DNA of 64,000 nt, from the NCBI RefSeq assembly GCF_900141885.1, contig NZ_FQYY01000001.1:186001-250000 (forward strand), read 5' to 3'. Under the pieces are notes generated by a model, which had not been told where the DNA came from, did no database searches, and saw only the letters and a list, made by a program, of their open reading frames with translations. Both the position numbers and the translations under genes were made by a program. This DNA is from Mesonia phycicola (GTDB taxonomy: Bacteria; Bacteroidota; Bacteroidia; Flavobacteriales; Flavobacteriaceae). Every line of letters starts with the position of its first letter. Position 1 is the first letter of the stretch. Of this stretch, positions 1 to 64,000 are shown one piece after another.

Positions 1-108
1 TTATTAACTTCTAGCGGCAAAAGTTATATTTCTTCTTCCATTGTTCGAGATGTAATTAGAAATAATGGGGATTACACTTTGCTGGTCCCAGATGCGGTTA
101 GGGTTTAG
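1..108 (+). CDS. coaD: Phosphopantetheine adenylyltransferase, C-terminal end (partial)
   Basis: The window opens inside a reading frame in frame 1 that ends at the TAG at 106-108. The 35 visible residues contain SYISSSIVRDVIRNNGDYT followed by LVPDAV, which matches the C-terminus of CoaD (the ISSSLVKEVARxxGD...P..V region that helps bind the substrate). CoaD makes dephospho-CoA from phosphopantetheine and ATP in the cytosol. The N-terminal part lies outside the window. The call rests on this short signature only, but the signature is distinctive. Confidence 0.8.
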   Translation, partial: LLTSSGKSYISSSIVRDVIRNNGDYTLLVPDAVRV

Positions 109-143
109 AGAATTGGTTAGAAGTTAGATAAATACATCATATT

Positions 144-480
144 GAACTCGATTTTAGAATGACATCAATATAATTCTTAAAAATCTGGGAGACCCAAATC
201 AAGTTTGGGGTGACGGTAATTTGATAATAAACACTTTACCCTTCGTCATGATGAACTCGATTAATTTCGTTGAATCTTCGATTTCAGCATCGCATCATCA
301 TAATTTTTTAAAATCTGGATGAGACCCCAAATCAAGTTTGGGGTGACGACAGATTGATAACAAATAATTTACCCTTTACCAGGCAGAACTCGATTAACTC
401 CGTTGAATCTTCGATTTTAGCATCGCATCAACATAACTCCAAAAAAAATACGAGACCCAAATCAAGTTTGGGATGACTGT
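144..480. repeat. Three tandem copies of a composite palindromic repeat downstream of coaD
   Basis: Three units begin at about 144, 253 and 385 with GAACTCGATT. Each ends in an imperfect palindrome with core CAAATCAAGTTTGGGGTGACG, at 189-216, 318-349 and 451-478. Units 2 and 3 also share a longer block containing CGTTGAATCTTCGATTT. The same elements recur elsewhere in the window. The stretch from 109 to 500 holds no credible gene; it separates coaD from the opposing gene that ends at 501. Confidence 0.85.
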
Positions 481-500
481 TGTGTTGAGCAATCAAAAAA

Positions 501-1022
501 TTATTGCATATACTTTTCTAAAATTGAAACAAGCTCTTCTTCAGTGTGGTTGTAATTAGTTTGCACTACAACTTCATTATTTTTATTAAAAATAATAAAA
601 CTAGAATATCCCATTTCTTTAAAATCACAACCTTCACAAATACTTTGAATCGTCTTTTTTAAGAAACCCAACAATGGTTTGTCTTTTAAAATATAAAAAG
701 GCTCTTCATAACCATAATAAAAAAGATGGTCTTTTAAATCTTCTTTATTTTTTTCTTTTGTTTCGCTGATAATAAATAATTCAAAGTTTTTTTGAATTGA
801 ATTTTTATATAATTTATCTAAATCCGGAAAAATATCTCTACTTGCCGGACAAAATTGATTAAATATAAAAGCTATTTTGTATTCTTTTTCACTCTCAAAA
901 ATTTCTTCTTTTAATTCTTCTAGCTCTATAAGCTGAATATTAGTTTTAAATACTTCGTTTTGAGCAGTTATAGAATAACAAGCAGTCAAGAAAAAACTAA
1001 TTATAAATAAATACCTCATCAC
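501..1022 (-). CDS. Exported redoxin-like protein with a single active-site cysteine
   Basis: A 173-residue protein with an N-terminal signal sequence of about 20 residues ending SITAQ. The segment KIAFIFNQFCPASRDIFPDL looks like the first strand and helix of a thioredoxin or peroxiredoxin fold, with FCPAS in the place of CxxC, so only the first cysteine is kept. Two further cysteines sit in ICEGC near residue 130. It is the last gene of a four-gene minus-strand run, 7 nt after the 1030-1653 gene. The function is not known; a thiol-dependent periplasmic role is an inference. Confidence 0.6.
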   Translation of the reverse strand: MMRYLFIISFFLTACYSITAQNEVFKTNIQLIELEELKEEIFESEKEYKIAFIFNQFCPASRDIFPDLDKLYKNSIQKNFELFIISETKEKNKEDLKDHLFYYGYEEPFYILKDKPLLGFLKKTIQSICEGCDFKEMGYSSFIIFNKNNEVVVQTNYNHTEEELVSILEKYMQ

Positions 1023-1029
1023 GTTAAAT

Positions 1030-1653
1030 TTATTCGCCCCAGCTTCGGTTTACATTTTCTAGAACAAATTTTCGCATATAAGGCGAAAGCTCCCAGCGTT
1101 CTTGTAAATCAATATTAAACAAGATTATTTTAATATTTTCTCCTTTTGCTTTTTGTCGCATAAGTACATTGTACCATTCACTCCAAATATCAACGACTTG
1201 TTGGATTTGCTCATGTTCAAATACACCCCAATTAACTACAAATGTATAATCGTACTTTTTGGGATCGTCGTAATCATTTCCTGTTTTGTAGTGAACAATT
1301 TTTGAGGTCCAAAAATCTAAGCTAGGCTCATTTTTCTCAGGTCTCTTTCTAAGTTTTTTAAAATTCGCCAATTTCTTTTCTGAAGTTATATTGTTTATAG
1401 ACTCTAAAAATTGTCCTTCTTCATTAAACACATAAATTATAGGAGAACGAAGAAATTTAGATTCATAATAAGGTCTAAAACTATTTTCAGAATCTTTGGT
1501 GATATAAATATCTTCTTCCTGAAATGGTAGTTCGTACCTTTCAATATAAGCATCTAAAGAATCTGAATTTTTAAAATTATAGGTGTACTCTTTTTGTGCA
1601 CTTACTGAAAAAGTAATAATGGACACTAATAGTAATATCAATCGATTATTCAT
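1030..1653 (-). CDS. Exported protein of unrecognised family, tandem paralogue 3
   Basis: 207 residues with a signal peptide ending near SVSAQ. It shares with the next two genes upstream the blocks FKNSDSLDAYIE, EDIYITKD, SPIIYVFNEEGQF, SEKKLANFKK, and a C-terminal block ENIKIILFNIDLQERWELSP. The alternation of strands and helices around YTFVVNWG and IKIILFNIDL resembles a TlpA-like thioredoxin fold without the CxxC pair, but I do not recognise the family. Spacing to its neighbours is 7 and 10 nt, so it is co-transcribed. No catalytic residue can be named. Confidence 0.7.
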   Translation of the reverse strand: MNNRLILLLVSIITFSVSAQKEYTYNFKNSDSLDAYIERYELPFQEEDIYITKDSENSFRPYYESKFLRSPIIYVFNEEGQFLESINNITSEKKLANFKKLRKRPEKNEPSLDFWTSKIVHYKTGNDYDDPKKYDYTFVVNWGVFEHEQIQQVVDIWSEWYNVLMRQKAKGENIKIILFNIDLQERWELSPYMRKFVLENVNRSWGE

Positions 1654-1663
1654 ACTATAAATT

Positions 1664-2275
1664 CTAACTTCTATTCAAATTTTCTAAAACATAATTTTGC
1701 CATTTTGGCGATAAATCCCAATGATCTTGAACATCCATATTCAATAAGATTATTCTAATATTTTCGCCATTAGCTTTTTGTCGTGAAAGTACATCATACC
1801 ACTCATTTAAAATATCTATAATCATCGATTTTTGCTCGCCCGTAACAAGCAACCAATTTATTACAAATGTAAAACTGTACTCGTTTTTAGATTGAAAATC
1901 TTTCCCAGTTTCGTAAGGAACAATTTTTTCTGTCAAAAACTCTAAAACAGGCTGATCTTTTTTAGGTTTGCTTTTAATCTTTTTGAAATTACTCAGCTTT
2001 TTTTCAGAGCTAATATTATCTATATTTTCTAAAAACTTACCTTCAGCATTAAATACCAATATTATTGGAGAAGCAAAAAAATCAGTCTGTGTATAAGCTT
2101 TATAACTTTCTAAATCTTTAACTATATAAATATCTTCTGGATGAAATAAAAGATTATTATTTTCAATATAACTATTTAATGAGTCTGAGTTTTTAAAATT
2201 AAACTCATAATTGGATTGAGCTAGAATAGGACTGGCAAAAACAATTAGAAAACTGAAAATTAAAAATTCTCGCAT
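1664..2275 (-). CDS. Exported protein of unrecognised family, tandem paralogue 2
   Basis: 203 residues, signal peptide ending near SPILAQ. It is closely similar to the flanking paralogues: FKNSDSLNSYIE, EDIYIVKDLES, SPIILVFNAEGKF, SEKKLSNFKKI, ENIRIILLNMDVQDHWDLSP and a C-terminal VLENLNRS. It lacks cysteines in the mature part. It lies in the middle of a tandem array with 10 and 7 nt gaps, consistent with gene duplication inside an operon. Function unknown. Confidence 0.7.
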   Translation of the reverse strand: MREFLIFSFLIVFASPILAQSNYEFNFKNSDSLNSYIENNNLLFHPEDIYIVKDLESYKAYTQTDFFASPIILVFNAEGKFLENIDNISSEKKLSNFKKIKSKPKKDQPVLEFLTEKIVPYETGKDFQSKNEYSFTFVINWLLVTGEQKSMIIDILNEWYDVLSRQKANGENIRIILLNMDVQDHWDLSPKWQNYVLENLNRS

Positions 2276-2282
2276 ACAAATT

Positions 2283-2888
2283 CTATATTTGATTATTTAC
2301 GTTATTTAACACCCATTTTTCCATTTTGGGAGATAAATTCCAACTTTTCTGCAAATCAACATTCAATAAAACTATTTTAATATTTTTACCATTAGCTTTT
2401 TGCCTTAAAAGTACTTTATACCAATGATCAATCATTTCAATATTCTCTATATCTCCAAATAATAAACCCCAATTAAGAATAAAAGTATATTCTACAGGAG
2501 TATCTTTCAATAAATCACCTGACTCAAAATGGCTTATTCGTTCTTTCCAAAAATTTAAACCAGGATATTCTTCACTAGTTTTGTTATTAATTCTTTTAAA
2601 TTTTGAAAGCTTTTTTTCTGCATTCACATTATTTATAAGATCTACATATTCCCCATCAGCATTAAACACAAATATTACTGGAGATTTTAAGTAACCTTGA
2701 CTATAGGTTTTAAAACTTTCTAAGTTTTTCAGAACATAAATATCTTGATTCTCGAAAGAAAGATTTTTGACTTTAATGTAATTTTCGATTGAATCTGATG
2801 AAATAAAATTAATTTCTGTATCAACTTGAGAAAACCCTAAATTAAAGTTCATATATATTAATATTGATAATATTATTTTAATTTTCAT
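2283..2888 (-). CDS. Exported protein of unrecognised family, tandem paralogue 1 (operon head)
   Basis: 201 residues with a signal peptide (MKIKIILSILIYMNFNLGFS). It shares with its two downstream paralogues SPVIFVFNADGEY, AEKKLSKFKRI, NIKIVLLNVDLQKSWNLSP and a C-terminal VLNNVN. It is the most diverged copy; for example, FISSDSIENYIK replaces FKNSDSL. It is the first gene of the minus-strand run 2888 to 501. A perfect 16-bp palindrome lies 38-53 nt upstream of its start. Function unknown. Confidence 0.7.
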   Translation of the reverse strand: MKIKIILSILIYMNFNLGFSQVDTEINFISSDSIENYIKVKNLSFENQDIYVLKNLESFKTYSQGYLKSPVIFVFNADGEYVDLINNVNAEKKLSKFKRINNKTSEEYPGLNFWKERISHFESGDLLKDTPVEYTFILNWGLLFGDIENIEMIDHWYKVLLRQKANGKNIKIVLLNVDLQKSWNLSPKMEKWVLNNVNNQI

Positions 2889-2925
2889 ATTATGATAAAT
2901 TAATAAGTTTAAATTGATACAATAG

Positions 2926-2941
2926 TATTTTCCGGAAAATA
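2926..2941. promoter_or_regulatory. Perfect 16-bp palindrome upstream of the tandem-paralogue operon
   Basis: TATTTTCCGGAAAATA is a perfect inverted repeat. It sits 38-53 nt upstream of the start codon at 2888 of the minus-strand operon, in otherwise non-coding AT-rich DNA that also contains a (TA)n run at about 2954-2965. Its position fits an operator for this operon, but no cognate regulator is adjacent. Confidence 0.4.
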
Positions 2942-3092
2942 ACTGCTGCTAATATATATATATATTAAAATTTAAAAATTATTTTTTATTGAAATCAAAT
3001 TATTAATTATTCGTAATTAACAATGAGGGATATTTATGTAATTTAAAAACACCTATTATATTGAAAAAATAAAAAACATTTTCAAAAATCTG

Positions 3093-3124
3093 AATGAGAC
3101 CCTAAATCAAGTTTAGGGTGACGA
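3093..3124. repeat. Isolated copy of the palindromic repeat
   Basis: The core CCTAAATCAAGTTTAGGGTGACG is the same element as at 189, 318 and 451, flanked by TGAATGAGA. It lies between the TonB-dependent receptor end (3144) and the upstream region of the paralogue operon. The rest of 2889-3143 is AT-rich and holds nothing else I can name beyond the palindrome at 2926. Confidence 0.75.
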
Positions 3125-3143
3125 CAAACATAAATTATAACTT

Positions 3144-5237
3144 CTAAAACAAATACTTCACTCCAACTCCGCCGTAAAAATTACGATCGTTCCCGGGATA
3201 ATAATAGCGTGGTTCGCTACCACCAAAGCCAACGGCATTAGGTACAATACTTACTGCATATTCTTCATCTAGCAAATTATTTACTCCTACATTCAGGTTA
3301 ATTTGAAAATCTTTAAGAATAGTAAAATCGTAAGCTGCTTTTAAGTTGATTAATTGGTAACTATCGGTATATAAAGTATTAGCATCATTGAGCGGAATTT
3401 CTGAAACGAATAAAGCATTGCTAAAAAAACTAAATCCGCTTTCAGTAAGGAGATCGATTCCTACATTTATCTTTTGATCGGGAACTCCTGTTAAATCGTT
3501 ACCGCTATAATCTTCTCCTTCATCTACAAACTCATCAAACTCATACCAATTAAAGTTTGCCGATGCATAAGGTTGAATTTGTACAAAAGGAGAAACTTCC
3601 CAATTGTATTTAAGCATTAGTTCTGCTCCGTTATGGTCTGTTTTTCCTGCATTAACACCCACATATTGATCTTCTGCTACACGCTCTGCTACTAATAAAT
3701 CATTTACTTGTATTGTATATAAAGCTATTTCAGTATAAAGATTTTTTAGCCAAGTTCCTTTAAAACCGATTTCGTAATTCCAACCTATTTCTGGTTTTAG
3801 TGTGGTATTAATTAAGCCTTGCGGAGTTAAAGTTTCATCTACTGTTGGAGTAGAAAATCCTTTAGAAACATTTACATATAAGTTTTTTGTGGAAGTTAAT
3901 TCATATAAAGCGGCAACTCTTGGTGACCAAATGGTTTCAAACTGGTAATCTCCTGTTTGATCAATATCATCTTCCGCATATAAATCGGTTAAACTATAAT
4001 CAGTAACATTTACATTTAAACCTCCTACTAATTTTAGCTTCGGAAGAAGTTGTAAATTCAGCTGCGCAAATAAATTATAGTAATTTCTGTCTTGCTCTAA
4101 ATTTGCTATTTGGCTACCACGAACACTTCCTTGATCGGGAAAATCTTCATATAAATTTTCATAATTACTTCCTTTGTAATTTTCATTTAAAAACTCACCG
4201 CCAAGACTTGCTTCCGTAGGAAAAGAAAAAAGTTCTGTTTTATAATTAAATTTTGTTCTTGCCCCTATACTAAAACTATTTTGTTTTAAAATATCAAATG
4301 GCCTTGGCTCGTAAGCATCACGATTGTTAATAAAAACGCTGGTGGTATTTTTAAAATTTTCTGTAAAATGTTGCGTGTAAGAAAGTCCCATTAAAAACCG
4401 ATCGTAAGACTCATACCCTTTTGCCGCTCCCCAAGTATAAGCTGCTTTTTCTGGACTTTCTGTAAAATCTGTAATACCTAATGAACTAGGTATATAAGCT
4501 TTAAGACGTGTAAAATTTCCTATAAAACTTATTGCTGAAGTTTCTCCAGAATATAAGGTACCATTAAAATTGAAAGATTTACGATCAAAATCTGAATTAC
4601 TTCTATACCCATCACTTTGTAAATGATTGTAAGTAGCGAAAAGTGATTTTTTCTTATCTGAATAACCAGCACTTACACTATTTTTTAATAGTTGATAGCT
4701 ACCAAAAGTACTAGAAACTTTACCAAAAGAACGTTCTTCTCCTGGCTCATACGCGTATAAATTAATCACTCCACCTAAACCAGAGCCATAAATACTTGAA
4801 TTAGGTCCTTTTATAATTTCTACGTGCTCAATGGCATCTAAATCTATATCGTTAATTTCTGTTTGTCCGTCTCCTGTAGTAATAGGAATTTCGTTAAAAT
4901 AAGCTTTTAATCTATTGGTACCATATTGTGCACGTGCACCTATACCACGAATGGTTATTCTATTAGTATTTAAAGCAGCTTCTTGTGTATATACGCCTGG
5001 CACTCGATTAAAAGCAGCTGTTAAAAGTGTTACATTACTTCTATTGAGCTCTTTGTTAGTTAATAAATTTACGGCCGCTGGTGTTTTTTCTAATTCAGAT
5101 TGAATACTGATAGATTTTAAAAGAACAGTAGGTAAGGTTGTACTATCTACTACAGGCTCTATTGGTTTTTCTTGAGCCTGTAATAAAGAGGTACAACAAA
5201 TACCTACAACTAAAGAGGTAATTGTTTTATATTTCAA
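3144..5237 (-). CDS. TonB-dependent outer-membrane receptor
   Basis: 697 residues with a signal peptide ending LLQAQ. A plug domain spans about residues 40-165, with NRITIRGIGARAQYGTNR and VEIIKGPNSSIYGSGLGGVI, the usual plug landmarks. A 22-stranded beta-barrel follows and ends in the aromatic terminus VGVKYLF. It lacks the SusC-type CarboxypepD-like N-terminal extension, so a siderophore or small-metal substrate is more likely than glycan. It lies 27 nt downstream of the sorbosone dehydrogenase-like gene, in probable co-transcription. Substrate not determinable. Confidence 0.9.
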   Translation of the reverse strand: MKYKTITSLVVGICCTSLLQAQEKPIEPVVDSTTLPTVLLKSISIQSELEKTPAAVNLLTNKELNRSNVTLLTAAFNRVPGVYTQEAALNTNRITIRGIGARAQYGTNRLKAYFNEIPITTGDGQTEINDIDLDAIEHVEIIKGPNSSIYGSGLGGVINLYAYEPGEERSFGKVSSTFGSYQLLKNSVSAGYSDKKKSLFATYNHLQSDGYRSNSDFDRKSFNFNGTLYSGETSAISFIGNFTRLKAYIPSSLGITDFTESPEKAAYTWGAAKGYESYDRFLMGLSYTQHFTENFKNTTSVFINNRDAYEPRPFDILKQNSFSIGARTKFNYKTELFSFPTEASLGGEFLNENYKGSNYENLYEDFPDQGSVRGSQIANLEQDRNYYNLFAQLNLQLLPKLKLVGGLNVNVTDYSLTDLYAEDDIDQTGDYQFETIWSPRVAALYELTSTKNLYVNVSKGFSTPTVDETLTPQGLINTTLKPEIGWNYEIGFKGTWLKNLYTEIALYTIQVNDLLVAERVAEDQYVGVNAGKTDHNGAELMLKYNWEVSPFVQIQPYASANFNWYEFDEFVDEGEDYSGNDLTGVPDQKINVGIDLLTESGFSFFSNALFVSEIPLNDANTLYTDSYQLINLKAAYDFTILKDFQINLNVGVNNLLDEEYAVSIVPNAVGFGGSEPRYYYPGNDRNFYGGVGVKYLF

Positions 5238-5264
5238 AATGATTGGTTTTAAAGTTGAATAAAT

Positions 5265-6569
5265 TTATCCGTCGGCAGAAACTCGCCATACAATTCCTGC
5301 ATCGTCATCACAAACTAGTAATGCTCCATCTGGAGTTTGGGTTACCCCAACTGGACGACCGTGAACTTCGGTACCATCAATATTTGCAATAAAACCTGTT
5401 AAGAAATCTTCTGGCTGTTGTGGTTTTCCTTCAGCATCAAACGGAATAAATACAACTTTATAACCTGCAAGTTTAGATCTATTCCAAGAGCCGTGTTGCC
5501 CTACAAAAGCTCCATATTTGTATTTACCAGGAAAAGCATTAGAGGTATAAAATGTAAATCCTAACGAAGCGGTATGAGCACCTAGCGGTACATCTGGCAT
5601 AATTGCTTTATCTACCAGTTCTTGATGAGGCTCTGCCTCCCAACGAGGATCTTTTATTTGCCCATAATATGAATATGGCCAACCATACCAACCACCTTCT
5701 TTTACACTAGTTGCGTAATCTGGCACTAGATCATCTCCTAATTTATCACGCTCATTAACTGCTGCCCAAAGTTCTCCAGTAATAGGGTTCCAATCTATCC
5801 CAACTGGGTTTCTTAAACCCGATGCATATATTTTTTCGTCGGTACCATCTGGATTCATTTCTAAAATACCCGCTCTTCTTTCTTCTTTCTCCATTCCGTG
5901 TTCTCCAACATTACTAGAAGAACCTACGGTTACATATAATTTAGATTCATCTTTATTGGTAATCATATTTCTAGTCCAGTGATGATTGTATCCTCCTGCA
6001 GGGAGCTCTTTTACTAATTCTGGCTCTGCAGTGATACTTGTTTGCCCTTCATAATAAGGAAACCTTACTACGGCATCTACATTAGCTACATAGAAATAAT
6101 CTCCTAAAATTAGCATTCCAAACGGTTGATTTAAACTTTCTAAAAAAGTATAATTCTCATCAGGTAGCCCATCATTATTAGTATCTCTAAATAAGGTAAT
6201 TCTATTTGCAGATTTGCTAGCATCATCAGACTCTACTACAAAATAATCTCCATTACTTCCTACGTAACTCCACCTAGGATGTTCTAGATTGTCTGCAAAT
6301 CGAGTAACTGTAAAACCTTCTGGAGCTTGAGGCAACTCTCTTTGCCCCCAATTAATAATCTCACTTTCTACACGTACAGATTCTGTATGAAATGCAGGAG
6401 GAAGTACTAAATCTCCAATAGCAGTTTCTACAGTGGTGTAGGTACTATCTTCTTCAATGGTTTCCATAGTATCTTCAGACACTTTATGCTCTCCCTTGCA
6501 GTTAAACAAGAGTAAAACTCCCATTGATAAACCAAGTAAATTTAAAGGCAATTGTAATTTTTTCATCAT
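5265..6569 (-). CDS. PQQ-type sorbosone/glucose dehydrogenase family lipoprotein
   Basis: 434 residues. The N-terminus MMKKLQLPLNLLGLSMGVLL runs into FNC, a lipobox-like end, so the protein is probably membrane-anchored. The body is a six-bladed propeller of the L-sorbosone dehydrogenase family: GFTVTRFADNLEHPRW at the start, YNHHWTRNM, GLRNPVGIDWNP, FVGQHGSWNRS and a final GRPVGVTQTPDGALLVCDDD. Family members oxidise sugars or related aldoses using PQQ; many flavobacterial copies have no demonstrated substrate. It is the first gene of a two-gene unit with the TonB-dependent receptor. Confidence 0.85.
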   Translation of the reverse strand: MMKKLQLPLNLLGLSMGVLLLFNCKGEHKVSEDTMETIEEDSTYTTVETAIGDLVLPPAFHTESVRVESEIINWGQRELPQAPEGFTVTRFADNLEHPRWSYVGSNGDYFVVESDDASKSANRITLFRDTNNDGLPDENYTFLESLNQPFGMLILGDYFYVANVDAVVRFPYYEGQTSITAEPELVKELPAGGYNHHWTRNMITNKDESKLYVTVGSSSNVGEHGMEKEERRAGILEMNPDGTDEKIYASGLRNPVGIDWNPITGELWAAVNERDKLGDDLVPDYATSVKEGGWYGWPYSYYGQIKDPRWEAEPHQELVDKAIMPDVPLGAHTASLGFTFYTSNAFPGKYKYGAFVGQHGSWNRSKLAGYKVVFIPFDAEGKPQQPEDFLTGFIANIDGTEVHGRPVGVTQTPDGALLVCDDDAGIVWRVSADG

Positions 6570-6703
6570 AAGTATTTTTTACTAATTTAATTTTTCAATT
6601 AAAAAGCTTAAAATCTGCACCTTACATTAGTATATGTTTAACACATATTATAGAATAATTAAGATAGCTAATTAGATGCTTCTTCAAGAAGAATTAATCT
6701 TTG

Positions 6704-6711
6704 TATTTTTG
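6704..6711 (+). promoter_or_regulatory. Candidate -7 box for the M14 peptidase gene
   Basis: TATTTTTG fits the Bacteroidota TAnnTTTG consensus and ends 25 nt before the ATG at 6737. No clean TTTG -33 box is present at 19-20 nt, so this is a partial promoter match. Confidence 0.4.
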
Positions 6712-6736
6712 ATAGAGTTAATTTGAATGCCTATTT

Positions 6737-8491
6737 ATGCTTGTACGAGTAATTATTCTAAACTTTTTGATATTAGTAGTTTCTAGTTGTGATTTTTCTA
6801 AATACAAACAAACTGAAAGTGTTGATTTTACTACTGCTTTTGAAAAATCTAACGGAGAAGAAACTGCAACCTATAACGAGGTTATTAATTTTTACCAAGC
6901 TTTAGATAGTATTTATCCTAGTATTTCTTTTATTGAATATGGTGAAACAGATAGTGGTAAAAAACTACACCTTGTGATATACAATCCAGCAGAAAAATTT
7001 GATTTAGATGAATTAAAAAAGAACAAACAAATATTTTTTATTAATAATGGAATTCATCCTGGTGAAAGTGACGGTATTGATGCCACGATGCTTTTTTTAA
7101 GAGATTTAGCGCAAGACTCTATTACTATACCTAAAAATACTATTGTTGCCACTATCCCTATTTACAATATTGGCGGTGCCTTAAACAGAAACACTTCTAC
7201 AAGAACTAACCAAAACGGACCTAAAGCATACGGTTTTAGAGGTAATGCTAGAAATTATGACTTAAATCGAGATTTTATTAAAGCAGATACTAAAAATGCT
7301 AGATCATTTTATAAAATTTTTCAAGATCTTGATCCTGATATTTTTTTAGATAACCACGTAAGTAACGGAGCAGATTACCAATACACTCTAACTCATCTAC
7401 TTACACAGCACAATAAATTAAATGGAGAATTAGGTAACTATTTACACAATCAATTTATGCCTGCTTTACAAGATAGTTTAGCTAAAAAAAACTGGCCAAT
7501 TACTCCGTATGTGAATGTGTTTAATGAAAGTCCGGAAATTGGTTTTCAGCAATTTAATGACTCTCCTAGATATTCTACGGGTTATTCTACCCTTTTTAAT
7601 AGTTTAGGCATGATGTTAGAAACTCATATGCTAAAACCATACAAACAAAGAGTAGAAGGTACTTATGAGTTTATGCAAACTACTTTAAATATTATCGATA
7701 AAAATTCTGAACAAATTTTAAAAGCAAGAGCTAAAACCAAAGCTTATTTTACTAATGCTAAAGAATATTACCTTAATTATAAAGTAGATAGCTCTAAAAC
7801 TTCTCAACTTCAATTTAAAGGTTACCACGACACCCTCATAAAAAGTAAAGTTACTGGTTTGTCACGTTTAAAATATAACCGAGAGAAACCATACACCAAA
7901 AACGTAACTTATTACAATTATTTTAAACCTACAGACACCATTAAAATTCCCAAAGCTTATATTATACCGCAAGCTTGGTGGCAAGTAACAGATCTATTAA
8001 AAAGAAATAATATAGAAATGCAATCTCTTAAAAAAGACAGCATTATTACAGTAGAAACTTACCACATACAAGATTATAAAACTAAAAAAGAAGCTTATGA
8101 AGGGCATTACCTACATTACAACACCAAAGTAAATGCTCAACAAGAAAAAATACAATTACACAAAGGTGATTTTATAGTGTCTACTCACCAAGAAGGTATT
8201 CGGTATTTAATAGAAACTTTAGAACCTGTTGCTACCGACTCTTTTTTTAATTGGAACTTTTTTGATACAGTGCTTCAGCAAAAAGAACATTTTTCACCTT
8301 ATGTTTTTGAAGACAAAGCACTAGAAATTTTAGAACAACAACCAGAATTAAAGCAAAAATTTGACTCTATTAAAAGAGTCAATTCTACATTCAGTAAAAA
8401 CTGGTATATGCAATTAGACTGGATACACAAACACTCTATACATTATGAAAAATCTCATTTAAGATACCCTATTTTTAGGATGCTGAATTAA
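6737..8491 (+). CDS. M14-family zinc carboxypeptidase, lipoprotein
   Basis: 584 residues. The N-terminus ends in LVVSSC, a lipobox. The zinc-binding motif is NGIHPGESDG, with H107 and E110; a second histidine ligand is in DNHVSNG (H207), and the likely catalytic Glu is in MMLETHM near residue 295. This is the metallocarboxypeptidase fold in the first 330 residues; the C-terminal 250 residues are a partner domain I cannot name. It probably trims peptides outside the inner membrane. Its 3' end overlaps the convergent Nudix gene by 33 nt. Confidence 0.85.
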   Translation: MLVRVIILNFLILVVSSCDFSKYKQTESVDFTTAFEKSNGEETATYNEVINFYQALDSIYPSISFIEYGETDSGKKLHLVIYNPAEKFDLDELKKNKQIFFINNGIHPGESDGIDATMLFLRDLAQDSITIPKNTIVATIPIYNIGGALNRNTSTRTNQNGPKAYGFRGNARNYDLNRDFIKADTKNARSFYKIFQDLDPDIFLDNHVSNGADYQYTLTHLLTQHNKLNGELGNYLHNQFMPALQDSLAKKNWPITPYVNVFNESPEIGFQQFNDSPRYSTGYSTLFNSLGMMLETHMLKPYKQRVEGTYEFMQTTLNIIDKNSEQILKARAKTKAYFTNAKEYYLNYKVDSSKTSQLQFKGYHDTLIKSKVTGLSRLKYNREKPYTKNVTYYNYFKPTDTIKIPKAYIIPQAWWQVTDLLKRNNIEMQSLKKDSIITVETYHIQDYKTKKEAYEGHYLHYNTKVNAQQEKIQLHKGDFIVSTHQEGIRYLIETLEPVATDSFFNWNFFDTVLQQKEHFSPYVFEDKALEILEQQPELKQKFDSIKRVNSTFSKNWYMQLDWIHKHSIHYEKSHLRYPIFRMLN

Positions 8492-9088
8492 ATATTCTTT
8501 AGGAAACAATAATTTAATATTTTCATAAGATTGTTTGAGTGCTTCTTGGCTTTTTTCAAAGTTTCTCCACTCCACTTTAGTAATCCCTTCTTTCTCTTGC
8601 GGAATTAATTCCCCTTTAAAATTGGTAGTCATTTCAAACCAAAAAGTCTCTTTTAATCTATACTTACCTTTTCTTTTTAAAATATGATAAGTAGTTTGTA
8701 AAAACTGAGTAATCTCTAGGTTTTTCACCATCGTTTCTTCTTCTACCTCACGAATAGCTGTTTGCTCTATAGTTTCTTTCTTTTCAGCTTTTCCCTTTGG
8801 TAAATCCCAACGGTCATTTCTATAAATAAATAAGATTTCACCTTTAGAATTATACACTAACCCACCACCTGCAACAATAGTTTTAAGTTTTCTTTTTAGG
8901 TGTTTTAGAAGTTTTTCTTCTTTTTTATGATATAAATTAACGTAAAGCAATTCCCCTTTAGCAATTTTTTTAATTAGCTTTTTTAGTTTTACCTTTTTAA
9001 TAGGAATTGATGTATATTGCTCACCTATTTCCTTTTTGGTGGAAAGAATAATTGGAACATCATTCACAAAAACTTTATACATTTGCAA
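8459..9088 (-). CDS. Nudix hydrolase
   Basis: 209 residues. The Nudix box begins at GKAEKKETIEQTAIREVEEE, matching GX5EX7REUXEE, although the Gly near its end is Met (EETMV). An N-terminal extension of about 70 residues rich in lysine precedes the fold, a layout frequent in Bacteroidota. Substrate unknown (a nucleoside diphosphate linked to another moiety). An alternative start at Met3 (9082) is possible. Its start is 2 nt from the divergent pyrE start, so both promoters must lie within the opposite coding sequence. Confidence 0.85.
   Translation of the reverse strand: MQMYKVFVNDVPIILSTKKEIGEQYTSIPIKKVKLKKLIKKIAKGELLYVNLYHKKEEKLLKHLKRKLKTIVAGGGLVYNSKGEILFIYRNDRWDLPKGKAEKKETIEQTAIREVEEETMVKNLEITQFLQTTYHILKRKGKYRLKETFWFEMTTNFKGELIPQEKEGITKVEWRNFEKSQEALKQSYENIKLLFPKEYLIQHPKNRVS
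9078..9085 (+). promoter_or_regulatory. -7 box placing the pyrE transcription start near the ATG
   Basis: TACATTTG is a perfect TAnnTTTG match. Only 5 nt separate it from the pyrE ATG at 9091, so transcription would begin at or next to the start codon, giving a leaderless or near-leaderless mRNA. It lies inside the 5' end of the Nudix gene. A consensus -33 TTTG is not seen. Confidence 0.45.
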
Positions 9089-9090
9089 GT

Positions 9091-9735
9091 ATGATTTTAG
9101 ATACAGAAACAGCCAAAAAAACAGCCGAACTTTTATTGCAAATTAAAGCAATTAAATTAAACCCGCAAGAACCTTTTACTTGGGCAAGCGGATGGAAGTC
9201 TCCAATTTATTGTGATAACAGAATTGTACTCTCGTACCCTCCTATTAGAAACTACATTAGAGAAAACATCGCTAAACAAGTAGAGCAAATTTACGGTAAG
9301 CCAGATGTAATTGCTGGAGTTGCCACTGGAGCTATTGGTATTGGGATGCTTGTTGCAGAATATTTGGGCCTACCATTTATCTATGTTAGACCAGAAGCCA
9401 AAAAGCACGGGAGACAAAACCAAATTGAAGGTCATTTAGAAAGTGGGCAACACGTAGTAGTGATTGAAGATTTAATTAGTACTGGTAAAAGCAGTATAAA
9501 TGCAGTAAAAGCTCTAAAAGAAGCCAATGCCAATGTAAAAGGAATGGTTGCCATTTTTTCTTACGGTTTTGATATTGCTCAAGAAAATTTTGAAAAAGAA
9601 AATATCGACATTAACGTGTTGAGCAACTATGAGCATTTAGTTGAGCAAGCTTTAGAAACTAGCTATTTAAACAAAAAAGAAGCAGAAACATTAAGACGTT
9701 GGAGGTTAGACCCTGCCAATTGGTCTCCAAACTAA
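9091..9735 (+). CDS. pyrE: Orotate phosphoribosyltransferase
   Basis: The preferred start is the ATG at 9091, giving 214 residues beginning MILDTETAKKTAELLLQI. An in-frame ATG at 9052 would overlap the Nudix gene and add a non-conserved tail. FTWASGWKSPIYCDNR, the GVATGAIG loop and the PRPP-binding motif VVVIEDLISTGKSS are all present. The enzyme joins orotate and PRPP to make OMP in pyrimidine synthesis. It is followed 5 nt later by the SRPBCC gene. Confidence 0.93.
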   Translation: MILDTETAKKTAELLLQIKAIKLNPQEPFTWASGWKSPIYCDNRIVLSYPPIRNYIRENIAKQVEQIYGKPDVIAGVATGAIGIGMLVAEYLGLPFIYVRPEAKKHGRQNQIEGHLESGQHVVVIEDLISTGKSSINAVKALKEANANVKGMVAIFSYGFDIAQENFEKENIDINVLSNYEHLVEQALETSYLNKKEAETLRRWRLDPANWSPN

Positions 9736-9740
9736 AAACT

Positions 9741-10133
9741 ATGCATTTAGAAAGCGATATTACTACGGTTAACAAAAGCCAACAAGAAGTTTTTGAATTT
9801 TTAACCAACGTAGAAAATTACGAACAAATAATGCCAGAGAGCATTCAAAAATTTGAATTAAAAGGAGAAGATAGTTTTCTTTTTCAATTAAGTGGTATGC
9901 CCGTAATTGGACTTAAAATGCAGGAAAAGCTACCATATAAAACTGCAGTTTTAGGCTCTATGAGTGATAAATTTCCTTTTACGTTAAAAGCAGATATAGA
10001 TGCTCTTGAAGATAACAAAACACAAGTAAAATTAGTTTTTGAAGGAGAATTTAATGCAATGATGGCTATGATGGTTAAATCTCCACTTAAAAAATTTATA
10101 AATACATTGAGTGATAACTTAGGGAAGCTTTAA
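9741..10133 (+). CDS. SRPBCC-fold (START/Bet v1-like) small protein
   Basis: The start at 9741 (MHLESDITTVNKSQQEVFEF) gives 130 residues and avoids an overlap with pyrE; an upstream in-frame ATG at 9699 is inside pyrE. The pattern of an early strand, VFEFLTNVENYEQIMP, and a C-terminal helix FINTLSDNLGKL fits the SRPBCC hydrophobic-cavity fold, in a form common next to pyrE in flavobacteria. Ligand unknown. It converges on birA with a 4-nt overlap. Confidence 0.75.
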   Translation: MHLESDITTVNKSQQEVFEFLTNVENYEQIMPESIQKFELKGEDSFLFQLSGMPVIGLKMQEKLPYKTAVLGSMSDKFPFTLKADIDALEDNKTQVKLVFEGEFNAMMAMMVKSPLKKFINTLSDNLGKL

Positions 10134-10861
10134 TACAATAGTTTTACCTCCTTAATATCAAACTCATTTAAAACATTGTCTTCAAACAAAACGATTAATC
10201 GTCCTTGTTTGGAGACTTTTTTTATGATACCTGTTTTTCTTATTCCTGTAGGAAATTCAAATGTAGAAGGTTTTTCTAACCTAAATAAACTTTTATAATA
10301 CTCTTCTAAAATAGCTTCTATTGCCCAATCTTTCTTATCGTAAATATTTTTTTCAATAGTATTTACTAGCTGTTTTAATAAATATTCTAAATCAAAATGC
10401 ACTCCGGTAAGTTTTTTTAAAGATGAAGCTTTAGCCAAATCTTCAAAATCTTGTTGATTTACGTTTAAACCAATACCAATTATAGAAGAACCTACTCTGC
10501 CATTAATTAAAATATTTTCAATTAACACGCCACATATCTTTAATTGCTCTGCCAAAATGTCGTTAGGCCATTTAATATTTAATTTAGGTATATTATGTTT
10601 TTTTAAAACCTCAATTATAGAAGAAGCTACAATAGCACTAAGTTTAAATTGCTCATCAATTTTTAAGTTCAAATCATTCAGCAGTATGCTAAACGTAAGG
10701 TTCTCTCCTTTTTTAGACACCCAACTAGCTCCCATTTGCCCTTTACCCTTAGTCTGTTCTTCTGTTACCACATAGCAGTTTTCTATGCTTGGTTGCTCTC
10801 TAAAAAGTTCTCTTAAAAATAAGTTTGTAGAATCGGTGGCAAGAACTTTGATACTTTGCAT
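10130..10861 (-). CDS. birA: Biotin-[acetyl-CoA carboxylase] ligase
   Basis: 243 residues, catalytic domain only, without the N-terminal DNA-binding domain of E. coli BirA, so it should not act as a repressor. The biotinyl-AMP binding loop is KGKGQMGASWVSKKG, followed by KWPNDI and KICGVLIE. It attaches biotin to biotin carboxyl carrier proteins. It is divergent from rsfS with a 93-nt gap. Confidence 0.9.
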   Translation of the reverse strand: MQSIKVLATDSTNLFLRELFREQPSIENCYVVTEEQTKGKGQMGASWVSKKGENLTFSILLNDLNLKIDEQFKLSAIVASSIIEVLKKHNIPKLNIKWPNDILAEQLKICGVLIENILINGRVGSSIIGIGLNVNQQDFEDLAKASSLKKLTGVHFDLEYLLKQLVNTIEKNIYDKKDWAIEAILEEYYKSLFRLEKPSTFEFPTGIRKTGIIKKVSKQGRLIVLFEDNVLNEFDIKEVKLLY

Positions 10862-10926
10862 GTAAAATAAATTAGATTGCTAAAAATAATGTTGAGATAT
10901 CAACGCAAAAAAAGCGCAAAAAATAA

Positions 10927-10934
10927 TAACTTTG
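10927..10934 (+). promoter_or_regulatory. -7 promoter box upstream of rsfS
   Basis: TAACTTTG is a perfect TAnnTTTG match that ends 20 nt before the rsfS ATG at 10955. A -33 TTTG at the usual spacing is not seen. It would drive rsfS and ftsH, which are 25 nt apart. Confidence 0.5.
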
Positions 10935-10954
10935 CGAAAAATAATTAAAATTTA

Positions 10955-11326
10955 ATGGTAAAAAAAGAAAATAACACAGACCAGCTTATAACATATATAC
11001 TGAAGGGGATTGAAGAAGTAAAAGGAAAAGATATTCAAATCTTAGACCTTAGAGAAATTGAAAACACGGTTTGTGACTATTTCATAATTTGCAACGGTAC
11101 GTCTAACACTCAAGTTAACGCTATTGTAAATTCTATCCAAAAAATCGTGAGCAAGGGTCTTAAAGACAAGCCTTGGCACGTAGAAGGTACCGATAATTCT
11201 GAATGGGTACTTATTGACTACGTAAATATAGTGGTTCACGTTTTCCAAAAACACATTAGAGAATATTATGATATTGAAGGTTTATGGGGAGACGCAAAAT
11301 CAACCACTATTGAAACCAATTACTAA
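10955..11326 (+). CDS. rsfS: Ribosome silencing factor RsfS
   Basis: 123 residues of the RsfS/Iojap family. The typical segments DLREIENTVCDYFIICNGTSNTQ, with the break before TQVNAI, and a later GTDNSEWVLIDYVNIVVHVF are all present. The protein binds ribosomal protein L14 and blocks subunit joining under nutrient limitation. It heads a run with ftsH 25 nt downstream, a pairing common in Bacteroidota. Confidence 0.93.
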   Translation: MVKKENNTDQLITYILKGIEEVKGKDIQILDLREIENTVCDYFIICNGTSNTQVNAIVNSIQKIVSKGLKDKPWHVEGTDNSEWVLIDYVNIVVHVFQKHIREYYDIEGLWGDAKSTTIETNY

Positions 11327-11351
11327 AATTTCTATTAGAAAGTATTAACAC

Positions 11352-13370
<2,019 letters not shown>

Positions 13371-13378
13371 TAAAACCT

Positions 13379-13420
13379 TAAAAAATCTTGATTATACCCT
13401 AGGTACAATCAAGATTTTTT
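13379..13420 (+). terminator. Intrinsic terminator after ftsH
   Basis: AAAAAATCTTGATT pairs with AATCAAGATTTTTT across a loop of about 13 nt that itself contains CCCTAGG. The stem is followed by a T run and lies 10 nt after the ftsH stop. Confidence 0.8.
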
Positions 13421-13427
13421 ATATTTG
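13420..13427 (+). promoter_or_regulatory. Candidate -7 box for the LUD-cdsA-psd-ACBP operon
   Basis: TATATTTG matches TAnnTTTG perfectly and starts within the T run of the ftsH terminator, 41 nt before the ATG at 13469. No clear -33 TTTG is present. Confidence 0.45.
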
Positions 13428-13468
13428 AATTAGTATAAACAAACCCGGTTACTACCCTAAATTAATAT

Positions 13469-14077
13469 ATGAGTCTATTTAGAAAATTATTTTCATCCAA
13501 ATCTAAATCAGACAAAGAAGAGGATCAAAAAAATGATACCACTGGTAAGTACATGCCGGAGCCACAACTCCCAATTGACGATAACTTTGTGTATAATTTT
13601 AAAAACAATGGAGGTAAATTTCTTTATTGTCAAGATCAAGCTGATGTACAAGAAATTTTTGAGCAAATTTTACAAGAAAATAATTGGCACAATGCCGAGT
13701 GTTGTTGCTTTGATGAAAATTTAAAACAAAATTTTAAAAATTTCAATTTAAATTTCACAACTAATGGAGAAGCTAGTTTTTTTCTCTCTACTTGTGAATA
13801 TTTAATTGCAAATACTGGAGCACTTTTTATATGTTCTAATCAAATTAAGGAGAAAAAACTAGCAGAAATACCTCATAATTTTGTTATTTTGGCTTCCACT
13901 AGCCAACTGGTAGACAATATTGGCGAAGGTTTAAGAGGAATAAAATCTAAGAGTACAACAAGAATTCCTTCTAACATAACTACTATTAAAACTTTTCAAG
14001 ATAAAAAAGAAAGTGATTTTTTAAGTTATGGAAGCACCTCCAAAAATGTATATTTACTCCTACTAGAAGATTTATAA
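13469..14077 (+). CDS. LUD-domain protein (LutC/YkgG-like)
   Basis: 202 residues. The region GEASFFLSTCEYLIANTGALFIC and the later HNFVILASTSQLVDNIGEGL match the LUD fold seen in LutC-type lactate utilisation proteins. In flavobacteria this stand-alone copy usually sits next to cdsA, as here (4 nt upstream), without lutA or lutB, so a role in lactate oxidation is doubtful. Cytosolic; molecular role unknown. Confidence 0.7.
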   Translation: MSLFRKLFSSKSKSDKEEDQKNDTTGKYMPEPQLPIDDNFVYNFKNNGGKFLYCQDQADVQEIFEQILQENNWHNAECCCFDENLKQNFKNFNLNFTTNGEASFFLSTCEYLIANTGALFICSNQIKEKKLAEIPHNFVILASTSQLVDNIGEGLRGIKSKSTTRIPSNITTIKTFQDKKESDFLSYGSTSKNVYLLLLEDL

Positions 14078-14081
14078 AAAT

Positions 14082-14873
14082 ATGAGTGAACTTTTAAAAA
14101 GAACCCTTTCTGGGGTTTTCTATGTAGTATTGTTAATTTCTGCAATATTAATTTCAGAATATACTTTTATTGCATTGTTCTTTCTATTTGGTATAGTTTG
14201 CTTATATGAGCTACAAAAATTATTAAAACTAAATAGCTACTTAAATTATATTGTACTTACTATAGCTTTAGTATTTTTTGGTATTTTAAAATATCACGAA
14301 TACTCCATTATCACTCTTTTAATTGTAACTATTTTTGTAAAAATTCTTCTTTTAAAAGATTTAATCATCATAAATAAAATACCATTATTTGAGGGTAAAA
14401 AATATATTCTTACTTTATTTTACCTTATCTCATCTATTATATTTTTAACATTGATACCTTATGAAAATAAAGAATATTCTCCATATATACTTATTGGAGT
14501 ATTTTTGTTAGTTTGGTTTAATGACTCTTTTGCTTATTTAGTGGGTAAAAATTTTGGTAAGAGAAAACTTTACGAAAGAATTTCTCCTAAAAAAACTATT
14601 GAAGGCTTTATTGGCGGTCTTGTATTTGCTATGATTGCAAGTATTGGTGTCGCTTACTATACAAAAACCTTAGATTACAAAACTTGGCTAATAGTTTCTA
14701 TATTAGTTAGTATATTTGGAACCTGTGGAGATTTAATTCAATCTAAACTAAAGAGACAAGCTAACGTGAAAGATAGTGGTAATATCATGCCTGGTCACGG
14801 TGGCTTATTAGATAGACTTGATAGTATTTTATTTGCAGGAACTTTTGTTTATGCTTACTTATTAATAATATAA
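14082..14873 (+). CDS. cdsA: Phosphatidate cytidylyltransferase
   Basis: 263 residues with about seven membrane segments. The family signature is clear: ISPKKTIEGFIGGLV and, near the C-terminus, KDSGNIMPGHGGLLDRLDS. The enzyme makes CDP-diacylglycerol from phosphatidate and CTP at the inner membrane. It is 4 nt after the LUD gene and 6 nt before psd, so three consecutive genes serve phospholipid synthesis or sit with it. Confidence 0.95.
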   Translation: MSELLKRTLSGVFYVVLLISAILISEYTFIALFFLFGIVCLYELQKLLKLNSYLNYIVLTIALVFFGILKYHEYSIITLLIVTIFVKILLLKDLIIINKIPLFEGKKYILTLFYLISSIIFLTLIPYENKEYSPYILIGVFLLVWFNDSFAYLVGKNFGKRKLYERISPKKTIEGFIGGLVFAMIASIGVAYYTKTLDYKTWLIVSILVSIFGTCGDLIQSKLKRQANVKDSGNIMPGHGGLLDRLDSILFAGTFVYAYLLII

Positions 14874-14879
14874 TATAAC

Positions 14880-15527
14880 ATGTTTCATAAAGAAGGATAT
14901 AAGATTTTAGGAATTGCTATCACCATATGCGTGATTATAAACATTCTCTCTTATACATTTATTAATGTTGAATGGGTAAACCAGCTAATTTTAGCAGCAA
15001 CTATTATTATGTTTCTATTAGTGCTACAGTTTTTTAGAAACCCAAAACGTCAAACTTTAGTAAGTGATCATAATATTGTAGCGCCAGTAGATGGCAAAGT
15101 AGTGGTTATAGAAGAAGTATTTGAAAAAGAATATTTTAAAGAAAAACGCTTACAAGTTTCTGTATTTATGTCTCCTGTAAATGTACACGTAACCAGACAC
15201 CCTATTAACGGTAAAGTAGTTTTTAGCAAATACCATCCAGGTAAATTTTTAGTGGCTTGGCACCCTAAATCTAGTGAAGAAAATGAACGTACAACCGTAG
15301 TTGTAAAAAATAACGCAGTAGAAGTTTTATACAGACAAATTGCTGGAGCTTTAGCTAAACGAATAGTAAACTACGCTAAAGAAGGACAAGAAGTGGTTCA
15401 AGGAAGTGATAGTGGTTTTATAAAATTTGGTTCTAGAGTAGATCTTTTTTTACCATTAAACACACCTATTGATGTAAAACTAAATCAAAAGGTAAAGGGC
15501 GGATTAACGGTTATTGCAAAGGTATAA
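14880..15527 (+). CDS. psd: Phosphatidylserine decarboxylase proenzyme (short form)
   Basis: 215 residues, the short archaeal/Bacteroidota type. Two N-terminal membrane segments are followed by APVDGKVV and VFMSPVNVHVTRHPINGKV. The self-cleavage site is the GS in KFGSRVDLFLP, where serine becomes the pyruvoyl cofactor. It converts phosphatidylserine to phosphatidylethanolamine and follows cdsA directly. Confidence 0.93.
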   Translation: MFHKEGYKILGIAITICVIINILSYTFINVEWVNQLILAATIIMFLLVLQFFRNPKRQTLVSDHNIVAPVDGKVVVIEEVFEKEYFKEKRLQVSVFMSPVNVHVTRHPINGKVVFSKYHPGKFLVAWHPKSSEENERTTVVVKNNAVEVLYRQIAGALAKRIVNYAKEGQEVVQGSDSGFIKFGSRVDLFLPLNTPIDVKLNQKVKGGLTVIAKV

Positions 15528-15530
15528 TCC

Positions 15531-15806
15531 ATGACTAAATCTAAAAAACAATTAGATCTTGAATTTGAAGAGGCTTACCATAAAGCCTCTAAAACAGATT
15601 TGAGATTTCCTCCAGATGTTAGATTACACTTTTATGCTTATTACAAAAGAGCTACTAAAGACAACTCTACACATAAAGAAGAAAACTTAGGAAGTAGATT
15701 AATTTCTGCTTTTAAAATGAATGCTCTTTTTCAAACTAAAGGCATTAGTAAAGACCAAGCTAAACAAAAATACATAGACCTAGTTAACAAGTACATCACA
15801 GACTAA
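15531..15806 (+). CDS. Acyl-CoA-binding protein
   Basis: 91 residues of the four-helix ACBP family: LDLEFEEAYHKAS at the start, PDVRLHFYAYYKRATKD (the YKQAT motif region) and AKQKYIDLVNKYI at the end. It binds long-chain acyl-CoA in the cytosol. It is 3 nt after psd, which fits a role in lipid supply. It converges on oxyR with a 7-nt gap. Confidence 0.9.
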   Translation: MTKSKKQLDLEFEEAYHKASKTDLRFPPDVRLHFYAYYKRATKDNSTHKEENLGSRLISAFKMNALFQTKGISKDQAKQKYIDLVNKYITD

Positions 15807-15813
15807 CTATATA

Positions 15814-16743
15814 TTACCTCCACTTTACCGTTATAAATTCTTTGGTTTTATGGAAGTGACTAGGCACTACTTCTAAAATTGCATCTCTTAAATTTTTTAA
15901 TAACAATTCTTTAGTAAAACTTTTATGTACCGCTAAACCTATTTGTCTTGCTGGTTGCGGATTTTCAAATTTCTTTACATATTTTTCATCATTACTAGTA
16001 ACAGAAAGTTCTGGCAACAACGTATAGCCTGTATGACTTAATATCATCTTTTTTAATGTTTCTAAAGAACCTGTTTTAAATTTAATTCTATTCTCTGCAG
16101 AAGTTTTTTCAAGTCTGTTACAAATATTTAGAACCTGATCTCTAAAACAATGTCCTTGATCTAACAACCAAAGACCTTTTTCATCTAAATCTTCGGGAAA
16201 CAATTTTGATTGATGAAGTAATTTATTTTTTTCATCTGCGTAATACATAAAAGGCTCAGAAAACAATTTAACTTCTCTAATATTTCTCTGTTGTGTGGGT
16301 ACTACTAACATCCCTATATCTAACTTACCATTATCTAAATTTGCTAGAATATCATCACTTTGCATTTCATTAATCTCTAATTGAAGATCTGGGTGCGCAT
16401 CACTAAACGATTTTAAAAACAAAGGGATTAAATAAGGAGAAAGTGTAGGGATAATTCCTATTTTACAAATACCAGTTAGTGACTGCCTATCATCATTAAC
16501 CATTTCTTTTAAGCCCTCTACCTCTCTAATTATTTGTCTTGCCTTTAATATAAATTTTTCACCTTGGTAGGTAGGCGTTAATGGTTTTGAAGAGCGATCA
16601 AAAATTACTAAACCTATTTCATCTTCTAATTTTTTTACCTGTAAAGTAAGCGTGGGTTGTGCTACAAAACAGCTTTCTGCTGCTTTCACAAAGTGCCTAT
16701 AATTATCTAAAGCAACCACATAATGCAATTGTTGGAGCGTCAT
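15814..16743 (-). CDS. oxyR: Hydrogen-peroxide sensing LysR regulator OxyR
   Basis: 309 residues. The N-terminal LysR winged helix (MTLQQLHYVVALDNYRHFVK, then AQPTLTLQVKKLE) is followed by a periplasmic-binding-like sensor domain. The redox pair lies in GHCFRDQVLNIC; by count the cysteines are residues 199 and 208, the same numbers as in E. coli OxyR. Peroxide should form the C199-C208 disulfide and activate transcription. A small exported-peptide gene lies divergently 88 nt away and is a candidate target. Confidence 0.93.
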   Translation of the reverse strand: MTLQQLHYVVALDNYRHFVKAAESCFVAQPTLTLQVKKLEDEIGLVIFDRSSKPLTPTYQGEKFILKARQIIREVEGLKEMVNDDRQSLTGICKIGIIPTLSPYLIPLFLKSFSDAHPDLQLEINEMQSDDILANLDNGKLDIGMLVVPTQQRNIREVKLFSEPFMYYADEKNKLLHQSKLFPEDLDEKGLWLLDQGHCFRDQVLNICNRLEKTSAENRIKFKTGSLETLKKMILSHTGYTLLPELSVTSNDEKYVKKFENPQPARQIGLAVHKSFTKELLLKNLRDAILEVVPSHFHKTKEFITVKWR

Positions 16744-16778
16744 ATTTATTTTATAAATACTATAGTTAACAAAATCAA

Positions 16779-16810
16779 TTTGATAAATATACTAAAATGA
16801 CTCAAATTTG
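16779..16810 (+). promoter_or_regulatory. Promoter of the small exported-peptide gene next to oxyR
   Basis: TTTG at 16779-16782 is followed after 20 nt by CAAATTTG at 16803-16810, close to the Bacteroidota -33/-7 pair (7 of 8 at -7). It lies in the 88-nt oxyR intergenic region, so an OxyR site could overlap it. Confidence 0.5.
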
Positions 16811-16831
16811 TATCATAAAATAAAAAATGCT

Positions 16832-16984
16832 ATGAAAAAGATTATATTATTATCTACCGTATTATTCACAACTACGTTAATTGCTAAAGAAGGAATGTAC
16901 TTATATTCTTCTAATCAGAAAGTAGAATCAAAAACAACCAAACAACCGGTTCAAAAAAAGGTTAAAGGCTGTTACATTTATTAA
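16832..16984 (+). CDS. 50-residue exported peptide divergent from oxyR
   Basis: The ORF encodes a signal-like N-terminus (MKKIILLSTVLFTTTLIAKE) and a mature part of about 30 residues rich in Lys, Gln and Thr that ends KGCYIY with one cysteine. It has its own promoter-like boxes upstream and a strong terminator starting at its stop codon, so it is probably a real monocistronic gene. I do not recognise the family. Peroxide control is an inference from position alone. Confidence 0.6.
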   Translation: MKKIILLSTVLFTTTLIAKEGMYLYSSNQKVESKTTKQPVQKKVKGCYIY

Positions 16985-17018
16985 AAAAAGCCTCAAGACA
17001 AAACTTGAGGCTTTTTTT
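16983..17018. terminator. Bidirectional intrinsic terminator
   Basis: AAAAAAGCCTCAAG and CTTGAGGCTTTTTT form a perfect stem around the loop ACAAAA, with T runs on both strands. It closes the 50-codon gene on the plus strand and the M3 peptidase gene (ending at 17036) on the minus strand. Confidence 0.9.
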
Positions 17019-17035
17019 ACAATGTACGTAAAGAA

Positions 17036-19201
17036 CTATTTTTGAGGAATAGGAAAACCTCTATCTCTCATTAATGCATCTATAGTTGCATCACGACCTC
17101 TAAATTTTTTATAAGCCTCTGCAGGATCTTCTGCATTTCTTGGTGCAAATAAATATTTAACAAGTTTGTTAGCTACTTGCTTATCATAAAAACCGTTTGG
17201 AGCTTCAGCAAAAGCTTCAGCAGCATCAGAGGTTAGTACATCTGCCCACAGGTAACCATAATAACCGGTTGCGTAACCTTCACCAGAAAATACATGCCCA
17301 AATTGTGTAGATCTATGTCTCATAGGTATTTCTTCAGGCATTCCTAACTCTTTTAGTTTGTTTTTTTCAAACTCTTGCACATCTTTTATTTGCTCAGGGT
17401 CTGTAGTATGATAAATCATATCCATTAAAGCAGATGCTAAAAACTCTGTAGTAGCAAAACCTTGATTAAAAGTAGATGCTTTTTTAATTTTTTGTACTAA
17501 TTGGGCTGGCATTGGCTCACCAGTTTTATAATGTTTTAAAAATTTATTTATAACCGCATCTGTAGATAACCAACGCTCTAAAAGCTGAGATTGAAACTCT
17601 GTATAATCTCTAACACCTCCGTTTAGTGTTGGATATTTAATATCTGCTGAAAGAAAATGTAATGCGTGTCCAAATTCATGAAAAAACGTTTCTGCATCAT
17701 CCCAACTTACTAAAGTAGGCTCTCCATCTGCTGGTTTAACAAAATTAGAATTATTAGATGCTAAAACTGGATAATTTCCCATTAATTCAGACTTACTTCT
17801 ATAAGTTGTAGCCCAAGCTCCAGAACGTTTTCCTGGTCTTGCGTATGGGTCTAAATACCATAACCCTACAATTTCTCCATTAGTTTTATTAGTAACTTCC
17901 CAAACTTTTACATCTGGATGAAATACAGGAACAGAGTCTGTAGATACTGGCTCAAAATTAAAATTAAAAAGCTCTCCTGCTACATAAAATATAGCCTTGC
18001 GTAAGTTATTAAGTTCTAGATACTGTTTTACTTCTTCACTATCTAAATCATATTTTTCTTTTCTTACTTTTTCCATATAAAAACGATAATCCCAAGGCTG
18101 TATAGAAATATTTTCTCCTTCTTTCTTCGCTAATTGTTCCATATCATTTACCTCCTCTTCTACTCTCGCTAAAGCAGATGGCCAAACTGCTTTCATTAAA
18201 TTCATAGCATTTTCAGGATTTTTTGCCATTCTATCTTGTAAACGCCATTGTGCATAATTATCATACCCTAATAATGCTACTCTTTGATCTCTTAATTTTA
18301 AAATATTAAGAATCAATTCATTATTATCATTTTCATCTCCATTATTTCCTCTAGAATAATATGTTTTCCAAACTTTTTCTCTTAATTCACGATTTGTAGA
18401 ATAAGTTAAAAAAGGATCCATAGAAGAGCGAGTATTGGTTATAGCAAATTTGCCCTCTTCACCATTTTCTTTTGCAATGCCACTAGCAGATTTTATATAA
18501 CTTTCTGGCAAACCTCCTATTTGAGAACTATCTATATAAGTAATATAACTCTCTTCATCTGCCAAAATATGATTAGAAAATTGAGTATAATATTCAGAAA
18601 GTTGTTTTTCTATTTCTGCGTAAGTTTCTTTATCTTCTTTAGAAAGATTAGCTCCTTTCATCTCAAAATTCTGATAAATTAAAGCTACAGTACGTTGCTG
18701 CTCTTTAGGTAAAGCTGTTTGTTGAGAGGCATTATAAACTGTTTTTATACGTTGAAAAAGCTTCTCATTTTGTGATATTTTAGAGCTATAGTCTGAAATT
18801 ATAGGAGACAATTCTTTTTGTATTTCTCTAAATTCTGGTGAAGATAAATTACTACTATATATACCATAATATGTAAATACTCTATCTAAATCTTGGCCAG
18901 ATTTTTCAAACGCAATAATTGTATTTTCAAAAGTTGGTTCTTCTGTATTATTTGCTATTTCTTCTATTTCTTTTAAATGACTTTCTATTCCAGATAAAAC
19001 TGCTGGTTTTAACAATTCTAACTTCATCATATTAAAAGCTGGTACACCTTGATAAGGCCCTTTCCACTCAGATAGTAAAACATTACCAGACTCTTGTTTC
19101 TCTCTGTGCATTTCTTCTGTTTTAGTGTTTTCGGTTTCTTGCTTACAACTGGTAAATAGCAGCAAACTTGTAAACATTACGGTAATTGAAATTTTTAGCA
19201 T
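17036..19201 (-). CDS. dcp: M3-family dipeptidyl carboxypeptidase, lipoprotein
   Basis: 721 residues. The signal ends LLLFTSC, a lipobox, so this is a lipid-anchored version of the Dcp/oligopeptidase A family. The zinc site is FFHEFGHALH with the downstream Glu in GGVRDYTEFQSQ. FGHVFSGEGYATGYYGYLW near the C-terminus is the usual substrate-binding region. It removes dipeptides from short peptides outside the inner membrane. Confidence 0.93.
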   Translation of the reverse strand: MLKISITVMFTSLLLFTSCKQETENTKTEEMHREKQESGNVLLSEWKGPYQGVPAFNMMKLELLKPAVLSGIESHLKEIEEIANNTEEPTFENTIIAFEKSGQDLDRVFTYYGIYSSNLSSPEFREIQKELSPIISDYSSKISQNEKLFQRIKTVYNASQQTALPKEQQRTVALIYQNFEMKGANLSKEDKETYAEIEKQLSEYYTQFSNHILADEESYITYIDSSQIGGLPESYIKSASGIAKENGEEGKFAITNTRSSMDPFLTYSTNRELREKVWKTYYSRGNNGDENDNNELILNILKLRDQRVALLGYDNYAQWRLQDRMAKNPENAMNLMKAVWPSALARVEEEVNDMEQLAKKEGENISIQPWDYRFYMEKVRKEKYDLDSEEVKQYLELNNLRKAIFYVAGELFNFNFEPVSTDSVPVFHPDVKVWEVTNKTNGEIVGLWYLDPYARPGKRSGAWATTYRSKSELMGNYPVLASNNSNFVKPADGEPTLVSWDDAETFFHEFGHALHFLSADIKYPTLNGGVRDYTEFQSQLLERWLSTDAVINKFLKHYKTGEPMPAQLVQKIKKASTFNQGFATTEFLASALMDMIYHTTDPEQIKDVQEFEKNKLKELGMPEEIPMRHRSTQFGHVFSGEGYATGYYGYLWADVLTSDAAEAFAEAPNGFYDKQVANKLVKYLFAPRNAEDPAEAYKKFRGRDATIDALMRDRGFPIPQK

Positions 19202-19352
19202 ATTAATTTTTAAATTAAGACTAGATTATGTTATAAAATGTTAAATGTGGTATTATAAATGGCATATACAGTATAGAGTTACCCATTAAATTTATTATTT
19301 TTACCTCTACCCCTAGAGTGAAAAAATTAATTATAGCCATTTTATTCAGAAA

Positions 19353-22300
19353 ATGACAAAAATAGTAGAAAAAAAAACTGTTAATTCTAAAAATAAAAAA
19401 ACTTTAGAATCTAGATTAATAGCAGTTGGTGCTAGTGCAGGTGGTTTAGAAGCTTTAAAGTCTTTTTTTAGTAATTTACCAGATAATGATATAAATTCTT
19501 ACATTGTTATTCAGCATTTATCTCCAGACTACAAAAGTATGATGGGAGAATTGTTAGCTAAAACGGCAAAATTACCTATTGAAGAAATTATTAATAATTC
19601 TAAAGTAGAACCAGGTAAAATATACCTTATACCTCCAGTAAATAACCTTACTATAGAAAACGGAATTCTTCACTTAAGTCAAAAACCTAAAAATCAACAG
19701 CTTAATTTACCTATTGATATTTTTTTAGATTCTCTTGCAGATTATAAAAAAGACCAAGCTATTGCTATTATTTTAAGTGGAACTGGAAGTGATGGTACTC
19801 GTGGAGCTAAGGCTATAAAAGAAAAAGACGGGATGGTTATGGTACAAGACCCTAACCAAGCTAAATTTGACGGTATGCCTAAAAGTGCTATTAACTCAGG
19901 GATGATAGATTATGTTTTACCTGTGGAAGAAATGGGTGCAGAATTATCTAAATTTATAGAATCTTCAGACACATATGTAATAGAAGGCAATTTAGAAGAC
20001 TATAATGAAGAAGCATTTCTAAAAATTCTGAATTATGTTAATGAGAAAACAGGCTTAGATTTTAAAGAATATAAAACCTCTACATTAGTAAGAAGAATTG
20101 CCAGAAGGGTTTATGTATGCCAGTGTAAAAATTTAAAAGATTATTATTACTACTTACAAACCCACGTAGATGAAGTTTCTATACTTTTTAAAGAGTTTTT
20201 AATTGGTGTTACCAAATTTTTTAGAGATCCTAGAGTTTGGCAAATTATAGCAGATGATATTTTACCTGAAATAATTGAAAATAAAAATCAGGGGGAGATT
20301 TTTAAAATTTGGGATGTAGCCTGCAGTACGGGAGAAGAAGCATTTTCTCTAGCTATATATATTCAAGAAGAATTAGAACGACAAAACAAACAAGTAGAAG
20401 TAAAGATTTTTGCTACAGATATAGCCAAAAATCATTTAGAAATTGCAGCAAATAGTATTTACTCTGCCAGTATGGTTGCAGATATAGATAGACATTTACT
20501 CAAAAAGTACTTCGTAAAAAAAGGAGATAATTACCAAGTAATAGAGAAAATTAGAAGAATGGTTATATTTTCTCAACATAATATTATAAAAAACCCTCCA
20601 TTTAGTAATATGGATATGGTTTTTTGCAGAAATCTCTTAATTTATTTTCAGCAAAGCATACAGAAAAAGGCTTTAAACCTACTTCATTATTCACTTAAAG
20701 AAAATGGATATTTAGTATTAGGCACAAGTGAAACCGTTAACACCTATCAAGAAAATTTTGAAGAGGTTAGCCGTAAGTGGAAAATTTACAGAAATACATC
20801 ACCTAGAAAAAGATTGAATAACAACCAATTAAAATCATCTTCTAAAATAAAAATTAAAGACCACAAAATTAGAAAACCAGAACCTAAAGCTACTGGACCT
20901 AAACAAAAATTCATTTCAGAATTAAACGAAGCTATATTAGAGCAATTTGGAGGCGCCAGTGTTTTTATTGATTCTGAAACAAATATATTAGAAGCAGTTG
21001 GTGAGTTTAACAAATATGCCAACTTACCAGCAAAAGGTTTTACTACCAAGCTAATTGAAATGTTAGATGAACACCTACAACACATTCTATTAGCCTGCTG
21101 TAAAAAAGCCCAAAAAGATAATAGTAAAATTATTTATAGAGATGCTATATATACGCATTTAGGTGAACAAAAGGTGTTAGATTTAATTGTAAAACCATTT
21201 AAAATTAACAACTTAGACAATGAAACTAATTTTGTTATTACCTTTTTAGAAAAAGAATTAGATACCTCTACTATTAAAGAATCTAAAAAAATAACTTTAG
21301 ATTCTCACACACAAGAATATATTAAAGAAATAGAAAGTGAGCTTAAAAAAACAAAAGAAGAGCTACACACATCTATGGAAGAAATAGAAACTAGTAACGA
21401 AGAATTACAAGCCGCTAATGAAGAGTTACTAGCCTCTAATGAAGAACTACAAAGCACCAACGAAGAGTTACAAAGCGTTAATGAAGAGATAAATACGGTA
21501 AATGCCGAAAACATCCAGAAAATGGATGATTTATCTGAACTTAATGCTGATATGAATAATATCTTAGAAAGTACAGATATTGGTGTAATTTTTCTAGACA
21601 GCGACTTACGTATTAGAAAATTTACTCCAGCCATAAAAAAACATTTTAGCCTAATAAATTCAGATGTTGGTAGACCTATAGATAATTTTGTAACTAATTT
21701 TGGTAAAAATAAAGGCCGTGGTCTAGTTTCCCGATGTAAAAAATCTATGGAAACAGGTAAAACATTAGAGAGAAATATTGTCTCTAAAGAAGGTAGAAAT
21801 TACCTGAGAAGAATATCTCCTTTTATCGATTCTAACGATAATATAGATGGTGTTGTTATCACTTTTGTAGACATAGAATCTTTACAAAGAGCAAAAGAAA
21901 AACTAGTTGCAAGTGAAAAAAGGTTTAAATCTTTTTATGAAGAAGACCCGGTTATGCACTTTAGCATAGACCCTAACACATCAGAAATACTTCAATGTAA
22001 CGAAGAAGCTGTACTCAGATTGGGCTATACAGATAAAGAAGAAATAATTGGTAAACCTATTTATGATCTTTATGACGATAAAACACAATTAAAAGCATTA
22101 CATCTTAACAAAGCTCTAAAAGAAAAGAATAAGTTTAAGAATGTAGAAATTGAAATGCTCACTAAAAAAGGAACAAAAGTACCTATTATACTTTATTCTA
22201 ATATTGAGTTTAATGAGAAAAAAGAGGTGATTACCAACCGCCTTACCTGCGTAGATATTTCTGAACTAAAATTAGCACAAGAAAAACTTAAAGAACAAAA

Positions 22301-22985
22301 AGCAGATTTAGAAAGAGCCAATAAAGATTTAGAGCAATTTGTATCTATTTGCTCACACGATCTTCAAGAACCATTAGCTACTATTAAATTTGGAAGTGAC
22401 GTTTTAGGTAAACTATACGCAGATAAATTAGATGAAAAAGGTAAAAATTACATCTCTTATATAGACGAAGCTTCAGATAGGTTAGCTAACCAAATAAAAG
22501 CACTTCTTGAGCACTCTAGAATAGGGAGAAACACCAAAAAAACACTTGTAGACACACAAGAACTTGCAGAAGTAGTAAAGTATGATTTAACCAAAAGAAT
22601 TAAAGACACCCAAGCAAAAGTAAGCATTGGCTCTTTACCAAAAATTAAAGCTTATAAGGTTGAATTGAGATTATTACTACAAAATCTTTTAAGTAATGCA
22701 CTTAAATATATTGACAAAAACAGAAAACCAGAAGTAAGAATTTCTGCTTATAGAGAAGGAGACTCGTGGGTTTTCTCTGTCATGGATAACGGTATAGGTA
22801 TATCTGAAGAAGACCAAAAAACCATCTTTACTATTTTTAGCAGAGTGCCAACAAAAGATAAATATGAAGGGACAGGTGTTGGATTGGCACACGTAGAAAA
22901 AATTGTACAATTACATGAGGGCTCCATTTGGGTAAACTCACAAAAAGGTGTAGGAAGTACTTTTTACTTTAAAATAAAAGCATAG
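19353..22985 (+). CDS. CheB-CheR-PAS-histidine kinase fusion
   Basis: 1210 residues. CheB methylesterase comes first (about 20-200: GASAGG with the catalytic Ser, IQHLSPDY, LSGTGSDGTRG) without a receiver domain. CheR methyltransferase follows (about 205-480; VWDVACSTGEEAFS binds SAM). Next are a PAS-like region, a coiled coil of ELQAANEELLASNEEL repeats (about 665-720), two PAS domains, HisKA with H1002 (SHDLQEP) and HATPase_c (NALKYI, DNGIGIS, GTGVGLA). No flagellar or chemoreceptor gene is nearby, so a signalling role beyond chemotaxis is likely. The phytochrome gene starts 3 nt later. Confidence 0.93.
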   Translation: MTKIVEKKTVNSKNKKTLESRLIAVGASAGGLEALKSFFSNLPDNDINSYIVIQHLSPDYKSMMGELLAKTAKLPIEEIINNSKVEPGKIYLIPPVNNLTIENGILHLSQKPKNQQLNLPIDIFLDSLADYKKDQAIAIILSGTGSDGTRGAKAIKEKDGMVMVQDPNQAKFDGMPKSAINSGMIDYVLPVEEMGAELSKFIESSDTYVIEGNLEDYNEEAFLKILNYVNEKTGLDFKEYKTSTLVRRIARRVYVCQCKNLKDYYYYLQTHVDEVSILFKEFLIGVTKFFRDPRVWQIIADDILPEIIENKNQGEIFKIWDVACSTGEEAFSLAIYIQEELERQNKQVEVKIFATDIAKNHLEIAANSIYSASMVADIDRHLLKKYFVKKGDNYQVIEKIRRMVIFSQHNIIKNPPFSNMDMVFCRNLLIYFQQSIQKKALNLLHYSLKENGYLVLGTSETVNTYQENFEEVSRKWKIYRNTSPRKRLNNNQLKSSSKIKIKDHKIRKPEPKATGPKQKFISELNEAILEQFGGASVFIDSETNILEAVGEFNKYANLPAKGFTTKLIEMLDEHLQHILLACCKKAQKDNSKIIYRDAIYTHLGEQKVLDLIVKPFKINNLDNETNFVITFLEKELDTSTIKESKKITLDSHTQEYIKEIESELKKTKEELHTSMEEIETSNEELQAANEELLASNEELQSTNEELQSVNEEINTVNAENIQKMDDLSELNADMNNILESTDIGVIFLDSDLRIRKFTPAIKKHFSLINSDVGRPIDNFVTNFGKNKGRGLVSRCKKSMETGKTLERNIVSKEGRNYLRRISPFIDSNDNIDGVVITFVDIESLQRAKEKLVASEKRFKSFYEEDPVMHFSIDPNTSEILQCNEEAVLRLGYTDKEEIIGKPIYDLYDDKTQLKALHLNKALKEKNKFKNVEIEMLTKKGTKVPIILYSNIEFNEKKEVITNRLTCVDISELKLAQEKLKEQKADLERANKDLEQFVSICSHDLQEPLATIKFGSDVLGKLYADKLDEKGKNYISYIDEASDRLANQIKALLEHSRIGRNTKKTLVDTQELAEVVKYDLTKRIKDTQAKVSIGSLPKIKAYKVELRLLLQNLLSNALKYIDKNRKPEVRISAYREGDSWVFSVMDNGIGISEEDQKTIFTIFSRVPTKDKYEGTGVGLAHVEKIVQLHEGSIWVNSQKGVGSTFYFKIKA

Positions 22986-22988
22986 CTA

Positions 22989-25232
22989 ATGAAAATAACC
23001 CCTAAAGAAATTAGTCCGAAAATAAATATAACTAATTGTGACAGAGAACCTATACACAATATAGAGCAAACTCAACAACACGGGGTTATTCTTGTAATAG
23101 ATACAACTTCAAAAAAAATAGTTCAAGCAAGTGAAAATTGTTTACACTTGTTAGGTATAGATATTAAAGAGATTATAAATCAATCTCTAGACAAAGTACT
23201 TTCTACTAAAAAAGTTAATATCTTATATAATACCATACAAAACAGTAATACACTATACCCACAAGAAGCTACTTTTAAAAATAAAAAATATCTTGTTATA
23301 CCTCATTTATCTGCAGACAACCATCTTATATTAGATATAGAACCTGCGGGAGAAACCATAAACCCTATACAATTTCAAGAAGAATTAGTTAAAATACTTC
23401 ACGAAATAAAAGACTCAGACTCTATTGAAGAAATGAGTAATCAAGCAGCATTGCTTGTAAAAAACCTTTATGGTTACCACCGAGTAATGATTTATAGATT
23501 TGATGAAGAATGGAATGGCGAAGTAATTGCAGAAACAAAAGAAGAGCATTTAGAAAGTTGGCTAGGCTTACACTACCCTTCTACAGATTTACCAAAACCT
23601 GCTAGAAAAATTTTTTTAAAACAAGGGGTTAGAATAATTAGTGATGTAAACCACTCACCTTCTCCATTACTACCACAATTAGATAAAAAAATAGATTTAT
23701 CTAAAAGTGAATTAAGAGGGGTTTCGCCAATACATATTGAGTATTTAACTAACATGAAGGTTGGTGCTTCTTTAACTTCTGCCATTATTTTAAACGGAAA
23801 ACTATGGGGGTTAATTGCTTGCCACCATTACCAACCTAAGTTTATAAATTACCACCAACGTCAATCTTGCAAATTTTTATCTCAAATTCTTGCTAACAAA
23901 TTAGCATTAAAAACTAGTAATACGTTTCTAGAAAAAATAAATTCTTCAGAAGAAATTAGAAAAAAATTACTAAATCAAATAGACCATTCTAAAAGTATAA
24001 AAAATGCTTTAACACAACAAAGTATTAAGTTTACAGATATACTAGATTGCCACGGAGGTGCTGTTTGTTATAATGGAAAACTCACTTTAATTGGTAATAC
24101 CCCTAAAAAAAATGAGGTAAAAAAAATTATTTCTGAAGTATTAAAAAAACAAAACGATGCCGTTTTTTTCACTAAAAAGCTTACTCGTTTTCATCAAGAT
24201 GCAAGTGCATATAAAGATACTGCCTCTGGTATTTTAAGTGTTAGAATTGGTAATGACACAGATAATTACCTAATTTGGTTTAGAGCAGAAGAGTCTCACC
24301 ATATCTCTTGGGGCGGCAATCCAGAAAAAAAAGGCTTTGTAAAAAATGGTATACAATACTTGCACCCTAGAAAATCTTTTGAACGTTGGACAGAAAAAGT
24401 TTCTGGTATAGCAAATGCCTGGAATACTTATGATATTGAGGCAGCTACTAATTTACAAGATAGCATCACCCACGTTATTGTAAAAAGACAAAAAGATAAA
24501 ATAAAAAAGCTAAATAAAAATTTAGTTGAAGTAAATAAAGAATTAAAAATATTGAGCTATAGCATCACACACGATTTAAGAGCTCCTTTAAGAGGTATAG
24601 ATGGTTACTCTAGAATATTACAAAGTAAATATGCCAACCAATTAGACCAATTTGGCAAAAGCGCTCTAAATACCATATTAGCATCTACAGAAGAGATGGA
24701 TGTTTTAATAGAAGATATTTTACTTTACTCTAAAGCAGGGCAACAAGACCTTAATATTACCACCTACTCTACACAACAACAAATAGAAACAATTATTACT
24801 GCACAAAATATAACAAGTGATACTTCTAATGTAGAAATTAAAATTGCAGAAAATTTACCAGAAATAACAGGAGATAAAAAAATGTTATCTCAAGTATTTA
24901 GTAATTTAATTAATAACGCTGTAAAATATTCATCTAAAGAAACTAATCCTAAAATTGAAATTGGAGCAGAAAAAAAATTAGACAAAACCATCTATTATAT
25001 AAAAGATAATGGTATTGGGTTTGACCCTCAATATAAAAATAAAATTTTTGATGTATTTTCACGCGTTGCAGCGAGTACAGATTTTAAAGGCGCTGGTATA
25101 GGTTTAGCAACCGTAAAGAGAATAGTAAAAAAACACAAAGGTAAAGTTTGGGCAGAGTCTAGCTTAGGTAACGGAGCAAGCTTTTATTTTTACGTAGATG
25201 TAAATACTCAAAATTTACAATTTTCAAAATAA
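22989..25232 (+). CDS. bphP: Bacteriophytochrome histidine kinase
   Basis: 747 residues with the PAS-GAF-PHY-HisKA-HATPase order. NCDREPIHNIEQTQQHG puts Cys17 where biliverdin attaches in bacteriophytochromes. The GAF domain has LHYPSTDLP (DIP-motif region) and the VGASLTSAIILNGKLWGLIACHHY block. The PHY tongue shows PRKSFERWTEKV. The kinase has H528 in SITHDLRAP and a GAGIGLATVKRIV ATP lid. It should sense red/far-red light and signal to the response regulator encoded 2 nt downstream. Confidence 0.95.
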   Translation: MKITPKEISPKINITNCDREPIHNIEQTQQHGVILVIDTTSKKIVQASENCLHLLGIDIKEIINQSLDKVLSTKKVNILYNTIQNSNTLYPQEATFKNKKYLVIPHLSADNHLILDIEPAGETINPIQFQEELVKILHEIKDSDSIEEMSNQAALLVKNLYGYHRVMIYRFDEEWNGEVIAETKEEHLESWLGLHYPSTDLPKPARKIFLKQGVRIISDVNHSPSPLLPQLDKKIDLSKSELRGVSPIHIEYLTNMKVGASLTSAIILNGKLWGLIACHHYQPKFINYHQRQSCKFLSQILANKLALKTSNTFLEKINSSEEIRKKLLNQIDHSKSIKNALTQQSIKFTDILDCHGGAVCYNGKLTLIGNTPKKNEVKKIISEVLKKQNDAVFFTKKLTRFHQDASAYKDTASGILSVRIGNDTDNYLIWFRAEESHHISWGGNPEKKGFVKNGIQYLHPRKSFERWTEKVSGIANAWNTYDIEAATNLQDSITHVIVKRQKDKIKKLNKNLVEVNKELKILSYSITHDLRAPLRGIDGYSRILQSKYANQLDQFGKSALNTILASTEEMDVLIEDILLYSKAGQQDLNITTYSTQQQIETIITAQNITSDTSNVEIKIAENLPEITGDKKMLSQVFSNLINNAVKYSSKETNPKIEIGAEKKLDKTIYYIKDNGIGFDPQYKNKIFDVFSRVAASTDFKGAGIGLATVKRIVKKHKGKVWAESSLGNGASFYFYVDVNTQNLQFSK

Positions 25233-25234
25233 TT

Positions 25235-25792
25235 ATGATTACAACAAAATTAAGAATTCTATTAGTTGAAGATTATAAAACAGATGCAGAACTTATTAAA
25301 TTTCAAATAAATCAAATTGTTGAAAGTAGTGAAATTAGAGTTGTAGATAATCTTGACGATTTTAAAACTGAACTTCAAAAATTTGTGCCAGACGTTATAT
25401 TATCTGACTATAATTTACCTTCTTGTAATGGTTTAGATATTTTACAGTACTCCCAAAATTACGATGATACTTTGCCTTTTATTTTTATCACCGGTACTAT
25501 TGATGATGATGAGATGGCTGCCAATACAATACTTTCTGGTGCATCTGGATTTATATTAAAAAAACACATGAATACGCTAGCAGATAAGTTAGCACCACTT
25601 CTTAAAAAGATTGTTTTTAACATGATTCAACAAGAAGAAGTACGTGAAAAAGTAAGAAAAAATAAAATTGCTGTAAATCAAATTTATGACTACCTAGATA
25701 AAATTCAGGTAGATAATGAAGAACAAAAACTAAATATCAACAAAATTAGAAAAAATATAGATCTAATTAAAAAAGATACTGATGCTGAATAA
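25235..25792 (+). CDS. Single-domain response regulator
   Basis: 185 residues. A receiver domain (about 1-130) has the acidic pair in LVEDYKTD, phospho-acceptor Asp58 in VILSDYNLP, Thr in FITGT and Lys in ILKKHM. The last 55 residues are a helical, lysine-rich tail with no output domain. It lies between the phytochrome kinase (2 nt) and heme oxygenase (11-nt overlap), so it is the probable phosphate acceptor of one or both kinases, as in phytochrome-Rcp pairs. Confidence 0.9.
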   Translation: MITTKLRILLVEDYKTDAELIKFQINQIVESSEIRVVDNLDDFKTELQKFVPDVILSDYNLPSCNGLDILQYSQNYDDTLPFIFITGTIDDDEMAANTILSGASGFILKKHMNTLADKLAPLLKKIVFNMIQQEEVREKVRKNKIAVNQIYDYLDKIQVDNEEQKLNINKIRKNIDLIKKDTDAE

Positions 25793-26327
25793 ACTTAGAG
25801 AAGCTACACAACAACTACATAAAGATATTGAAGGAGGAAATACTGCCGGTTTAATAATAGATCACAGTATTACATTAGAGCAATATAAAAAACTATTATT
25901 ACAAAATTTTGTTGCTTATAAAATTACAGAAGAAAAAATTACTAAGCAGATACCAACTTATAGCCAAGATAAAACCGAAAGATTATCTCAAGATTTACTT
26001 AATTTAAAAGTAGACACCTCTATTGTTAAAGATTTTGAAAATAACTTTAACGTTAATACTCCTGCAGAAGCTTGGGGTGCTTGGTATGTAGTAGAAGGCT
26101 CATCTTTAGGCGGAATGATAATTTCTAAAAACATTAAAGAATGTAAAGCTTTAGCTATGATGGATGAGCACTATTTTTTTAGCGGAAAAAGACAAAATGT
26201 AAAAGGTTGGAAACAGTATTGTAAAGATCTTAAAAGCAAAGATTTTTCTGAAAAGGAAGAAATAGAAGCTATAAATAAGGCAAAAGAAACCTTTCAATTC
26301 TTTGGTAGAATTTTTAAAGAAGTATAA
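25782..26327 (+). CDS. bphO: Biliverdin-producing heme oxygenase
   Basis: 181 residues. LREATQQLHKDIEGG carries the proximal haem ligand H13, and WYVVEGSSLGGMIISKNI is the distal helix with the flexible Gly pair. Both are diagnostic of bacterial heme oxygenase. It opens haem to biliverdin, the chromophore that phytochromes bind. It overlaps the response regulator gene by 11 nt, which fits translational coupling and a chromophore-supply role for the phytochrome in the same operon. Confidence 0.93.
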   Translation: MLNKLREATQQLHKDIEGGNTAGLIIDHSITLEQYKKLLLQNFVAYKITEEKITKQIPTYSQDKTERLSQDLLNLKVDTSIVKDFENNFNVNTPAEAWGAWYVVEGSSLGGMIISKNIKECKALAMMDEHYFFSGKRQNVKGWKQYCKDLKSKDFSEKEEIEAINKAKETFQFFGRIFKEV

Positions 26328-26334
26328 AATCAAT

Positions 26335-26376
26335 AAAAAACTTATAAGTATAAATGTTTATACCTATAAGTTTTTC
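26335..26376. terminator. Terminator hairpin after the heme oxygenase gene
   Basis: AAAACTTATA, an inner TATAA/TTATA pair and TATAAGTTTTT form a long stem with a small internal bulge and an ATGT loop. T runs on both strands suggest bidirectional use. Confidence 0.75.
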
Positions 26377-26450
26377 ATAAATTCATCTAAAATTATACCT
26401 AGAAAAGAAATCCCTCCTAGTGTCATTATTGCGTTTAATACTAAATCCAT
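26364..26450 (-). CDS. Possible 28-residue membrane peptide
   Basis: An ATG at 26450 (minus) opens a frame reading MDLVLNAIMTLGGISFLGII and ending EFMKNL, with its TAG inside the terminator stem. It has one hydrophobic span and a terminator exactly at its end. No good promoter or family is recognised. It could be a chance ORF, so it is listed at low confidence. Confidence 0.25.
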   Translation of the reverse strand: MDLVLNAIMTLGGISFLGIILDEFMKNL

Positions 26451-26612
26451 AATTAACGATTTTGGGGTGAATCATATACAAGATAACATAAGATTCACAA
26501 TTAATTAGCATTAATTTTAATAAAAATCACAAAAATAACATTAATAAACACTTAATCTTTAAAAAATACTTTTAATCTAATTAGTGTTTTATTTTCTTTA
26601 CTTACATCTATA

Positions 26613-29600
26613 TTATTTTAGTAAACCTTGTTGCAGTATTTTTTTAATACCTTCTAAATTATCTGTAAAAGAAATCATCTGATTTAGCATTTGCGCCATT
26701 TCATTTTGATTACCAAAACCTTTTAGTTTGTTATTTTTCACGAAGGTTTCTTTTATTGCTTCCCATCTATCAAATTCTTCAGCAGTCAAAATACCCTGCA
26801 ACTCTTTAAATTTTAATAAATTAGCCTCTGCAGATGATGTTAATGTTTGCGATTCACTCTCGTAATGAGAAAGTAATAAACTAGCTAATTCTTCATCATT
26901 CATAATTGGTACAATCTTACTAATAAGCTTATTCATATCTCTGTAAGACCCCTGAAGTTTAAAAGATGGCTCTGTTCTATACTCATCTTCCATAGCTGCA
27001 GATTTAATATAAGTAGCATTTACTTTTAAAACGGTATCTCTAATGGCAATCACTTTTTCTAATACAGAAATATAATCTTGTACTTCTTGCGTGGTATGGT
27101 TACCATCTAATTGTACTTCTTGATTATTGTTTTCTACTCTATCTATTAACTTATAAATATCGTTAAAATGTTTACTACTTAGCTGTTGTAAAGTAGCATT
27201 TGAGGTAAGTGCATTTTCTATTAAACTAAGTTTAAATAAATGGGCTGTATCTCCAATTATATCACCAAGGTTATAAATATCTGCACGGTTGGCTAACATA
27301 TCTGGTATTCTAAATTTTTCTCCGCTCTCGGTATAAGGGTTTCCTGCCATGATTACACAAAATTTCTTTCCACGCAAATCATAGGTTTTAGATTTTCCTT
27401 TGTAAATTCCTTCTATTTTTCTGGTTCCATCAGAAAGAGAAATAAATTTCTGTAAAAACTCTGGGTTACAATGCTGTATATCATCTAAATAAAGCATTAC
27501 GTTATTTCCCATTTCAAAAGCTAAGTTTAACCTTTTTAACTCTTCTCTTGTGGCAGAGTTGGTGGCAGCAGCAGGATCTACAGAGGTAACCTCATGACCA
27601 ATTGCTGGACCATTAATTTTCATAAACACTAAGCCTAATCTGTTGGCTATATACTCCATTAAAGTAGTTTTACCGTAACCTGGAGGTGAAACTAAGAGCA
27701 ACATACCCATACGGTCTGTACGCTTATTGTCACCTACCGTACCTAATTGTTTGGCTAAATTATCTCCAAACAAGGGTAAATAAACCTCGTTGATTAACTT
27801 ATTTCTTACAAAAGAGGTTAGTACTCTTGGTTTTAATTCCTCTAATTTTAATTCTTCTTTTAGAGTTTCTGTCACCTCGTGCTTAGCTTTTCTAAATTCT
27901 TGAAAAGCTGGTACATTTACGGTAGTATAATTTTCTAAAGTAGAAACAAAATGATGGTAGTTAAAAGAGAATTCATTATTTTTTATAAGCTCGTGATCTC
28001 CCTTTAAATTGTAAATAATTTCTTTTGCAGGGCTGTGATTTACTTTAGAAACAGAATCATCTCCAAATAAAATTACACACACAGCTTCATCTACATAATC
28101 TTCATCATAATTTACAGAGGCAGTTTTTACAAATGAGTTTACCCATTGGCGTACTAACTGTACTTTAGATTCTAATAATTCTAAATTTTCAAAGCTATTT
28201 TTAAACCTAACGTCTGCTTGTTTTTGCTTAATTGCTTTTAAAAATTCTTCTTTTAATTTTAGTGCTTCTCCACTTACTTCAAACTGATCGTCATTTTGTA
28301 ATTCTTCAAATAAATAATTGGCAATAGCCTCCTTGTGTTCTAAGTTTAAGAGAACTGAATTTTCTGCAACTTCTTTTATAGATTGCTGAAGTTTGTTTAG
28401 TAAAAATTTATACTCGTTAGTATCTGGAAAAACGGTTAATACCTCTCCAGAAGCTTTTAAAGATTCATTAAACTTCGATTGTATTTCTGCAGGTAATTGA
28501 TGCCAAAAAAACTGAGCTTGTGCTCTTGTTTTGGCAGAAAACCTCAACATACCCAATTCTTGATGTTTACGTACTAAAACAGATAAAATTTGAGCTGCAT
28601 CTTGGTCATGAACTCCTTTTACATAACCTTCTGCATAATTACTACTACTCTCTTCTTGCACAATTTTAAGCAGCTCATCTTCATTTATATTTACTAACTT
28701 ATCTATTGGTAAATTTTTAAATAATTTATAGGCTAAATAAGAACTTCTATAAATATTTTTATTTTCAGAGATATATTCTTGATCCCAAATTTGCCTTGCG
28801 TTTAATAGAGTTTTATTAGTTACGGTTTCGTAAAAATCTGTTCCTGTTAGGTGATATTGTAATTCATTATTTCTATAAACAATACTCAAATCTAAGTTTT
28901 GTTTATTAACCCCAAATTTGTGTTTTCCAAATTTTATAATGCTATCTCCATCTTCATATAGTTCTAACTTATCTTTTAGTTTACGTAACGCATCTTCTCT
29001 AGCAACTTTAAGCTTAGTTTCAATTTCTTCAGCTTTACCTGTTTCTTCTAAATCTTTTAATTGCTGAATAATATCACGGAGTTTACTCACCATTAAGTCT
29101 GAAGCAAAATATCCGTTAATTTCTGTGGCAGAACCTAAATTTAATGCACGTTTATCTACTCCATTTAATATTCTTTCTGAAGCATTTTGAAGAGCTAGAC
29201 TTCTCTTGTTTCTTTTTTCTTTAATAGAGTTTTTTCTAGCCTCAAAAGCATTATAAACCTCTTCTCTTTTTTCTATTATTTCTGAAATAAACTCTTCAAA
29301 ATCTGCAAATTTCCCTTCAATTTCTTCTAACTGAATAGATATTTTTGTCTGAAAATCTTCACACTTCTCTACGGTATCTGCAATATCTAGATAGTTGATT
29401 ATACTTTGATCTATTAGCTTTAATTGGGCTGCAAAATCTGCTTGAGCTTCTTTACTACCTAAACCTTTTCTTTTCTTTTTAATAGCTGCTTTTAGCTGAT
29501 TAAGCGTAGCAAAAATTAAAGAAATATTGTCTATAATTTTGGTAGAGTGAGAAGTATCTTCTATATCAAGATTAGAAACAATTTCAATTAGCATTTCTAA

Positions 29601-31481
29601 ATCTTGTGCTATTTGATTTACTTCTTCTTCTAATTTTTTAGCTTCAACTACTTTTTCAATTTTAGCTAAATCTTTTTCTTTTTGCGTTACCTTTTTATGG
29701 TAGGGAGCAAGGGCTTTTTCATCTAATAAAAATTGTACACAACGTTCAGATATTTTTTCTGTATACTCTGCAATGTCATTTTCTATAGATTTTATTAAAC
29801 TTTCGTTGGTGTATCTAATTTCATACAAACCAATTGCTTCACCTCGTAAAGTTCTCATTTGGTTAAGCAGTTGTACAAAATCTTCTATTGTTTTAAACGA
29901 TGTGCTTTTTATTTTTGCAAAAACTTCTTCTGCTTTTTTAGTAAACTTTTCTGTTTCTAGTTTTGCATTTTTCTTTAGCTGAACTACTTTTTCAAATTCA
30001 TCTATTGCAGAGTTTGCTGCTTTATTAATTTCTGCTAAAGGAAGATTTAATTGTTTAGTTTCTTCTTCATTTAACCAATAATAAGTATCTAAAATATCTT
30101 TAGATAGTTTTGCTACATCATTATAAAGGCCACTATAATTATCTTCTTTGTTTAATAGATTAATAAGCTCTTGAGTCTCTGCCATTGCTTTTACAATGTC
30201 TTTATTCCCAATTTTGTATAAGAGCGTATCTTGATGTTGAGAAGGCATAATGTCTCCTTTTAAAAATGGAGTTTGCCAAATTTGCACCATATGATGCTTA
30301 CTTTGATCGTCTTCACTTCTAAAATAACAGAGTTCACCATTAGATTGTACAGTATAACCATTACATATAATAGGTGTTTGTACCGTTTGCTCTATTACGT
30401 TGTAAGACATAAGTACATAAGTACCTTTTGCTTGCGCATAAAAAACAAATAAATAATCTTCTCCATTAGGAGAGGCTATTCTTTTTTGAAATTTTAAATC
30501 TTTGGTATTACTATCAAAAACTTGGTATTCTCCTGTCTGTAAATAATAACCATTAGGAAAAATAATACCCTGATCGTCTGGTAATAAAACTGCAGCCTCT
30601 TTAATGCTGTCTATTTTTTGTACTTCTTTTAACTTATGGTTATATACAAAATAACGAGCCTCTTCTTGAAATGGTTTAATAGATAAGGCTATAAGGTTAC
30701 CTAAATCTGCATATTTATATTGCCCATCATCTAAAGTTTGATCTTTATACTCTACAGGCTCGTCTAAAATACCTTTACCTTCGTCTGTATTATCTTCTAT
30801 TTTAATTGTTAAATCACCACCTATGGTTTCTACAAAAACCTTATCTAAAATAGAAATATGAGAATGTTTCCCGTGGCGTTGCTCATCTCTACCTGCTTCT
30901 AACCATTTAAATTCGTGTTGCTGCGGAAATTTATATTCGTGATCACTTCTATTATCTACATAAGTTAAACCTCCATCGCTAATTAACCATTTAAAGGTTT
31001 TAATATCTGTTACACTATCACTTAATTGAAAAACCATATATAGGTAATTACCTATAATTGCAAATTTAGAAAAGATAGTATTTCTATAATATTTGTACAA
31101 ATTGGTAAAATCTGTAATAAAAATATCATCTTCTATAAAAGCTAGTGATTGTGGTTCAAACTGATGATCTTTATACTGGTAAATACTAAAAACGTCACTT
31201 AAATTAATTTCTGTTCTTAACCCAAAGTGAACATTATAACCAAATATGCACGTTTGGTTTATAGAAACAATATCTTTAGCAATACAGTTATTTTCTGTAC
31301 TTATACGGTTATTTGCAATAAGCTTAGTTTCTAAAGAACCAAAAACTTCTTTTCTGCCTTCATTTAATTGCTGAAGTCTATTTTGCAAATCTTGTTTTTG
31401 CTTTTGTAACCTATTCTGAATAATTTCATAGGTACCTCCATCTAACGATTGCTTATTGTTATCTTGTTTTTCTTCTTGCAT
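26613..31481 (-). CDS. Giant AAA+ ATPase of the DNA repair ATPase / DUF3686 type
   Basis: 1622 residues. The first about 400 residues are strand-rich and may form a propeller. A long helical, coiled-coil region follows (about 430-900), then the AAA+ module: SPPGYGKTTLMEYI (Walker A, about 1265), VMLYLDDIQ (Walker B, about 1327) and CVIMAGNPYT (sensor 1), MoxR-like in style. It is labelled DNA repair ATPase in databases, but the neighbourhood (flotillin, PspA) points to membrane stress. It is separated from the flotillin gene by 102 nt that contain a terminator. Confidence 0.8.
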   Translation of the reverse strand: MQEEKQDNNKQSLDGGTYEIIQNRLQKQKQDLQNRLQQLNEGRKEVFGSLETKLIANNRISTENNCIAKDIVSINQTCIFGYNVHFGLRTEINLSDVFSIYQYKDHQFEPQSLAFIEDDIFITDFTNLYKYYRNTIFSKFAIIGNYLYMVFQLSDSVTDIKTFKWLISDGGLTYVDNRSDHEYKFPQQHEFKWLEAGRDEQRHGKHSHISILDKVFVETIGGDLTIKIEDNTDEGKGILDEPVEYKDQTLDDGQYKYADLGNLIALSIKPFQEEARYFVYNHKLKEVQKIDSIKEAAVLLPDDQGIIFPNGYYLQTGEYQVFDSNTKDLKFQKRIASPNGEDYLFVFYAQAKGTYVLMSYNVIEQTVQTPIICNGYTVQSNGELCYFRSEDDQSKHHMVQIWQTPFLKGDIMPSQHQDTLLYKIGNKDIVKAMAETQELINLLNKEDNYSGLYNDVAKLSKDILDTYYWLNEEETKQLNLPLAEINKAANSAIDEFEKVVQLKKNAKLETEKFTKKAEEVFAKIKSTSFKTIEDFVQLLNQMRTLRGEAIGLYEIRYTNESLIKSIENDIAEYTEKISERCVQFLLDEKALAPYHKKVTQKEKDLAKIEKVVEAKKLEEEVNQIAQDLEMLIEIVSNLDIEDTSHSTKIIDNISLIFATLNQLKAAIKKKRKGLGSKEAQADFAAQLKLIDQSIINYLDIADTVEKCEDFQTKISIQLEEIEGKFADFEEFISEIIEKREEVYNAFEARKNSIKEKRNKRSLALQNASERILNGVDKRALNLGSATEINGYFASDLMVSKLRDIIQQLKDLEETGKAEEIETKLKVAREDALRKLKDKLELYEDGDSIIKFGKHKFGVNKQNLDLSIVYRNNELQYHLTGTDFYETVTNKTLLNARQIWDQEYISENKNIYRSSYLAYKLFKNLPIDKLVNINEDELLKIVQEESSSNYAEGYVKGVHDQDAAQILSVLVRKHQELGMLRFSAKTRAQAQFFWHQLPAEIQSKFNESLKASGEVLTVFPDTNEYKFLLNKLQQSIKEVAENSVLLNLEHKEAIANYLFEELQNDDQFEVSGEALKLKEEFLKAIKQKQADVRFKNSFENLELLESKVQLVRQWVNSFVKTASVNYDEDYVDEAVCVILFGDDSVSKVNHSPAKEIIYNLKGDHELIKNNEFSFNYHHFVSTLENYTTVNVPAFQEFRKAKHEVTETLKEELKLEELKPRVLTSFVRNKLINEVYLPLFGDNLAKQLGTVGDNKRTDRMGMLLLVSPPGYGKTTLMEYIANRLGLVFMKINGPAIGHEVTSVDPAAATNSATREELKRLNLAFEMGNNVMLYLDDIQHCNPEFLQKFISLSDGTRKIEGIYKGKSKTYDLRGKKFCVIMAGNPYTESGEKFRIPDMLANRADIYNLGDIIGDTAHLFKLSLIENALTSNATLQQLSSKHFNDIYKLIDRVENNNQEVQLDGNHTTQEVQDYISVLEKVIAIRDTVLKVNATYIKSAAMEDEYRTEPSFKLQGSYRDMNKLISKIVPIMNDEELASLLLSHYESESQTLTSSAEANLLKFKELQGILTAEEFDRWEAIKETFVKNNKLKGFGNQNEMAQMLNQMISFTDNLEGIKKILQQGLLK

Positions 31482-31533
31482 AGTGAATTATCAACGTGGG
31501 TATTCTGGTAGAAATAAATAGAGTTTATTTTGG

Positions 31534-31571
31534 AAAAAAACTAGGCTTTTAATAGTAGTTTAAAAGCCTAG
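31534..31571 (-). terminator. Intrinsic terminator between flotillin and the AAA+ ATPase gene
   Basis: On the minus strand CTAGGCTTTTA pairs with TAAAAGCCTAG around a loop of about 9 nt and is followed by seven T. It lies 12 nt past the flotillin stop and 53 nt before the ATPase start. It should reduce read-through into the ATPase gene. Confidence 0.8.
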
Positions 31572-31583
31572 CTAAAAAATGTA

Positions 31584-33674
31584 TTACCTTAAATGCTCTT
31601 TAGTTACAGCACTAATAGTTTTGTCTGACAAGCCTAAACCTTTAGCAAGATTAAATAAGTTGTTAAACATAGTGTGCTCTTTATTGCTATTAGATTTACT
31701 TTTTAAATCTACAATTAAACTAGCAATGGTTAAGTTTTTTAAATCTTCTGAAGTGATGCCGTATTTAGCTGAAAATTCTTTGATCTTCTCTAAAAGATTG
31801 CCTTGAATATCTTCACTACCTAAGATAGAGTCTTTTACTTGCTGAATATTCTCACTATTTTCAACTAATCTATCTATACCTTTACCTCTAGTAATTTGCC
31901 CAACAATTTGATCAAAGAACATAGTTTCTCCACCTACAATATCTATTTTAGAAGACTTTAATGCATCACCAAGTACTTGAGCTTGTGCATCTGCAATTTC
32001 TTTTTGAATATTAATGCTAGCTAAGTCTATTTGAAGCTCTTTATCTAAACGTAATTTAAATTCTTCGTGATCTTTACCAACACCATCTAATTTCTTCATT
32101 GCTGCTGCTTTCTCTTCTATACCAGCTGCATCTGCAAGTGCTTTTTCTTTAATAACTTCTGCTTGTGCTTTCCCTTCTTTTCTAGAAGCTTCTGCTTTTG
32201 CCTCTATACCTGCTGCTTCTGCTTTGGCTTTTTTCTCAATTATAGAGGCATCTACTATACCTTGACGCTCGTTGGCATCTGCTTTTGCATGCATTACTTG
32301 AGCTTCAGACATACCAATAATTGCTTCTTCTTTGGCTTGTGCTTCTGCTAGTGTTTTTCTTGCTTCTGCTTCTTTTTCACTTGCTTCTTTCTTAGCTAAA
32401 GCTTCTATATTAATTTCTTCTGCTCTTTGTTTAGCGGCTTCTTTTTGCGCTTCAGCAGCTTTAATCGTTTTAATTAAATCTTCTTGTGCATTTGCTTCTG
32501 CATTAGTCACTTTTACTTTCTTATCTCTATCTGCGGTTTTAAATGCCTGAATATCTTTCATATTCTCTTGCTCTTCAACCACACCTTTCTCTAACATTAC
32601 ACGATCTCTAATTACATCTTGTATGTTTTTCTTCTCTACTTCTACTACTTTTTCTTTTTCTATTTGAGCAAGTGTAACTACGCGTTCTCTCTCTGTTGCT
32701 TCTAGCAATCTATCTTTCTCTACACGTTCTGTTTCTACCGCATCTGTACGTTGTTTGTTTTTAGCTGCTACAATAATTTGGCGTTGCATATTTTCTTCTG
32801 CAACTTTTACTTTTTCTTCTGTAGCAATTCTAGCAGTTTCAGATTTTAAGCGTTCTTCTTCAGATACTTTTAAGGTTTCTGCCTCTTCTCTAGATTTTAT
32901 GTTAGCAATCTCACGTTTTTGCTGTTCTTCTTTTTCTGCTAATTGTTTATCTAATTCTAAAATTGCCTCACGAGCTTCTACATCTTGCTTACGGATAGTT
33001 TTTTGCTCATCACGCTTAATTAAATTAGCTTTTACATTTTGATTAGCAGTAAGCTCTGTAATTTTCTTAATACCTTCTGCATCAAGTATATTATCTGGCT
33101 TTAGGTGAGTAATTGGAGTTTGCTCTAGAAAGTCTATTGCACAATCTTCTAAAGTATATCCGTTTAAGTCTGTACCTATAATATCTACAATTTCATCTCT
33201 AAATTCTCTACGTGCTTCGTATAAGTCTATAAAATCGAATTTTTTACCTACTGTTTTTAAAGCTTCAGAAAATTTAGCTTCAAATAAATCTTCTAAGGTT
33301 TCTATTTTAGAAGCTCTAGCCACCCCAATAGTTTGAGCTACTTTTTTAATGTAACTAATATCGTTATTAACTCTAACGAAGAAAGCTACTTTAATATCTG
33401 CACGCATGTTGTCTTTACAAATAAGACCTTCGTGCGCTAAACGTTCTATCTGAATTTTTTTTACAGATACATCCATTATTTCTACACGGTGAAACACAGG
33501 CACCACATAAAGTCCCTTATCTGTAGCTACTTTTGTACCTCCAAAACCTGTACGTATAAGTGCTTGGCCTTGATGTACCTTTTTGTAGAACATTGCAATA
33601 ATTGCAAAGTAAATTACAATGAGAAATAAGAATAAACCTAATCCTATACCAATAATGGGTAAAAATCCTTCCAT
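31584..33674 (-). CDS. Flotillin-family SPFH protein
   Basis: 696 residues. One N-terminal membrane segment (about 5-30) is followed by an SPFH domain (about 35-210; VHQGQALIRTGFGGTKV, MDVSVKKIQIERLAHEG). A very long Glu/Ala/Lys coiled coil follows (about 215-560), then a C-terminal region with ITRGKGIDRLVE and a last helical tail. Flotillins oligomerise into membrane microdomain scaffolds. It is 17 nt downstream of the OB-fold membrane protein, the usual flotillin/NfeD-type pairing. Confidence 0.92.
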   Translation of the reverse strand: MEGFLPIIGIGLGLFLFLIVIYFAIIAMFYKKVHQGQALIRTGFGGTKVATDKGLYVVPVFHRVEIMDVSVKKIQIERLAHEGLICKDNMRADIKVAFFVRVNNDISYIKKVAQTIGVARASKIETLEDLFEAKFSEALKTVGKKFDFIDLYEARREFRDEIVDIIGTDLNGYTLEDCAIDFLEQTPITHLKPDNILDAEGIKKITELTANQNVKANLIKRDEQKTIRKQDVEAREAILELDKQLAEKEEQQKREIANIKSREEAETLKVSEEERLKSETARIATEEKVKVAEENMQRQIIVAAKNKQRTDAVETERVEKDRLLEATERERVVTLAQIEKEKVVEVEKKNIQDVIRDRVMLEKGVVEEQENMKDIQAFKTADRDKKVKVTNAEANAQEDLIKTIKAAEAQKEAAKQRAEEINIEALAKKEASEKEAEARKTLAEAQAKEEAIIGMSEAQVMHAKADANERQGIVDASIIEKKAKAEAAGIEAKAEASRKEGKAQAEVIKEKALADAAGIEEKAAAMKKLDGVGKDHEEFKLRLDKELQIDLASINIQKEIADAQAQVLGDALKSSKIDIVGGETMFFDQIVGQITRGKGIDRLVENSENIQQVKDSILGSEDIQGNLLEKIKEFSAKYGITSEDLKNLTIASLIVDLKSKSNSNKEHTMFNNLFNLAKGLGLSDKTISAVTKEHLR

Positions 33675-33691
33675 AATAAATTTAAGTTTGT

Positions 33692-34396
33692 TTAGTTGTT
33701 ATACGTTTGTACTAAAAAATAATTATTGTCTTGTGACTGTTTAATGATTAAAATTTCTTGGTGATATGTAATTGGTGATCCGTCTAAAGATTTTACATAT
33801 ATATTGTAAGAATCTCCATCTATAATCACTTCTGCATTTCCCATTTTTTTTTCAGAAATAGTAGAAAGCATTACCCCACGTCTCCCTATATATTCTTTTG
33901 CTTTATCTCCGTCTTTATTTAAATTCTTAAAAAAGTTTTTAAATGGTGTGGTTATTATTTTTGTTACGATTAACGCAGGAAAAAAGGCTATAATCATTAT
34001 TAAAAAACCAAATGCAGAATTATAACTATATGTGATACTTGTTGTTAATACGGTGATAAACCACCAAGCAAAAATCCAGCAAGTAAAAGTGAACATGAAC
34101 GGCAAGCCTACAAAATTGAAATAAATCAAGAAAATTTGCCACCATTTTAGTGGTTTTCTTCTTTTTCCTAAAATATCATCTTGATTTACTTCTGCGTTAG
34201 AAACATCTTGAAAATCCATATTTCCTCCTTCTATTCCTACATCTGCATCAATATCTATGTCTACATCTATATCTATATCGTAATCAAAATCGATACCGCT
34301 AACCATAGTTAAAATCCAATACAAGACAAGCAACAATAGTAAACAGGTAAGTACTAGATTTACTTCAGAAAATATAATATTAAATAAATCGTTCAA
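33692..34396 (-). CDS. Membrane protein with C-terminal OB fold (NfeD/YqiJ-like)
   Basis: 234 residues. Membrane segments lie near 10-30, 88-115 and 120-142. Between the first and second is a striking run of alternating Asp and hydrophobic residues (DFDYDIDIDVDIDIDADV). The last 70 residues (IGRRGVMLSTISEKKMGNAE, then DGDSYNIYVKSLDG) look like an OB fold. Proteins of this type pair with flotillins at the membrane. It is 3 nt after the pspA-like gene and 17 nt before the flotillin gene. Confidence 0.8.
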   Translation of the reverse strand: MNDLFNIIFSEVNLVLTCLLLLLVLYWILTMVSGIDFDYDIDIDVDIDIDADVGIEGGNMDFQDVSNAEVNQDDILGKRRKPLKWWQIFLIYFNFVGLPFMFTFTCWIFAWWFITVLTTSITYSYNSAFGFLIMIIAFFPALIVTKIITTPFKNFFKNLNKDGDKAKEYIGRRGVMLSTISEKKMGNAEVIIDGDSYNIYVKSLDGSPITYHQEILIIKQSQDNNYFLVQTYNN

Positions 34397-34399
34397 TTT

Positions 34400-35110
34400 T
34401 TATGCTTCTTTATTTAGACCTAATTGTTCTTTAAGTTTAGACAGATCATTTTCTGCCTTTGCATCTGTACTATCTGCAGCTTTTTCAAGTTCTTCATCTA
34501 TAGATTTTGAAGCATTAGCAATATCTCCATAAGCTTCTGCTAAAGCTTCTTCTTGCGCTACCTTTTCTTTCATTCTTTCTAGCATAGATACTGTGCTTGA
34601 ACTATCTATCTCTGCCATTTGTTTATTTAAGTTTTTCGTAGCATTAGATACTTTCACTCTAGCTTTTAAAGTTTTTAGCTCATTTTCCCAGTTACTAATA
34701 TTGGCTTTTATACCTTGAATATTATTTTCTAACTGAGCGATAGAAGTATTAAACTTTTGCACTTCTTCTTTAGAAGCAGTTATTCTTTGTTGAGCTTCTT
34801 CTTTTTTAAGCAATGCTTGTTTTGCTAAACGATCTGCCTCTGCACTATCAATTTGTTTTTTTTCTGCTTTTTTAAGAATTAAAATTGCTTTGTTATGGTA
34901 ATCTTCAGCTTTATCTTGCTGCTCATCTTGTTCATTTTTAGCTCTTATAGCTAATGCTTTTACTTGCGCTAAGGCTTCAAAACTTTTTTCTAAGTCTTGC
35001 TTCATATCTCTAATACCTTGCTCTGTAAGCTTTATTGGATCTTCCATTTTATCTATAGCAGAATTTGCTTCTGCCTCTCCAATTTTAAATAATCTTTTAA
35101 ATATGTTCAT
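34400..35110 (-). CDS. PspA/IM30-family membrane-stress protein
   Basis: 236 residues, almost entirely helical. NIFKRLFKIGEAEANSAIDK is the amphipathic N-terminus, followed by MEDPIKLTEQGIRDMKQDL and a long coiled coil with TSIAQLENNIQGIKANI. PspA/IM30 proteins assemble on stressed inner membranes and limit proton leakage. No PspF/PspBC genes accompany it; control probably comes from the divergent HTH gene. The YbjN-like gene is 11 nt upstream. Confidence 0.9.
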   Translation of the reverse strand: MNIFKRLFKIGEAEANSAIDKMEDPIKLTEQGIRDMKQDLEKSFEALAQVKALAIRAKNEQDEQQDKAEDYHNKAILILKKAEKKQIDSAEADRLAKQALLKKEEAQQRITASKEEVQKFNTSIAQLENNIQGIKANISNWENELKTLKARVKVSNATKNLNKQMAEIDSSSTVSMLERMKEKVAQEEALAEAYGDIANASKSIDEELEKAADSTDAKAENDLSKLKEQLGLNKEA

Positions 35111-35121
35111 AACGGTTGTTT

Positions 35122-35517
35122 TTAATATTTTGAAAATTCAATAATTTTATCTGAGTATTCACTCATTAATAGACTTAAAGAGTTTAAAGAGCCTTCTAGC
35201 TCATTTAAGTCTAAGTTTTCTATCTGTAAAGTATCTCTAAAGATTACTTTTTTACCACTCTCATCTAATACAAATGCACCGTGAATAACATCTCTATTTT
35301 TCTGTAAAAGAGACTTGTATACTTTTTCATTTTGATTATTGATATTAAAAATAAATTGCTCCATTATTAAAACTGGAGGAGAAACACCAAGAATTAAATT
35401 TTTAATACCAAAGTTTTCTTTTTGTACAACTAACACTTCATCTTCCCTACTTTCATAAGTAATATTGAAATTTAGTTCTAGTAAAAAGTTTTTGGTTATT
35501 TGAAAATGATCTTTCAT
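35122..35517 (-). CDS. YbjN/CesT-like chaperone-fold protein, operon head
   Basis: 131 residues. The strand-helix layout, with VLIMEQFIFNIN, LLQKNRDVIHGAFVLDESGK and a final helix from LNELEGSLNSLSLLMSEYSD, is that of YbjN / type III chaperone-like proteins that sit ahead of pspA-type genes (compare yjfI-yjfJ in E. coli). No signal peptide, so cytosolic. It heads the operon and lies divergently 270 nt from the HTH regulator. Exact function unknown. Confidence 0.6.
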   Translation of the reverse strand: MKDHFQITKNFLLELNFNITYESREDEVLVVQKENFGIKNLILGVSPPVLIMEQFIFNINNQNEKVYKSLLQKNRDVIHGAFVLDESGKKVIFRDTLQIENLDLNELEGSLNSLSLLMSEYSDKIIEFSKY

Positions 35518-35654
35518 TAGTTAATGGTTTTTTAGGTCTACTGTAAAAGCAAACATATAATTTCTGCCTGATCTATTTGGCAAATAATTTTTGCATAAGT
35601 TATTAAAAATAGAGAAATCATATTGGTTAGTTTTAAAATTTAATTAACATTTTG

Positions 35655-35788
35655 TGCTAATTATTTTAGTTTAATTTTAAAATAACTTAAAACCAACTTA
35701 AATAATTAGCAATTAAATAGTATATTAGCTAATAATGTTAGGTAAATATACAAATTAAAATCTTATCTGCAAATAAAATTAGCAATTA
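35655..35788. promoter_or_regulatory. Repeated AATTAGCA sites between the stress operon and its HTH regulator
   Basis: TGCTAATTATT at 35655-35665 is the exact reverse complement of AATAATTAGCA at 35701-35711. AATTAGCAATTA occurs at 35704-35715 and again at 35777-35788, where it overlaps the first base of the regulator's ATG. TTAGCTAA lies in between at about 35726. Repeats of one core in the divergent region fit operator sites for the regulator. This 270-nt gap holds no gene. Confidence 0.5.
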
Positions 35789-36552
35789 TGTCTTTTTTTG
35801 GTAAAAATATTAGGAAAATTAGAAACGTGAAAAATATGAGTCAGCAGGCTTTTGCTGATTTATTTGAATTAAAACGTGGCACTTTAGGAGCTTATGAAGA
35901 AGGGAGAAGTGAACCTAAAATAGAAACAATTATTTTAATTGCTAATTATTTTAGCATTAGCATAGACGCTATATTAACTACAGAGCTAACAGTAAATCAG
36001 CTTTTAAAATTTAAAGAGAATATACCTCTAGATAACCACATACAAATAAAAGAGAAGTTTGCAGAGATACCTTGTATTACAGAAAAAAACAGTAAAGACT
36101 ATATAGATAATTTTGACAAGCAAAACTTTATAACCGAATTACCTAGCTTAAGCTTACCAATAAATACGGATAAAAATTTTAGAGCTTATACGGTAATGAA
36201 TTTGGAAATGACCAATCATGACCAAGGTTTGTACCCTAAAGATATAGTGATTGCAGAGTTTGTACCTAAAGAGGTTTATAAAAAACTAAATAATGGAAAT
36301 ATTGTGTTAGCCTTAATTAACAATCAACTTATTTTAAGACGTCTTTATATTGCAAAAAATAAACTTATTTTACGTGCTGACCACAAAAACATAGAAGATT
36401 TAAGCTTTAAGCTTAACGAAGTAAAAGAACTTTGGAAGGTAAGATATGTGTTTTACAAACGTACTCCAGAAGTTCAAGCTATTTCTACAGGTGTAGAAGA
36501 AAAATTAAATTTTTTAGAGCAAGAGTTTTTAAAACTGAAAAATAAGATATAG
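35788..36552 (+). CDS. HTH transcriptional regulator with S24-like C-terminal domain
   Basis: 254 residues. A Cro/CI-type helix-turn-helix occupies residues 1-60 (NIRKIRNVKNMSQQAFADLF, then GTLGAYEEGRSEPK). The C-terminal part (about 120-225) resembles the LexA/S24 fold, but the place of the Ser-Met pair reads LEMTNHDQGLYPKDIV, so self-cleavage is unlikely. It is divergent from the flotillin/PspA operon and probably controls it and itself through the AATTAGCA sites. Confidence 0.8.
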   Translation: MSFFGKNIRKIRNVKNMSQQAFADLFELKRGTLGAYEEGRSEPKIETIILIANYFSISIDAILTTELTVNQLLKFKENIPLDNHIQIKEKFAEIPCITEKNSKDYIDNFDKQNFITELPSLSLPINTDKNFRAYTVMNLEMTNHDQGLYPKDIVIAEFVPKEVYKKLNNGNIVLALINNQLILRRLYIAKNKLILRADHKNIEDLSFKLNEVKELWKVRYVFYKRTPEVQAISTGVEEKLNFLEQEFLKLKNKI

Positions 36553-36556
36553 CACC

Positions 36557-36952
36557 TTATTTTTCAGTTTTATTTTCTTTCAATTTCCATTCAGAAATTC
36601 CTTCTTTTAAATCATAAACCTTTACAAAACCAGAATCTTTAAGTATTTGTATACTTTTTTCATTTTCTACTTTAGTATTACAATAAACTATAATAGGTTT
36701 AGACTTGTCTATTTCTTGTATCTTATGAGAGAAATTTTCATCGTATACAATATTCTGAGCATTTTTAAGATGCTCTTCTTTGTATTCTTTTGAAGTAAGA
36801 ACATCTAAGGTTTGTACTTCATCCATTTTAGAAAGGCTTTCCACCTCTTCTGGAGTAATCATCTGTACGTCTTCTTCATTAGCAAAAGTTTCTTTACAGC
36901 TATTGAATAAAAAACAAACGGTGATTAATAATATATACGATATGTTTTTCAC
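36557..36952 (-). CDS. Rhodanese-like lipoprotein
   Basis: 131 residues with a lipoprotein signal (LLITVCFLFNSC). The single rhodanese domain keeps the active-site cysteine in PIIVYCNTKVENEKS, but the following loop differs from the usual CxxGxR. It is the last gene of the minus-strand redox run (38442 to 36557), 4 nt after the cytosolic rhodanese gene. It may hold or transfer sulfur or thiol equivalents in the envelope. Confidence 0.8.
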   Translation of the reverse strand: MKNISYILLITVCFLFNSCKETFANEEDVQMITPEEVESLSKMDEVQTLDVLTSKEYKEEHLKNAQNIVYDENFSHKIQEIDKSKPIIVYCNTKVENEKSIQILKDSGFVKVYDLKEGISEWKLKENKTEK

Positions 36953-36956
36953 TTAA

Positions 36957-37271
36957 TTAAGAAGTTTTAGTTTCACCTGTCCAATCTAATATTCCGCCTT
37001 CTAAGTTAAAAGTATTTTCTACTCCTACTTGATCTAAAATTTGACAAGCTTGAGCACTTCTTTTCCCCGATCTGCAATACACATAAAAGTTTTTAGATTT
37101 ATCAAACTCATTTACTTTATCCATAAATTTTTGTGCTTGAAATATATCTAATTGTGTAGAGTTAGGGATGTGTTTTTCTTGATACTCTTCATCTGTTCTT
37201 ACATCTAACAAAAATGCATTTTCATCATTTTCTAGTTGTTCTTTCCAATCTTGTTGAGATAATTCTTTCAT
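36957..37271 (-). CDS. Rhodanese-domain sulfurtransferase
   Basis: 104 residues, one rhodanese domain without a signal peptide. FLLDVRTDEEYQEKHIPNS is the typical CH2A-like motif, and VYCRSGKRSAQAC is a canonical active-site loop (CRSGKR). It is cytosolic and close in form to GlpE/PspE-type proteins. It is co-transcribed with the thioredoxin-like genes upstream (31-nt gap). Confidence 0.9.
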   Translation of the reverse strand: MKELSQQDWKEQLENDENAFLLDVRTDEEYQEKHIPNSTQLDIFQAQKFMDKVNEFDKSKNFYVYCRSGKRSAQACQILDQVGVENTFNLEGGILDWTGETKTS

Positions 37272-37302
37272 TACAAATAGTTTTTAAATCAAAAATAAGC
37301 TT

Positions 37303-37941
37303 TTATTTAATACCACAGCCAATTGCTTTTGTAGACTTAATGGAAATCTCGTCTCCTGCTAGAAGCTCTAAAACCGCATTATTTACATACTGTTGTTTAA
37401 CAGCGGTTTCATCTTGGTAGTTATCATCTATTGCACCTATATATTTTACTATATTTTTGCTTTCTTCTTTTTGTAAAATAAAAACATGAGGTGTTTTAGT
37501 AGCACCATATTGAGGATATATTTTCTGACCTTCATCTAGCAAATAAGGGAAAGTAAAGCCTTTTTGTTTAGCTCTCAATTGCATATTTTCAAAACTATCT
37601 TGAGAGTTTTTTTCTGGACTATTAGGGTTAATAGCAATTACAGGGTAACCAAGAGGTTTAAACTTTTTATCTAGCTTTACAATGCGCTCTTCATATGCTT
37701 TTGCATAGGGACAATGATTGGTTGTAAAAATTACGATAAAACCTTTTGCTTCTTTAAAATTACTTAAAGAAACCATTTTATTATCTATATTTTTTAAAGT
37801 AAAATCTATTGCTTGGTCACCAATTTCATAACCATCTATAGATGAGTTTGTAACATCTGCATTTGTCATTACCGTATTCACTGCAAAAGCAGAAGCTGCT
37901 ATAATCACGGTTAATACAGTAAGTATTTTTAGGGTACGCAT
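37303..37941 (-). CDS. Exported thioredoxin-like/AhpC-TSA family protein
   Basis: 212 residues with an N-terminal signal or anchor (ILTVLTVIIAASAFA). The redoxin domain reads FIVIFTTNHCPYAKAYEERI, with CPYA carrying one catalytic cysteine, and later YGATKTPHVFIL, the cis-Pro loop. This is the family often called thioredoxin family protein or redoxin with the CPYAxAY motif. It is 3 nt downstream of the TlpA-like gene. Confidence 0.85.
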   Translation of the reverse strand: MRTLKILTVLTVIIAASAFAVNTVMTNADVTNSSIDGYEIGDQAIDFTLKNIDNKMVSLSNFKEAKGFIVIFTTNHCPYAKAYEERIVKLDKKFKPLGYPVIAINPNSPEKNSQDSFENMQLRAKQKGFTFPYLLDEGQKIYPQYGATKTPHVFILQKEESKNIVKYIGAIDDNYQDETAVKQQYVNNAVLELLAGDEISIKSTKAIGCGIK

Positions 37942-37944
37942 AAT

Positions 37945-38442
37945 CTAATTTTTAATCTTATTTACTACACTTAATAAATCGTTCATATCTTCAAACCTTC
38001 TAGCATAAAAGGCTTTTTTACCTCCATTTATAAGTAAAGTTGCTGGTATGGCTCCATCCCAATTTTCATCTACTTCTGGCATCCATATACTACTTCTTAA
38101 ATCATCTAGCAACACTACTTTACTGGTTACGTTTTTCTTTATTATAAAGGGTTTTAGCTGAGTTTCTTTCATAGATGGCATATCTAAACTTACTAAAACC
38201 ACTTCTATATCTTCTTTTTTATCAAGCTCTAAAAAGAAAGGTAATTCTTCTACGCAGGGAGCACACCAAGTTGCCCAAAAATTAATTACATATACTTTCC
38301 CTTCTTCTATAGCAATTTCTTTTTTAAACTCTTCAAAATTGTATGTAGGTACTTCTATCTCTTCTAAAGTTAATTCTCTATTCTTTTTGTTTTGGCATCC
38401 CACCAATACTAATACAGATATAAAAAGATAAATAAACTTCAT
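37945..38442 (-). CDS. TlpA-like thioredoxin lipoprotein
   Basis: The start at 38442 (MKFIYLFISVLVLVGC) gives a lipoprotein of 165 residues; an in-frame upstream ATG at 38508 would bury the lipobox and is less likely. The active site is NFWATWCAPCVEELPFF, a classic WCxPC pair, with ATLL after the cis-Pro region. It is a periplasmic thiol-disulfide oxidoreductase. It heads the four-gene thiol operon and is divergent from marR. Confidence 0.88.
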   Translation of the reverse strand: MKFIYLFISVLVLVGCQNKKNRELTLEEIEVPTYNFEEFKKEIAIEEGKVYVINFWATWCAPCVEELPFFLELDKKEDIEVVLVSLDMPSMKETQLKPFIIKKNVTSKVVLLDDLRSSIWMPEVDENWDGAIPATLLINGGKKAFYARRFEDMNDLLSVVNKIKN

Positions 38443-38605
38443 AAATTTTGTTTTGTCTTTATTAATAACTTGCTCCATTAATTTTATTATTAAAATACAA
38501 ATTACCAATAAGCCTATCCGCGTAAAATTATGTGTTTTTAGAGGGTTTTAGTCATTGTTTAATAGTTTTAACATTCCTTTAATATATTCATTATTCTAAT
38601 CTCAT

Positions 38606-38624
38606 TACATTTGTATATACAAAT
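38606..38624. promoter_or_regulatory. -7 box overlapped by a 16-bp palindrome at the marR start
   Basis: TACATTTG (38606-38613) matches the -7 consensus. Overlapping it, ATTTGTATATACAAAT (38609-38624) is a perfect palindrome, 13 nt before the marR ATG. A related but imperfect site, ATTTGTATAGACAAGA, is at 39106-39121 just before the oxidoreductase gene. This layout fits MarR autorepression plus control of the downstream gene. Confidence 0.6.
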
Positions 38625-38636
38625 ATTGTTTACACA

Positions 38637-39089
38637 ATGAAAGTAGAAGATATATTAAAAACAAAAGCTACACTTTCTATCAAAAAGAAAGTGCTTATTA
38701 ATTTGCAATTAGCAAGTGCCAAGACGAGTAGTGAAATGATGTCTTCTCTTAAATCTTTTGATATTTCTGCTCAACAATTTAATGTGTTAAGAATATTAAG
38801 AGGACAAGAAAAAAAACCTGCCAATTTAAATACGATACAAGAACGTATGGTAAATAAAATGAGCAACACTACCCGACTTATAGATAAATTAATAGATAAA
38901 AAATTAGTAGAGCGTTGTATTTGTGAAGAAAACCGACGTAAAATAGAAGTTACTATTACTAAAGAAGGTTTAGAATTATTAAAAAAAATTGATCCTGAAA
39001 TAAAGAAATTAGAAGAAAATTCTACCAAAAATTTATCTGAAATAGAATTGAAAGAGTTAAACACCCTTTTAGAAAAACTTAGGTCTTAA
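38637..39089 (+). CDS. MarR-family transcriptional regulator
   Basis: 150 residues. The winged helix is visible: SAQQFNVLRILRGQ, VNKMSNTTRLIDKLIDKKLV (recognition helix) and CEENRRKIEVTITKEG (wing). Two cysteines (RCICEENR) lie next to the wing, so thiol sensing is possible but unproven. It is followed 35 nt later by an oxidoreductase gene and then yceI, which is a common flavobacterial order. Confidence 0.92.
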   Translation: MKVEDILKTKATLSIKKKVLINLQLASAKTSSEMMSSLKSFDISAQQFNVLRILRGQEKKPANLNTIQERMVNKMSNTTRLIDKLIDKKLVERCICEENRRKIEVTITKEGLELLKKIDPEIKKLEENSTKNLSEIELKELNTLLEKLRS

Positions 39090-39105
39090 AAAAATTTATA
39101 TTAAC

Positions 39106-39121
39106 ATTTGTATAGACAAGA
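39106..39121. promoter_or_regulatory. Second MarR-like operator, imperfect
   Basis: ATTTGTATAGACAAGA agrees with the palindrome at 38609-38624 in 13 of 16 positions and lies just upstream of the ATG at 39125. Confidence 0.4.
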
Positions 39122-39124
39122 ATT

Positions 39125-39757
39125 ATGAAAGCACACTTAGAAAATTTAAACTGGAGATATGCTACCAAACATTTTGATGAAAGCAAAAAAATATCTGCGG
39201 AAGATTTATCAGATTTAAAAGAAGCAGTACGCTTAACAGCTTCTTCTTACGGCTTACAACCATACCAGGTATTTATTATAGAAGACCCTAAAGTAAAAGA
39301 ACAATTAAGAGCTGCTGCTTTTAATCAACCTCAACTTACAGAAGCTTCTCAAATATTTGTCTTCGCGGCTTATACAGAGGTAAAAGAAGAATATATTAAA
39401 GATTATATGCAAAATGTTGCTGTAACACGAGGTATAGATGTTTCTAATCTAGATCAATTTGCAGAAATGATTAAAGGCGCTTCTATGTCTTTACCAAAAG
39501 AACAACAAGCAAACTGGATGGCAAAACAAACATACATTGCTTTAGGTAATTTATTAAATGTAGCTGCAACCTTAAAAATAGATTCTTGCCCAATGGAAGG
39601 TTTTAATGTAGAAAAATTCAACGAAATTTTGGGTCTTAACAACAAAGGTCTTACCGCTACTGTTATTGCCCCTGTGGGTTACAGAAGCAAAGAAGATGCT
39701 ACTCAACATCATATAAAAGTTAGAAAGCAACATACAGATTTATTTACTACTATTTAA
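39125..39757 (+). CDS. NAD(P)H-dependent nitroreductase-family oxidoreductase
   Basis: 210 residues of the FMN-binding nitroreductase fold (NfsB-like): NWRYATKHFDESKKIS at the start, LTASSYGLQPYQVFI, and AKQTYIALGNLLNVAATLKID followed by CPMEGF near the FMN site. It reduces quinones, nitro compounds or similar acceptors. It sits under the probable control of the MarR protein encoded upstream and 18 nt before yceI. Confidence 0.9.
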   Translation: MKAHLENLNWRYATKHFDESKKISAEDLSDLKEAVRLTASSYGLQPYQVFIIEDPKVKEQLRAAAFNQPQLTEASQIFVFAAYTEVKEEYIKDYMQNVAVTRGIDVSNLDQFAEMIKGASMSLPKEQQANWMAKQTYIALGNLLNVAATLKIDSCPMEGFNVEKFNEILGLNNKGLTATVIAPVGYRSKEDATQHHIKVRKQHTDLFTTI

Positions 39758-39775
39758 TACTTAAACATTTATCCC

Positions 39776-40351
39776 ATGAAAAATAGATTATTAAAAACTT
39801 TAGGTGTTACTGCCATTTTTTTAGCTATGATTTCTTTTACTAGCAACCCTATTAAAAAGAAAAACATCCGCATTAAAGAAAGTAATATTGAATGGAAAGG
39901 TGAAAAACTTACCGGTTCTCACGAAGGCACATTAACCTTTAAAGAAGGTTTTCTAGAGATGGAAAACAAAAATATTACAGGAGGTGAATTTATAGTAGAC
40001 ATGTCTTCTATCACCGCTACAGATCTTTCTGGCGAAGGAAAACAAAAATTAGAAGGTCACTTAAAGTCTGACGATTTTTTTGGTGTAAAAAAACATCCTA
40101 CAGCAAAATTGCTAATTAAAAAAGCTACTAAAACAGACAATGTTTACAAAATAATGGCAGACCTTACCATTAAGGGTAAAACCAACTCTGTTACTTTTGA
40201 TTTGTATATGAAAGATAATACAGCCACTACACATTTAACCATAGACAGAACAAAATATAATATTAAATATGGTTCTGGAAGCTTTTTTGATAATCTAGGT
40301 GATAAAACTATATATGATGATTTTGAATTAGATATAACTCTTAAATTCTAA
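39776..40351 (+). CDS. YceI-family periplasmic lipid-binding protein
   Basis: 191 residues with a signal peptide (LLKTLGVTAIFLAMISF). The body is a lipocalin-like barrel: SNIEWKGEKLTGSHEGTL at the start, EGHLKSDDFFGVKKHPTA in the middle, and DNLGDKTIYDDFELDITL at the end. Family members bind long isoprenoid molecules such as polyprenyl lipids. It is the last gene of the marR unit. Confidence 0.93.
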   Translation: MKNRLLKTLGVTAIFLAMISFTSNPIKKKNIRIKESNIEWKGEKLTGSHEGTLTFKEGFLEMENKNITGGEFIVDMSSITATDLSGEGKQKLEGHLKSDDFFGVKKHPTAKLLIKKATKTDNVYKIMADLTIKGKTNSVTFDLYMKDNTATTHLTIDRTKYNIKYGSGSFFDNLGDKTIYDDFELDITLKF

Positions 40352-40380
40352 TTAAAGTTTGCAGATTGTTTTAAAAATTA

Positions 40381-40411
40381 TTTGCAAATTATAATTTCAT
40401 ACCTATATTTG
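40381..40411 (+). promoter_or_regulatory. Consensus Bacteroidota promoter of the trp operon
   Basis: TTTG (40381-40384) is followed after exactly 19 nt by TATATTTG (40404-40411), a full -33/-7 match. The leader-peptide ATG begins 5 nt after the -7 box, so the RNA would start almost at the start codon. This is the best promoter match in the window. Confidence 0.8.
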
Positions 40412-40416
40412 AGGCA

Positions 40417-40473
40417 ATGAAAAATTTAACAGTACATACTTGGTGGTGGAATAACTTACGAAAAACGTCGTGA
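40417..40473 (+). CDS. trpL: trp operon leader peptide
   Basis: The 18-residue peptide MKNLTVHTWWWNNLRKTS contains three consecutive Trp codons (40441-40449) and is followed by a terminator 30 nt later, then trpE. A ribosome stalled on these codons at low charged tRNA-Trp should prevent the terminator from forming. The short length, the Trp run and the position are diagnostic of a leader peptide, although the protein itself has no other function. Confidence 0.92.
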   Translation: MKNLTVHTWWWNNLRKTS

Positions 40474-40540
40474 GCTAGCACCGCATTGTATATAATTATA
40501 TCCAAAAAGGCTTGTCTATCACGACAAGCCTTTTTTTTTG
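40467..40540 (+). terminator. trp attenuator: terminator hairpin and possible anti-terminator pairing
   Basis: AAGGCTTGTC and GACAAGCCTT (40508-40532) form a 10-bp stem around TATCAC and are followed by nine T. GTCGTGA at 40467-40473, overlapping the leader stop codon, is the exact complement of TCACGAC (40519-40525) in the loop and 3' arm, so the two structures exclude each other. CACC (40479-40482) could pair with GGTG in the Trp codons. The pairings are read by eye. Confidence 0.85.
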
Positions 40541-40565
40541 TTCAATAATTGCTAAGATTAATAAA

Positions 40566-41960
40566 ATGTTTACGCTTAATACCACATCAAAAAAAATAAT
40601 TGCAGATACCATTACACCGGTAAGTATTTATTTAAAATTACGAGATAAATTCCCGCATAGTTTATTACTAGAAAGTAGTGATTATCATGCCAATAAAAAC
40701 AGTTTTTCTTATATCTGTTGCAATCCTATTGCTTCTATAAAAGCAGAAAAAAACACGCTTTTTATTCAGTATCCTGACGGTAGTAAAACGGAAAAAGAAA
40801 TTACCAAAGAAGTACATATTCCTTCAGAAATAGAAAATTTTGCAAAACAATTTAAAACCGAAGACACGCATTATAAATTTATTCATAATGGTATTTTTGG
40901 GTACACCGGTTACGATTCTGTAAAGTATTTTGAAAGCATTCAGCTAACAGAAAAAGAGAATAAGCTAGAAATCCCAGATTTTTATTATGCAGTTTATCAA
41001 AACATTATAGCCATCAATCATTTTAATAACGAGGCCTATTTATTTTCGCATAATTATAATTCTGAAAGTAATTTAGATACTCTTCTCTCTTTATTACAAA
41101 CCAAGAATTTTGCTCAGTTTAATTTTGAAACAGATGGAGATATTACTTCTAACATAGATGATGAAGTTTACAAACAAAATGTAGAAAAAGCAAAAGCACA
41201 CTGTGCACGTGGTGATGTATTTCAGTTGGTGTTATCTAAACGTTTTTCTCAAAAATATAAAGGAGACGATTTTAATGTTTACCGTGCTTTAAGAAGTGTA
41301 AACCCTTCTCCCTATCTATTTTATTTTGACTACGGAAATTTTAAAATCTTTGGTAGTTCTCCAGAGGCGCAATTAGTAGTAGAAGATGAAATGGCAGAAA
41401 TTCACCCAATTGCAGGCACTATAAAACGTAGCGGTGATGATGAACGAGATGCAGAACTAGCTAAACAATTAGCAAAAGACCCTAAAGAAAATTCTGAACA
41501 CGTAATGCTAGTAGATTTAGCTAGAAACGATTTAAGTAGAAACTGCTCTGAAGTAACGGTAGAAACTTATAGAGAAATTCAATTTTTCTCACACGTAATT
41601 CACCTAGTTAGTAAAGTTACCGGAAAGAAAAAAAACAATATAAAAACCATGCAATTAGTAGCAGATACTTTTCCTGCTGGTACATTGAGCGGTGCACCTA
41701 AATACAAAGCATTAGAGTTAATAGAAAAATACGAAACTGTAAATAGAACTTTTTACGGTGGTGCAATTGGTGTAATGGATTTTAAAGGAAACTTTAATCA
41801 CGCTATTATGATTAGAACTTTTTTAAGCAAAGATCACCAACTACACTGGCAAGCGGGCGCAGGTATTGTTACCGACTCAAAACCAGAAAACGAATTACAA
41901 GAAGTGTACAATAAATTAGGTGCATTAACAAAAGCCTTAGAATTAGCAAAAGAATTATAA
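40566..41960 (+). CDS. trpE: Anthranilate synthase component I
   Basis: The start at 40566 (MFTLNTTSKK) gives 464 residues; an in-frame ATG at 40512 lies within the attenuator stem and is rejected. The feedback-site LLES motif is at about residue 34, and the chorismate-binding core has FQLVLSKRFSQKY, IHPIAGTIKRSG, ENSEHVMLVDLARNDL and FPAGTLSGAPKYKA. With TrpG it makes anthranilate from chorismate and glutamine. It is the first structural gene after the attenuator. Confidence 0.96.
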   Translation: MFTLNTTSKKIIADTITPVSIYLKLRDKFPHSLLLESSDYHANKNSFSYICCNPIASIKAEKNTLFIQYPDGSKTEKEITKEVHIPSEIENFAKQFKTEDTHYKFIHNGIFGYTGYDSVKYFESIQLTEKENKLEIPDFYYAVYQNIIAINHFNNEAYLFSHNYNSESNLDTLLSLLQTKNFAQFNFETDGDITSNIDDEVYKQNVEKAKAHCARGDVFQLVLSKRFSQKYKGDDFNVYRALRSVNPSPYLFYFDYGNFKIFGSSPEAQLVVEDEMAEIHPIAGTIKRSGDDERDAELAKQLAKDPKENSEHVMLVDLARNDLSRNCSEVTVETYREIQFFSHVIHLVSKVTGKKKNNIKTMQLVADTFPAGTLSGAPKYKALELIEKYETVNRTFYGGAIGVMDFKGNFNHAIMIRTFLSKDHQLHWQAGAGIVTDSKPENELQEVYNKLGALTKALELAKEL

Positions 41961-41994
41961 ACCTTACTTTTTAAAAGGAAGAAAACATAGAATA

Positions 41995-42085
41995 AATAAA
42001 AATTGAAAGTTCATTATCAACCTGAACTTGATTCAGGTTCTCATCCAGTTACTAAAAATTCTTGATGAGATACTGAAATGAAATT
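41995..42085. repeat. Palindromic repeats in the trpE-trpG gap
   Basis: CCTGAACTTGATTCAGG (about 42021-42037) is the repeat palindrome, followed by TTCTCATCC and a partial second copy (GATGAGATACTGAAAT). The gap of 154 nt contains nothing else recognisable. Confidence 0.75.
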
Positions 42086-42114
42086 ATGAAATTAATTTTT
42101 TAGAAAACATCCAA

Positions 42115-42708
42115 ATGAAAAAAATATTAGTTATAGATAATTACGACAGTTTTGTTTACAACTTAGTACACTACCTAGAAGATTTAAATTGTGAGGTAAC
42201 GGTAAGAAGAAATAACGAATTAGATATAGAAGAAGTAGAAGATTTTGATAGAATTTTACTTTCTCCTGGTCCTGGTATCCCTTCAGAAGCTGGGTTGCTT
42301 AAAGAAATTATAAAAACCTACGCAGCTACCAAAAGTATTTTTGGAGTATGCCTTGGTCAACAAGCTATTGGTGAAGTTTTTGGAGCTAAACTAGCTAATT
42401 TAAATCAGGTTTTTCACGGAGTAGCAACTCCTATTAAAGTGATTGATAATGAAGATACTTTATTTAAAAACCTTCCTCAAAATCTAGAAGTTGGCCGTTA
42501 CCATTCTTGGGTAGTGCAAGATTTACCTAACGTGTTAATCCCTACTTCTTTTGATGAAAACGGACAAATTATGTCTCTCAAACATCAAGATTTTCAAGTT
42601 TACGGAGTTCAATTTCATCCAGAATCTGTACTTACTCCTCAAGGTAAACAGATGCTAAAAAATTGGATTGAAATTCCTGTAAAAAACGAAGAAACCGTCT
42701 CAGCTTAA
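42115..42708 (+). CDS. trpG: Anthranilate synthase component II (glutamine amidotransferase)
   Basis: 197 residues. NYDSFVYNLVHYLE at the start, SPGPGIPSEAG for the oxyanion strand, the nucleophile in GVCLGQQAIGE, and the catalytic His-Glu in QFHPESVLTPQG are all present. It releases ammonia from glutamine for TrpE. It is separate from trpD, not fused. Confidence 0.96.
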   Translation: MKKILVIDNYDSFVYNLVHYLEDLNCEVTVRRNNELDIEEVEDFDRILLSPGPGIPSEAGLLKEIIKTYAATKSIFGVCLGQQAIGEVFGAKLANLNQVFHGVATPIKVIDNEDTLFKNLPQNLEVGRYHSWVVQDLPNVLIPTSFDENGQIMSLKHQDFQVYGVQFHPESVLTPQGKQMLKNWIEIPVKNEETVSA

Positions 42709-42789
42709 CTTTCTAATAAGAAGTTCATTAAAAAGTTTAAAAAATTATTATCAGCTAAATACCTTTTATAAAAAGGAAAATAGATTAAA

Positions 42790-43782
42790 ATGAAACAACT
42801 ACTCAATAGATTAACTCATCACGAAATATTAAGTAAGCAAGAAGCAAAACAGGCGCTTATTAATATTTCTGAAGGAAAAGCTAATCACAGCCAAATAGCT
42901 AGTTTTTTAACCGTTTACATGATGCGCAGCATTACCATTGAAGAGCTAGAAGGTTTTAGAGATGCATTATTAGAGCTAGCAATTCCTATAAATTTATCTA
43001 GTTACAATCCTATAGATTTGTGTGGTACGGGTGGTGATGGTAAAAACACTTTTAATATTTCTACCTTGGCATCTTTTATAACTGCTGGTGCCGGCGTTAA
43101 TGTTACCAAACACGGTAATTACAGTGTTTCTTCTGTTAGCGGAAGTAGTAACGTTTTAGAAAATCTAGGTGTAAAATTTTCTAACGATCAAGCATTTCTA
43201 GAAAACTGTTTAGAAAAAGCTGGCATTTGTGTACTACACGCTCCTCTGTTTCACCCAGCAATGAAGTTTGTAGCTCCTGTAAGAAAAGAGCTAGCTGTTA
43301 AAACCTTCTTCAATATGTTAGGGCCAATGGTAAATCCTGCTAAACCAACTAATCAGGTAGTAGGTGTTTTTAGTTTAGAGCTAGCAAGAATTTATAGTTA
43401 CCTCTATCAAAACACAGATACCAATTTCAGAATTATACACGCGTTAGATGGTTACGATGAAGTTTCTCTTACAGGCAACACAAAAGTGGTTGGTAACCAC
43501 ATAAACACCGTATTAACTCCTGAAGATTTTAATGCAGAAAAAATTAATGCAGAAGAAATTTATGGCGGTAATACAATTCCAGAGGCGGTACAATTATTTC
43601 AAAAAATTTTGAACGGAGAAGGTACGGTAGCACAAAACAATGTGGTTTGTGCCAATGCTGCTTTAGCGATTTCTACTGCTAATAAAATAAATTTAGAAGA
43701 AGCTTTAGTAGCTGCTAAAGAGTCTCTAGAAAGTGGTAAAGCTTTAGATAAATTAAAAATACTTCAAAAATTAAGCGCATAA
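42790..43782 (+). CDS. trpD: Anthranilate phosphoribosyltransferase
   Basis: 330 residues. The PRPP site DLCGTGGDGKNTFNIST, KHGNYSVSSVSGSSNVLE and the FFNMLGPMVNPAKP loop are typical. It joins anthranilate to PRPP. Its stop overlaps the trpC start in TAATG (43780-43784), so translation is coupled. Confidence 0.96.
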   Translation: MKQLLNRLTHHEILSKQEAKQALINISEGKANHSQIASFLTVYMMRSITIEELEGFRDALLELAIPINLSSYNPIDLCGTGGDGKNTFNISTLASFITAGAGVNVTKHGNYSVSSVSGSSNVLENLGVKFSNDQAFLENCLEKAGICVLHAPLFHPAMKFVAPVRKELAVKTFFNMLGPMVNPAKPTNQVVGVFSLELARIYSYLYQNTDTNFRIIHALDGYDEVSLTGNTKVVGNHINTVLTPEDFNAEKINAEEIYGGNTIPEAVQLFQKILNGEGTVAQNNVVCANAALAISTANKINLEEALVAAKESLESGKALDKLKILQKLSA

Positions 43783-44573
43783 TGATAACTATTCTAGACA
43801 CGATTGTGAAACACAAAATCACAGAAATACAACTAAAAAAAGAGTTCTTTCCCACTTCATATTTAGAGAGTTCTGTTTTGTTTGAAAGAACTTGTTTTTC
43901 ATTAAGTAAAAATCTAAAAAATAGTACTAGCGGTATTATTGCAGAACATAAACGTCGCTCGCCATCTAAACCTAATATCAACCAGAATTTATATGTAAAT
44001 GAAGTGGTTTTAGGTTACAAAAAAGCAGGGGCTTGCGGTAGCTCGGTATTAACAGACAATAGTTTTTTTGGAGGTTCTTTAGAAGATTTACAATTAGCTA
44101 GAGCAAGCGTAAACCTACCTTTACTTAGAAAAGATTTTACCATAGATGAGTACCAAATTCTAGAAGCCAAAGCTCACGGGGCAGATGCTATTTTACTAAT
44201 TGCAGCAATATTAACGCCGCAACAAGTACTTAATTTTACAAAACTAGCTCATCAATTAGGCTTAGAGGTTTTGCTAGAAGTACATAATGAAGAAGAGTTA
44301 CAAGTTAACTTAAATGCTCCCGTTCAATTAATTGGAGTAAATAACAGAAACCTAAAAACATTTGAAGTTTCTACCGAAATTAGTAAAAATTTAGCTGAAA
44401 AAATTCCGGAAGAAATGGTTAAAATATCTGAAAGCGGACTAAAATCTGTGAATGATATTATTGAGTTAAGAGAATTTGGATATCGCGGATTTTTAATTGG
44501 AGAAACTTTTATGAAAACCGATAACCCTGGAGCAAGTGCTAAAAAACTAATTGACGAAATTGAGAGTAAATAG
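43782..44573 (+). CDS. trpC: Indole-3-glycerol-phosphate synthase
   Basis: 263 residues, (beta-alpha)8 barrel. IIAEHKRRSPSKPNI carries the catalytic Lys, followed by LLRKDFTIDEYQI, LLEVHNEEEL, IGVNNRNLKTF and SESGL. It closes the indole ring of indole-glycerol phosphate. The start codon overlaps the trpD stop. The gene is not fused to trpF. Confidence 0.96.
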   Translation: MITILDTIVKHKITEIQLKKEFFPTSYLESSVLFERTCFSLSKNLKNSTSGIIAEHKRRSPSKPNINQNLYVNEVVLGYKKAGACGSSVLTDNSFFGGSLEDLQLARASVNLPLLRKDFTIDEYQILEAKAHGADAILLIAAILTPQQVLNFTKLAHQLGLEVLLEVHNEEELQVNLNAPVQLIGVNNRNLKTFEVSTEISKNLAEKIPEEMVKISESGLKSVNDIIELREFGYRGFLIGETFMKTDNPGASAKKLIDEIESK

Positions 44574-44574
44574 C

Positions 44575-44785
44575 ATGATGAGATCCCGTGTCAATCACGG
44601 AATGACGAAAAAATAAAGCCGTCATGCTGAACTTGATTCAGCATCACATCATATTAGGAATTCGGGATGAAGCATAAAATTGAAGATCATAGTCATCCCG
44701 AGCGGAGTCGAGGGACAGCATCGCCTCAGTAGAAAAATTCAAGATAAGGTTCCGTGTCAAGCACAGAATGATAAAAAAATAAAAA
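44575..44785. repeat. Cluster of palindromic repeats in the trpC-trpF gap
   Basis: At least four elements: GATGAGATCCCGTGTCAATCACGGAATGACG, GTCATGCTGAACTTGATTCAGCATCACATC, GTCATCCCGAGCGGAGTCGAGGGACAGCATC, and a partial GGTTCCGTGTCAAGCACAGAATGA (read by eye with small mismatches between copies). No ORF of credible length is in this gap. Confidence 0.8.
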
Positions 44786-44786
44786 T

Positions 44787-45533
44787 ATGAAACTAAAAGT
44801 CTGCGGAATGAAATATGAAGAGAATATAATGGAGTTAGCTCAACTTCAGCCAGACTATATGGGTATTATTTTCTATGAAAAATCTCCTCGTTATGTAGAT
44901 ACAAATATTCCTTCCATTACTTCTACAATCAAAAAAACAGGAGTTTTTGTAAATGCAGAAATAAGTTTTATTCAGCAAAAAATTGAAGATTACAGTTTAC
45001 AGGCGATTCAACTTCATGGGAACGAAAGTGTGGAATATTGTAAAGAATTGAAGAAAAAGCTAAAAAGACCTTTCGACTCCGCTCAAGGTGAGAATAAGCA
45101 GGATGAGATCCCGAATCAAGTTCGGGATGACGGTTTTGAACGTCATGCTGAACTTGATTCAGCATCACATTACACAGGTCAACATAAAAAATCAGTAGAA
45201 ATCATCAAAGCTTTTTCAATCAAAGATCAATTTGACTTTCAAGAGCTAGAAAAATACCTTCTAGTAGTAGATTATTTTTTATTTGATACAAAAGGAAAAA
45301 AACCTGGCGGCAATGGATACACTTTTAATTGGCAAGTTTTAGAAAATTATCCTTTTCAAAAACCTTTTTTTTTAAGTGGCGGTATTGGTTTAGATGAAGT
45401 AGAAAAAATAAAAGAATTTCAGAACAAAAATCTTCCCTTATACGCTATCGACCTTAACAGTAAATTTGAAACAGAACCAGGAAAAAAAAACATAGAAAAA
45501 TTAAAAAATTTTAAAAAGAAAATAAACAGTTGA
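44787..45533 (+). CDS. trpF: Phosphoribosylanthranilate isomerase with in-frame repeat insertion
   Basis: 248 residues, about 40 longer than usual. MKLKVCGM with Cys6 (general base), YMGIIFYEKSPRYV, QLHGNES and FFLSGGIGLDEV are normal, and FLFDTKGKKPGGNG carries the catalytic Asp. After KELKKKL the frame runs through RPFDSAQGENKQDEIPNQVRDDGF and AELDSASHYTGQ, residues about 94-130, which are translated palindromic repeats; normal sequence resumes at VEIIKAFSI. The insert falls in a helix-to-strand loop, on the side of the barrel away from the active site. Confidence 0.93.
   Translation: MKLKVCGMKYEENIMELAQLQPDYMGIIFYEKSPRYVDTNIPSITSTIKKTGVFVNAEISFIQQKIEDYSLQAIQLHGNESVEYCKELKKKLKRPFDSAQGENKQDEIPNQVRDDGFERHAELDSASHYTGQHKKSVEIIKAFSIKDQFDFQELEKYLLVVDYFLFDTKGKKPGGNGYTFNWQVLENYPFQKPFFLSGGIGLDEVEKIKEFQNKNLPLYAIDLNSKFETEPGKKNIEKLKNFKKKINS
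45064..45174. repeat. Three palindromic repeats inside trpF
   Basis: The block holds CCTTTCGACTCCGCTCAAGG (about 45069-45088), then GATCCCGAATCAAGTTCGGG (45105-45124), then CATGCTGAACTTGATTCAGC in the opposite orientation (45143-45162). The minus-strand reading gives an apparent ORF with PELDSGSHP and ERSRKV, the same elements translated in another frame. Total length is close to a multiple of 3, keeping trpF in frame. Confidence 0.88.
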
Positions 45534-45665
45534 TGAGATTCTGAAATCGAAGAATCAACGGAGTTAATCAAGTCCATAATAACGAATTTTTAATCAATAT
45601 CGTTATACTGAACTTCTTGACATTCCGAGCAGACTCGACAAACAGCATCACATCCTATAAATTTT
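45534..45665. repeat. Repeat cluster in the trpF-trpB gap
   Basis: GATGAGATTCTGAAATCGAAGAATCAACGGAGTTAATCAAGT (45532-45573) is the inverted form of the long block found at 253-300 and 385-430. It is followed by CTGAACTTCTTGACATTCCGAGCAGACTCGAC.. and GCATCACATC. No gene. Confidence 0.75.
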
Positions 45666-45671
45666 TAAGAA

Positions 45672-46856
45672 ATGAAAACACACCACATTAACAATAAAGG
45701 CTATTACGGTGAGTATGGCGGGGCTTATATTCCAGAAATGCTTTACCCTAATATTGCGCAATTAAAAGAACAATATTTATCTATTTTAGGCGAAAAATCT
45801 TTTCAAGAAGAATACCAACAATTACTACGAGATTATGTTGGTCGCCCTACTCCACTCTATTTTGCAAATAGATTAAGTGAAAAATACAACACCAAAATCT
45901 ATTTAAAAAGAGAAGATCTTTGCCATACTGGAGCACACAAAGTAAACAATACAGTTGGTCAAATTTTACTGGCAAAACGCTTAGGTAAAAAAAGAATTAT
46001 TGCAGAAACTGGCGCTGGACAGCATGGTGTTGCAACAGCTACCGTTTGTGCATTAATGGGTATGCCTTGCTTTGTGTATATGGGAGAAATTGATATGCAG
46101 CGCCAAGCACCCAACGTAGCAAGAATGAAAATGTTGGGAGCAGAAGTTATCCCTTCTACCTCTGGTAGTAAAACCTTAAAAGATGCTACTAACGATGCTA
46201 TTAGAGATTGGATTAATAACCCAGAAGAAACGCATTATATAATTGGTTCGGTCGTTGGTCCGCATCCGTATCCAGATATGGTAGCACGTTTACAAAGTAT
46301 TATTTCTCAAGAAATTAAACTACAGTTAAAAGAAAAAGAAAATAGAACCAACCCAGATCATATCATTGCTTGCGTAGGTGGTGGTAGTAATGCTGCTGGC
46401 GCTTTTTATCATTATTTAGATGAAAAAGACGTAAATCTTATTGCTGTAGAAGCTGCAGGAAAAGGAATTAATAGTGGGGAAAGTGCTGCAACCTCTCAAC
46501 TTGGTAACGACGGTATTATTCACGGAAGTAAAACCCTTTTAATGCAAAGTAAAGACGGACAAATTACCGAGCCATATTCTATTTCTGCCGGATTAGATTA
46601 TCCAGGAGTTGGACCAATGCACGCACATTTGTTTAGCAGCAAACGAGCAGAATTTTTATCGGTTACAGATGATGAAGCAATGCAAGCTGGCGCCAACTTA
46701 ACACAATTAGAAGGTATAATTCCTGCTATAGAAAGTGCACACGCATTAGCGGCATTAGATCAAAGAAAGTTTCAACCTAAAGAAGTGGTAGTAGTTAACC
46801 TTTCTGGTCGTGGTGATAAAGACCTAGAAACCTATATGAAGTATTTTGATTTATAG
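45672..46856 (+). CDS. trpB: Tryptophan synthase beta chain
   Basis: 394 residues. [14 protein letters not shown] at the start, the PLP lysine in [15 protein letters not shown] (about residue 88), [27 protein letters not shown] for the phosphate loop, and SGRGDKD at the end. It joins indole and serine. It works as a complex with TrpA encoded 134 nt downstream. Confidence 0.97.
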
Positions 46857-46869
46857 TTTTTAAAGTATT

Positions 46870-46980
46870 AAAAAACGTCACCTGTTCTCACACTGAGCGG
46901 AGTCGAAGTGTTGATTCAGGGTCATATCAAAATTTAACTAATAAATGAGATTCCAGATCAAGTCTGGGATGAAGAATAAA
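46870..46980. repeat. Repeat cluster in the trpB-trpA gap
   Basis: GTCACCTGTTCTCACACTGAGCGGAGTCGAAGTG is followed by a fragment, TTGATTCAGGGTCATATC, and by GATTCCAGATCAAGTCTGGGATGAAG. These are the same families as elsewhere in the operon. No gene in this gap. Confidence 0.75.
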
Positions 46981-46990
46981 ACTAAACACA

Positions 46991-47755
46991 ATGAATCGTA
47001 TCTCTCATAAACTACAAGAAGACAAAAAATTACTGTCTATCTATTTTACCGCAGGTTATCCGCAACTTAACGACACTAAAACTATTCTAGAAAATTTAGA
47101 AAAATCTGGCGTAGATATGGTAGAAATTGGCTTACCATTTAGTGATCCGTTAGCAGATGGCCCAACCATACAAGCTAGTTCTACGCAAGCTTTAAATAAC
47201 GGAATGACTACAGAAAAGCTTTTTGAACAACTTAAAGACATTAGAAAAACAGTTACCATTCCGTTAATTATCATGGGATATTTTAACCCAATACTACAAT
47301 ATGGAATTGAAAATTTTTGCAAAAAATGTGCTGAAATTGGTATCGACGGTCTTATTATTCCAGATCTTCCCTTAGAAGTTTATACGGAAGAATATCAAGC
47401 GATTTTTCAGCAATACGGTTTACAAAACATCTTTTTGATCACGCCACAAACTTCAGAAAAACGTATTCAACAGATCGATGAAGCTTCAGAAGGATTTATT
47501 TATATGGTGAGTTCTGCAAGTATTACCGGAGCAAAAAATAGTTTTGGTGACGCGCAACAAGCTTATTTTGAAAGAATTGATCAAATGAAACTTCAGCATC
47601 CGCAAATTGTTGGATTTGGAATTAGCAATGCTGAAACTTTCGACAAAGCTACTCAATTTGCTAAAGGAGCCATTATTGGTTCAGCTTTCATCAAACACCT
47701 CACCGAAAACGGAACGCTACAAATTGAAAGTTTTATCAAGCAGATTAGAATGTAA
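46991..47755 (+). CDS. trpA: Tryptophan synthase alpha chain
   Basis: 254 residues. VEIGLPFSDPLADGPTIQ carries the catalytic Glu, and DGLIIPDLPLEV the catalytic Asp; MGYFNPIL and VGFGISN are also typical. It cleaves indole-3-glycerol phosphate to indole, passed to TrpB. It is the last gene of the trp operon. Confidence 0.96.
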   Translation: MNRISHKLQEDKKLLSIYFTAGYPQLNDTKTILENLEKSGVDMVEIGLPFSDPLADGPTIQASSTQALNNGMTTEKLFEQLKDIRKTVTIPLIIMGYFNPILQYGIENFCKKCAEIGIDGLIIPDLPLEVYTEEYQAIFQQYGLQNIFLITPQTSEKRIQQIDEASEGFIYMVSSASITGAKNSFGDAQQAYFERIDQMKLQHPQIVGFGISNAETFDKATQFAKGAIIGSAFIKHLTENGTLQIESFIKQIRM

Positions 47756-47760
47756 ATAAA

Positions 47761-47880
47761 TGCTTTCGTCATTCCGGACTTGATCCAGAATCGCATACTA
47801 TTTTGAGAAACAAAATATTAATAATGAGACTTCGACTCCGCTAAGTATTACAAACGGGTATTGGTTTGTTATGTTGATTC
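47761..47880. repeat. Repeats downstream of trpA
   Basis: GTCATTCCGGACTTGATCCAGAATCGCATAC (47769-47799) is a variant of the palindrome, followed by a fragment with TTCGACTCCGCTAAG. No clear terminator stem with a T run is visible between trpA and the opposing gene. Confidence 0.65.
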
Positions 47881-47895
47881 ATTACCAATATTCAA

Positions 47896-48435
47896 TTAAC
47901 CTTTCAAAAAACTTTCTATTTTCAATAAAGTTTTCCAATTTCGTGCGGTTGCTTTAGTTTTTAATTTTTTCTCTATAAATGTTGTAGAAAGTTTAGAATT
48001 TCTAACACCTTCGGTATAATTTACATAAAGATGTTTTTCTTCAATTTTAAATTGTTCCGAAGGAAATTCTAGTTCTTTAAAAGCATTAACTAAATCTTGA
48101 GCAGGATTTTCTTTTAAAAATATAAGATGCAATTGCTTAAAATCTTCTGCGTTTGAAAACGGGTTTTTAGATATTGCTTTTTCAATCTCTCCAGCTGTTC
48201 TTATAACTACAGGAATATCATAAGTATATTCATCTAACAAATGTTGCGCTAATTTTTCTTCTAAAATTCTAGCATTTTTTTCTTCCGAAGTAAAAAATAA
48301 ATTTCCACTTTGAATGTAGGTAGAAACTTCTGTAAAGTCAATTTTTAAAACCGATTCTCGTAAATCGGCCATTTTTAATTTTCGTTTTCCACCCACATTT
48401 ATACCTCGTAATAAGGCTACATATTTTTGACTCAT
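47896..48435 (-). CDS. DUF1697 family protein
   Basis: 179 residues. YVALLRGINVGGKRKLKMADL at the start, STYIQSGNLFFTS, and VVIRTAGEIEKAISKNPF are the family landmarks, with a C-terminal LKTKATARNWKTLLKI. The family is widespread and cytosolic, with no known reaction. It converges on the trp operon. Confidence 0.9.
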   Translation of the reverse strand: MSQKYVALLRGINVGGKRKLKMADLRESVLKIDFTEVSTYIQSGNLFFTSEEKNARILEEKLAQHLLDEYTYDIPVVIRTAGEIEKAISKNPFSNAEDFKQLHLIFLKENPAQDLVNAFKELEFPSEQFKIEEKHLYVNYTEGVRNSKLSTTFIEKKLKTKATARNWKTLLKIESFLKG

Positions 48436-48467
48436 CTTTACAATTTTGGTTAAATATTTTAAGTTAT

Positions 48468-48545
48468 CGTCACTCTAAACTTGATTCAGGGTTTTCTCAT
48501 CCATATTTTATACCGCTTTAGAATCTAAAGCAAGTCCAGAATAAC
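48468..48545. repeat. Repeat fragments upstream of the DUF1697 gene
   Basis: GTCACTCTAAACTTGATTCAGGGTTTTCTCATCC, then GAATCTAAAGCAAGTCCAGAATAACG, are diverged copies of the window-wide palindrome. The rest of the 203-nt gap to 48639 is AT-rich and may hold the promoter of the vWA gene. Confidence 0.6.
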
Positions 48546-48638
48546 GCATATTGTTTAGGTAAAAACGATGAATTTATAAAACTATCAAAATTTTTGGCAA
48601 GTTGTTTGTAATTGCTTTTGCAACTTAAAACTTGAATT

Positions 48639-50270
48639 ATGAAAAATATCAACATTTTGTTAGCCGTAATTTCTTTATGCTTTTTTTCGTGCAATAATGA
48701 AGTTAAAAATCAAACACAACACAAAAATCCAAACATCAACACAATTACAGAAGAAATAGTTGTAGAAGATGTTGAAGCTGAAGAATACGAAATGATGGAT
48801 CCTGCTCCAGTAATGCACAAAAGAATAGAAGGCATTAAAGTTTCTAATACAATTCATAGAATTCCTGTTCCGCAAGAAAATACAGAGTCTTACAAACAAA
48901 TAGAAGAAAACACTTTTAAAATGGTGAATGCTTCTCCACTTTCTACTTTCTCTATAGATGTAGATAAAGCGAGTTACAGTAACGTAAGAAGAATGATTAA
49001 TAACGGACAAAAAGTCCCTAAAGACGCCGTGAAGATTGAAGAATTTATTAATTATTTTGATTATGATTATCCGCAACCAAGTGGTAAAGATCCGTTTTCG
49101 ATCAATACCGAAGTAGCGCAATCACCTTGGAATAGTAACACGAAACTTGTAAAAATAGGCTTACAAGGTAAAGAAGTTCCGTTAGACAATATTCCACCTT
49201 CCAACTTAGTGTTTTTAATAGATGTTTCTGGTTCTATGAATTCGGCTAACAAACTTCCGCTTTTAAAATCGGCTTTTAAATTATTAGTGAATCAACTTCG
49301 CGATGAAGATAAAATAAGCATTGTGACTTATGCAGGAGCTGCAGGCTTGGCTTTAGAACCAACTTCAGATAAAAATAAAATTCTAGAGGCACTTAATAAA
49401 CTAAATGCTGGAGGCTCTACTGCTGGAGGTGAAGGTATACAACTTGCTTACAAAATTGCGGAAGATAATTACATTAAAAACGGAAATAACCGAGTAATAT
49501 TAGCTACAGATGGCGATTTTAATGTTGGAGCAAGTAGTGATAGCGCAATGGAAGATTTAATTGTAGAAAAAAGAGAAAGCGGCGTTTTTCTTACGTGTTT
49601 AGGTTTTGGAACCGGAAATTACCAAGACTCTAAAATGGAAACTCTTGCCGATAAAGGGAACGGAAATCACGCATACATCGATACAATGCAAGAAGCGCAA
49701 CGTATTCTTGGTACTGAGTTTGGCGGTACTTTATACACTATTGCTAAAGATGTGAAAATTCAGGTAGAATTTAATCCTGCCAAAGTACAAGCTTATCGTT
49801 TAATTGGTTACGAAAATAGATTACTTAATGCGGAAGATTTTAACGACGATAAAAAAGATGCAGGAGAATTAGGAAGCGGTCACACCGTAACGGCTCTTTA
49901 TGAAATTATTCCGGTAGGTGTAGAAAGTGAATGGATAAAAGATATAGACGATTTAAAATATACCGATAAAACAGTTAAAAATGATTCTGATGAATTATTA
50001 ACGGTAAAATTCCGCTATAAAAAACCTGACGGAGATAAAAGTAAATTATTAACCAAAGTAGTAAAAGATGAAAATATTCAGCTTAAAAATGCTTCTGTAG
50101 ACTTAAAATTTACTACTGCTTTAGCAATGTTTGGTATGCAACTTAGAGAATCTCAATTTGCTAAAAATATTACCAAAGAAAATATTGTTCAATTAGCCGA
50201 AGCCGGAAAAGGAAAAGATGAACAGGGCTATCGAGCAGAGTTTATTAGACTTTTAAAATTATCTATTTAA
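48639..50270 (+). CDS. von Willebrand factor A domain lipoprotein
   Basis: 543 residues. The signal ends SLCFFSC, a lipobox. An N-terminal conserved block (FSIDVDKASYSNVRRMINNG, then IEEFINYFDYDYP) precedes the vWA domain (about 185-350) with the MIDAS motif FLIDVSGSM. The C-terminal 180 residues (from YTIAKDVKIQVEFNPAKVQA) are the DUF3520-type tail. Such proteins bind metal-dependent ligands at the cell envelope; the partner is unknown. Confidence 0.9.
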   Translation: MKNINILLAVISLCFFSCNNEVKNQTQHKNPNINTITEEIVVEDVEAEEYEMMDPAPVMHKRIEGIKVSNTIHRIPVPQENTESYKQIEENTFKMVNASPLSTFSIDVDKASYSNVRRMINNGQKVPKDAVKIEEFINYFDYDYPQPSGKDPFSINTEVAQSPWNSNTKLVKIGLQGKEVPLDNIPPSNLVFLIDVSGSMNSANKLPLLKSAFKLLVNQLRDEDKISIVTYAGAAGLALEPTSDKNKILEALNKLNAGGSTAGGEGIQLAYKIAEDNYIKNGNNRVILATDGDFNVGASSDSAMEDLIVEKRESGVFLTCLGFGTGNYQDSKMETLADKGNGNHAYIDTMQEAQRILGTEFGGTLYTIAKDVKIQVEFNPAKVQAYRLIGYENRLLNAEDFNDDKKDAGELGSGHTVTALYEIIPVGVESEWIKDIDDLKYTDKTVKNDSDELLTVKFRYKKPDGDKSKLLTKVVKDENIQLKNASVDLKFTTALAMFGMQLRESQFAKNITKENIVQLAEAGKGKDEQGYRAEFIRLLKLSI

Positions 50271-50282
50271 AATATTAAGAAT

Positions 50283-50315
50283 AAAAAACCTTCCTTTTTT
50301 TTGGAAGGTTTCTTT
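50283..50315 (+). terminator. Intrinsic terminator after the vWA gene
   Basis: AAAACCTTCC and GGAAGGTTT pair around a run of eight T, followed by CTTT. It lies 12 nt past the vWA stop codon. Confidence 0.8.
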
Positions 50316-50395
50316 AGATTTAAAAGTATTATTATTAATTTTAGAATATCTATTTAAAATTTTTATTTCAATCAAACCACACAATATATATAATA

Positions 50396-50766
50396 ATGCG
50401 CTACAAAAGCATCAGCTAAGCTTTGGTAATTTTTATTTTTATAAAGATTACATTATTGGTGAAGTAGCTGAAGATATTTTTTTTGATTGGCATAAAGCAT
50501 CTATTCTTATTGAGCTTGCACAATCTTTTTATGGGGTAAATAGTAAACCTCATTATATTTCTCATCGTATTCATAAATATTATGTTAATCCTGCAGATTG
50601 GGTAAGTTTTTTTAAGATGGGTCATAGTTTAAGCTCATATATTCTAATTACGAAACATCAATCCTCCTTATTTAATCTAAAATTTGAAAAAATGTTTTAC
50701 AAAAACAGAATATTAAAATTTGATAAGCTTACTAAGGCTGTAAATTGGGTTACATCATTAAATTAA
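50396..50766 (+). pseudogene. Frameshifted small gene (STAS/SpoIIAA-like?)
   Basis: An open frame ending at TAA 50764-50766 encodes HQLSFGNFYFYKDYIIGEVA, FFDWHKASILIELAQSFYGV, YISHRIHKYYVNPADWVSFF and a tail FDKLTKAVNWV, but has no start codon before KMGHS. An ATG at 50396 is one frame off; adding one A to the AAAA run at 50405-50408 would join it as MRYKKHQLSFG. From memory this resembles small flavobacterial proteins with a SpoIIAA-like fold. It could be a pseudogene, a sequencing error or phase variation. Confidence 0.55.
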
Positions 50767-50852
50767 AAAACGCTTAACAAGATTTTACAAGTCTTTTAAT
50801 ACAGTTTTAATAGCTATTCTGTTAACTTAGAAGAAACTAAAAAAATTGAATT

Positions 50853-50996
50853 ATGGGAGTAATAGATGATAATCGAAACAAAAGAAAACACAAAGACACT
50901 GAAAGCCCTTTAGGTAATATTGGTGATAGAAAACAAAATACCAATAAATTTGATATTGATGAAAAAACCATCAAAAATCAACAAAACAAAGAATAA
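50853..50996 (+). CDS. 47-residue hydrophilic protein
   Basis: The ORF begins MGVIDDNRNKRKHKDTESPL and ends KNQQNKE. It is highly charged with no hydrophobic segment and is probably disordered. A perfect terminator starts 15 nt after its stop, which supports a real transcription unit. Family and function not recognised. Confidence 0.5.
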   Translation: MGVIDDNRNKRKHKDTESPLGNIGDRKQNTNKFDIDEKTIKNQQNKE

Positions 50997-51010
50997 CATC
51001 TTTAATTTAT

Positions 51011-51044
51011 AAAAAAGCTACCATAAATACGGTAGCTTTTTTTT
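51011..51044 (+). terminator. Intrinsic terminator
   Basis: AAAAAAGCTACC and GGTAGCTTTTTT pair around ATAAATAC, with a T run at the end. It separates the 47-codon gene from the flavin reductase operon. Confidence 0.85.
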
Positions 51045-51057
51045 ATTTAATTATAAA

Positions 51058-51096
51058 ATTTTGTTTAATTTTTAACTATAAATAATTAAACAAAAT
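51058..51096. promoter_or_regulatory. 13-bp inverted repeat upstream of the photorepair operon
   Basis: ATTTTGTTTAATT (51058-51070) is the exact reverse complement of AATTAAACAAAAT (51084-51096). The 13-nt spacer places the arms about three turns apart in total, and the second arm ends 23 nt before the flavin reductase ATG. It may be an operator; no cognate regulator gene is adjacent. Confidence 0.45.
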
Positions 51097-51119
51097 ATAT
51101 TTTTACAGAAACAATTTTA

Positions 51120-51767
51120 ATGCAATATATAAATAGAGAACATATAGATAAATTAGAAAAGCTATATAGAGTTAATCTCATAAATAGTTTAAGTGGTTAT
51201 AAATCTGCCAATTTAATTGCAACAAAATCTAAAGATGAAATTACTAATGTAGCCATCTTCAGTTCGGTAATTCATTTAGGTAGTAACCCGCCATTATTAG
51301 GTTTTATCTTAAGACCAACTTCTGTAGTAAGAAACACTTACGATAATTTAATGTCTACCAAACAATTTACCATAAATCACGTAAATAAACATATTATTAA
51401 AGAGGCTCATCAAACTTCTGCTAAATATGATGGCAATATTTCTGAGTTTGAAAAAACTCATCTTACAGAAGAATATAAAGCAGACTTTTTTGCGCCTTTT
51501 GTAAAAGAGGCTAACATCCAAATTGGCTGTAAATTGGTGAACAATTATTTTATTGAAGAAAACCAATGCAGAATGATTGTGGGAGAAGTAGAACATCTTT
51601 TTATAGAAGACGATATACAACAAGAAGACGGTTGGCTAAATTTAGAAAAAGCAGAAACAGTAACTATAAATGGTGTAGATGCTTATGCAGAAGCTAAGTT
51701 ATTAGACAGACTTAGCTACGCTAAACCCAATAAAAAGCTAACCTCTATTCTAAATGAAGAAAAGTGA
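51120..51767 (+). CDS. Flavin reductase-like protein
   Basis: 215 residues of the FMN-binding split-barrel flavin reductase/flavoredoxin family: [57 protein letters not shown]. It may supply reduced flavin or bind FMN. It overlaps the DUF2256 gene by 14 nt and heads the cryptochrome operon, which hints at a role in keeping the photolyase flavin reduced; this is an inference. Confidence 0.85.
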
Positions 51768-51891
51768 ATTACCTACCAAAATTTGTCCCATTTGTAAACG
51801 CCCCTTTTCTTGGCGCAAAAAATGGGAACGCGATTGGGAAAATGTAAAATATTGTAGTAAAAAATGCACGAAAAACAAACATACAATGTAA
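51754..51891 (+). CDS. DUF2256 zinc-ribbon-like small protein
   Basis: 45 residues. The motif [20 protein letters not shown] followed by YCSKKC places four cysteines as two pairs, typical of DUF2256, a tiny family that is usually encoded beside photolyase/cryptochrome genes. It overlaps the flavin reductase stop by 14 nt and the cryptochrome start by 28 nt. Probably binds zinc. Too short for usual gene-finders. Confidence 0.85.
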
Positions 51892-53183
51892 TTTGGTTCA
51901 GGAACGATTTACGTGTTTTTGATAATTATTCTATAGAAAAAGCACGCAAAGAAAACCATCCAACTCTAGCGGTTTACTGCTTTGATCCTAGACATTTTGA
52001 AAAGACAAAATTCGGATTCAAAAAAATTGAAAAATACCGAGCACAATTTCTTATCGAAACCGTGCAAAACCTTCAGAAAAATTTAAAAGAAAAACTCAAT
52101 ATTAGCTTATTGATTTTTCACGATTATCCCGAAAGTGTTTTCCCGAAGCTTTCAGAGAAATATCATTTTCAGAAAATATTTCTTCAAAAAGAATGGACGC
52201 AAGAAGAAGCTGAAGTTCAAAAAAATGTGCATTATCACTTACCAGAAGTTGAATTTATTGAAACCTACGATCAGTTTTTATTTCATCCGGAAGATATTCC
52301 TTACGAGTCTTTTCAAAACATACCTGAAGTTTATACGCAATTCAGAAAAAAAGCAGAATACCATGTAAACATAAGACCACCCGCCAATTTACCACAACCT
52401 CAACCAAAAGAATATCTTGTAGAACATACCACGCAAATACCAAAATTAAAAGAGTTAGGTTTAGATGAATTTGAAAAAGACTCTAGAACTGCCTTTCCTT
52501 TTCACGGCGGTGAAGAGGCTGCAGACCTACGCATTCAGCATTATTTTTGGGATACTTGTCAACTTCAGCATTATAAAAAAACCCGCAACGGACTTTTAGG
52601 CCCAGATTATAGCTCTAAACTTTCTGCTTGGTTAGCTAACGGAAGTATTTCTGCCAGAAAAATTTATTGGGAAGTAAAAAAGTTTGAAAAACAAGTCGTA
52701 AAAAACAACAGTACGTATTGGCTTATTTTTGAGTTAATCTGGCGAGATTATTTTAAATACATTTCTTTAAAACACGGCAATAAGATTTTTCAACTTGGTG
52801 GTATTTTAAACAAAAATCTCGACTGGAATCAAGATAAAGAAATACTTCAAAACTGGATTAATGGCGAAACTGATGAGCCTTTTGTAAATGCGAATATGAA
52901 AGAAATTGCTGCGACAGGTTTTATGAGTAATCGCGGTCGCCAAAACGTAAATAGTTTTTGGGCTAAAGAATTAAAACAAGATTGGCGAATTGGCGCTGCT
53001 TATTTAGAAAGTATGCTCGTCGATTACGACGTACATAGCAATTGGGGCAATTGGATGTACAATAGCGGTGTTGGTAACGACCCACGAGACAGAAAATTTA
53101 ATATTCAATTGCAGGCAAAACGCTACGATCCAGAAAAGAAATACCTACAAACTTGGCTAGGCGGTCAAAAAGAATTGTTTTAA
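51864..53183 (+). CDS. DASH-type cryptochrome
   Basis: 439 residues. The N-terminal photolyase domain begins [18 protein letters not shown]-binding landmarks are [21 protein letters not shown] and, further on, [21 protein letters not shown], then [20 protein letters not shown], the DASH signature. It probably repairs cyclobutane dimers in single-stranded DNA using FAD and a folate antenna. Coupled to DUF2256. Confidence 0.93.
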
Positions 53184-53356
53184 GACTTTGAGCAAGACTT
53201 CTTCTTAAAAACATTTAGATAAATGCTAACCATTAAACCTTGAGTAATTACGTAAATAAAAATTAATGTGTTTGGCTCTAACTTTAATACAAAAGCACAA
53301 ATTGCAAGGCTTAACAACCAAACTACAAGTAAAGAATAGTAAATAGTTTTTTTCAT
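53180..53356 (-). CDS. 58-residue two-span membrane protein
   Basis: An ORF in the gap between the two photolyase genes, on the opposite strand, encodes TIYYSLLVVWLLSLAICAFV and LIFIYVITQGLMVSIYLNVF, two membrane spans, with a KKKSCSKS tail. Its stop overlaps the cryptochrome stop by 4 nt. The clean membrane-protein pattern supports a real gene. Function unknown. Confidence 0.55.
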   Translation of the reverse strand: MKKTIYYSLLVVWLLSLAICAFVLKLEPNTLIFIYVITQGLMVSIYLNVFKKKSCSKS

Positions 53357-53406
53357 AAGACAACTTTCTTTATTAGTAGCTAAAATTCAATTTAAGTTAC
53401 CTAAAT

Positions 53407-54942
53407 ATGAAAAAACTTCGATTAATACTTGGCGATCAGCTAAACCATAAACATTCTTGGTTTTCTTCTTCAGATAAAAACACCATTTATTTTATGGCAG
53501 AAATGCGCCAAGAAACAGATTATACGGTACATCATATTCAAAAAGTGGTTGCGTTTTTTGCTTCTATGCGTAACTTTTATCAATTTTTAAAAGAAAAAGG
53601 TCTTCAAGTAATTTACTATGAGATTGATGCTAAAGAAAACCAACAAGATTTAACTAAAAATCTCCAGCAATTAATTGATAAATATGAAATTGAAAAGTTT
53701 GAATATCAACTTCCCGATGAATATCGTTTAGATGAACAATTAAAAGATTTTTGCTCCAAACTTGAAATTGAAACGGAAGCCTTCAATACCGAGCATTTTT
53801 ACACTTCACGTACAGAACTAACAGAATTTTACGAAGGCAAAAAAGAAATGACCATGGAATATTTTTACCGCAATATGCGTAAAAAACATTCTATTTTAAT
53901 GCAGAATGAAAAAAATCCGGAAGGCGGTAAATGGAATTTCGATAAGAGTAATCGCAAAAAATGGAAAGGTCAACCAGAAATTCCGCACGAAAAAGGCTTC
54001 AGAAAAAATGTTTCTAAAATTGTAGAGCAAATCAAACAGCAAGAAATAAAAACGATGGGAAGCATGGAAGAGAAAAACTTTAACTGGCCAACTTCTCGCC
54101 CAGACTCTTTAAAAGTGCTTAATTATTTCTGCGAAAATTTGTTGATTCATTTTGGCGATTATCAAGATGCCATGCATACCGAGCAAATCTATTTATTTCA
54201 TTCTCGACTTTCTTTTGCAATGAATTCTAAAATGCTTTCTCCGCAAGAAGTGATAGAAAAAGTAATAGATGCTTACCACGAAAATAAAACAGAAATTGAT
54301 ATTTCTCAAGTAGAAGGTTTTGTTAGACAAATTTTAGGCTGGCGTGAATATATGCGCGGGGTTTATTGGAAAGAAATGCCCAATTATGGCAGAAGCAATA
54401 AGCTTGACAACCAAAATAAACTCCCCAATTTTTATTGGAATGCTGAAACAAAAATGAATTGTCTGCATCACGCTATTAAGCAAAGTTTAGAAAATGCCTA
54501 CGCTCATCACATTCAGCGGTTAATGATTACAGGAAATTTTGCATTGCTTGCTCAAGTACATCCAGATGAAGTTGATAATTGGTATTTGGGTATTTATATA
54601 GATGCTATAGAGTGGGTAGAAATGCCAAATACTCGTGGGATGAGTCAATTTGCAGATGGTGGCTTAGTAGCTACCAAACCTTACATTTCTAGCGGAAGTT
54701 ACATTAATAAAATGAGTAATTATTGCAAAGATTGCCATTACAATGTAAATAAAAAAGAAGGCGAAGAAGCTTGCCCATTCAATTCCCTTTACTGGAATTT
54801 CTTAGACGATAAACGAGAACATTTTAAAAATAACCAACGAATGAAAATGATGATGAGTTTACTACATAAAATGAATCCAGAAACCTTAAAGAAACATAAA
54901 AACAGGGCAGCAAACATCTTTAAAAACCCAAATAATTACTAA
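53407..54942 (+). CDS. Iron-sulfur photolyase/cryptochrome-related protein
   Basis: 511 residues of the FeS-BCP (PhrB-like) family: LRLILGDQLNHKHSWF at the start, and a FAD site with QILGWREYMRGVYWKEM. The [4Fe-4S] cysteines are C352, C440, C443 and C456 (NYCKDCHYNV, then EACPFNSLYW); the Cx2C and Cx12C spacing matches Agrobacterium PhrB. Members repair (6-4) photoproducts. A 223-nt gap with an opposing small gene separates it from the DASH gene. Confidence 0.93.
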   Translation: MKKLRLILGDQLNHKHSWFSSSDKNTIYFMAEMRQETDYTVHHIQKVVAFFASMRNFYQFLKEKGLQVIYYEIDAKENQQDLTKNLQQLIDKYEIEKFEYQLPDEYRLDEQLKDFCSKLEIETEAFNTEHFYTSRTELTEFYEGKKEMTMEYFYRNMRKKHSILMQNEKNPEGGKWNFDKSNRKKWKGQPEIPHEKGFRKNVSKIVEQIKQQEIKTMGSMEEKNFNWPTSRPDSLKVLNYFCENLLIHFGDYQDAMHTEQIYLFHSRLSFAMNSKMLSPQEVIEKVIDAYHENKTEIDISQVEGFVRQILGWREYMRGVYWKEMPNYGRSNKLDNQNKLPNFYWNAETKMNCLHHAIKQSLENAYAHHIQRLMITGNFALLAQVHPDEVDNWYLGIYIDAIEWVEMPNTRGMSQFADGGLVATKPYISSGSYINKMSNYCKDCHYNVNKKEGEEACPFNSLYWNFLDDKREHFKNNQRMKMMMSLLHKMNPETLKKHKNRAANIFKNPNNY

Positions 54943-55027
54943 ACCTTAGTTAATTGATAGTTAAACGAGCTTGAATGAAAAATCATATTTTCTACATTTA
55001 TCATAACTAACAAACAACCAATTAATT

Positions 55028-55186
55028 ATGAAAGATTTAATCTGGCTTATTATTATCATCTTAATTATAGGATGGCTAGTAGGTTATTTTGGCTTTGGCG
55101 ACGCTGTAGGAAGTTTAATACACATCTTATTAGTACTTGCCGTAATAGGAATATTATACAGACTAGCAACCGGTAGAAGGCCGTAA
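55028..55186 (+). CDS. lmo0937/DUF5670-family small membrane protein
   Basis: 52 residues: two membrane spans (LIWLIIIILIIGWLVGYFGF and SLIHILLVLAVIGILYRL) and a GRRP end, the pattern of the lmo0937/DUF5670 family. Such proteins are often linked to envelope or general stress. It is followed 31 nt later by the acidic lipoprotein gene. Confidence 0.85.
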   Translation: MKDLIWLIIIILIIGWLVGYFGFGDAVGSLIHILLVLAVIGILYRLATGRRP

Positions 55187-55217
55187 ATCAATTAACAAAT
55201 CAATTAAATTAAACATT

Positions 55218-55379
55218 ATGAAAAAATTATTTTTATCACTATTTTTAGTAGGAACTTTAGCTACCACTTTTACAAGTTGTAGAGAAGAAAGCACAGAAGA
55301 TAAAGTAGAAGATGCTGCAAATGATGTAGGAGACGCAGTAGATGATGCTGCAGATGACGTAGAAGATGCTGTAGATTAA
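55218..55379 (+). CDS. Small acidic lipoprotein with 11-residue repeats
   Basis: 53 residues. The signal ends TTFTSC, a lipobox. The mature part is almost only Asp, Glu, Ala and Val in a repeating pattern (VEDAANDVGDAVDDAADDV), which should form an acidic amphipathic helix. A terminator follows 27 nt after the stop. The role may be in envelope stress; it is not known. Confidence 0.75.
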   Translation: MKKLFLSLFLVGTLATTFTSCREESTEDKVEDAANDVGDAVDDAADDVEDAVD

Positions 55380-55406
55380 TCTTCTTCTCAAAAAAATATA
55401 ACTATA

Positions 55407-55436
55407 AAACCTCTTGAGAACATCAAGAGGTTTTTT
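55407..55436 (+). terminator. Intrinsic terminator
   Basis: AAAACCTCTTGA and TCAAGAGGTTTT pair around GAACA and are followed by T. It ends the unit of the two small envelope genes. Confidence 0.85.
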
Positions 55437-55461
55437 ACTTTTAATCTATAAATAATTACTT

Positions 55462-56136
55462 ATGAAAAAAATTCTATCCGCTTTCATTTTAGCCAGCATT
55501 ACTTTTGGTTGTAAAAACTCTTCTGAAAATTCTGAATCAGAAAAAAATAAAACTCCAGAACTTACCGTCTTAGAAAAAGTTGCACAAGCCCACGGTTATG
55601 ATAATTTTAAAAATATTGAGCAACTAACCTATACTTTTAATGTAGATCGAGATACTATTCATTTTGAAAGGTCTTGGCAATGGCAACCTCAAAAAAATCA
55701 AATTAAAATGCTTACTGCACAAGACACGCTAGAATATGTACGTGAAAATATGGACAGCATTCAGCTAAAAGCAAACCAAGCTTTTATAAATGATAAATAT
55801 TGGTTGTTATTTCCTTTTCAGTTAGTTTGGGATCAAGGTTTTCAGCATTCTATAAAAGAAAATATAAAAGCACCTATTAGTGAACAACCGATGACAGAAA
55901 TTACTATTGCATACGATAATAAAGATGGTTACACCCCTGGAGATACTTATAAAGTATATGTGGACAAAGATTTTATAATTAGAGAATGGTCTTACACACC
56001 TTCTGGTAGTAACGAGCCAAGATTAGCTACTACTTGGGAAAAGTACCAAACATTTAACGGACTCAAAATTGCTACAACTCATCAAAACAAAGAAGGAAAT
56101 TTCAAACTATATTTCACCAACATTAAGGCTAAGTAA
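55462..56136 (+). CDS. Lipoprotein, DUF6503-like
   Basis: 224 residues. The signal ends ASITFGC. The mature part starts EKVAQAHGYDNFKNIEQLTY, then FERSWQWQPQKNQIKM and a C-terminal REWSYTPSGSNEPRLATTWE, resembling flavobacterial outer-membrane lipoproteins that carry a lipid-binding-like beta fold. I cannot give a function. It has its own upstream region after a terminator. Confidence 0.65.
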   Translation: MKKILSAFILASITFGCKNSSENSESEKNKTPELTVLEKVAQAHGYDNFKNIEQLTYTFNVDRDTIHFERSWQWQPQKNQIKMLTAQDTLEYVRENMDSIQLKANQAFINDKYWLLFPFQLVWDQGFQHSIKENIKAPISEQPMTEITIAYDNKDGYTPGDTYKVYVDKDFIIREWSYTPSGSNEPRLATTWEKYQTFNGLKIATTHQNKEGNFKLYFTNIKAK

Positions 56137-56179
56137 TTTTTACTGAAATTTTTAAATCACCTGTCTAATTTTAAAATTT

Positions 56180-56213
56180 AACGTCACCCTGAACTCGATT
56201 CAGGGTCACATTA
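56180..56213. repeat. Palindromic repeat upstream of kynU
   Basis: GTCACCCTGAACTCGATTCAGGGTCACATT (56183-56212) is a near-perfect copy of the element. The rest of the 237-nt gap to kynU is AT-rich and includes the -7 box at 56336. Confidence 0.85.
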
Positions 56214-56335
56214 TTAAAGATTAGACAATGTGTTCCATTTAAATAATATTCCTATTTTCTATATTTCATTTCAAAATCCTACAAAACAATCCTTCAAACG
56301 TTTTAATTATTCAAAAACAACTCATTAATTATTGC

Positions 56336-56343
56336 TAAATTTG
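56336..56343 (+). promoter_or_regulatory. Candidate -7 box for the kynurenine operon
   Basis: TAAATTTG matches TAnnTTTG and ends 30 nt before the kynU ATG. No TTTG is seen 19-20 nt upstream. Confidence 0.4.
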
Positions 56344-56373
56344 TAGAAATCACATTTTTCTTAGAACACAAAA

Positions 56374-57645
56374 ATGCAAACAACCCAACATAAAAACACC
56401 CTAGAATTTGCTAGAGAGCAAGACCAAAACGATCCTTTAAAAATCTATAGAAATCAATTTCATATTCCTAAAGATAAAAACGGAGAAGAGCAAGTTTATC
56501 TCTGCGGAAATTCTTTAGGTTTACAACCAAAATTAGTTAAAGATTACATTCAGCAAGAATTAGAAGATTGGAGTAATTTAGGTGTAGAAGGCCATACAGA
56601 AGCAAAAAACCCTTGGATGCCTTACCACGAATTTCTTACTGAAAAAATGGCGAAAATTGTTGGTGCAAAACCATCTGAAGTTGTGATGATGAATACCTTA
56701 AGTGTAAACTTGCATTTAATGATGGTTTCATTTTACCAACCTACTTCAGAGCGCTTCAAGATTATTATTGAAAGTGATGCTTTCCCTTCAGATAAATATG
56801 CGGTAGAATCTCAACTTAAATTTCATGGTTACGACCCTAAAGACGCTTTAATTTTATGGAAACCTCGAGAAGGTGAAGAACTTTGCCATTTTGAAGATTT
56901 AGAAAAAATTATGGAGACCGAAGGTGATCAAGTGGCGCTATTGCTTATCGGTTCAACTAACTATTATACGGGACAATCTTTCCCTTTAAAAAAAATAACA
57001 GAATTAGGTCATCGTCACGGAGCAAAAGTTGGTTTCGACCTTGCTCACGGTGCTGGTAATATTCAGCCTAATTTACACAAAACAGGACCAGATTTTGCCG
57101 TTTGGTGTTCTTACAAATATTTAAACAGCGGTCCGGGGAGCGTTGGCGGCTGCTTTGTACACGAACGTCACGCTAACAATAAAGATTTAAAACGCTTTAC
57201 CGGTTGGTGGGGTCATAACAAGCAAACACGTTTTAATATGCGTCATGAATTTGACGCTATACCTGGAGCAGAAGGTTGGCAATTAAGCAACCCTCCTATT
57301 CTATCGTTAGCAGCAATTAGAGCTTCTTTAGCAATTTTTGAAGAAGCTGGTTTTAAAAATATTAGAGCAAAATCTGTAAAAATCACAAATTACTTAGAGT
57401 ATTTATTAAAAGAAATTGAAGGTGATCAAATTGAAATTATAACACCTCAGAATCCAGAAGAACGCGGTTGCCAACTTTCTATCAAGGTGAAAAATGCTAA
57501 CAAAGCATTGTTTGATAAATTAATGGCTGCCGGAGTAATTGCAGATTGGCGTGAGCCAAATGTAATTAGAGTTGCTCCTGCTCCACTTTACAATTCTTTT
57601 GAAGATGTTTATAAAATGGTTGAACGTTTAAAAGCACTGTTGTAA
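56374..57645 (+). CDS. kynU: Kynureninase
   Basis: 423 residues, PLP enzyme of the aminotransferase V fold. YLCGNSLGLQPK at the start, DLAHGAGNIQP, and WCSYKYLNSGPGSVGGCFVH with the PLP lysine are diagnostic. It cleaves kynurenine or 3-hydroxykynurenine to (3-hydroxy)anthranilate and alanine. Its stop overlaps the kmo start by one base (TAATG). Confidence 0.96.
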   Translation: MQTTQHKNTLEFAREQDQNDPLKIYRNQFHIPKDKNGEEQVYLCGNSLGLQPKLVKDYIQQELEDWSNLGVEGHTEAKNPWMPYHEFLTEKMAKIVGAKPSEVVMMNTLSVNLHLMMVSFYQPTSERFKIIIESDAFPSDKYAVESQLKFHGYDPKDALILWKPREGEELCHFEDLEKIMETEGDQVALLLIGSTNYYTGQSFPLKKITELGHRHGAKVGFDLAHGAGNIQPNLHKTGPDFAVWCSYKYLNSGPGSVGGCFVHERHANNKDLKRFTGWWGHNKQTRFNMRHEFDAIPGAEGWQLSNPPILSLAAIRASLAIFEEAGFKNIRAKSVKITNYLEYLLKEIEGDQIEIITPQNPEERGCQLSIKVKNANKALFDKLMAAGVIADWREPNVIRVAPAPLYNSFEDVYKMVERLKALL

Positions 57646-59036
57646 TGAAAAACAAAGAAAATATTCTCATTATTGGTGCCGGTCTTTGCGGATCTTTATT
57701 GGCTTTACGTATGGCGCAACGCGGTTATCAAGTTCAGCTTATTGAAAAGCGTCCCGATCTAAGAAAGACCGATATTTCTGCAGGAAGATCTATCAACTTG
57801 GCATTCTCAAATCGTGGTATCAAAGCGATGAAACTTGTCGGTTTAGAAAAAAAAGTGTTAGACATTTGTATCCCTATGAATGGCAGAATGATTCATGACG
57901 AACAAGAAAATACATTTCTTTCTCCTTATAGCGGCTTAGAACACGAATACATCAATTCCATTTCTAGAACAGACCTCAACGCTCTTTTGTTAGATGAAGC
58001 CGAAAAAATGGAAAATGTTACCATAACTTTTAACCAAGATTGTCTTTCTGTAAATTCTGAAAAAGGAACAGCTACTTTTAAAGATTACCATTCTAAAGAA
58101 GAAAAAACCATGAATGCCGATCTTATCTTTGGTGCAGATGGTGCAGGATCTTCACTACGAAAAAGCATGATGGAAGATCGTAGCTTTCTATTTAGCTATT
58201 CTCAAGAATATTTACAGCACGGTTATAAAGAATTAACTATTGAAGCTTCCGAAAGTGGAGACTTTCAACTTTATAAAAATGCATTGCATATTTGGCCAAG
58301 AGGAGAAGATATGCTTATTGCGCTTCCTAATTTAGATGGAAGTTTTACCGTAACACTATTTTTAGCTTATGCAGATAGTGATTATTGTTTTAATGATCTT
58401 ACCACGGTAGAAAAAGTAGAAGAATATTTTAAAATAAACTTTCCAGATGCTTTAAAACTCATGCCAAATTTAGGCGAAGAGTTTTTTGAAAATCCTACCG
58501 GCGCATTAGGTACGGTAAAATGTTCTCCTTGGTATAGCCACGGAAAAAGTTTGCTTATGGGAGATGCTGCCCACGCTATTGTTCCTTTTTACGGACAAGG
58601 AATGAATGCTTCTTTTGAAGATGTTGTGGTTTTCGATGAAGCCTTAGAAAAACATACAGGTGATTGGGAAGAAACTTTTAAAGCTTACCAAAAAGCACGT
58701 AAAAAAGATACCGATGCAATTGCAGATTTAGCTATCGATAATTTTCATGAAATGAAAGAGCATACGGCAGCGCCAATTTTTCAGCAAAAAAGAAAATTAG
58801 AAACTGCCTTAGAACAAGAGTTTCCTGCAGAATATGCTTCAAAATACCGATTAGTAACCTTTCAAGAACAAATTGGTTATGCAGAAGCAATGAAAAGAGG
58901 ACGTGCACAAGACAAAGCGATGCTGAGATTAATTTCTGAAGAAAAAATTACAGAAGATTTGACTTTAGCAGAAAAACTGAAATTAGTAAAAGAAGAAACC
59001 AAAGCAATTTTAGAGGAAGATACCGTTGCTTATTAA
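57645..59036 (+). CDS. kmo: Kynurenine 3-monooxygenase
   Basis: 463 residues. The FAD site IIGAGLCGSLLALRMAQRGY opens the protein, followed by RSINLAFSNRGIKAM, DLIFGADGAGSSLRK and GDAAHAIVPFYGQGMNASFED. It adds an OH to kynurenine using NADPH and O2. Eukaryotic-type pathway enzyme, common in flavobacteria. The C-terminal tail is highly charged. Confidence 0.96.
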   Translation: MKNKENILIIGAGLCGSLLALRMAQRGYQVQLIEKRPDLRKTDISAGRSINLAFSNRGIKAMKLVGLEKKVLDICIPMNGRMIHDEQENTFLSPYSGLEHEYINSISRTDLNALLLDEAEKMENVTITFNQDCLSVNSEKGTATFKDYHSKEEKTMNADLIFGADGAGSSLRKSMMEDRSFLFSYSQEYLQHGYKELTIEASESGDFQLYKNALHIWPRGEDMLIALPNLDGSFTVTLFLAYADSDYCFNDLTTVEKVEEYFKINFPDALKLMPNLGEEFFENPTGALGTVKCSPWYSHGKSLLMGDAAHAIVPFYGQGMNASFEDVVVFDEALEKHTGDWEETFKAYQKARKKDTDAIADLAIDNFHEMKEHTAAPIFQQKRKLETALEQEFPAEYASKYRLVTFQEQIGYAEAMKRGRAQDKAMLRLISEEKITEDLTLAEKLKLVKEETKAILEEDTVAY

Positions 59037-59064
59037 GACGATATAACCACTAAACCCGGTAATT

Positions 59065-59130
59065 TTTTCGTCATTCTATGCTTAACACGGAAACTCATCA
59101 CGGTGATAGGTAAAAAATATCAAGATGACT
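59065..59130. repeat. Degenerate repeat in the kmo-hydratase gap
   Basis: CGTCATTCTATGCTTAACACGGAAACTCATCACGG is a diverged copy of the palindrome, with the TCATCACGGTG end kept. No gene here. Confidence 0.5.
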
Positions 59131-59156
59131 GTTTACAAATAATAAACTAAATAAAA

Positions 59157-59918
59157 ATGAATCATCAGGAGATAGCAGAGATTTTAGATCAGGCGGCAAG
59201 CCATGCTAGACCCATATTGCAATTAGCAGACAACCATCAAATAGATATAGAAGCTGCTTACCAAATACAAAACTACTGCATCCAAAAAAGATTGGAGCGC
59301 GGAGAATATATTACTGGCTATAAACTTGGGTTTACTAACCGAGCTAAAATGAAAGAAATGGAAGTACACGATCTTATTTGGGGTGTACTTACTAACAGTA
59401 TGGAAATTTTAAATAATGAAAAAGTAGATACTACACGCTGGATACAACCTCGTGCAGAAACAGAAATTGCTTTTAGAATTTCTAAAGATATAGAAGAGTC
59501 TGTAGGCTTAAAGCACATTACCAATTATATAGATAAAATGGCTCCAGCCATAGAAATTGTAGATAGCCGATATGAGAATTTCAACTTCTCTCTAGAAGAT
59601 GTAATAGCAGACAACTGCTCTGCTTCTGCATATGTGCTTGGAGATTGGATCAATGTAAATGAAGATATTAGTAATTTACCTATTCAATTAAAAATTGGTA
59701 ATAAAACACTAGCAGAAGGCAATACAAATTCGGTACTTTCTAATCCGTTGCAATCGGTGGTAGAATTAAGTAGACTCGCATCTAAAGCTGGAGTAACTAT
59801 AAAAAAAGGACAAATTGTTTTAACTGGCGCAGCAACACCAGCAATTCAATTTTATGCGAATCAAACCATTAATACACAAGTAGAAAAATTAGGAAGCGTA
59901 AGTTTTGAAACGAAATAA
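59157..59918 (+). CDS. 4-oxalocrotonate decarboxylase / 2-oxopentenoate hydratase family
   Basis: 253 residues of the MhpD/DmpH family: GYKLGFTNRAKMKEMEV, PRAETEIAFRISKDI, MAPAIEIVDSRYENF with metal-binding acidic residues, and KKGQIVLTGAATPA. In this cluster the decarboxylase role (2-oxo-3-hexenedioate to 2-oxopent-4-enoate) is more likely than hydration, since it follows aminomuconate deamination. Sequence alone does not separate the two. Confidence 0.85.
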   Translation: MNHQEIAEILDQAASHARPILQLADNHQIDIEAAYQIQNYCIQKRLERGEYITGYKLGFTNRAKMKEMEVHDLIWGVLTNSMEILNNEKVDTTRWIQPRAETEIAFRISKDIEESVGLKHITNYIDKMAPAIEIVDSRYENFNFSLEDVIADNCSASAYVLGDWINVNEDISNLPIQLKIGNKTLAEGNTNSVLSNPLQSVVELSRLASKAGVTIKKGQIVLTGAATPAIQFYANQTINTQVEKLGSVSFETK

Positions 59919-59956
59919 GCTCCTTACTTGTTTTTCAGAGAGAAATAAAAAGAACA

Positions 59957-60015
59957 ATCCTTCCATTAAAAAGGGAAGGTGACTTTTAAGCGAAAGCGAA
60001 AAAAGACGGAAGGGT
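59957..60015. repeat. Second repeat family: CCTTCC hairpin element
   Basis: CCTTCCATTAAAAAGGGAAGG is followed by a smaller hairpin, CTTTTAAGCGAAAGCG, and AAAAAAGACGGAAGGGT. A second, fuller copy is at 60510-60570. It is unrelated to the TCAAGTT palindrome. Confidence 0.75.
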
Positions 60016-60033
60016 AAAAACAAAAAATAAACT

Positions 60034-60465
60034 ATGAGCACAGGAAAAGTAATTGAAGGAAAAGCAACGCCAAGAGGCAAATATCCGCACGTAAAACGCG
60101 TTGGCGATTTTATTTATGTTTCTGGTACAAGTTCTCGCAGACCCGACAATACTTTTGAGGGCGTTGAAGTTGATGAAATGGGTACCACTAATCTTGATAT
60201 TAAAAAACAAACCGCAGCGGTTCTAGAAAATATCGACAGTATTTTACACGAAGAAGGCGCTTCGTTAAAAGATGTGGTCGATGTGACGACTTTTTTAGTT
60301 AACATGAATGATTTTGGAGGTTATAACGAAACCTACGGAAAGTTTTTTGAACCAGAAACTGGCCCAACACGTACTACGGTTGCCGTGCATCAATTACCAC
60401 ATCCGCATTTATTAATCGAGATTAAAGTGATTGCTTACAAAAAACAACAATACGCTACGCATTAA
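60034..60465 (+). CDS. RidA-family protein, probable 2-aminomuconate deaminase
   Basis: 143 residues. [20 protein letters not shown] at the start, [20 protein letters not shown] and a final [15 protein letters not shown] are RidA/YjgF-like, in the longer subgroup used as 2-aminomuconate deaminase in kynurenine-pathway clusters. The neighbours support this over a general imine deaminase. Confidence 0.82.
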
Positions 60466-60790
60466 AAAGCCTCCCCTAACCCCTCCAATGGAGGGGAATT
60501 AAACAAAGTTCCTTCCCTTAGTAAGGGAAGGTGGATTTTTCAACGCAAGTTGAAAAAGACGGAAGGGTTTTATTTACCCATACCTTAAATTTTCTTTTGA
60601 ACCGTCCGCTATCTGATGAGATCTTGACATCGAAGATTCAACGGAGTTAATTAGCTAAATGCTGAAAAACAAACAATATTTACCTTCTGAAGTTAACCAC
60701 TTTGAAAGGTTAATAATTGTCAGTTCGAGCGGAGTCGAGAACTATTTTTATTGAAATACGGTTTCTACTCCACTCAACCTGACCTCTACA
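60466..60790. repeat. Repeat-rich gap between the RidA and aldehyde dehydrogenase genes
   Basis: CTCCCCTAACCCCTCCAATGGAGGGG is followed by the CCTTCC element (60510-60570), then GATGAGATCTTGACATCGAAGATTCAACGGAGTTAATTAG (60616-60655), an inverted copy of the block at 253-300, then TTCGAGCGGAGTCGAGAAC and TCTACTCCACTCAACCTGACC. The 450-nt gap holds no gene. A promoter for the downstream genes may be present but I cannot point to it. Confidence 0.8.
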
Positions 60791-60917
60791 ATAAATTTAT
60801 ACAGCACTAATTCTATTTTAAATTAGAAAAATAATTTTTCTAATTCTATGGAATCATTTTTTAAACATGCGTTATATTTGAGTGGATTTTTTTCAGAATT
60901 CAACAATTTTTCAACTC

Positions 60918-62366
60918 ATGCAACAACTTCAAAATTATATTAACGGAAAGTTTGTTTCTCCTCTTTCTTCAGAATGGATAGATAATTACAATCCATCAAA
61001 CGGAGAGATTTACAGCAAAATTCCGAAAAGTAAACAAGAAGATGTAGAACTTGCTTTTGAAGCTGCTAAAAAAGCTTTTCCGGAGTGGAGCAATACTACC
61101 TTAGAAAAAAGAAGTCAACTACTTTTAAAAATAGCTAATCTTCTTCAGCAAAAATTAGTAGAATTTGCTCAAGCCGAATCTAAAGACAACGGTAAGCCTT
61201 TATCATTAGCACTAAACATAGATATACCAAGAGCTATTAGTAATTTTGAATTTTATGCACACGCACTCACACAATTTGGAAGCGAGGCTCACGAAAGCGT
61301 GGGTAAAAACACAATAAATTTTACCCTACGCAAACCTATTGGTGTGGTGGGGTGTATTTCCCCTTGGAATCTACCACTTTACCTTTTCTCTTGGAAAATC
61401 GCTCCTGCTCTAGCCGCAGGAAATTGCGTAGTTGCCAAACCGAGTGAAATCACACCAATGACGGCTTATTTACTCAGTGAAATTTGTATAGAAGCCGGTT
61501 TACCAAAAGGCGTTTTAAATATTGTTCACGGACTGGGAAATGAAGTTGGGCAAGCTATGGTAGAACATCCGCAAATTAAAGCCATCTCTTTTACCGGCGG
61601 CACCAAAACGGGAGAGCATATTGCTAGGACAGCGGCACCAATGTTTAAAAAATTATCGTTAGAACTAGGCGGTAAAAATCCGAATCTAATTTTTGCCGAT
61701 TGTGATTATGACAAAATGCTGCAAACTACTGTAAAATCATCTTTTGCCAATCAAGGGCAAATCTGTTTATGTGGTTCAAGGATTTTTGTAGAAGAATCGA
61801 TTTACGAAAAATTTAAAAATGATTTTATTGCGGAAACAAAAAAACTAAAGGTTGGTGTTCCTTCGGAAGCGTCTTCAGATTTGGGTGCGGTGGTTTCTGA
61901 AGCGCATATGCAAAAAATCTTAGGATATATTAATCAAGCTGAAAAACAAGATGCTAAAATTCTAACCGGCGGAAAACGTGTAGAGGTAAAAGATTACGAA
62001 AATGGTTATTATTTAGAACCAACGATTATTGAAGTTCAGTCGAATCGTTGTCAACTAAATCAAGAAGAAATATTTGGTCCGGTCGTTACAATTTTACCAT
62101 TTAAAACAGAAGAGCAAGCGCTAGAAATGGCAAACGACGTTCGCTACGGACTTTCGGCTACGGTTTGGACGAGCAATTTAGATCGAGCTATGCGATTAAG
62201 TAACACTTTAGAAGCAGGTATTATTTGGGTAAACACTTGGTTAAATCGCGATTTACGTACACCATTCGGCGGGACGAAAGACAGTGGCGTTGGTCGCGAA
62301 GGAGGCTTTGAAGCTTTGCGCTTTTTTACCGAACCTAAAAATGTGTGTATTCAGTATAAAAATTGA
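60918..62366 (+). CDS. 2-aminomuconate semialdehyde dehydrogenase-type ALDH
   Basis: The start at 60918 (MQQLQNYINGKFVSP) is preferred over 60882, giving 482 residues. The NAD site GVVGCISPWNLPLYLFSWKI, catalytic Glu in LELGGKNPN, and catalytic Cys in NQGQICLCGSRIF are clear, with the C-terminal FGGTKDSGVGREGG. In this cluster it should oxidise 2-aminomuconate-6-semialdehyde to 2-aminomuconate. Very close relatives act on 2-hydroxymuconate semialdehyde, so the substrate is inferred from context. Confidence 0.92.
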   Translation: MQQLQNYINGKFVSPLSSEWIDNYNPSNGEIYSKIPKSKQEDVELAFEAAKKAFPEWSNTTLEKRSQLLLKIANLLQQKLVEFAQAESKDNGKPLSLALNIDIPRAISNFEFYAHALTQFGSEAHESVGKNTINFTLRKPIGVVGCISPWNLPLYLFSWKIAPALAAGNCVVAKPSEITPMTAYLLSEICIEAGLPKGVLNIVHGLGNEVGQAMVEHPQIKAISFTGGTKTGEHIARTAAPMFKKLSLELGGKNPNLIFADCDYDKMLQTTVKSSFANQGQICLCGSRIFVEESIYEKFKNDFIAETKKLKVGVPSEASSDLGAVVSEAHMQKILGYINQAEKQDAKILTGGKRVEVKDYENGYYLEPTIIEVQSNRCQLNQEEIFGPVVTILPFKTEEQALEMANDVRYGLSATVWTSNLDRAMRLSNTLEAGIIWVNTWLNRDLRTPFGGTKDSGVGREGGFEALRFFTEPKNVCIQYKN

Positions 62367-62414
62367 AGTTGAACAATATAAGAAACGAACGTATTCTATA
62401 ATTTTTAAATAATT

Positions 62415-62465
62415 TATCAGCGTCTTTTTGAGCTTGACTCAGAATCTCATTCAGATGGGAAACAA
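62415..62465. repeat. Palindromic repeat, diverged
   Basis: TTTTTGAGCTTGACTCAGAATCTCATTCAG is a diverged copy in the 149-nt gap between the ALDH and SDR genes. Confidence 0.55.
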
Positions 62466-62515
62466 ATTTCGGCTGACTTTTTTAAATAATTATAGATAAG
62501 TAAAATAAAAAAGAA

Positions 62516-63301
62516 ATGAATTTAAATTTAAAAAATAAAAATGCTCTCGTTTGTGGCGCCACTGGCGGAATAGGAAAAGCCTCTGCTTTAGCACTTGCTG
62601 AAGAAGGTGTAAATGTAACACTTGTTGCCAGAAACGAAGATAAATTAAAATCGGTATTAGAAGAATTAGACCAAAATCAAAATCAGAGTCATACTTATTT
62701 GGTAGCTGATTTTTCAAATCCTTCTGAATTAGAAAACAAAATAAAAGAAGCAACCCAATCCAAAGCATATCACATTTTATTGAATAATACGGGAGGACCT
62801 CCGGGTGGGAAAATTTCTGAAGCTAAAACCCAAGAATTTTTAGCAGCATTTAACCAGCACCTTATCTGTAATCATATTTTGGTACAAACTTTATTACCAG
62901 GAATGAAAGAGCGCGGTTACGGCCGAGTAATCAATGTAATTTCTACATCGGTAAAACAACCTTTAGATGGTTTGGGAGTTTCTAACACCATTCGTGGTGC
63001 AGTTGCCAATTGGAGCAAAACTTTGGCTAATGAATTAGGTGAATTTGGTATTACCGTAAACAATATTTTACCAGGTGCAACTGCCACAGGAAGATTAACA
63101 GAAATTATTAAAAATAAAGCCAATAAAACGGGAAAAACGGAAGAAGAAGTTACTCAAGCTATGCAAAGTGCCATTCCTGCAAAAAGATTTGGACAACCAG
63201 AAGAGCTGGCTAATGTGGTAACTTTTTTAGCTAGTGAAGCTGCTGGATATATTAACGGAATTAACGTTCCGGTAGATGGTGGAAGAACAAAAAGTTTGTA
63301 A
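62516..63301 (+). CDS. SDR-family oxidoreductase lacking the usual Tyr-Lys pair
   Basis: 261 residues. The NAD(P) site ALVCGATGGIGKASALALAE and the C-terminal GYINGINVPVDGG are normal for FabG-like SDRs. The catalytic segment reads ISTSVKQPLDGLGVSNTIRG, so the usual YxxxK is replaced by NxxR. A subgroup of SDRs has this change. Its role in the kynurenine cluster is not known. Confidence 0.88.
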   Translation: MNLNLKNKNALVCGATGGIGKASALALAEEGVNVTLVARNEDKLKSVLEELDQNQNQSHTYLVADFSNPSELENKIKEATQSKAYHILLNNTGGPPGGKISEAKTQEFLAAFNQHLICNHILVQTLLPGMKERGYGRVINVISTSVKQPLDGLGVSNTIRGAVANWSKTLANELGEFGITVNNILPGATATGRLTEIIKNKANKTGKTEEEVTQAMQSAIPAKRFGQPEELANVVTFLASEAAGYINGINVPVDGGRTKSL

Positions 63302-63344
63302 TTTCGCTTGCGTGGATCAAGTATGGCACTCAAAACTTTCAAAA

Positions 63345-63432
63345 CAAAACCAGCGTCACACTGAACTCGTTTCAGGGTCTCATCCTTATAAAAAAATTAG
63401 AATGAGATACTGAATCAAGTTCAGCATGACAA
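63345..63432. repeat. Palindromic repeat pair upstream of the ACMSD-like gene
   Basis: GTCACACTGAACTCGTTTCAGGGTCTCATCC (63354-63384) and GATACTGAATCAAGTTCAGCATGAC (63406-63430) are two copies in opposite orientation. No gene in this gap. Confidence 0.8.
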
Positions 63433-63497
63433 AACAGTTTAACCATAGAAATTTCAGATAACTTAAAACACGCCACAAACCAACTAGAAACACAACT

Positions 63498-64000
63498 ATG
63501 AAAAAAAAGCTACGTATAAACGGTCATTCTCATTTACTGCCTTACCCAGAACAAATTCCGCAGTTTATGAAAGAAAAAGAAATTTTTTGGGTAGATGAAG
63601 AGCGTAAATTTATGCTGCAAAAAAATTGGAGCAGACCGGTAACCGATTCTAGTTTTTTCTTAGATGAAAAATTAGAATGGATGGAGCGTTACAAATTAGA
63701 TCATGCGGTGGTTTTAAATCTTTCTCAACTATACGGTAATGGTTTGCGTGTAGAAGAGATGAAAAAAGCATTAAGATTTCAAAATGATTTTAATGCACGT
63801 GTACAGCACGATCACCCTTCTAAATTTACTTGTGGTTTTGTGGTGCATCCGGGTTTTGTACGTGGTGCTTTGTGGGAAATTGAACGTTGTGTAGAAGAAT
63901 TAGGTATGCGTTTATTATGCTTACCTACTCACTATATGGACAGTATTGGTACTTGGCGTTGTATTTTTGATGCAGAAAATGAGCCAATTTTTGAAATGGC
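63498..64000 (+). CDS. ACMSD-like amidohydrolase, 5' part (partial)
   Basis: The ORF starts at 63498 and is open to the end of the window (167 codons). RINGHSHLLPYPEQIPQF has the HxH metal site of the amidohydrolase fold near the N-terminus, and LDHAVVLNLSQLYGNG and GFVVHPGFVRGALWEIERC match the 2-amino-3-carboxymuconate-6-semialdehyde decarboxylase group. Placed after ALDH and SDR genes, it would turn ACMS into 2-aminomuconate-6-semialdehyde. The 3' part is outside the window. Confidence 0.85.
   Translation, partial: MKKKLRINGHSHLLPYPEQIPQFMKEKEIFWVDEERKFMLQKNWSRPVTDSSFFLDEKLEWMERYKLDHAVVLNLSQLYGNGLRVEEMKKALRFQNDFNARVQHDHPSKFTCGFVVHPGFVRGALWEIERCVEELGMRLLCLPTHYMDSIGTWRCIFDAENEPIFEM

Follow-up and report, generated by a model that had tools for sequence, protein, structure and literature searches.

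In-frame palindromic repeats in the TrpF of a flavobacterium and the repeated use of one loop across its family

We found that the trpF gene of the window (the whole stretch of 64,000 nucleotides that was analysed) contains repeat DNA that is read in frame within one loop of the encoded enzyme, that the core of the gene is still under selection, and that the same loop is reused across the family. We consider it probable that mobile REPs of the CGTC type persist in frame in trpF because this loop, which lies where the two half-barrels join, can accommodate them. In-frame REPs as such are already known (Rickettsia RPEs, GTAG/CGTC REPs); what is new is that a single TrpF loop is used again and again throughout a family. 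Our literature search, for which subscription papers were mostly out of reach, gave no report of repeats in TrpF and none of the family-wide reuse of one loop, and the searched passages of the paper on CGTC REPs (PMC3733652) hold no TrpF or anthranilate case.

Results

The trpF frame is intact and gives a Pfam PRAI match of 118 bits that is split into two stretches; the genome holds one TrpF match. The features of the region are collected in Table 1. With the nearest relative lacking the insert (G001; the window's genome is G000) as the reference for loop length, the helix 4-strand 5 loop measures 47 aa in the window's TrpF versus 7 aa in G001, so that about 40 residues are extra, in agreement with the 36-40 that the first-pass annotation had claimed. 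Poor alignment of the loop makes the stated ends of the insert region approximate. Translated in the trpF frame, positions 45064-45174 read RPFDSAQGENKQDEIPNQVRDDGFERHAELDSASHY. Three of the six frames of this 111-nt segment are stop-free, and a composition shuffle is open in any given frame in 10% of draws. The claimed in-frame insertion of repeat DNA was borne out by the open 248-aa frame together with the genome-wide repeat matches, and no repeat-free relative in the genus alignment was seen to carry the same extra residues.

Table 1. Position of trpF, its insert and the surrounding repeat DNA in the window.
Feature	Position	Strand	Basis
trpF, 248-aa phosphoribosylanthranilate isomerase including the in-frame repeat insert	44787..45533	+	ORF, Pfam PRAI, PDB relatives 1dl3, 1lbm/1nsj
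Insert region, about 40 residues beyond the G001 loop, low model confidence	45063..45188	+	genus alignment, model
Unit C, weak palindrome ACCTTTCGACTCCGCTCAAGGT, with further copies in the genome	45068..45089	+	sequence; genome matches
Unit A, CGTC-tagged palindrome, 8-bp stem, 5-nt loop, 3-nt tail CTC	45105..45132	-	sequence; repeated in genus
Unit B, CGTC-tagged palindrome, 8-bp stem, 5-nt loop, 3-nt tail CAC	45141..45168	+	sequence; exact copy elsewhere
Intergenic copies of the insert's repeats, trpC-trpF gap (genes as read)	44572..44773	.	repeat families D2, D6; genome matches
More degenerate repeat DNA, from trpF to the gene read as trpB	45531..45668	.	repeat families D8, D12

Three palindromic repeats had been described within the insert. 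Two of them, units A and B, stand fully: their stems are perfect and begin with AT, the loop is CTTGA, and the two lie head-to-head, 8 nt apart, an arrangement that has a like at 44602/44620. The third, unit C, is only a weak palindrome with 5-bp arms (ACCTT/AAGGT) and 12 nt between them; query bases 11-38 or 12-38 were matched at C34 and, at two places, in C19. Unit B recurs exactly over 30 nt at 44620-44649, in the gap between what we read as trpC and trpF.

CGTC REPs have been defined by a CGTC end, an 8-9 bp stem starting A-T, a 4-5 nt loop and a short tail that is mostly CCA, with head-to-head dimers predominating; Bacteroidetes are among the reported hosts, the elements come without a dedicated transposase, and some copies sit inside genes (passages of PMC3733652). 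Judged by their sequence, A and B fit most of these features. Both begin with CGTC (A on the minus strand), have an 8-bp stem starting AT and a 5-nt loop, and form a head-to-head dimer; the genome gives no PF01797 match, and copies are found inside genes. The tails CTC and CAC differ from the CCA of the consensus. Unit C, with no CGTC end and 5-bp arms, is unlike a CGTC REP and was not filed as one.

A search of this genome with the insert gave 42 matches, or 35 places when merged. The majority of these (29 of 35) lie outside ORFs, at both sizes tested (100 aa and 80 aa), three are within the conserved genes trpF, leuS and metG, one overlaps the edge of a 118-aa ORF, and two are in or at one 87-aa ORF. 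Rfam gave nothing at gathering scores across 41900-47900. Searched with the single profile PF01797 (Y1_Tnp), this genome gave no match, and eight of the 16 genus genomes have one. A RAYT as the mover of the repeats was rejected because this genome has no Y1_Tnp gene: short palindromes spread genome-wide are shared with the RAYT/REPtron systems, but the repeat-flanked tyrosine transposase gene of those systems has no counterpart in G000. Elsewhere in the window, at 1047-2811 and 148-480, we saw long direct repeats: a 152-nt unit present three times with a spacing of about 620 nt, and, close to where the window begins, a pair in tandem-like order.

TrpF was found in ten of the 16 genus genomes, five with inserts and five with short loops. 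Dating through relatives, which the first-pass annotation had proposed, proved feasible, in that the insert is present in G000, G005, G013, G006 and G012 and absent from G001, G007, G002, G008 and G014. The loops of the five carriers have 46-82 residues, all in frame. Their common part is an A-B-like core, and the other units are placed differently: C precedes A in G000, a C-like unit lies inside B in G005 and G013, and G006 and G012 show longer stacks. Because the A-B-like core is common to them, an insertion before the five carriers split is the simplest history, with further gains or losses in 3-base steps after it. The number of A+B matches, counted on both strands among the matches listed, agrees partly with carrier status, being 41 in G000, 50 in G005, 48 in G013, 22 in G006 and 40 in G012, and, among the TrpF-bearing non-carriers, 15 in G001, 23 in G002, 1 in G007, 2 in G008 and 1 in G014; the insert is absent from G002 despite its 23 listed matches. 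The remaining genus genomes (G003, G004, G009, G010, G011 and G015, six of 16) gave no TrpF match and may have lost tryptophan synthesis.

The trpF core is under purifying selection, with a dN/dS of 0.100-0.142 in six carrier pairs and of 0.138-0.186 in five pairs with at least one non-carrier. In the insert, dN/dS is about 0.6-0.8 in the pairs with usable values, from which we conclude that the insert peptide is little constrained, and dS is like that of the core in most pairs. Between G006 and G012, insert dS is 0.13 and core dS 0.99. Simple vertical drift does not explain this contrast, which would follow if lineages had exchanged the insert or if the insert were under some constraint. Cys6 and Asp167, which we take to be the catalytic pair of TrpF, are invariant in both alignments, so that the catalytic residues appear to be intact, as had been claimed.

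In the structural model of TrpF (mean pLDDT 84) strand 4 is at residues 73-76, followed by a helix at 82-92 and a strand at 138-145, and residues 100-114 and 116-133 have a pLDDT under 50. The best structural matches of the model are the PRAI structures 1pii, 1nsj and 1dl3. The insert is predicted to be a disordered stretch leading from helix 4 to strand 5. In a TrpF-type barrel the helix-to-strand loops point away from the active site, and the modelled position would place the insert on the non-catalytic side, where the first-pass annotation had put it. The insert lies where the two (beta-alpha)4 halves meet; passages of PMC3741200 treat the part-barrel modularity of this fold, and work on stable PRAI fragments is cited there.

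We drew 299 genomes evenly from the family, 278 of them with a TrpF match, and in 24 of the 278 (23 plus G000) a long insert breaks this match. All 24 broken matches are split at one loop, around query residues 79-111; 28 genomes had two TrpF matches, of which G018, G041, G192 and G303 were excluded (two separate genes or a stray hit). Outside the family, a broken match was seen in none of the 47 genomes with TrpF in a class-wide draw. From 150 TrpF loci, six were dropped as unparsed and 144 were kept, an uneven sample that contains ten genus sequences and otherwise the best named hits, the best family hits and the two-match genomes. In this sample, 59 of the 144 sequences have at least 10 extra residues after G001 residue 93, and not one has as many anywhere else in TrpF. 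Many family members have loops of 3-7 residues and no insert. The insert trait is clustered on the tree (27 changes versus a shuffled mean of 38.6 and minimum of 32), and part of its spread is therefore inheritance.

The loops of at least 12 aa point to a repeat origin that goes beyond the genus. DNA outside trpF is matched by 45 of these 68 loops (E 1e-3), and by 1/67 and 5/68 of the controls, which were same-length segments of the same genes; because the other 23 long loops have no match outside trpF, some loops are of other origin or decayed. Searched against 501 kb of coding and 102 kb of intergenic DNA, mostly from trp neighbourhoods and with trpF excluded, the loop library gave 92 intergenic matches, seven at edges and one in an ORF of doubtful appearance. 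In 10 of 12 genomes, a composite of one non-CGTC loop repeat was found elsewhere besides trpF. At least three repeat kinds, told apart by their peptide patterns, recur in the TrpF loop: a CGTC-like kind (18 rows, at least 12 tree changes), an NDEVIS-like kind (16 rows, at least 11) and a FRAQSR-like kind (6 rows, at least 2). The peptide patterns that set these kinds misfiled the L181 row, and the changes were counted on a quick tree with gains and losses mixed. A clean sorting of the loops into repeat families was tried and given up, single linkage having put 42 of 68 into one cluster; mosaic loops connect the kinds, which sequence linkage therefore fails to part, so the count of independent landings is only approximate. 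Evenly spaced runs of part of a TrpF-loop repeat were also seen at G234:C1:2380497-2381745 and 2750107-2752214.

A second loop with the same habit of taking repeats is that of the LeuS editing domain. In the window's genome, leuS has one or more in-frame repeat units in the editing domain (L023 1501-1574), and metG has one between the anticodon-binding and the tRNA-binding domains (L191 1516-1543). Of the 78 genomes or loci with a LeuS match, 48 were used to read the loop, two loci being unparsed. Among these 48, 27 loops have 12 residues, 17 have 16-35, eight of which match DNA in TrpF loci, and four have 140-213; all four of the longest contain a DUF559 domain. Within the genus, repeats occupy the LeuS loop of G000, and DUF559 occupies that of G006, G012, G007, G014 and G008 (Pfam run for G006 only), and the IleS of G012 has an in-frame DUF559. 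Altogether, in-frame DUF559 was seen in the LeuS loop of nine genomes and in the G012 IleS (L251-L255, L270, L226, L231-L233; confirmed by Pfam in L251, L270, L226, L231, L232 and L233). A literature search for DUF559 with leucyl-tRNA synthetase found no report, again with subscription papers mostly out of reach. At ten free DUF559 loci chosen from 25 matches, several of them orthologues (L256-L260, L263-L266, L271), 18 of the 19 palindromes in 13.2 kb are of a CC type such as CCTTCCCT..AGGGAAGG. The trpF loci of other genera and of the genus mix, 653 kb in all, have no palindrome of this type, and the window has one, at 60511-60531; near the ten in-frame DUF559 copies scanned there are none.

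Discussion

We propose that short mobile palindromes of CGTC REP type, which are scattered over the genome, inserted in frame among the trpF codons for the helix 4-strand 5 loop. Most insertions elsewhere in genes would break the product and be lost by selection, and the TrpF loop, on the non-catalytic face and at the half-barrel junction, may tolerate a floppy extension. Because the loop would tolerate length, insertions in it could be retained and accumulate, new ones arriving next to or within older ones, and the repeat would be translated into a disordered peptide that hardly alters activity. Against this reading stand the 23 long loops that match nothing outside trpF, a fold z under -2 in only 24 of 57 loops of at least 19 aa, the 23 matches of the insert-free G002, the share of the spread that is inheritance, and the G006/G012 contrast between insert and core. 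Loop tolerance has been proposed in print for in-frame REPs and RPEs, with hotspots left possible (passages of PMC3733652, PMC2229807 and PMC3767692).

The likeness to the palindromic elements of Rickettsia that had been pointed out for this insert held up: RPE-4 and RPE-6 are CGTC REPs according to passages of PMC3733652, the class that A and B fit. RPEs are in-frame palindromes in conserved genes and in surface loops, with orthologues carrying inserts at one site, and the gmk product with an RPE insert is reported to be active (passages of PMC2229807 and PMC3767692). The trpF insert resembles them in its palindromes, in lying in frame in a loop of a gene whose core is under selection, and in recurring at one site of orthologues. 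It differs in that the named TrpF relatives are Flavobacteriaceae and allies, another phylum than Rickettsia, that the units are shorter, and that several repeat kinds occupy one enzyme loop family-wide. In Xanthomonas recB, different REPs are located at about one site in two species (passages of PMC3733652), which is similar to TrpF in that differing REPs share one gene site, but two species stand there against many genera here.

It is possible, though rather unlikely, that the DNA of the site is a preferred target, in which a motif or an older repeat draws new insertions and survival plays the lesser part. The nested and adjacent elements of G005/G013, G006 and G012 fit this idea, as do the repeats that also crowd the trp intergenic gaps and the lack of 10 or more extra residues elsewhere in all 144 sequences; against it, different repeat kinds occupy the TrpF site and short repeat-free loops are common.

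One may also speculate that the insert is useful, its mRNA hairpin slowing the ribosome or shaping the operon mRNA, or its peptide aiding folding or partner binding. The RNA of 45058-45189 gives a strong compound hairpin (-43.2 kcal/mol, z -5.33, 0/200 shuffles as good), and the loops fold better than control segments, with a hairpin z under -2 in 24 of 57 loops of at least 19 aa versus 9 of 113 controls and a median fold z of -1.43 versus -0.39 (Mann-Whitney p 1.7e-6). The site at the half-barrel junction and the G006/G012 insert, less diverged than the core, point in the same direction. A palindromic origin alone, however, also predicts a hairpin excess, 33 of the 57 long loops have no strong hairpin, many family members have loops of 3-7 residues without an insert, and insert dN/dS is near 0.6, with core-like dS in most pairs. 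We regard a useful insert as improbable.

Slightly more doubtful still is that permissive loops of essential enzymes of this family (TrpF, LeuS, IleS) are landing sites of one splicing-free invader in two forms, as bare palindromes and as an in-frame DUF559 (Vsr-like) nuclease domain that spreads the palindromes by cutting them. Such a system could account for the LeuS loop with repeats in G000 and DUF559 in five genus relatives, and for the free DUF559 genes ringed by CC-type palindromes; but the palindromes near DUF559 are not of the CGTC kind, none surround the ten in-frame copies scanned, and TrpF showed no DUF559. Finally, that trpF is a decaying pseudogene with the insert as a mark of decay is hardly credible and was rejected on the strength of the selection on the core and the conserved residues: six of 16 genus members without a TrpF match mean that the tryptophan pathway can be lost, but the frame is open in five carriers with inserts of differing lengths, core dN/dS is about 0.1, and the catalytic residues are invariant.

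TrpF offers a natural series in one family, from no insert through one repeat to stacked and nested repeats and decayed remnants. The series allows tests of how proteins are lengthened by mobile repeats, and of why inserts that are nearly absent from other sampled coding DNA are taken up by a few loops (TrpF helix 4-strand 5, LeuS editing domain).

As a minor observation, TrpF is fused to a TrpB-like sequence, on the basis of motifs only, in 14 of the 144 parsed frames (L065, L072, L094, L101, L108, L112, L128, L131, L150, L153, L156, L163, L183 and L184).
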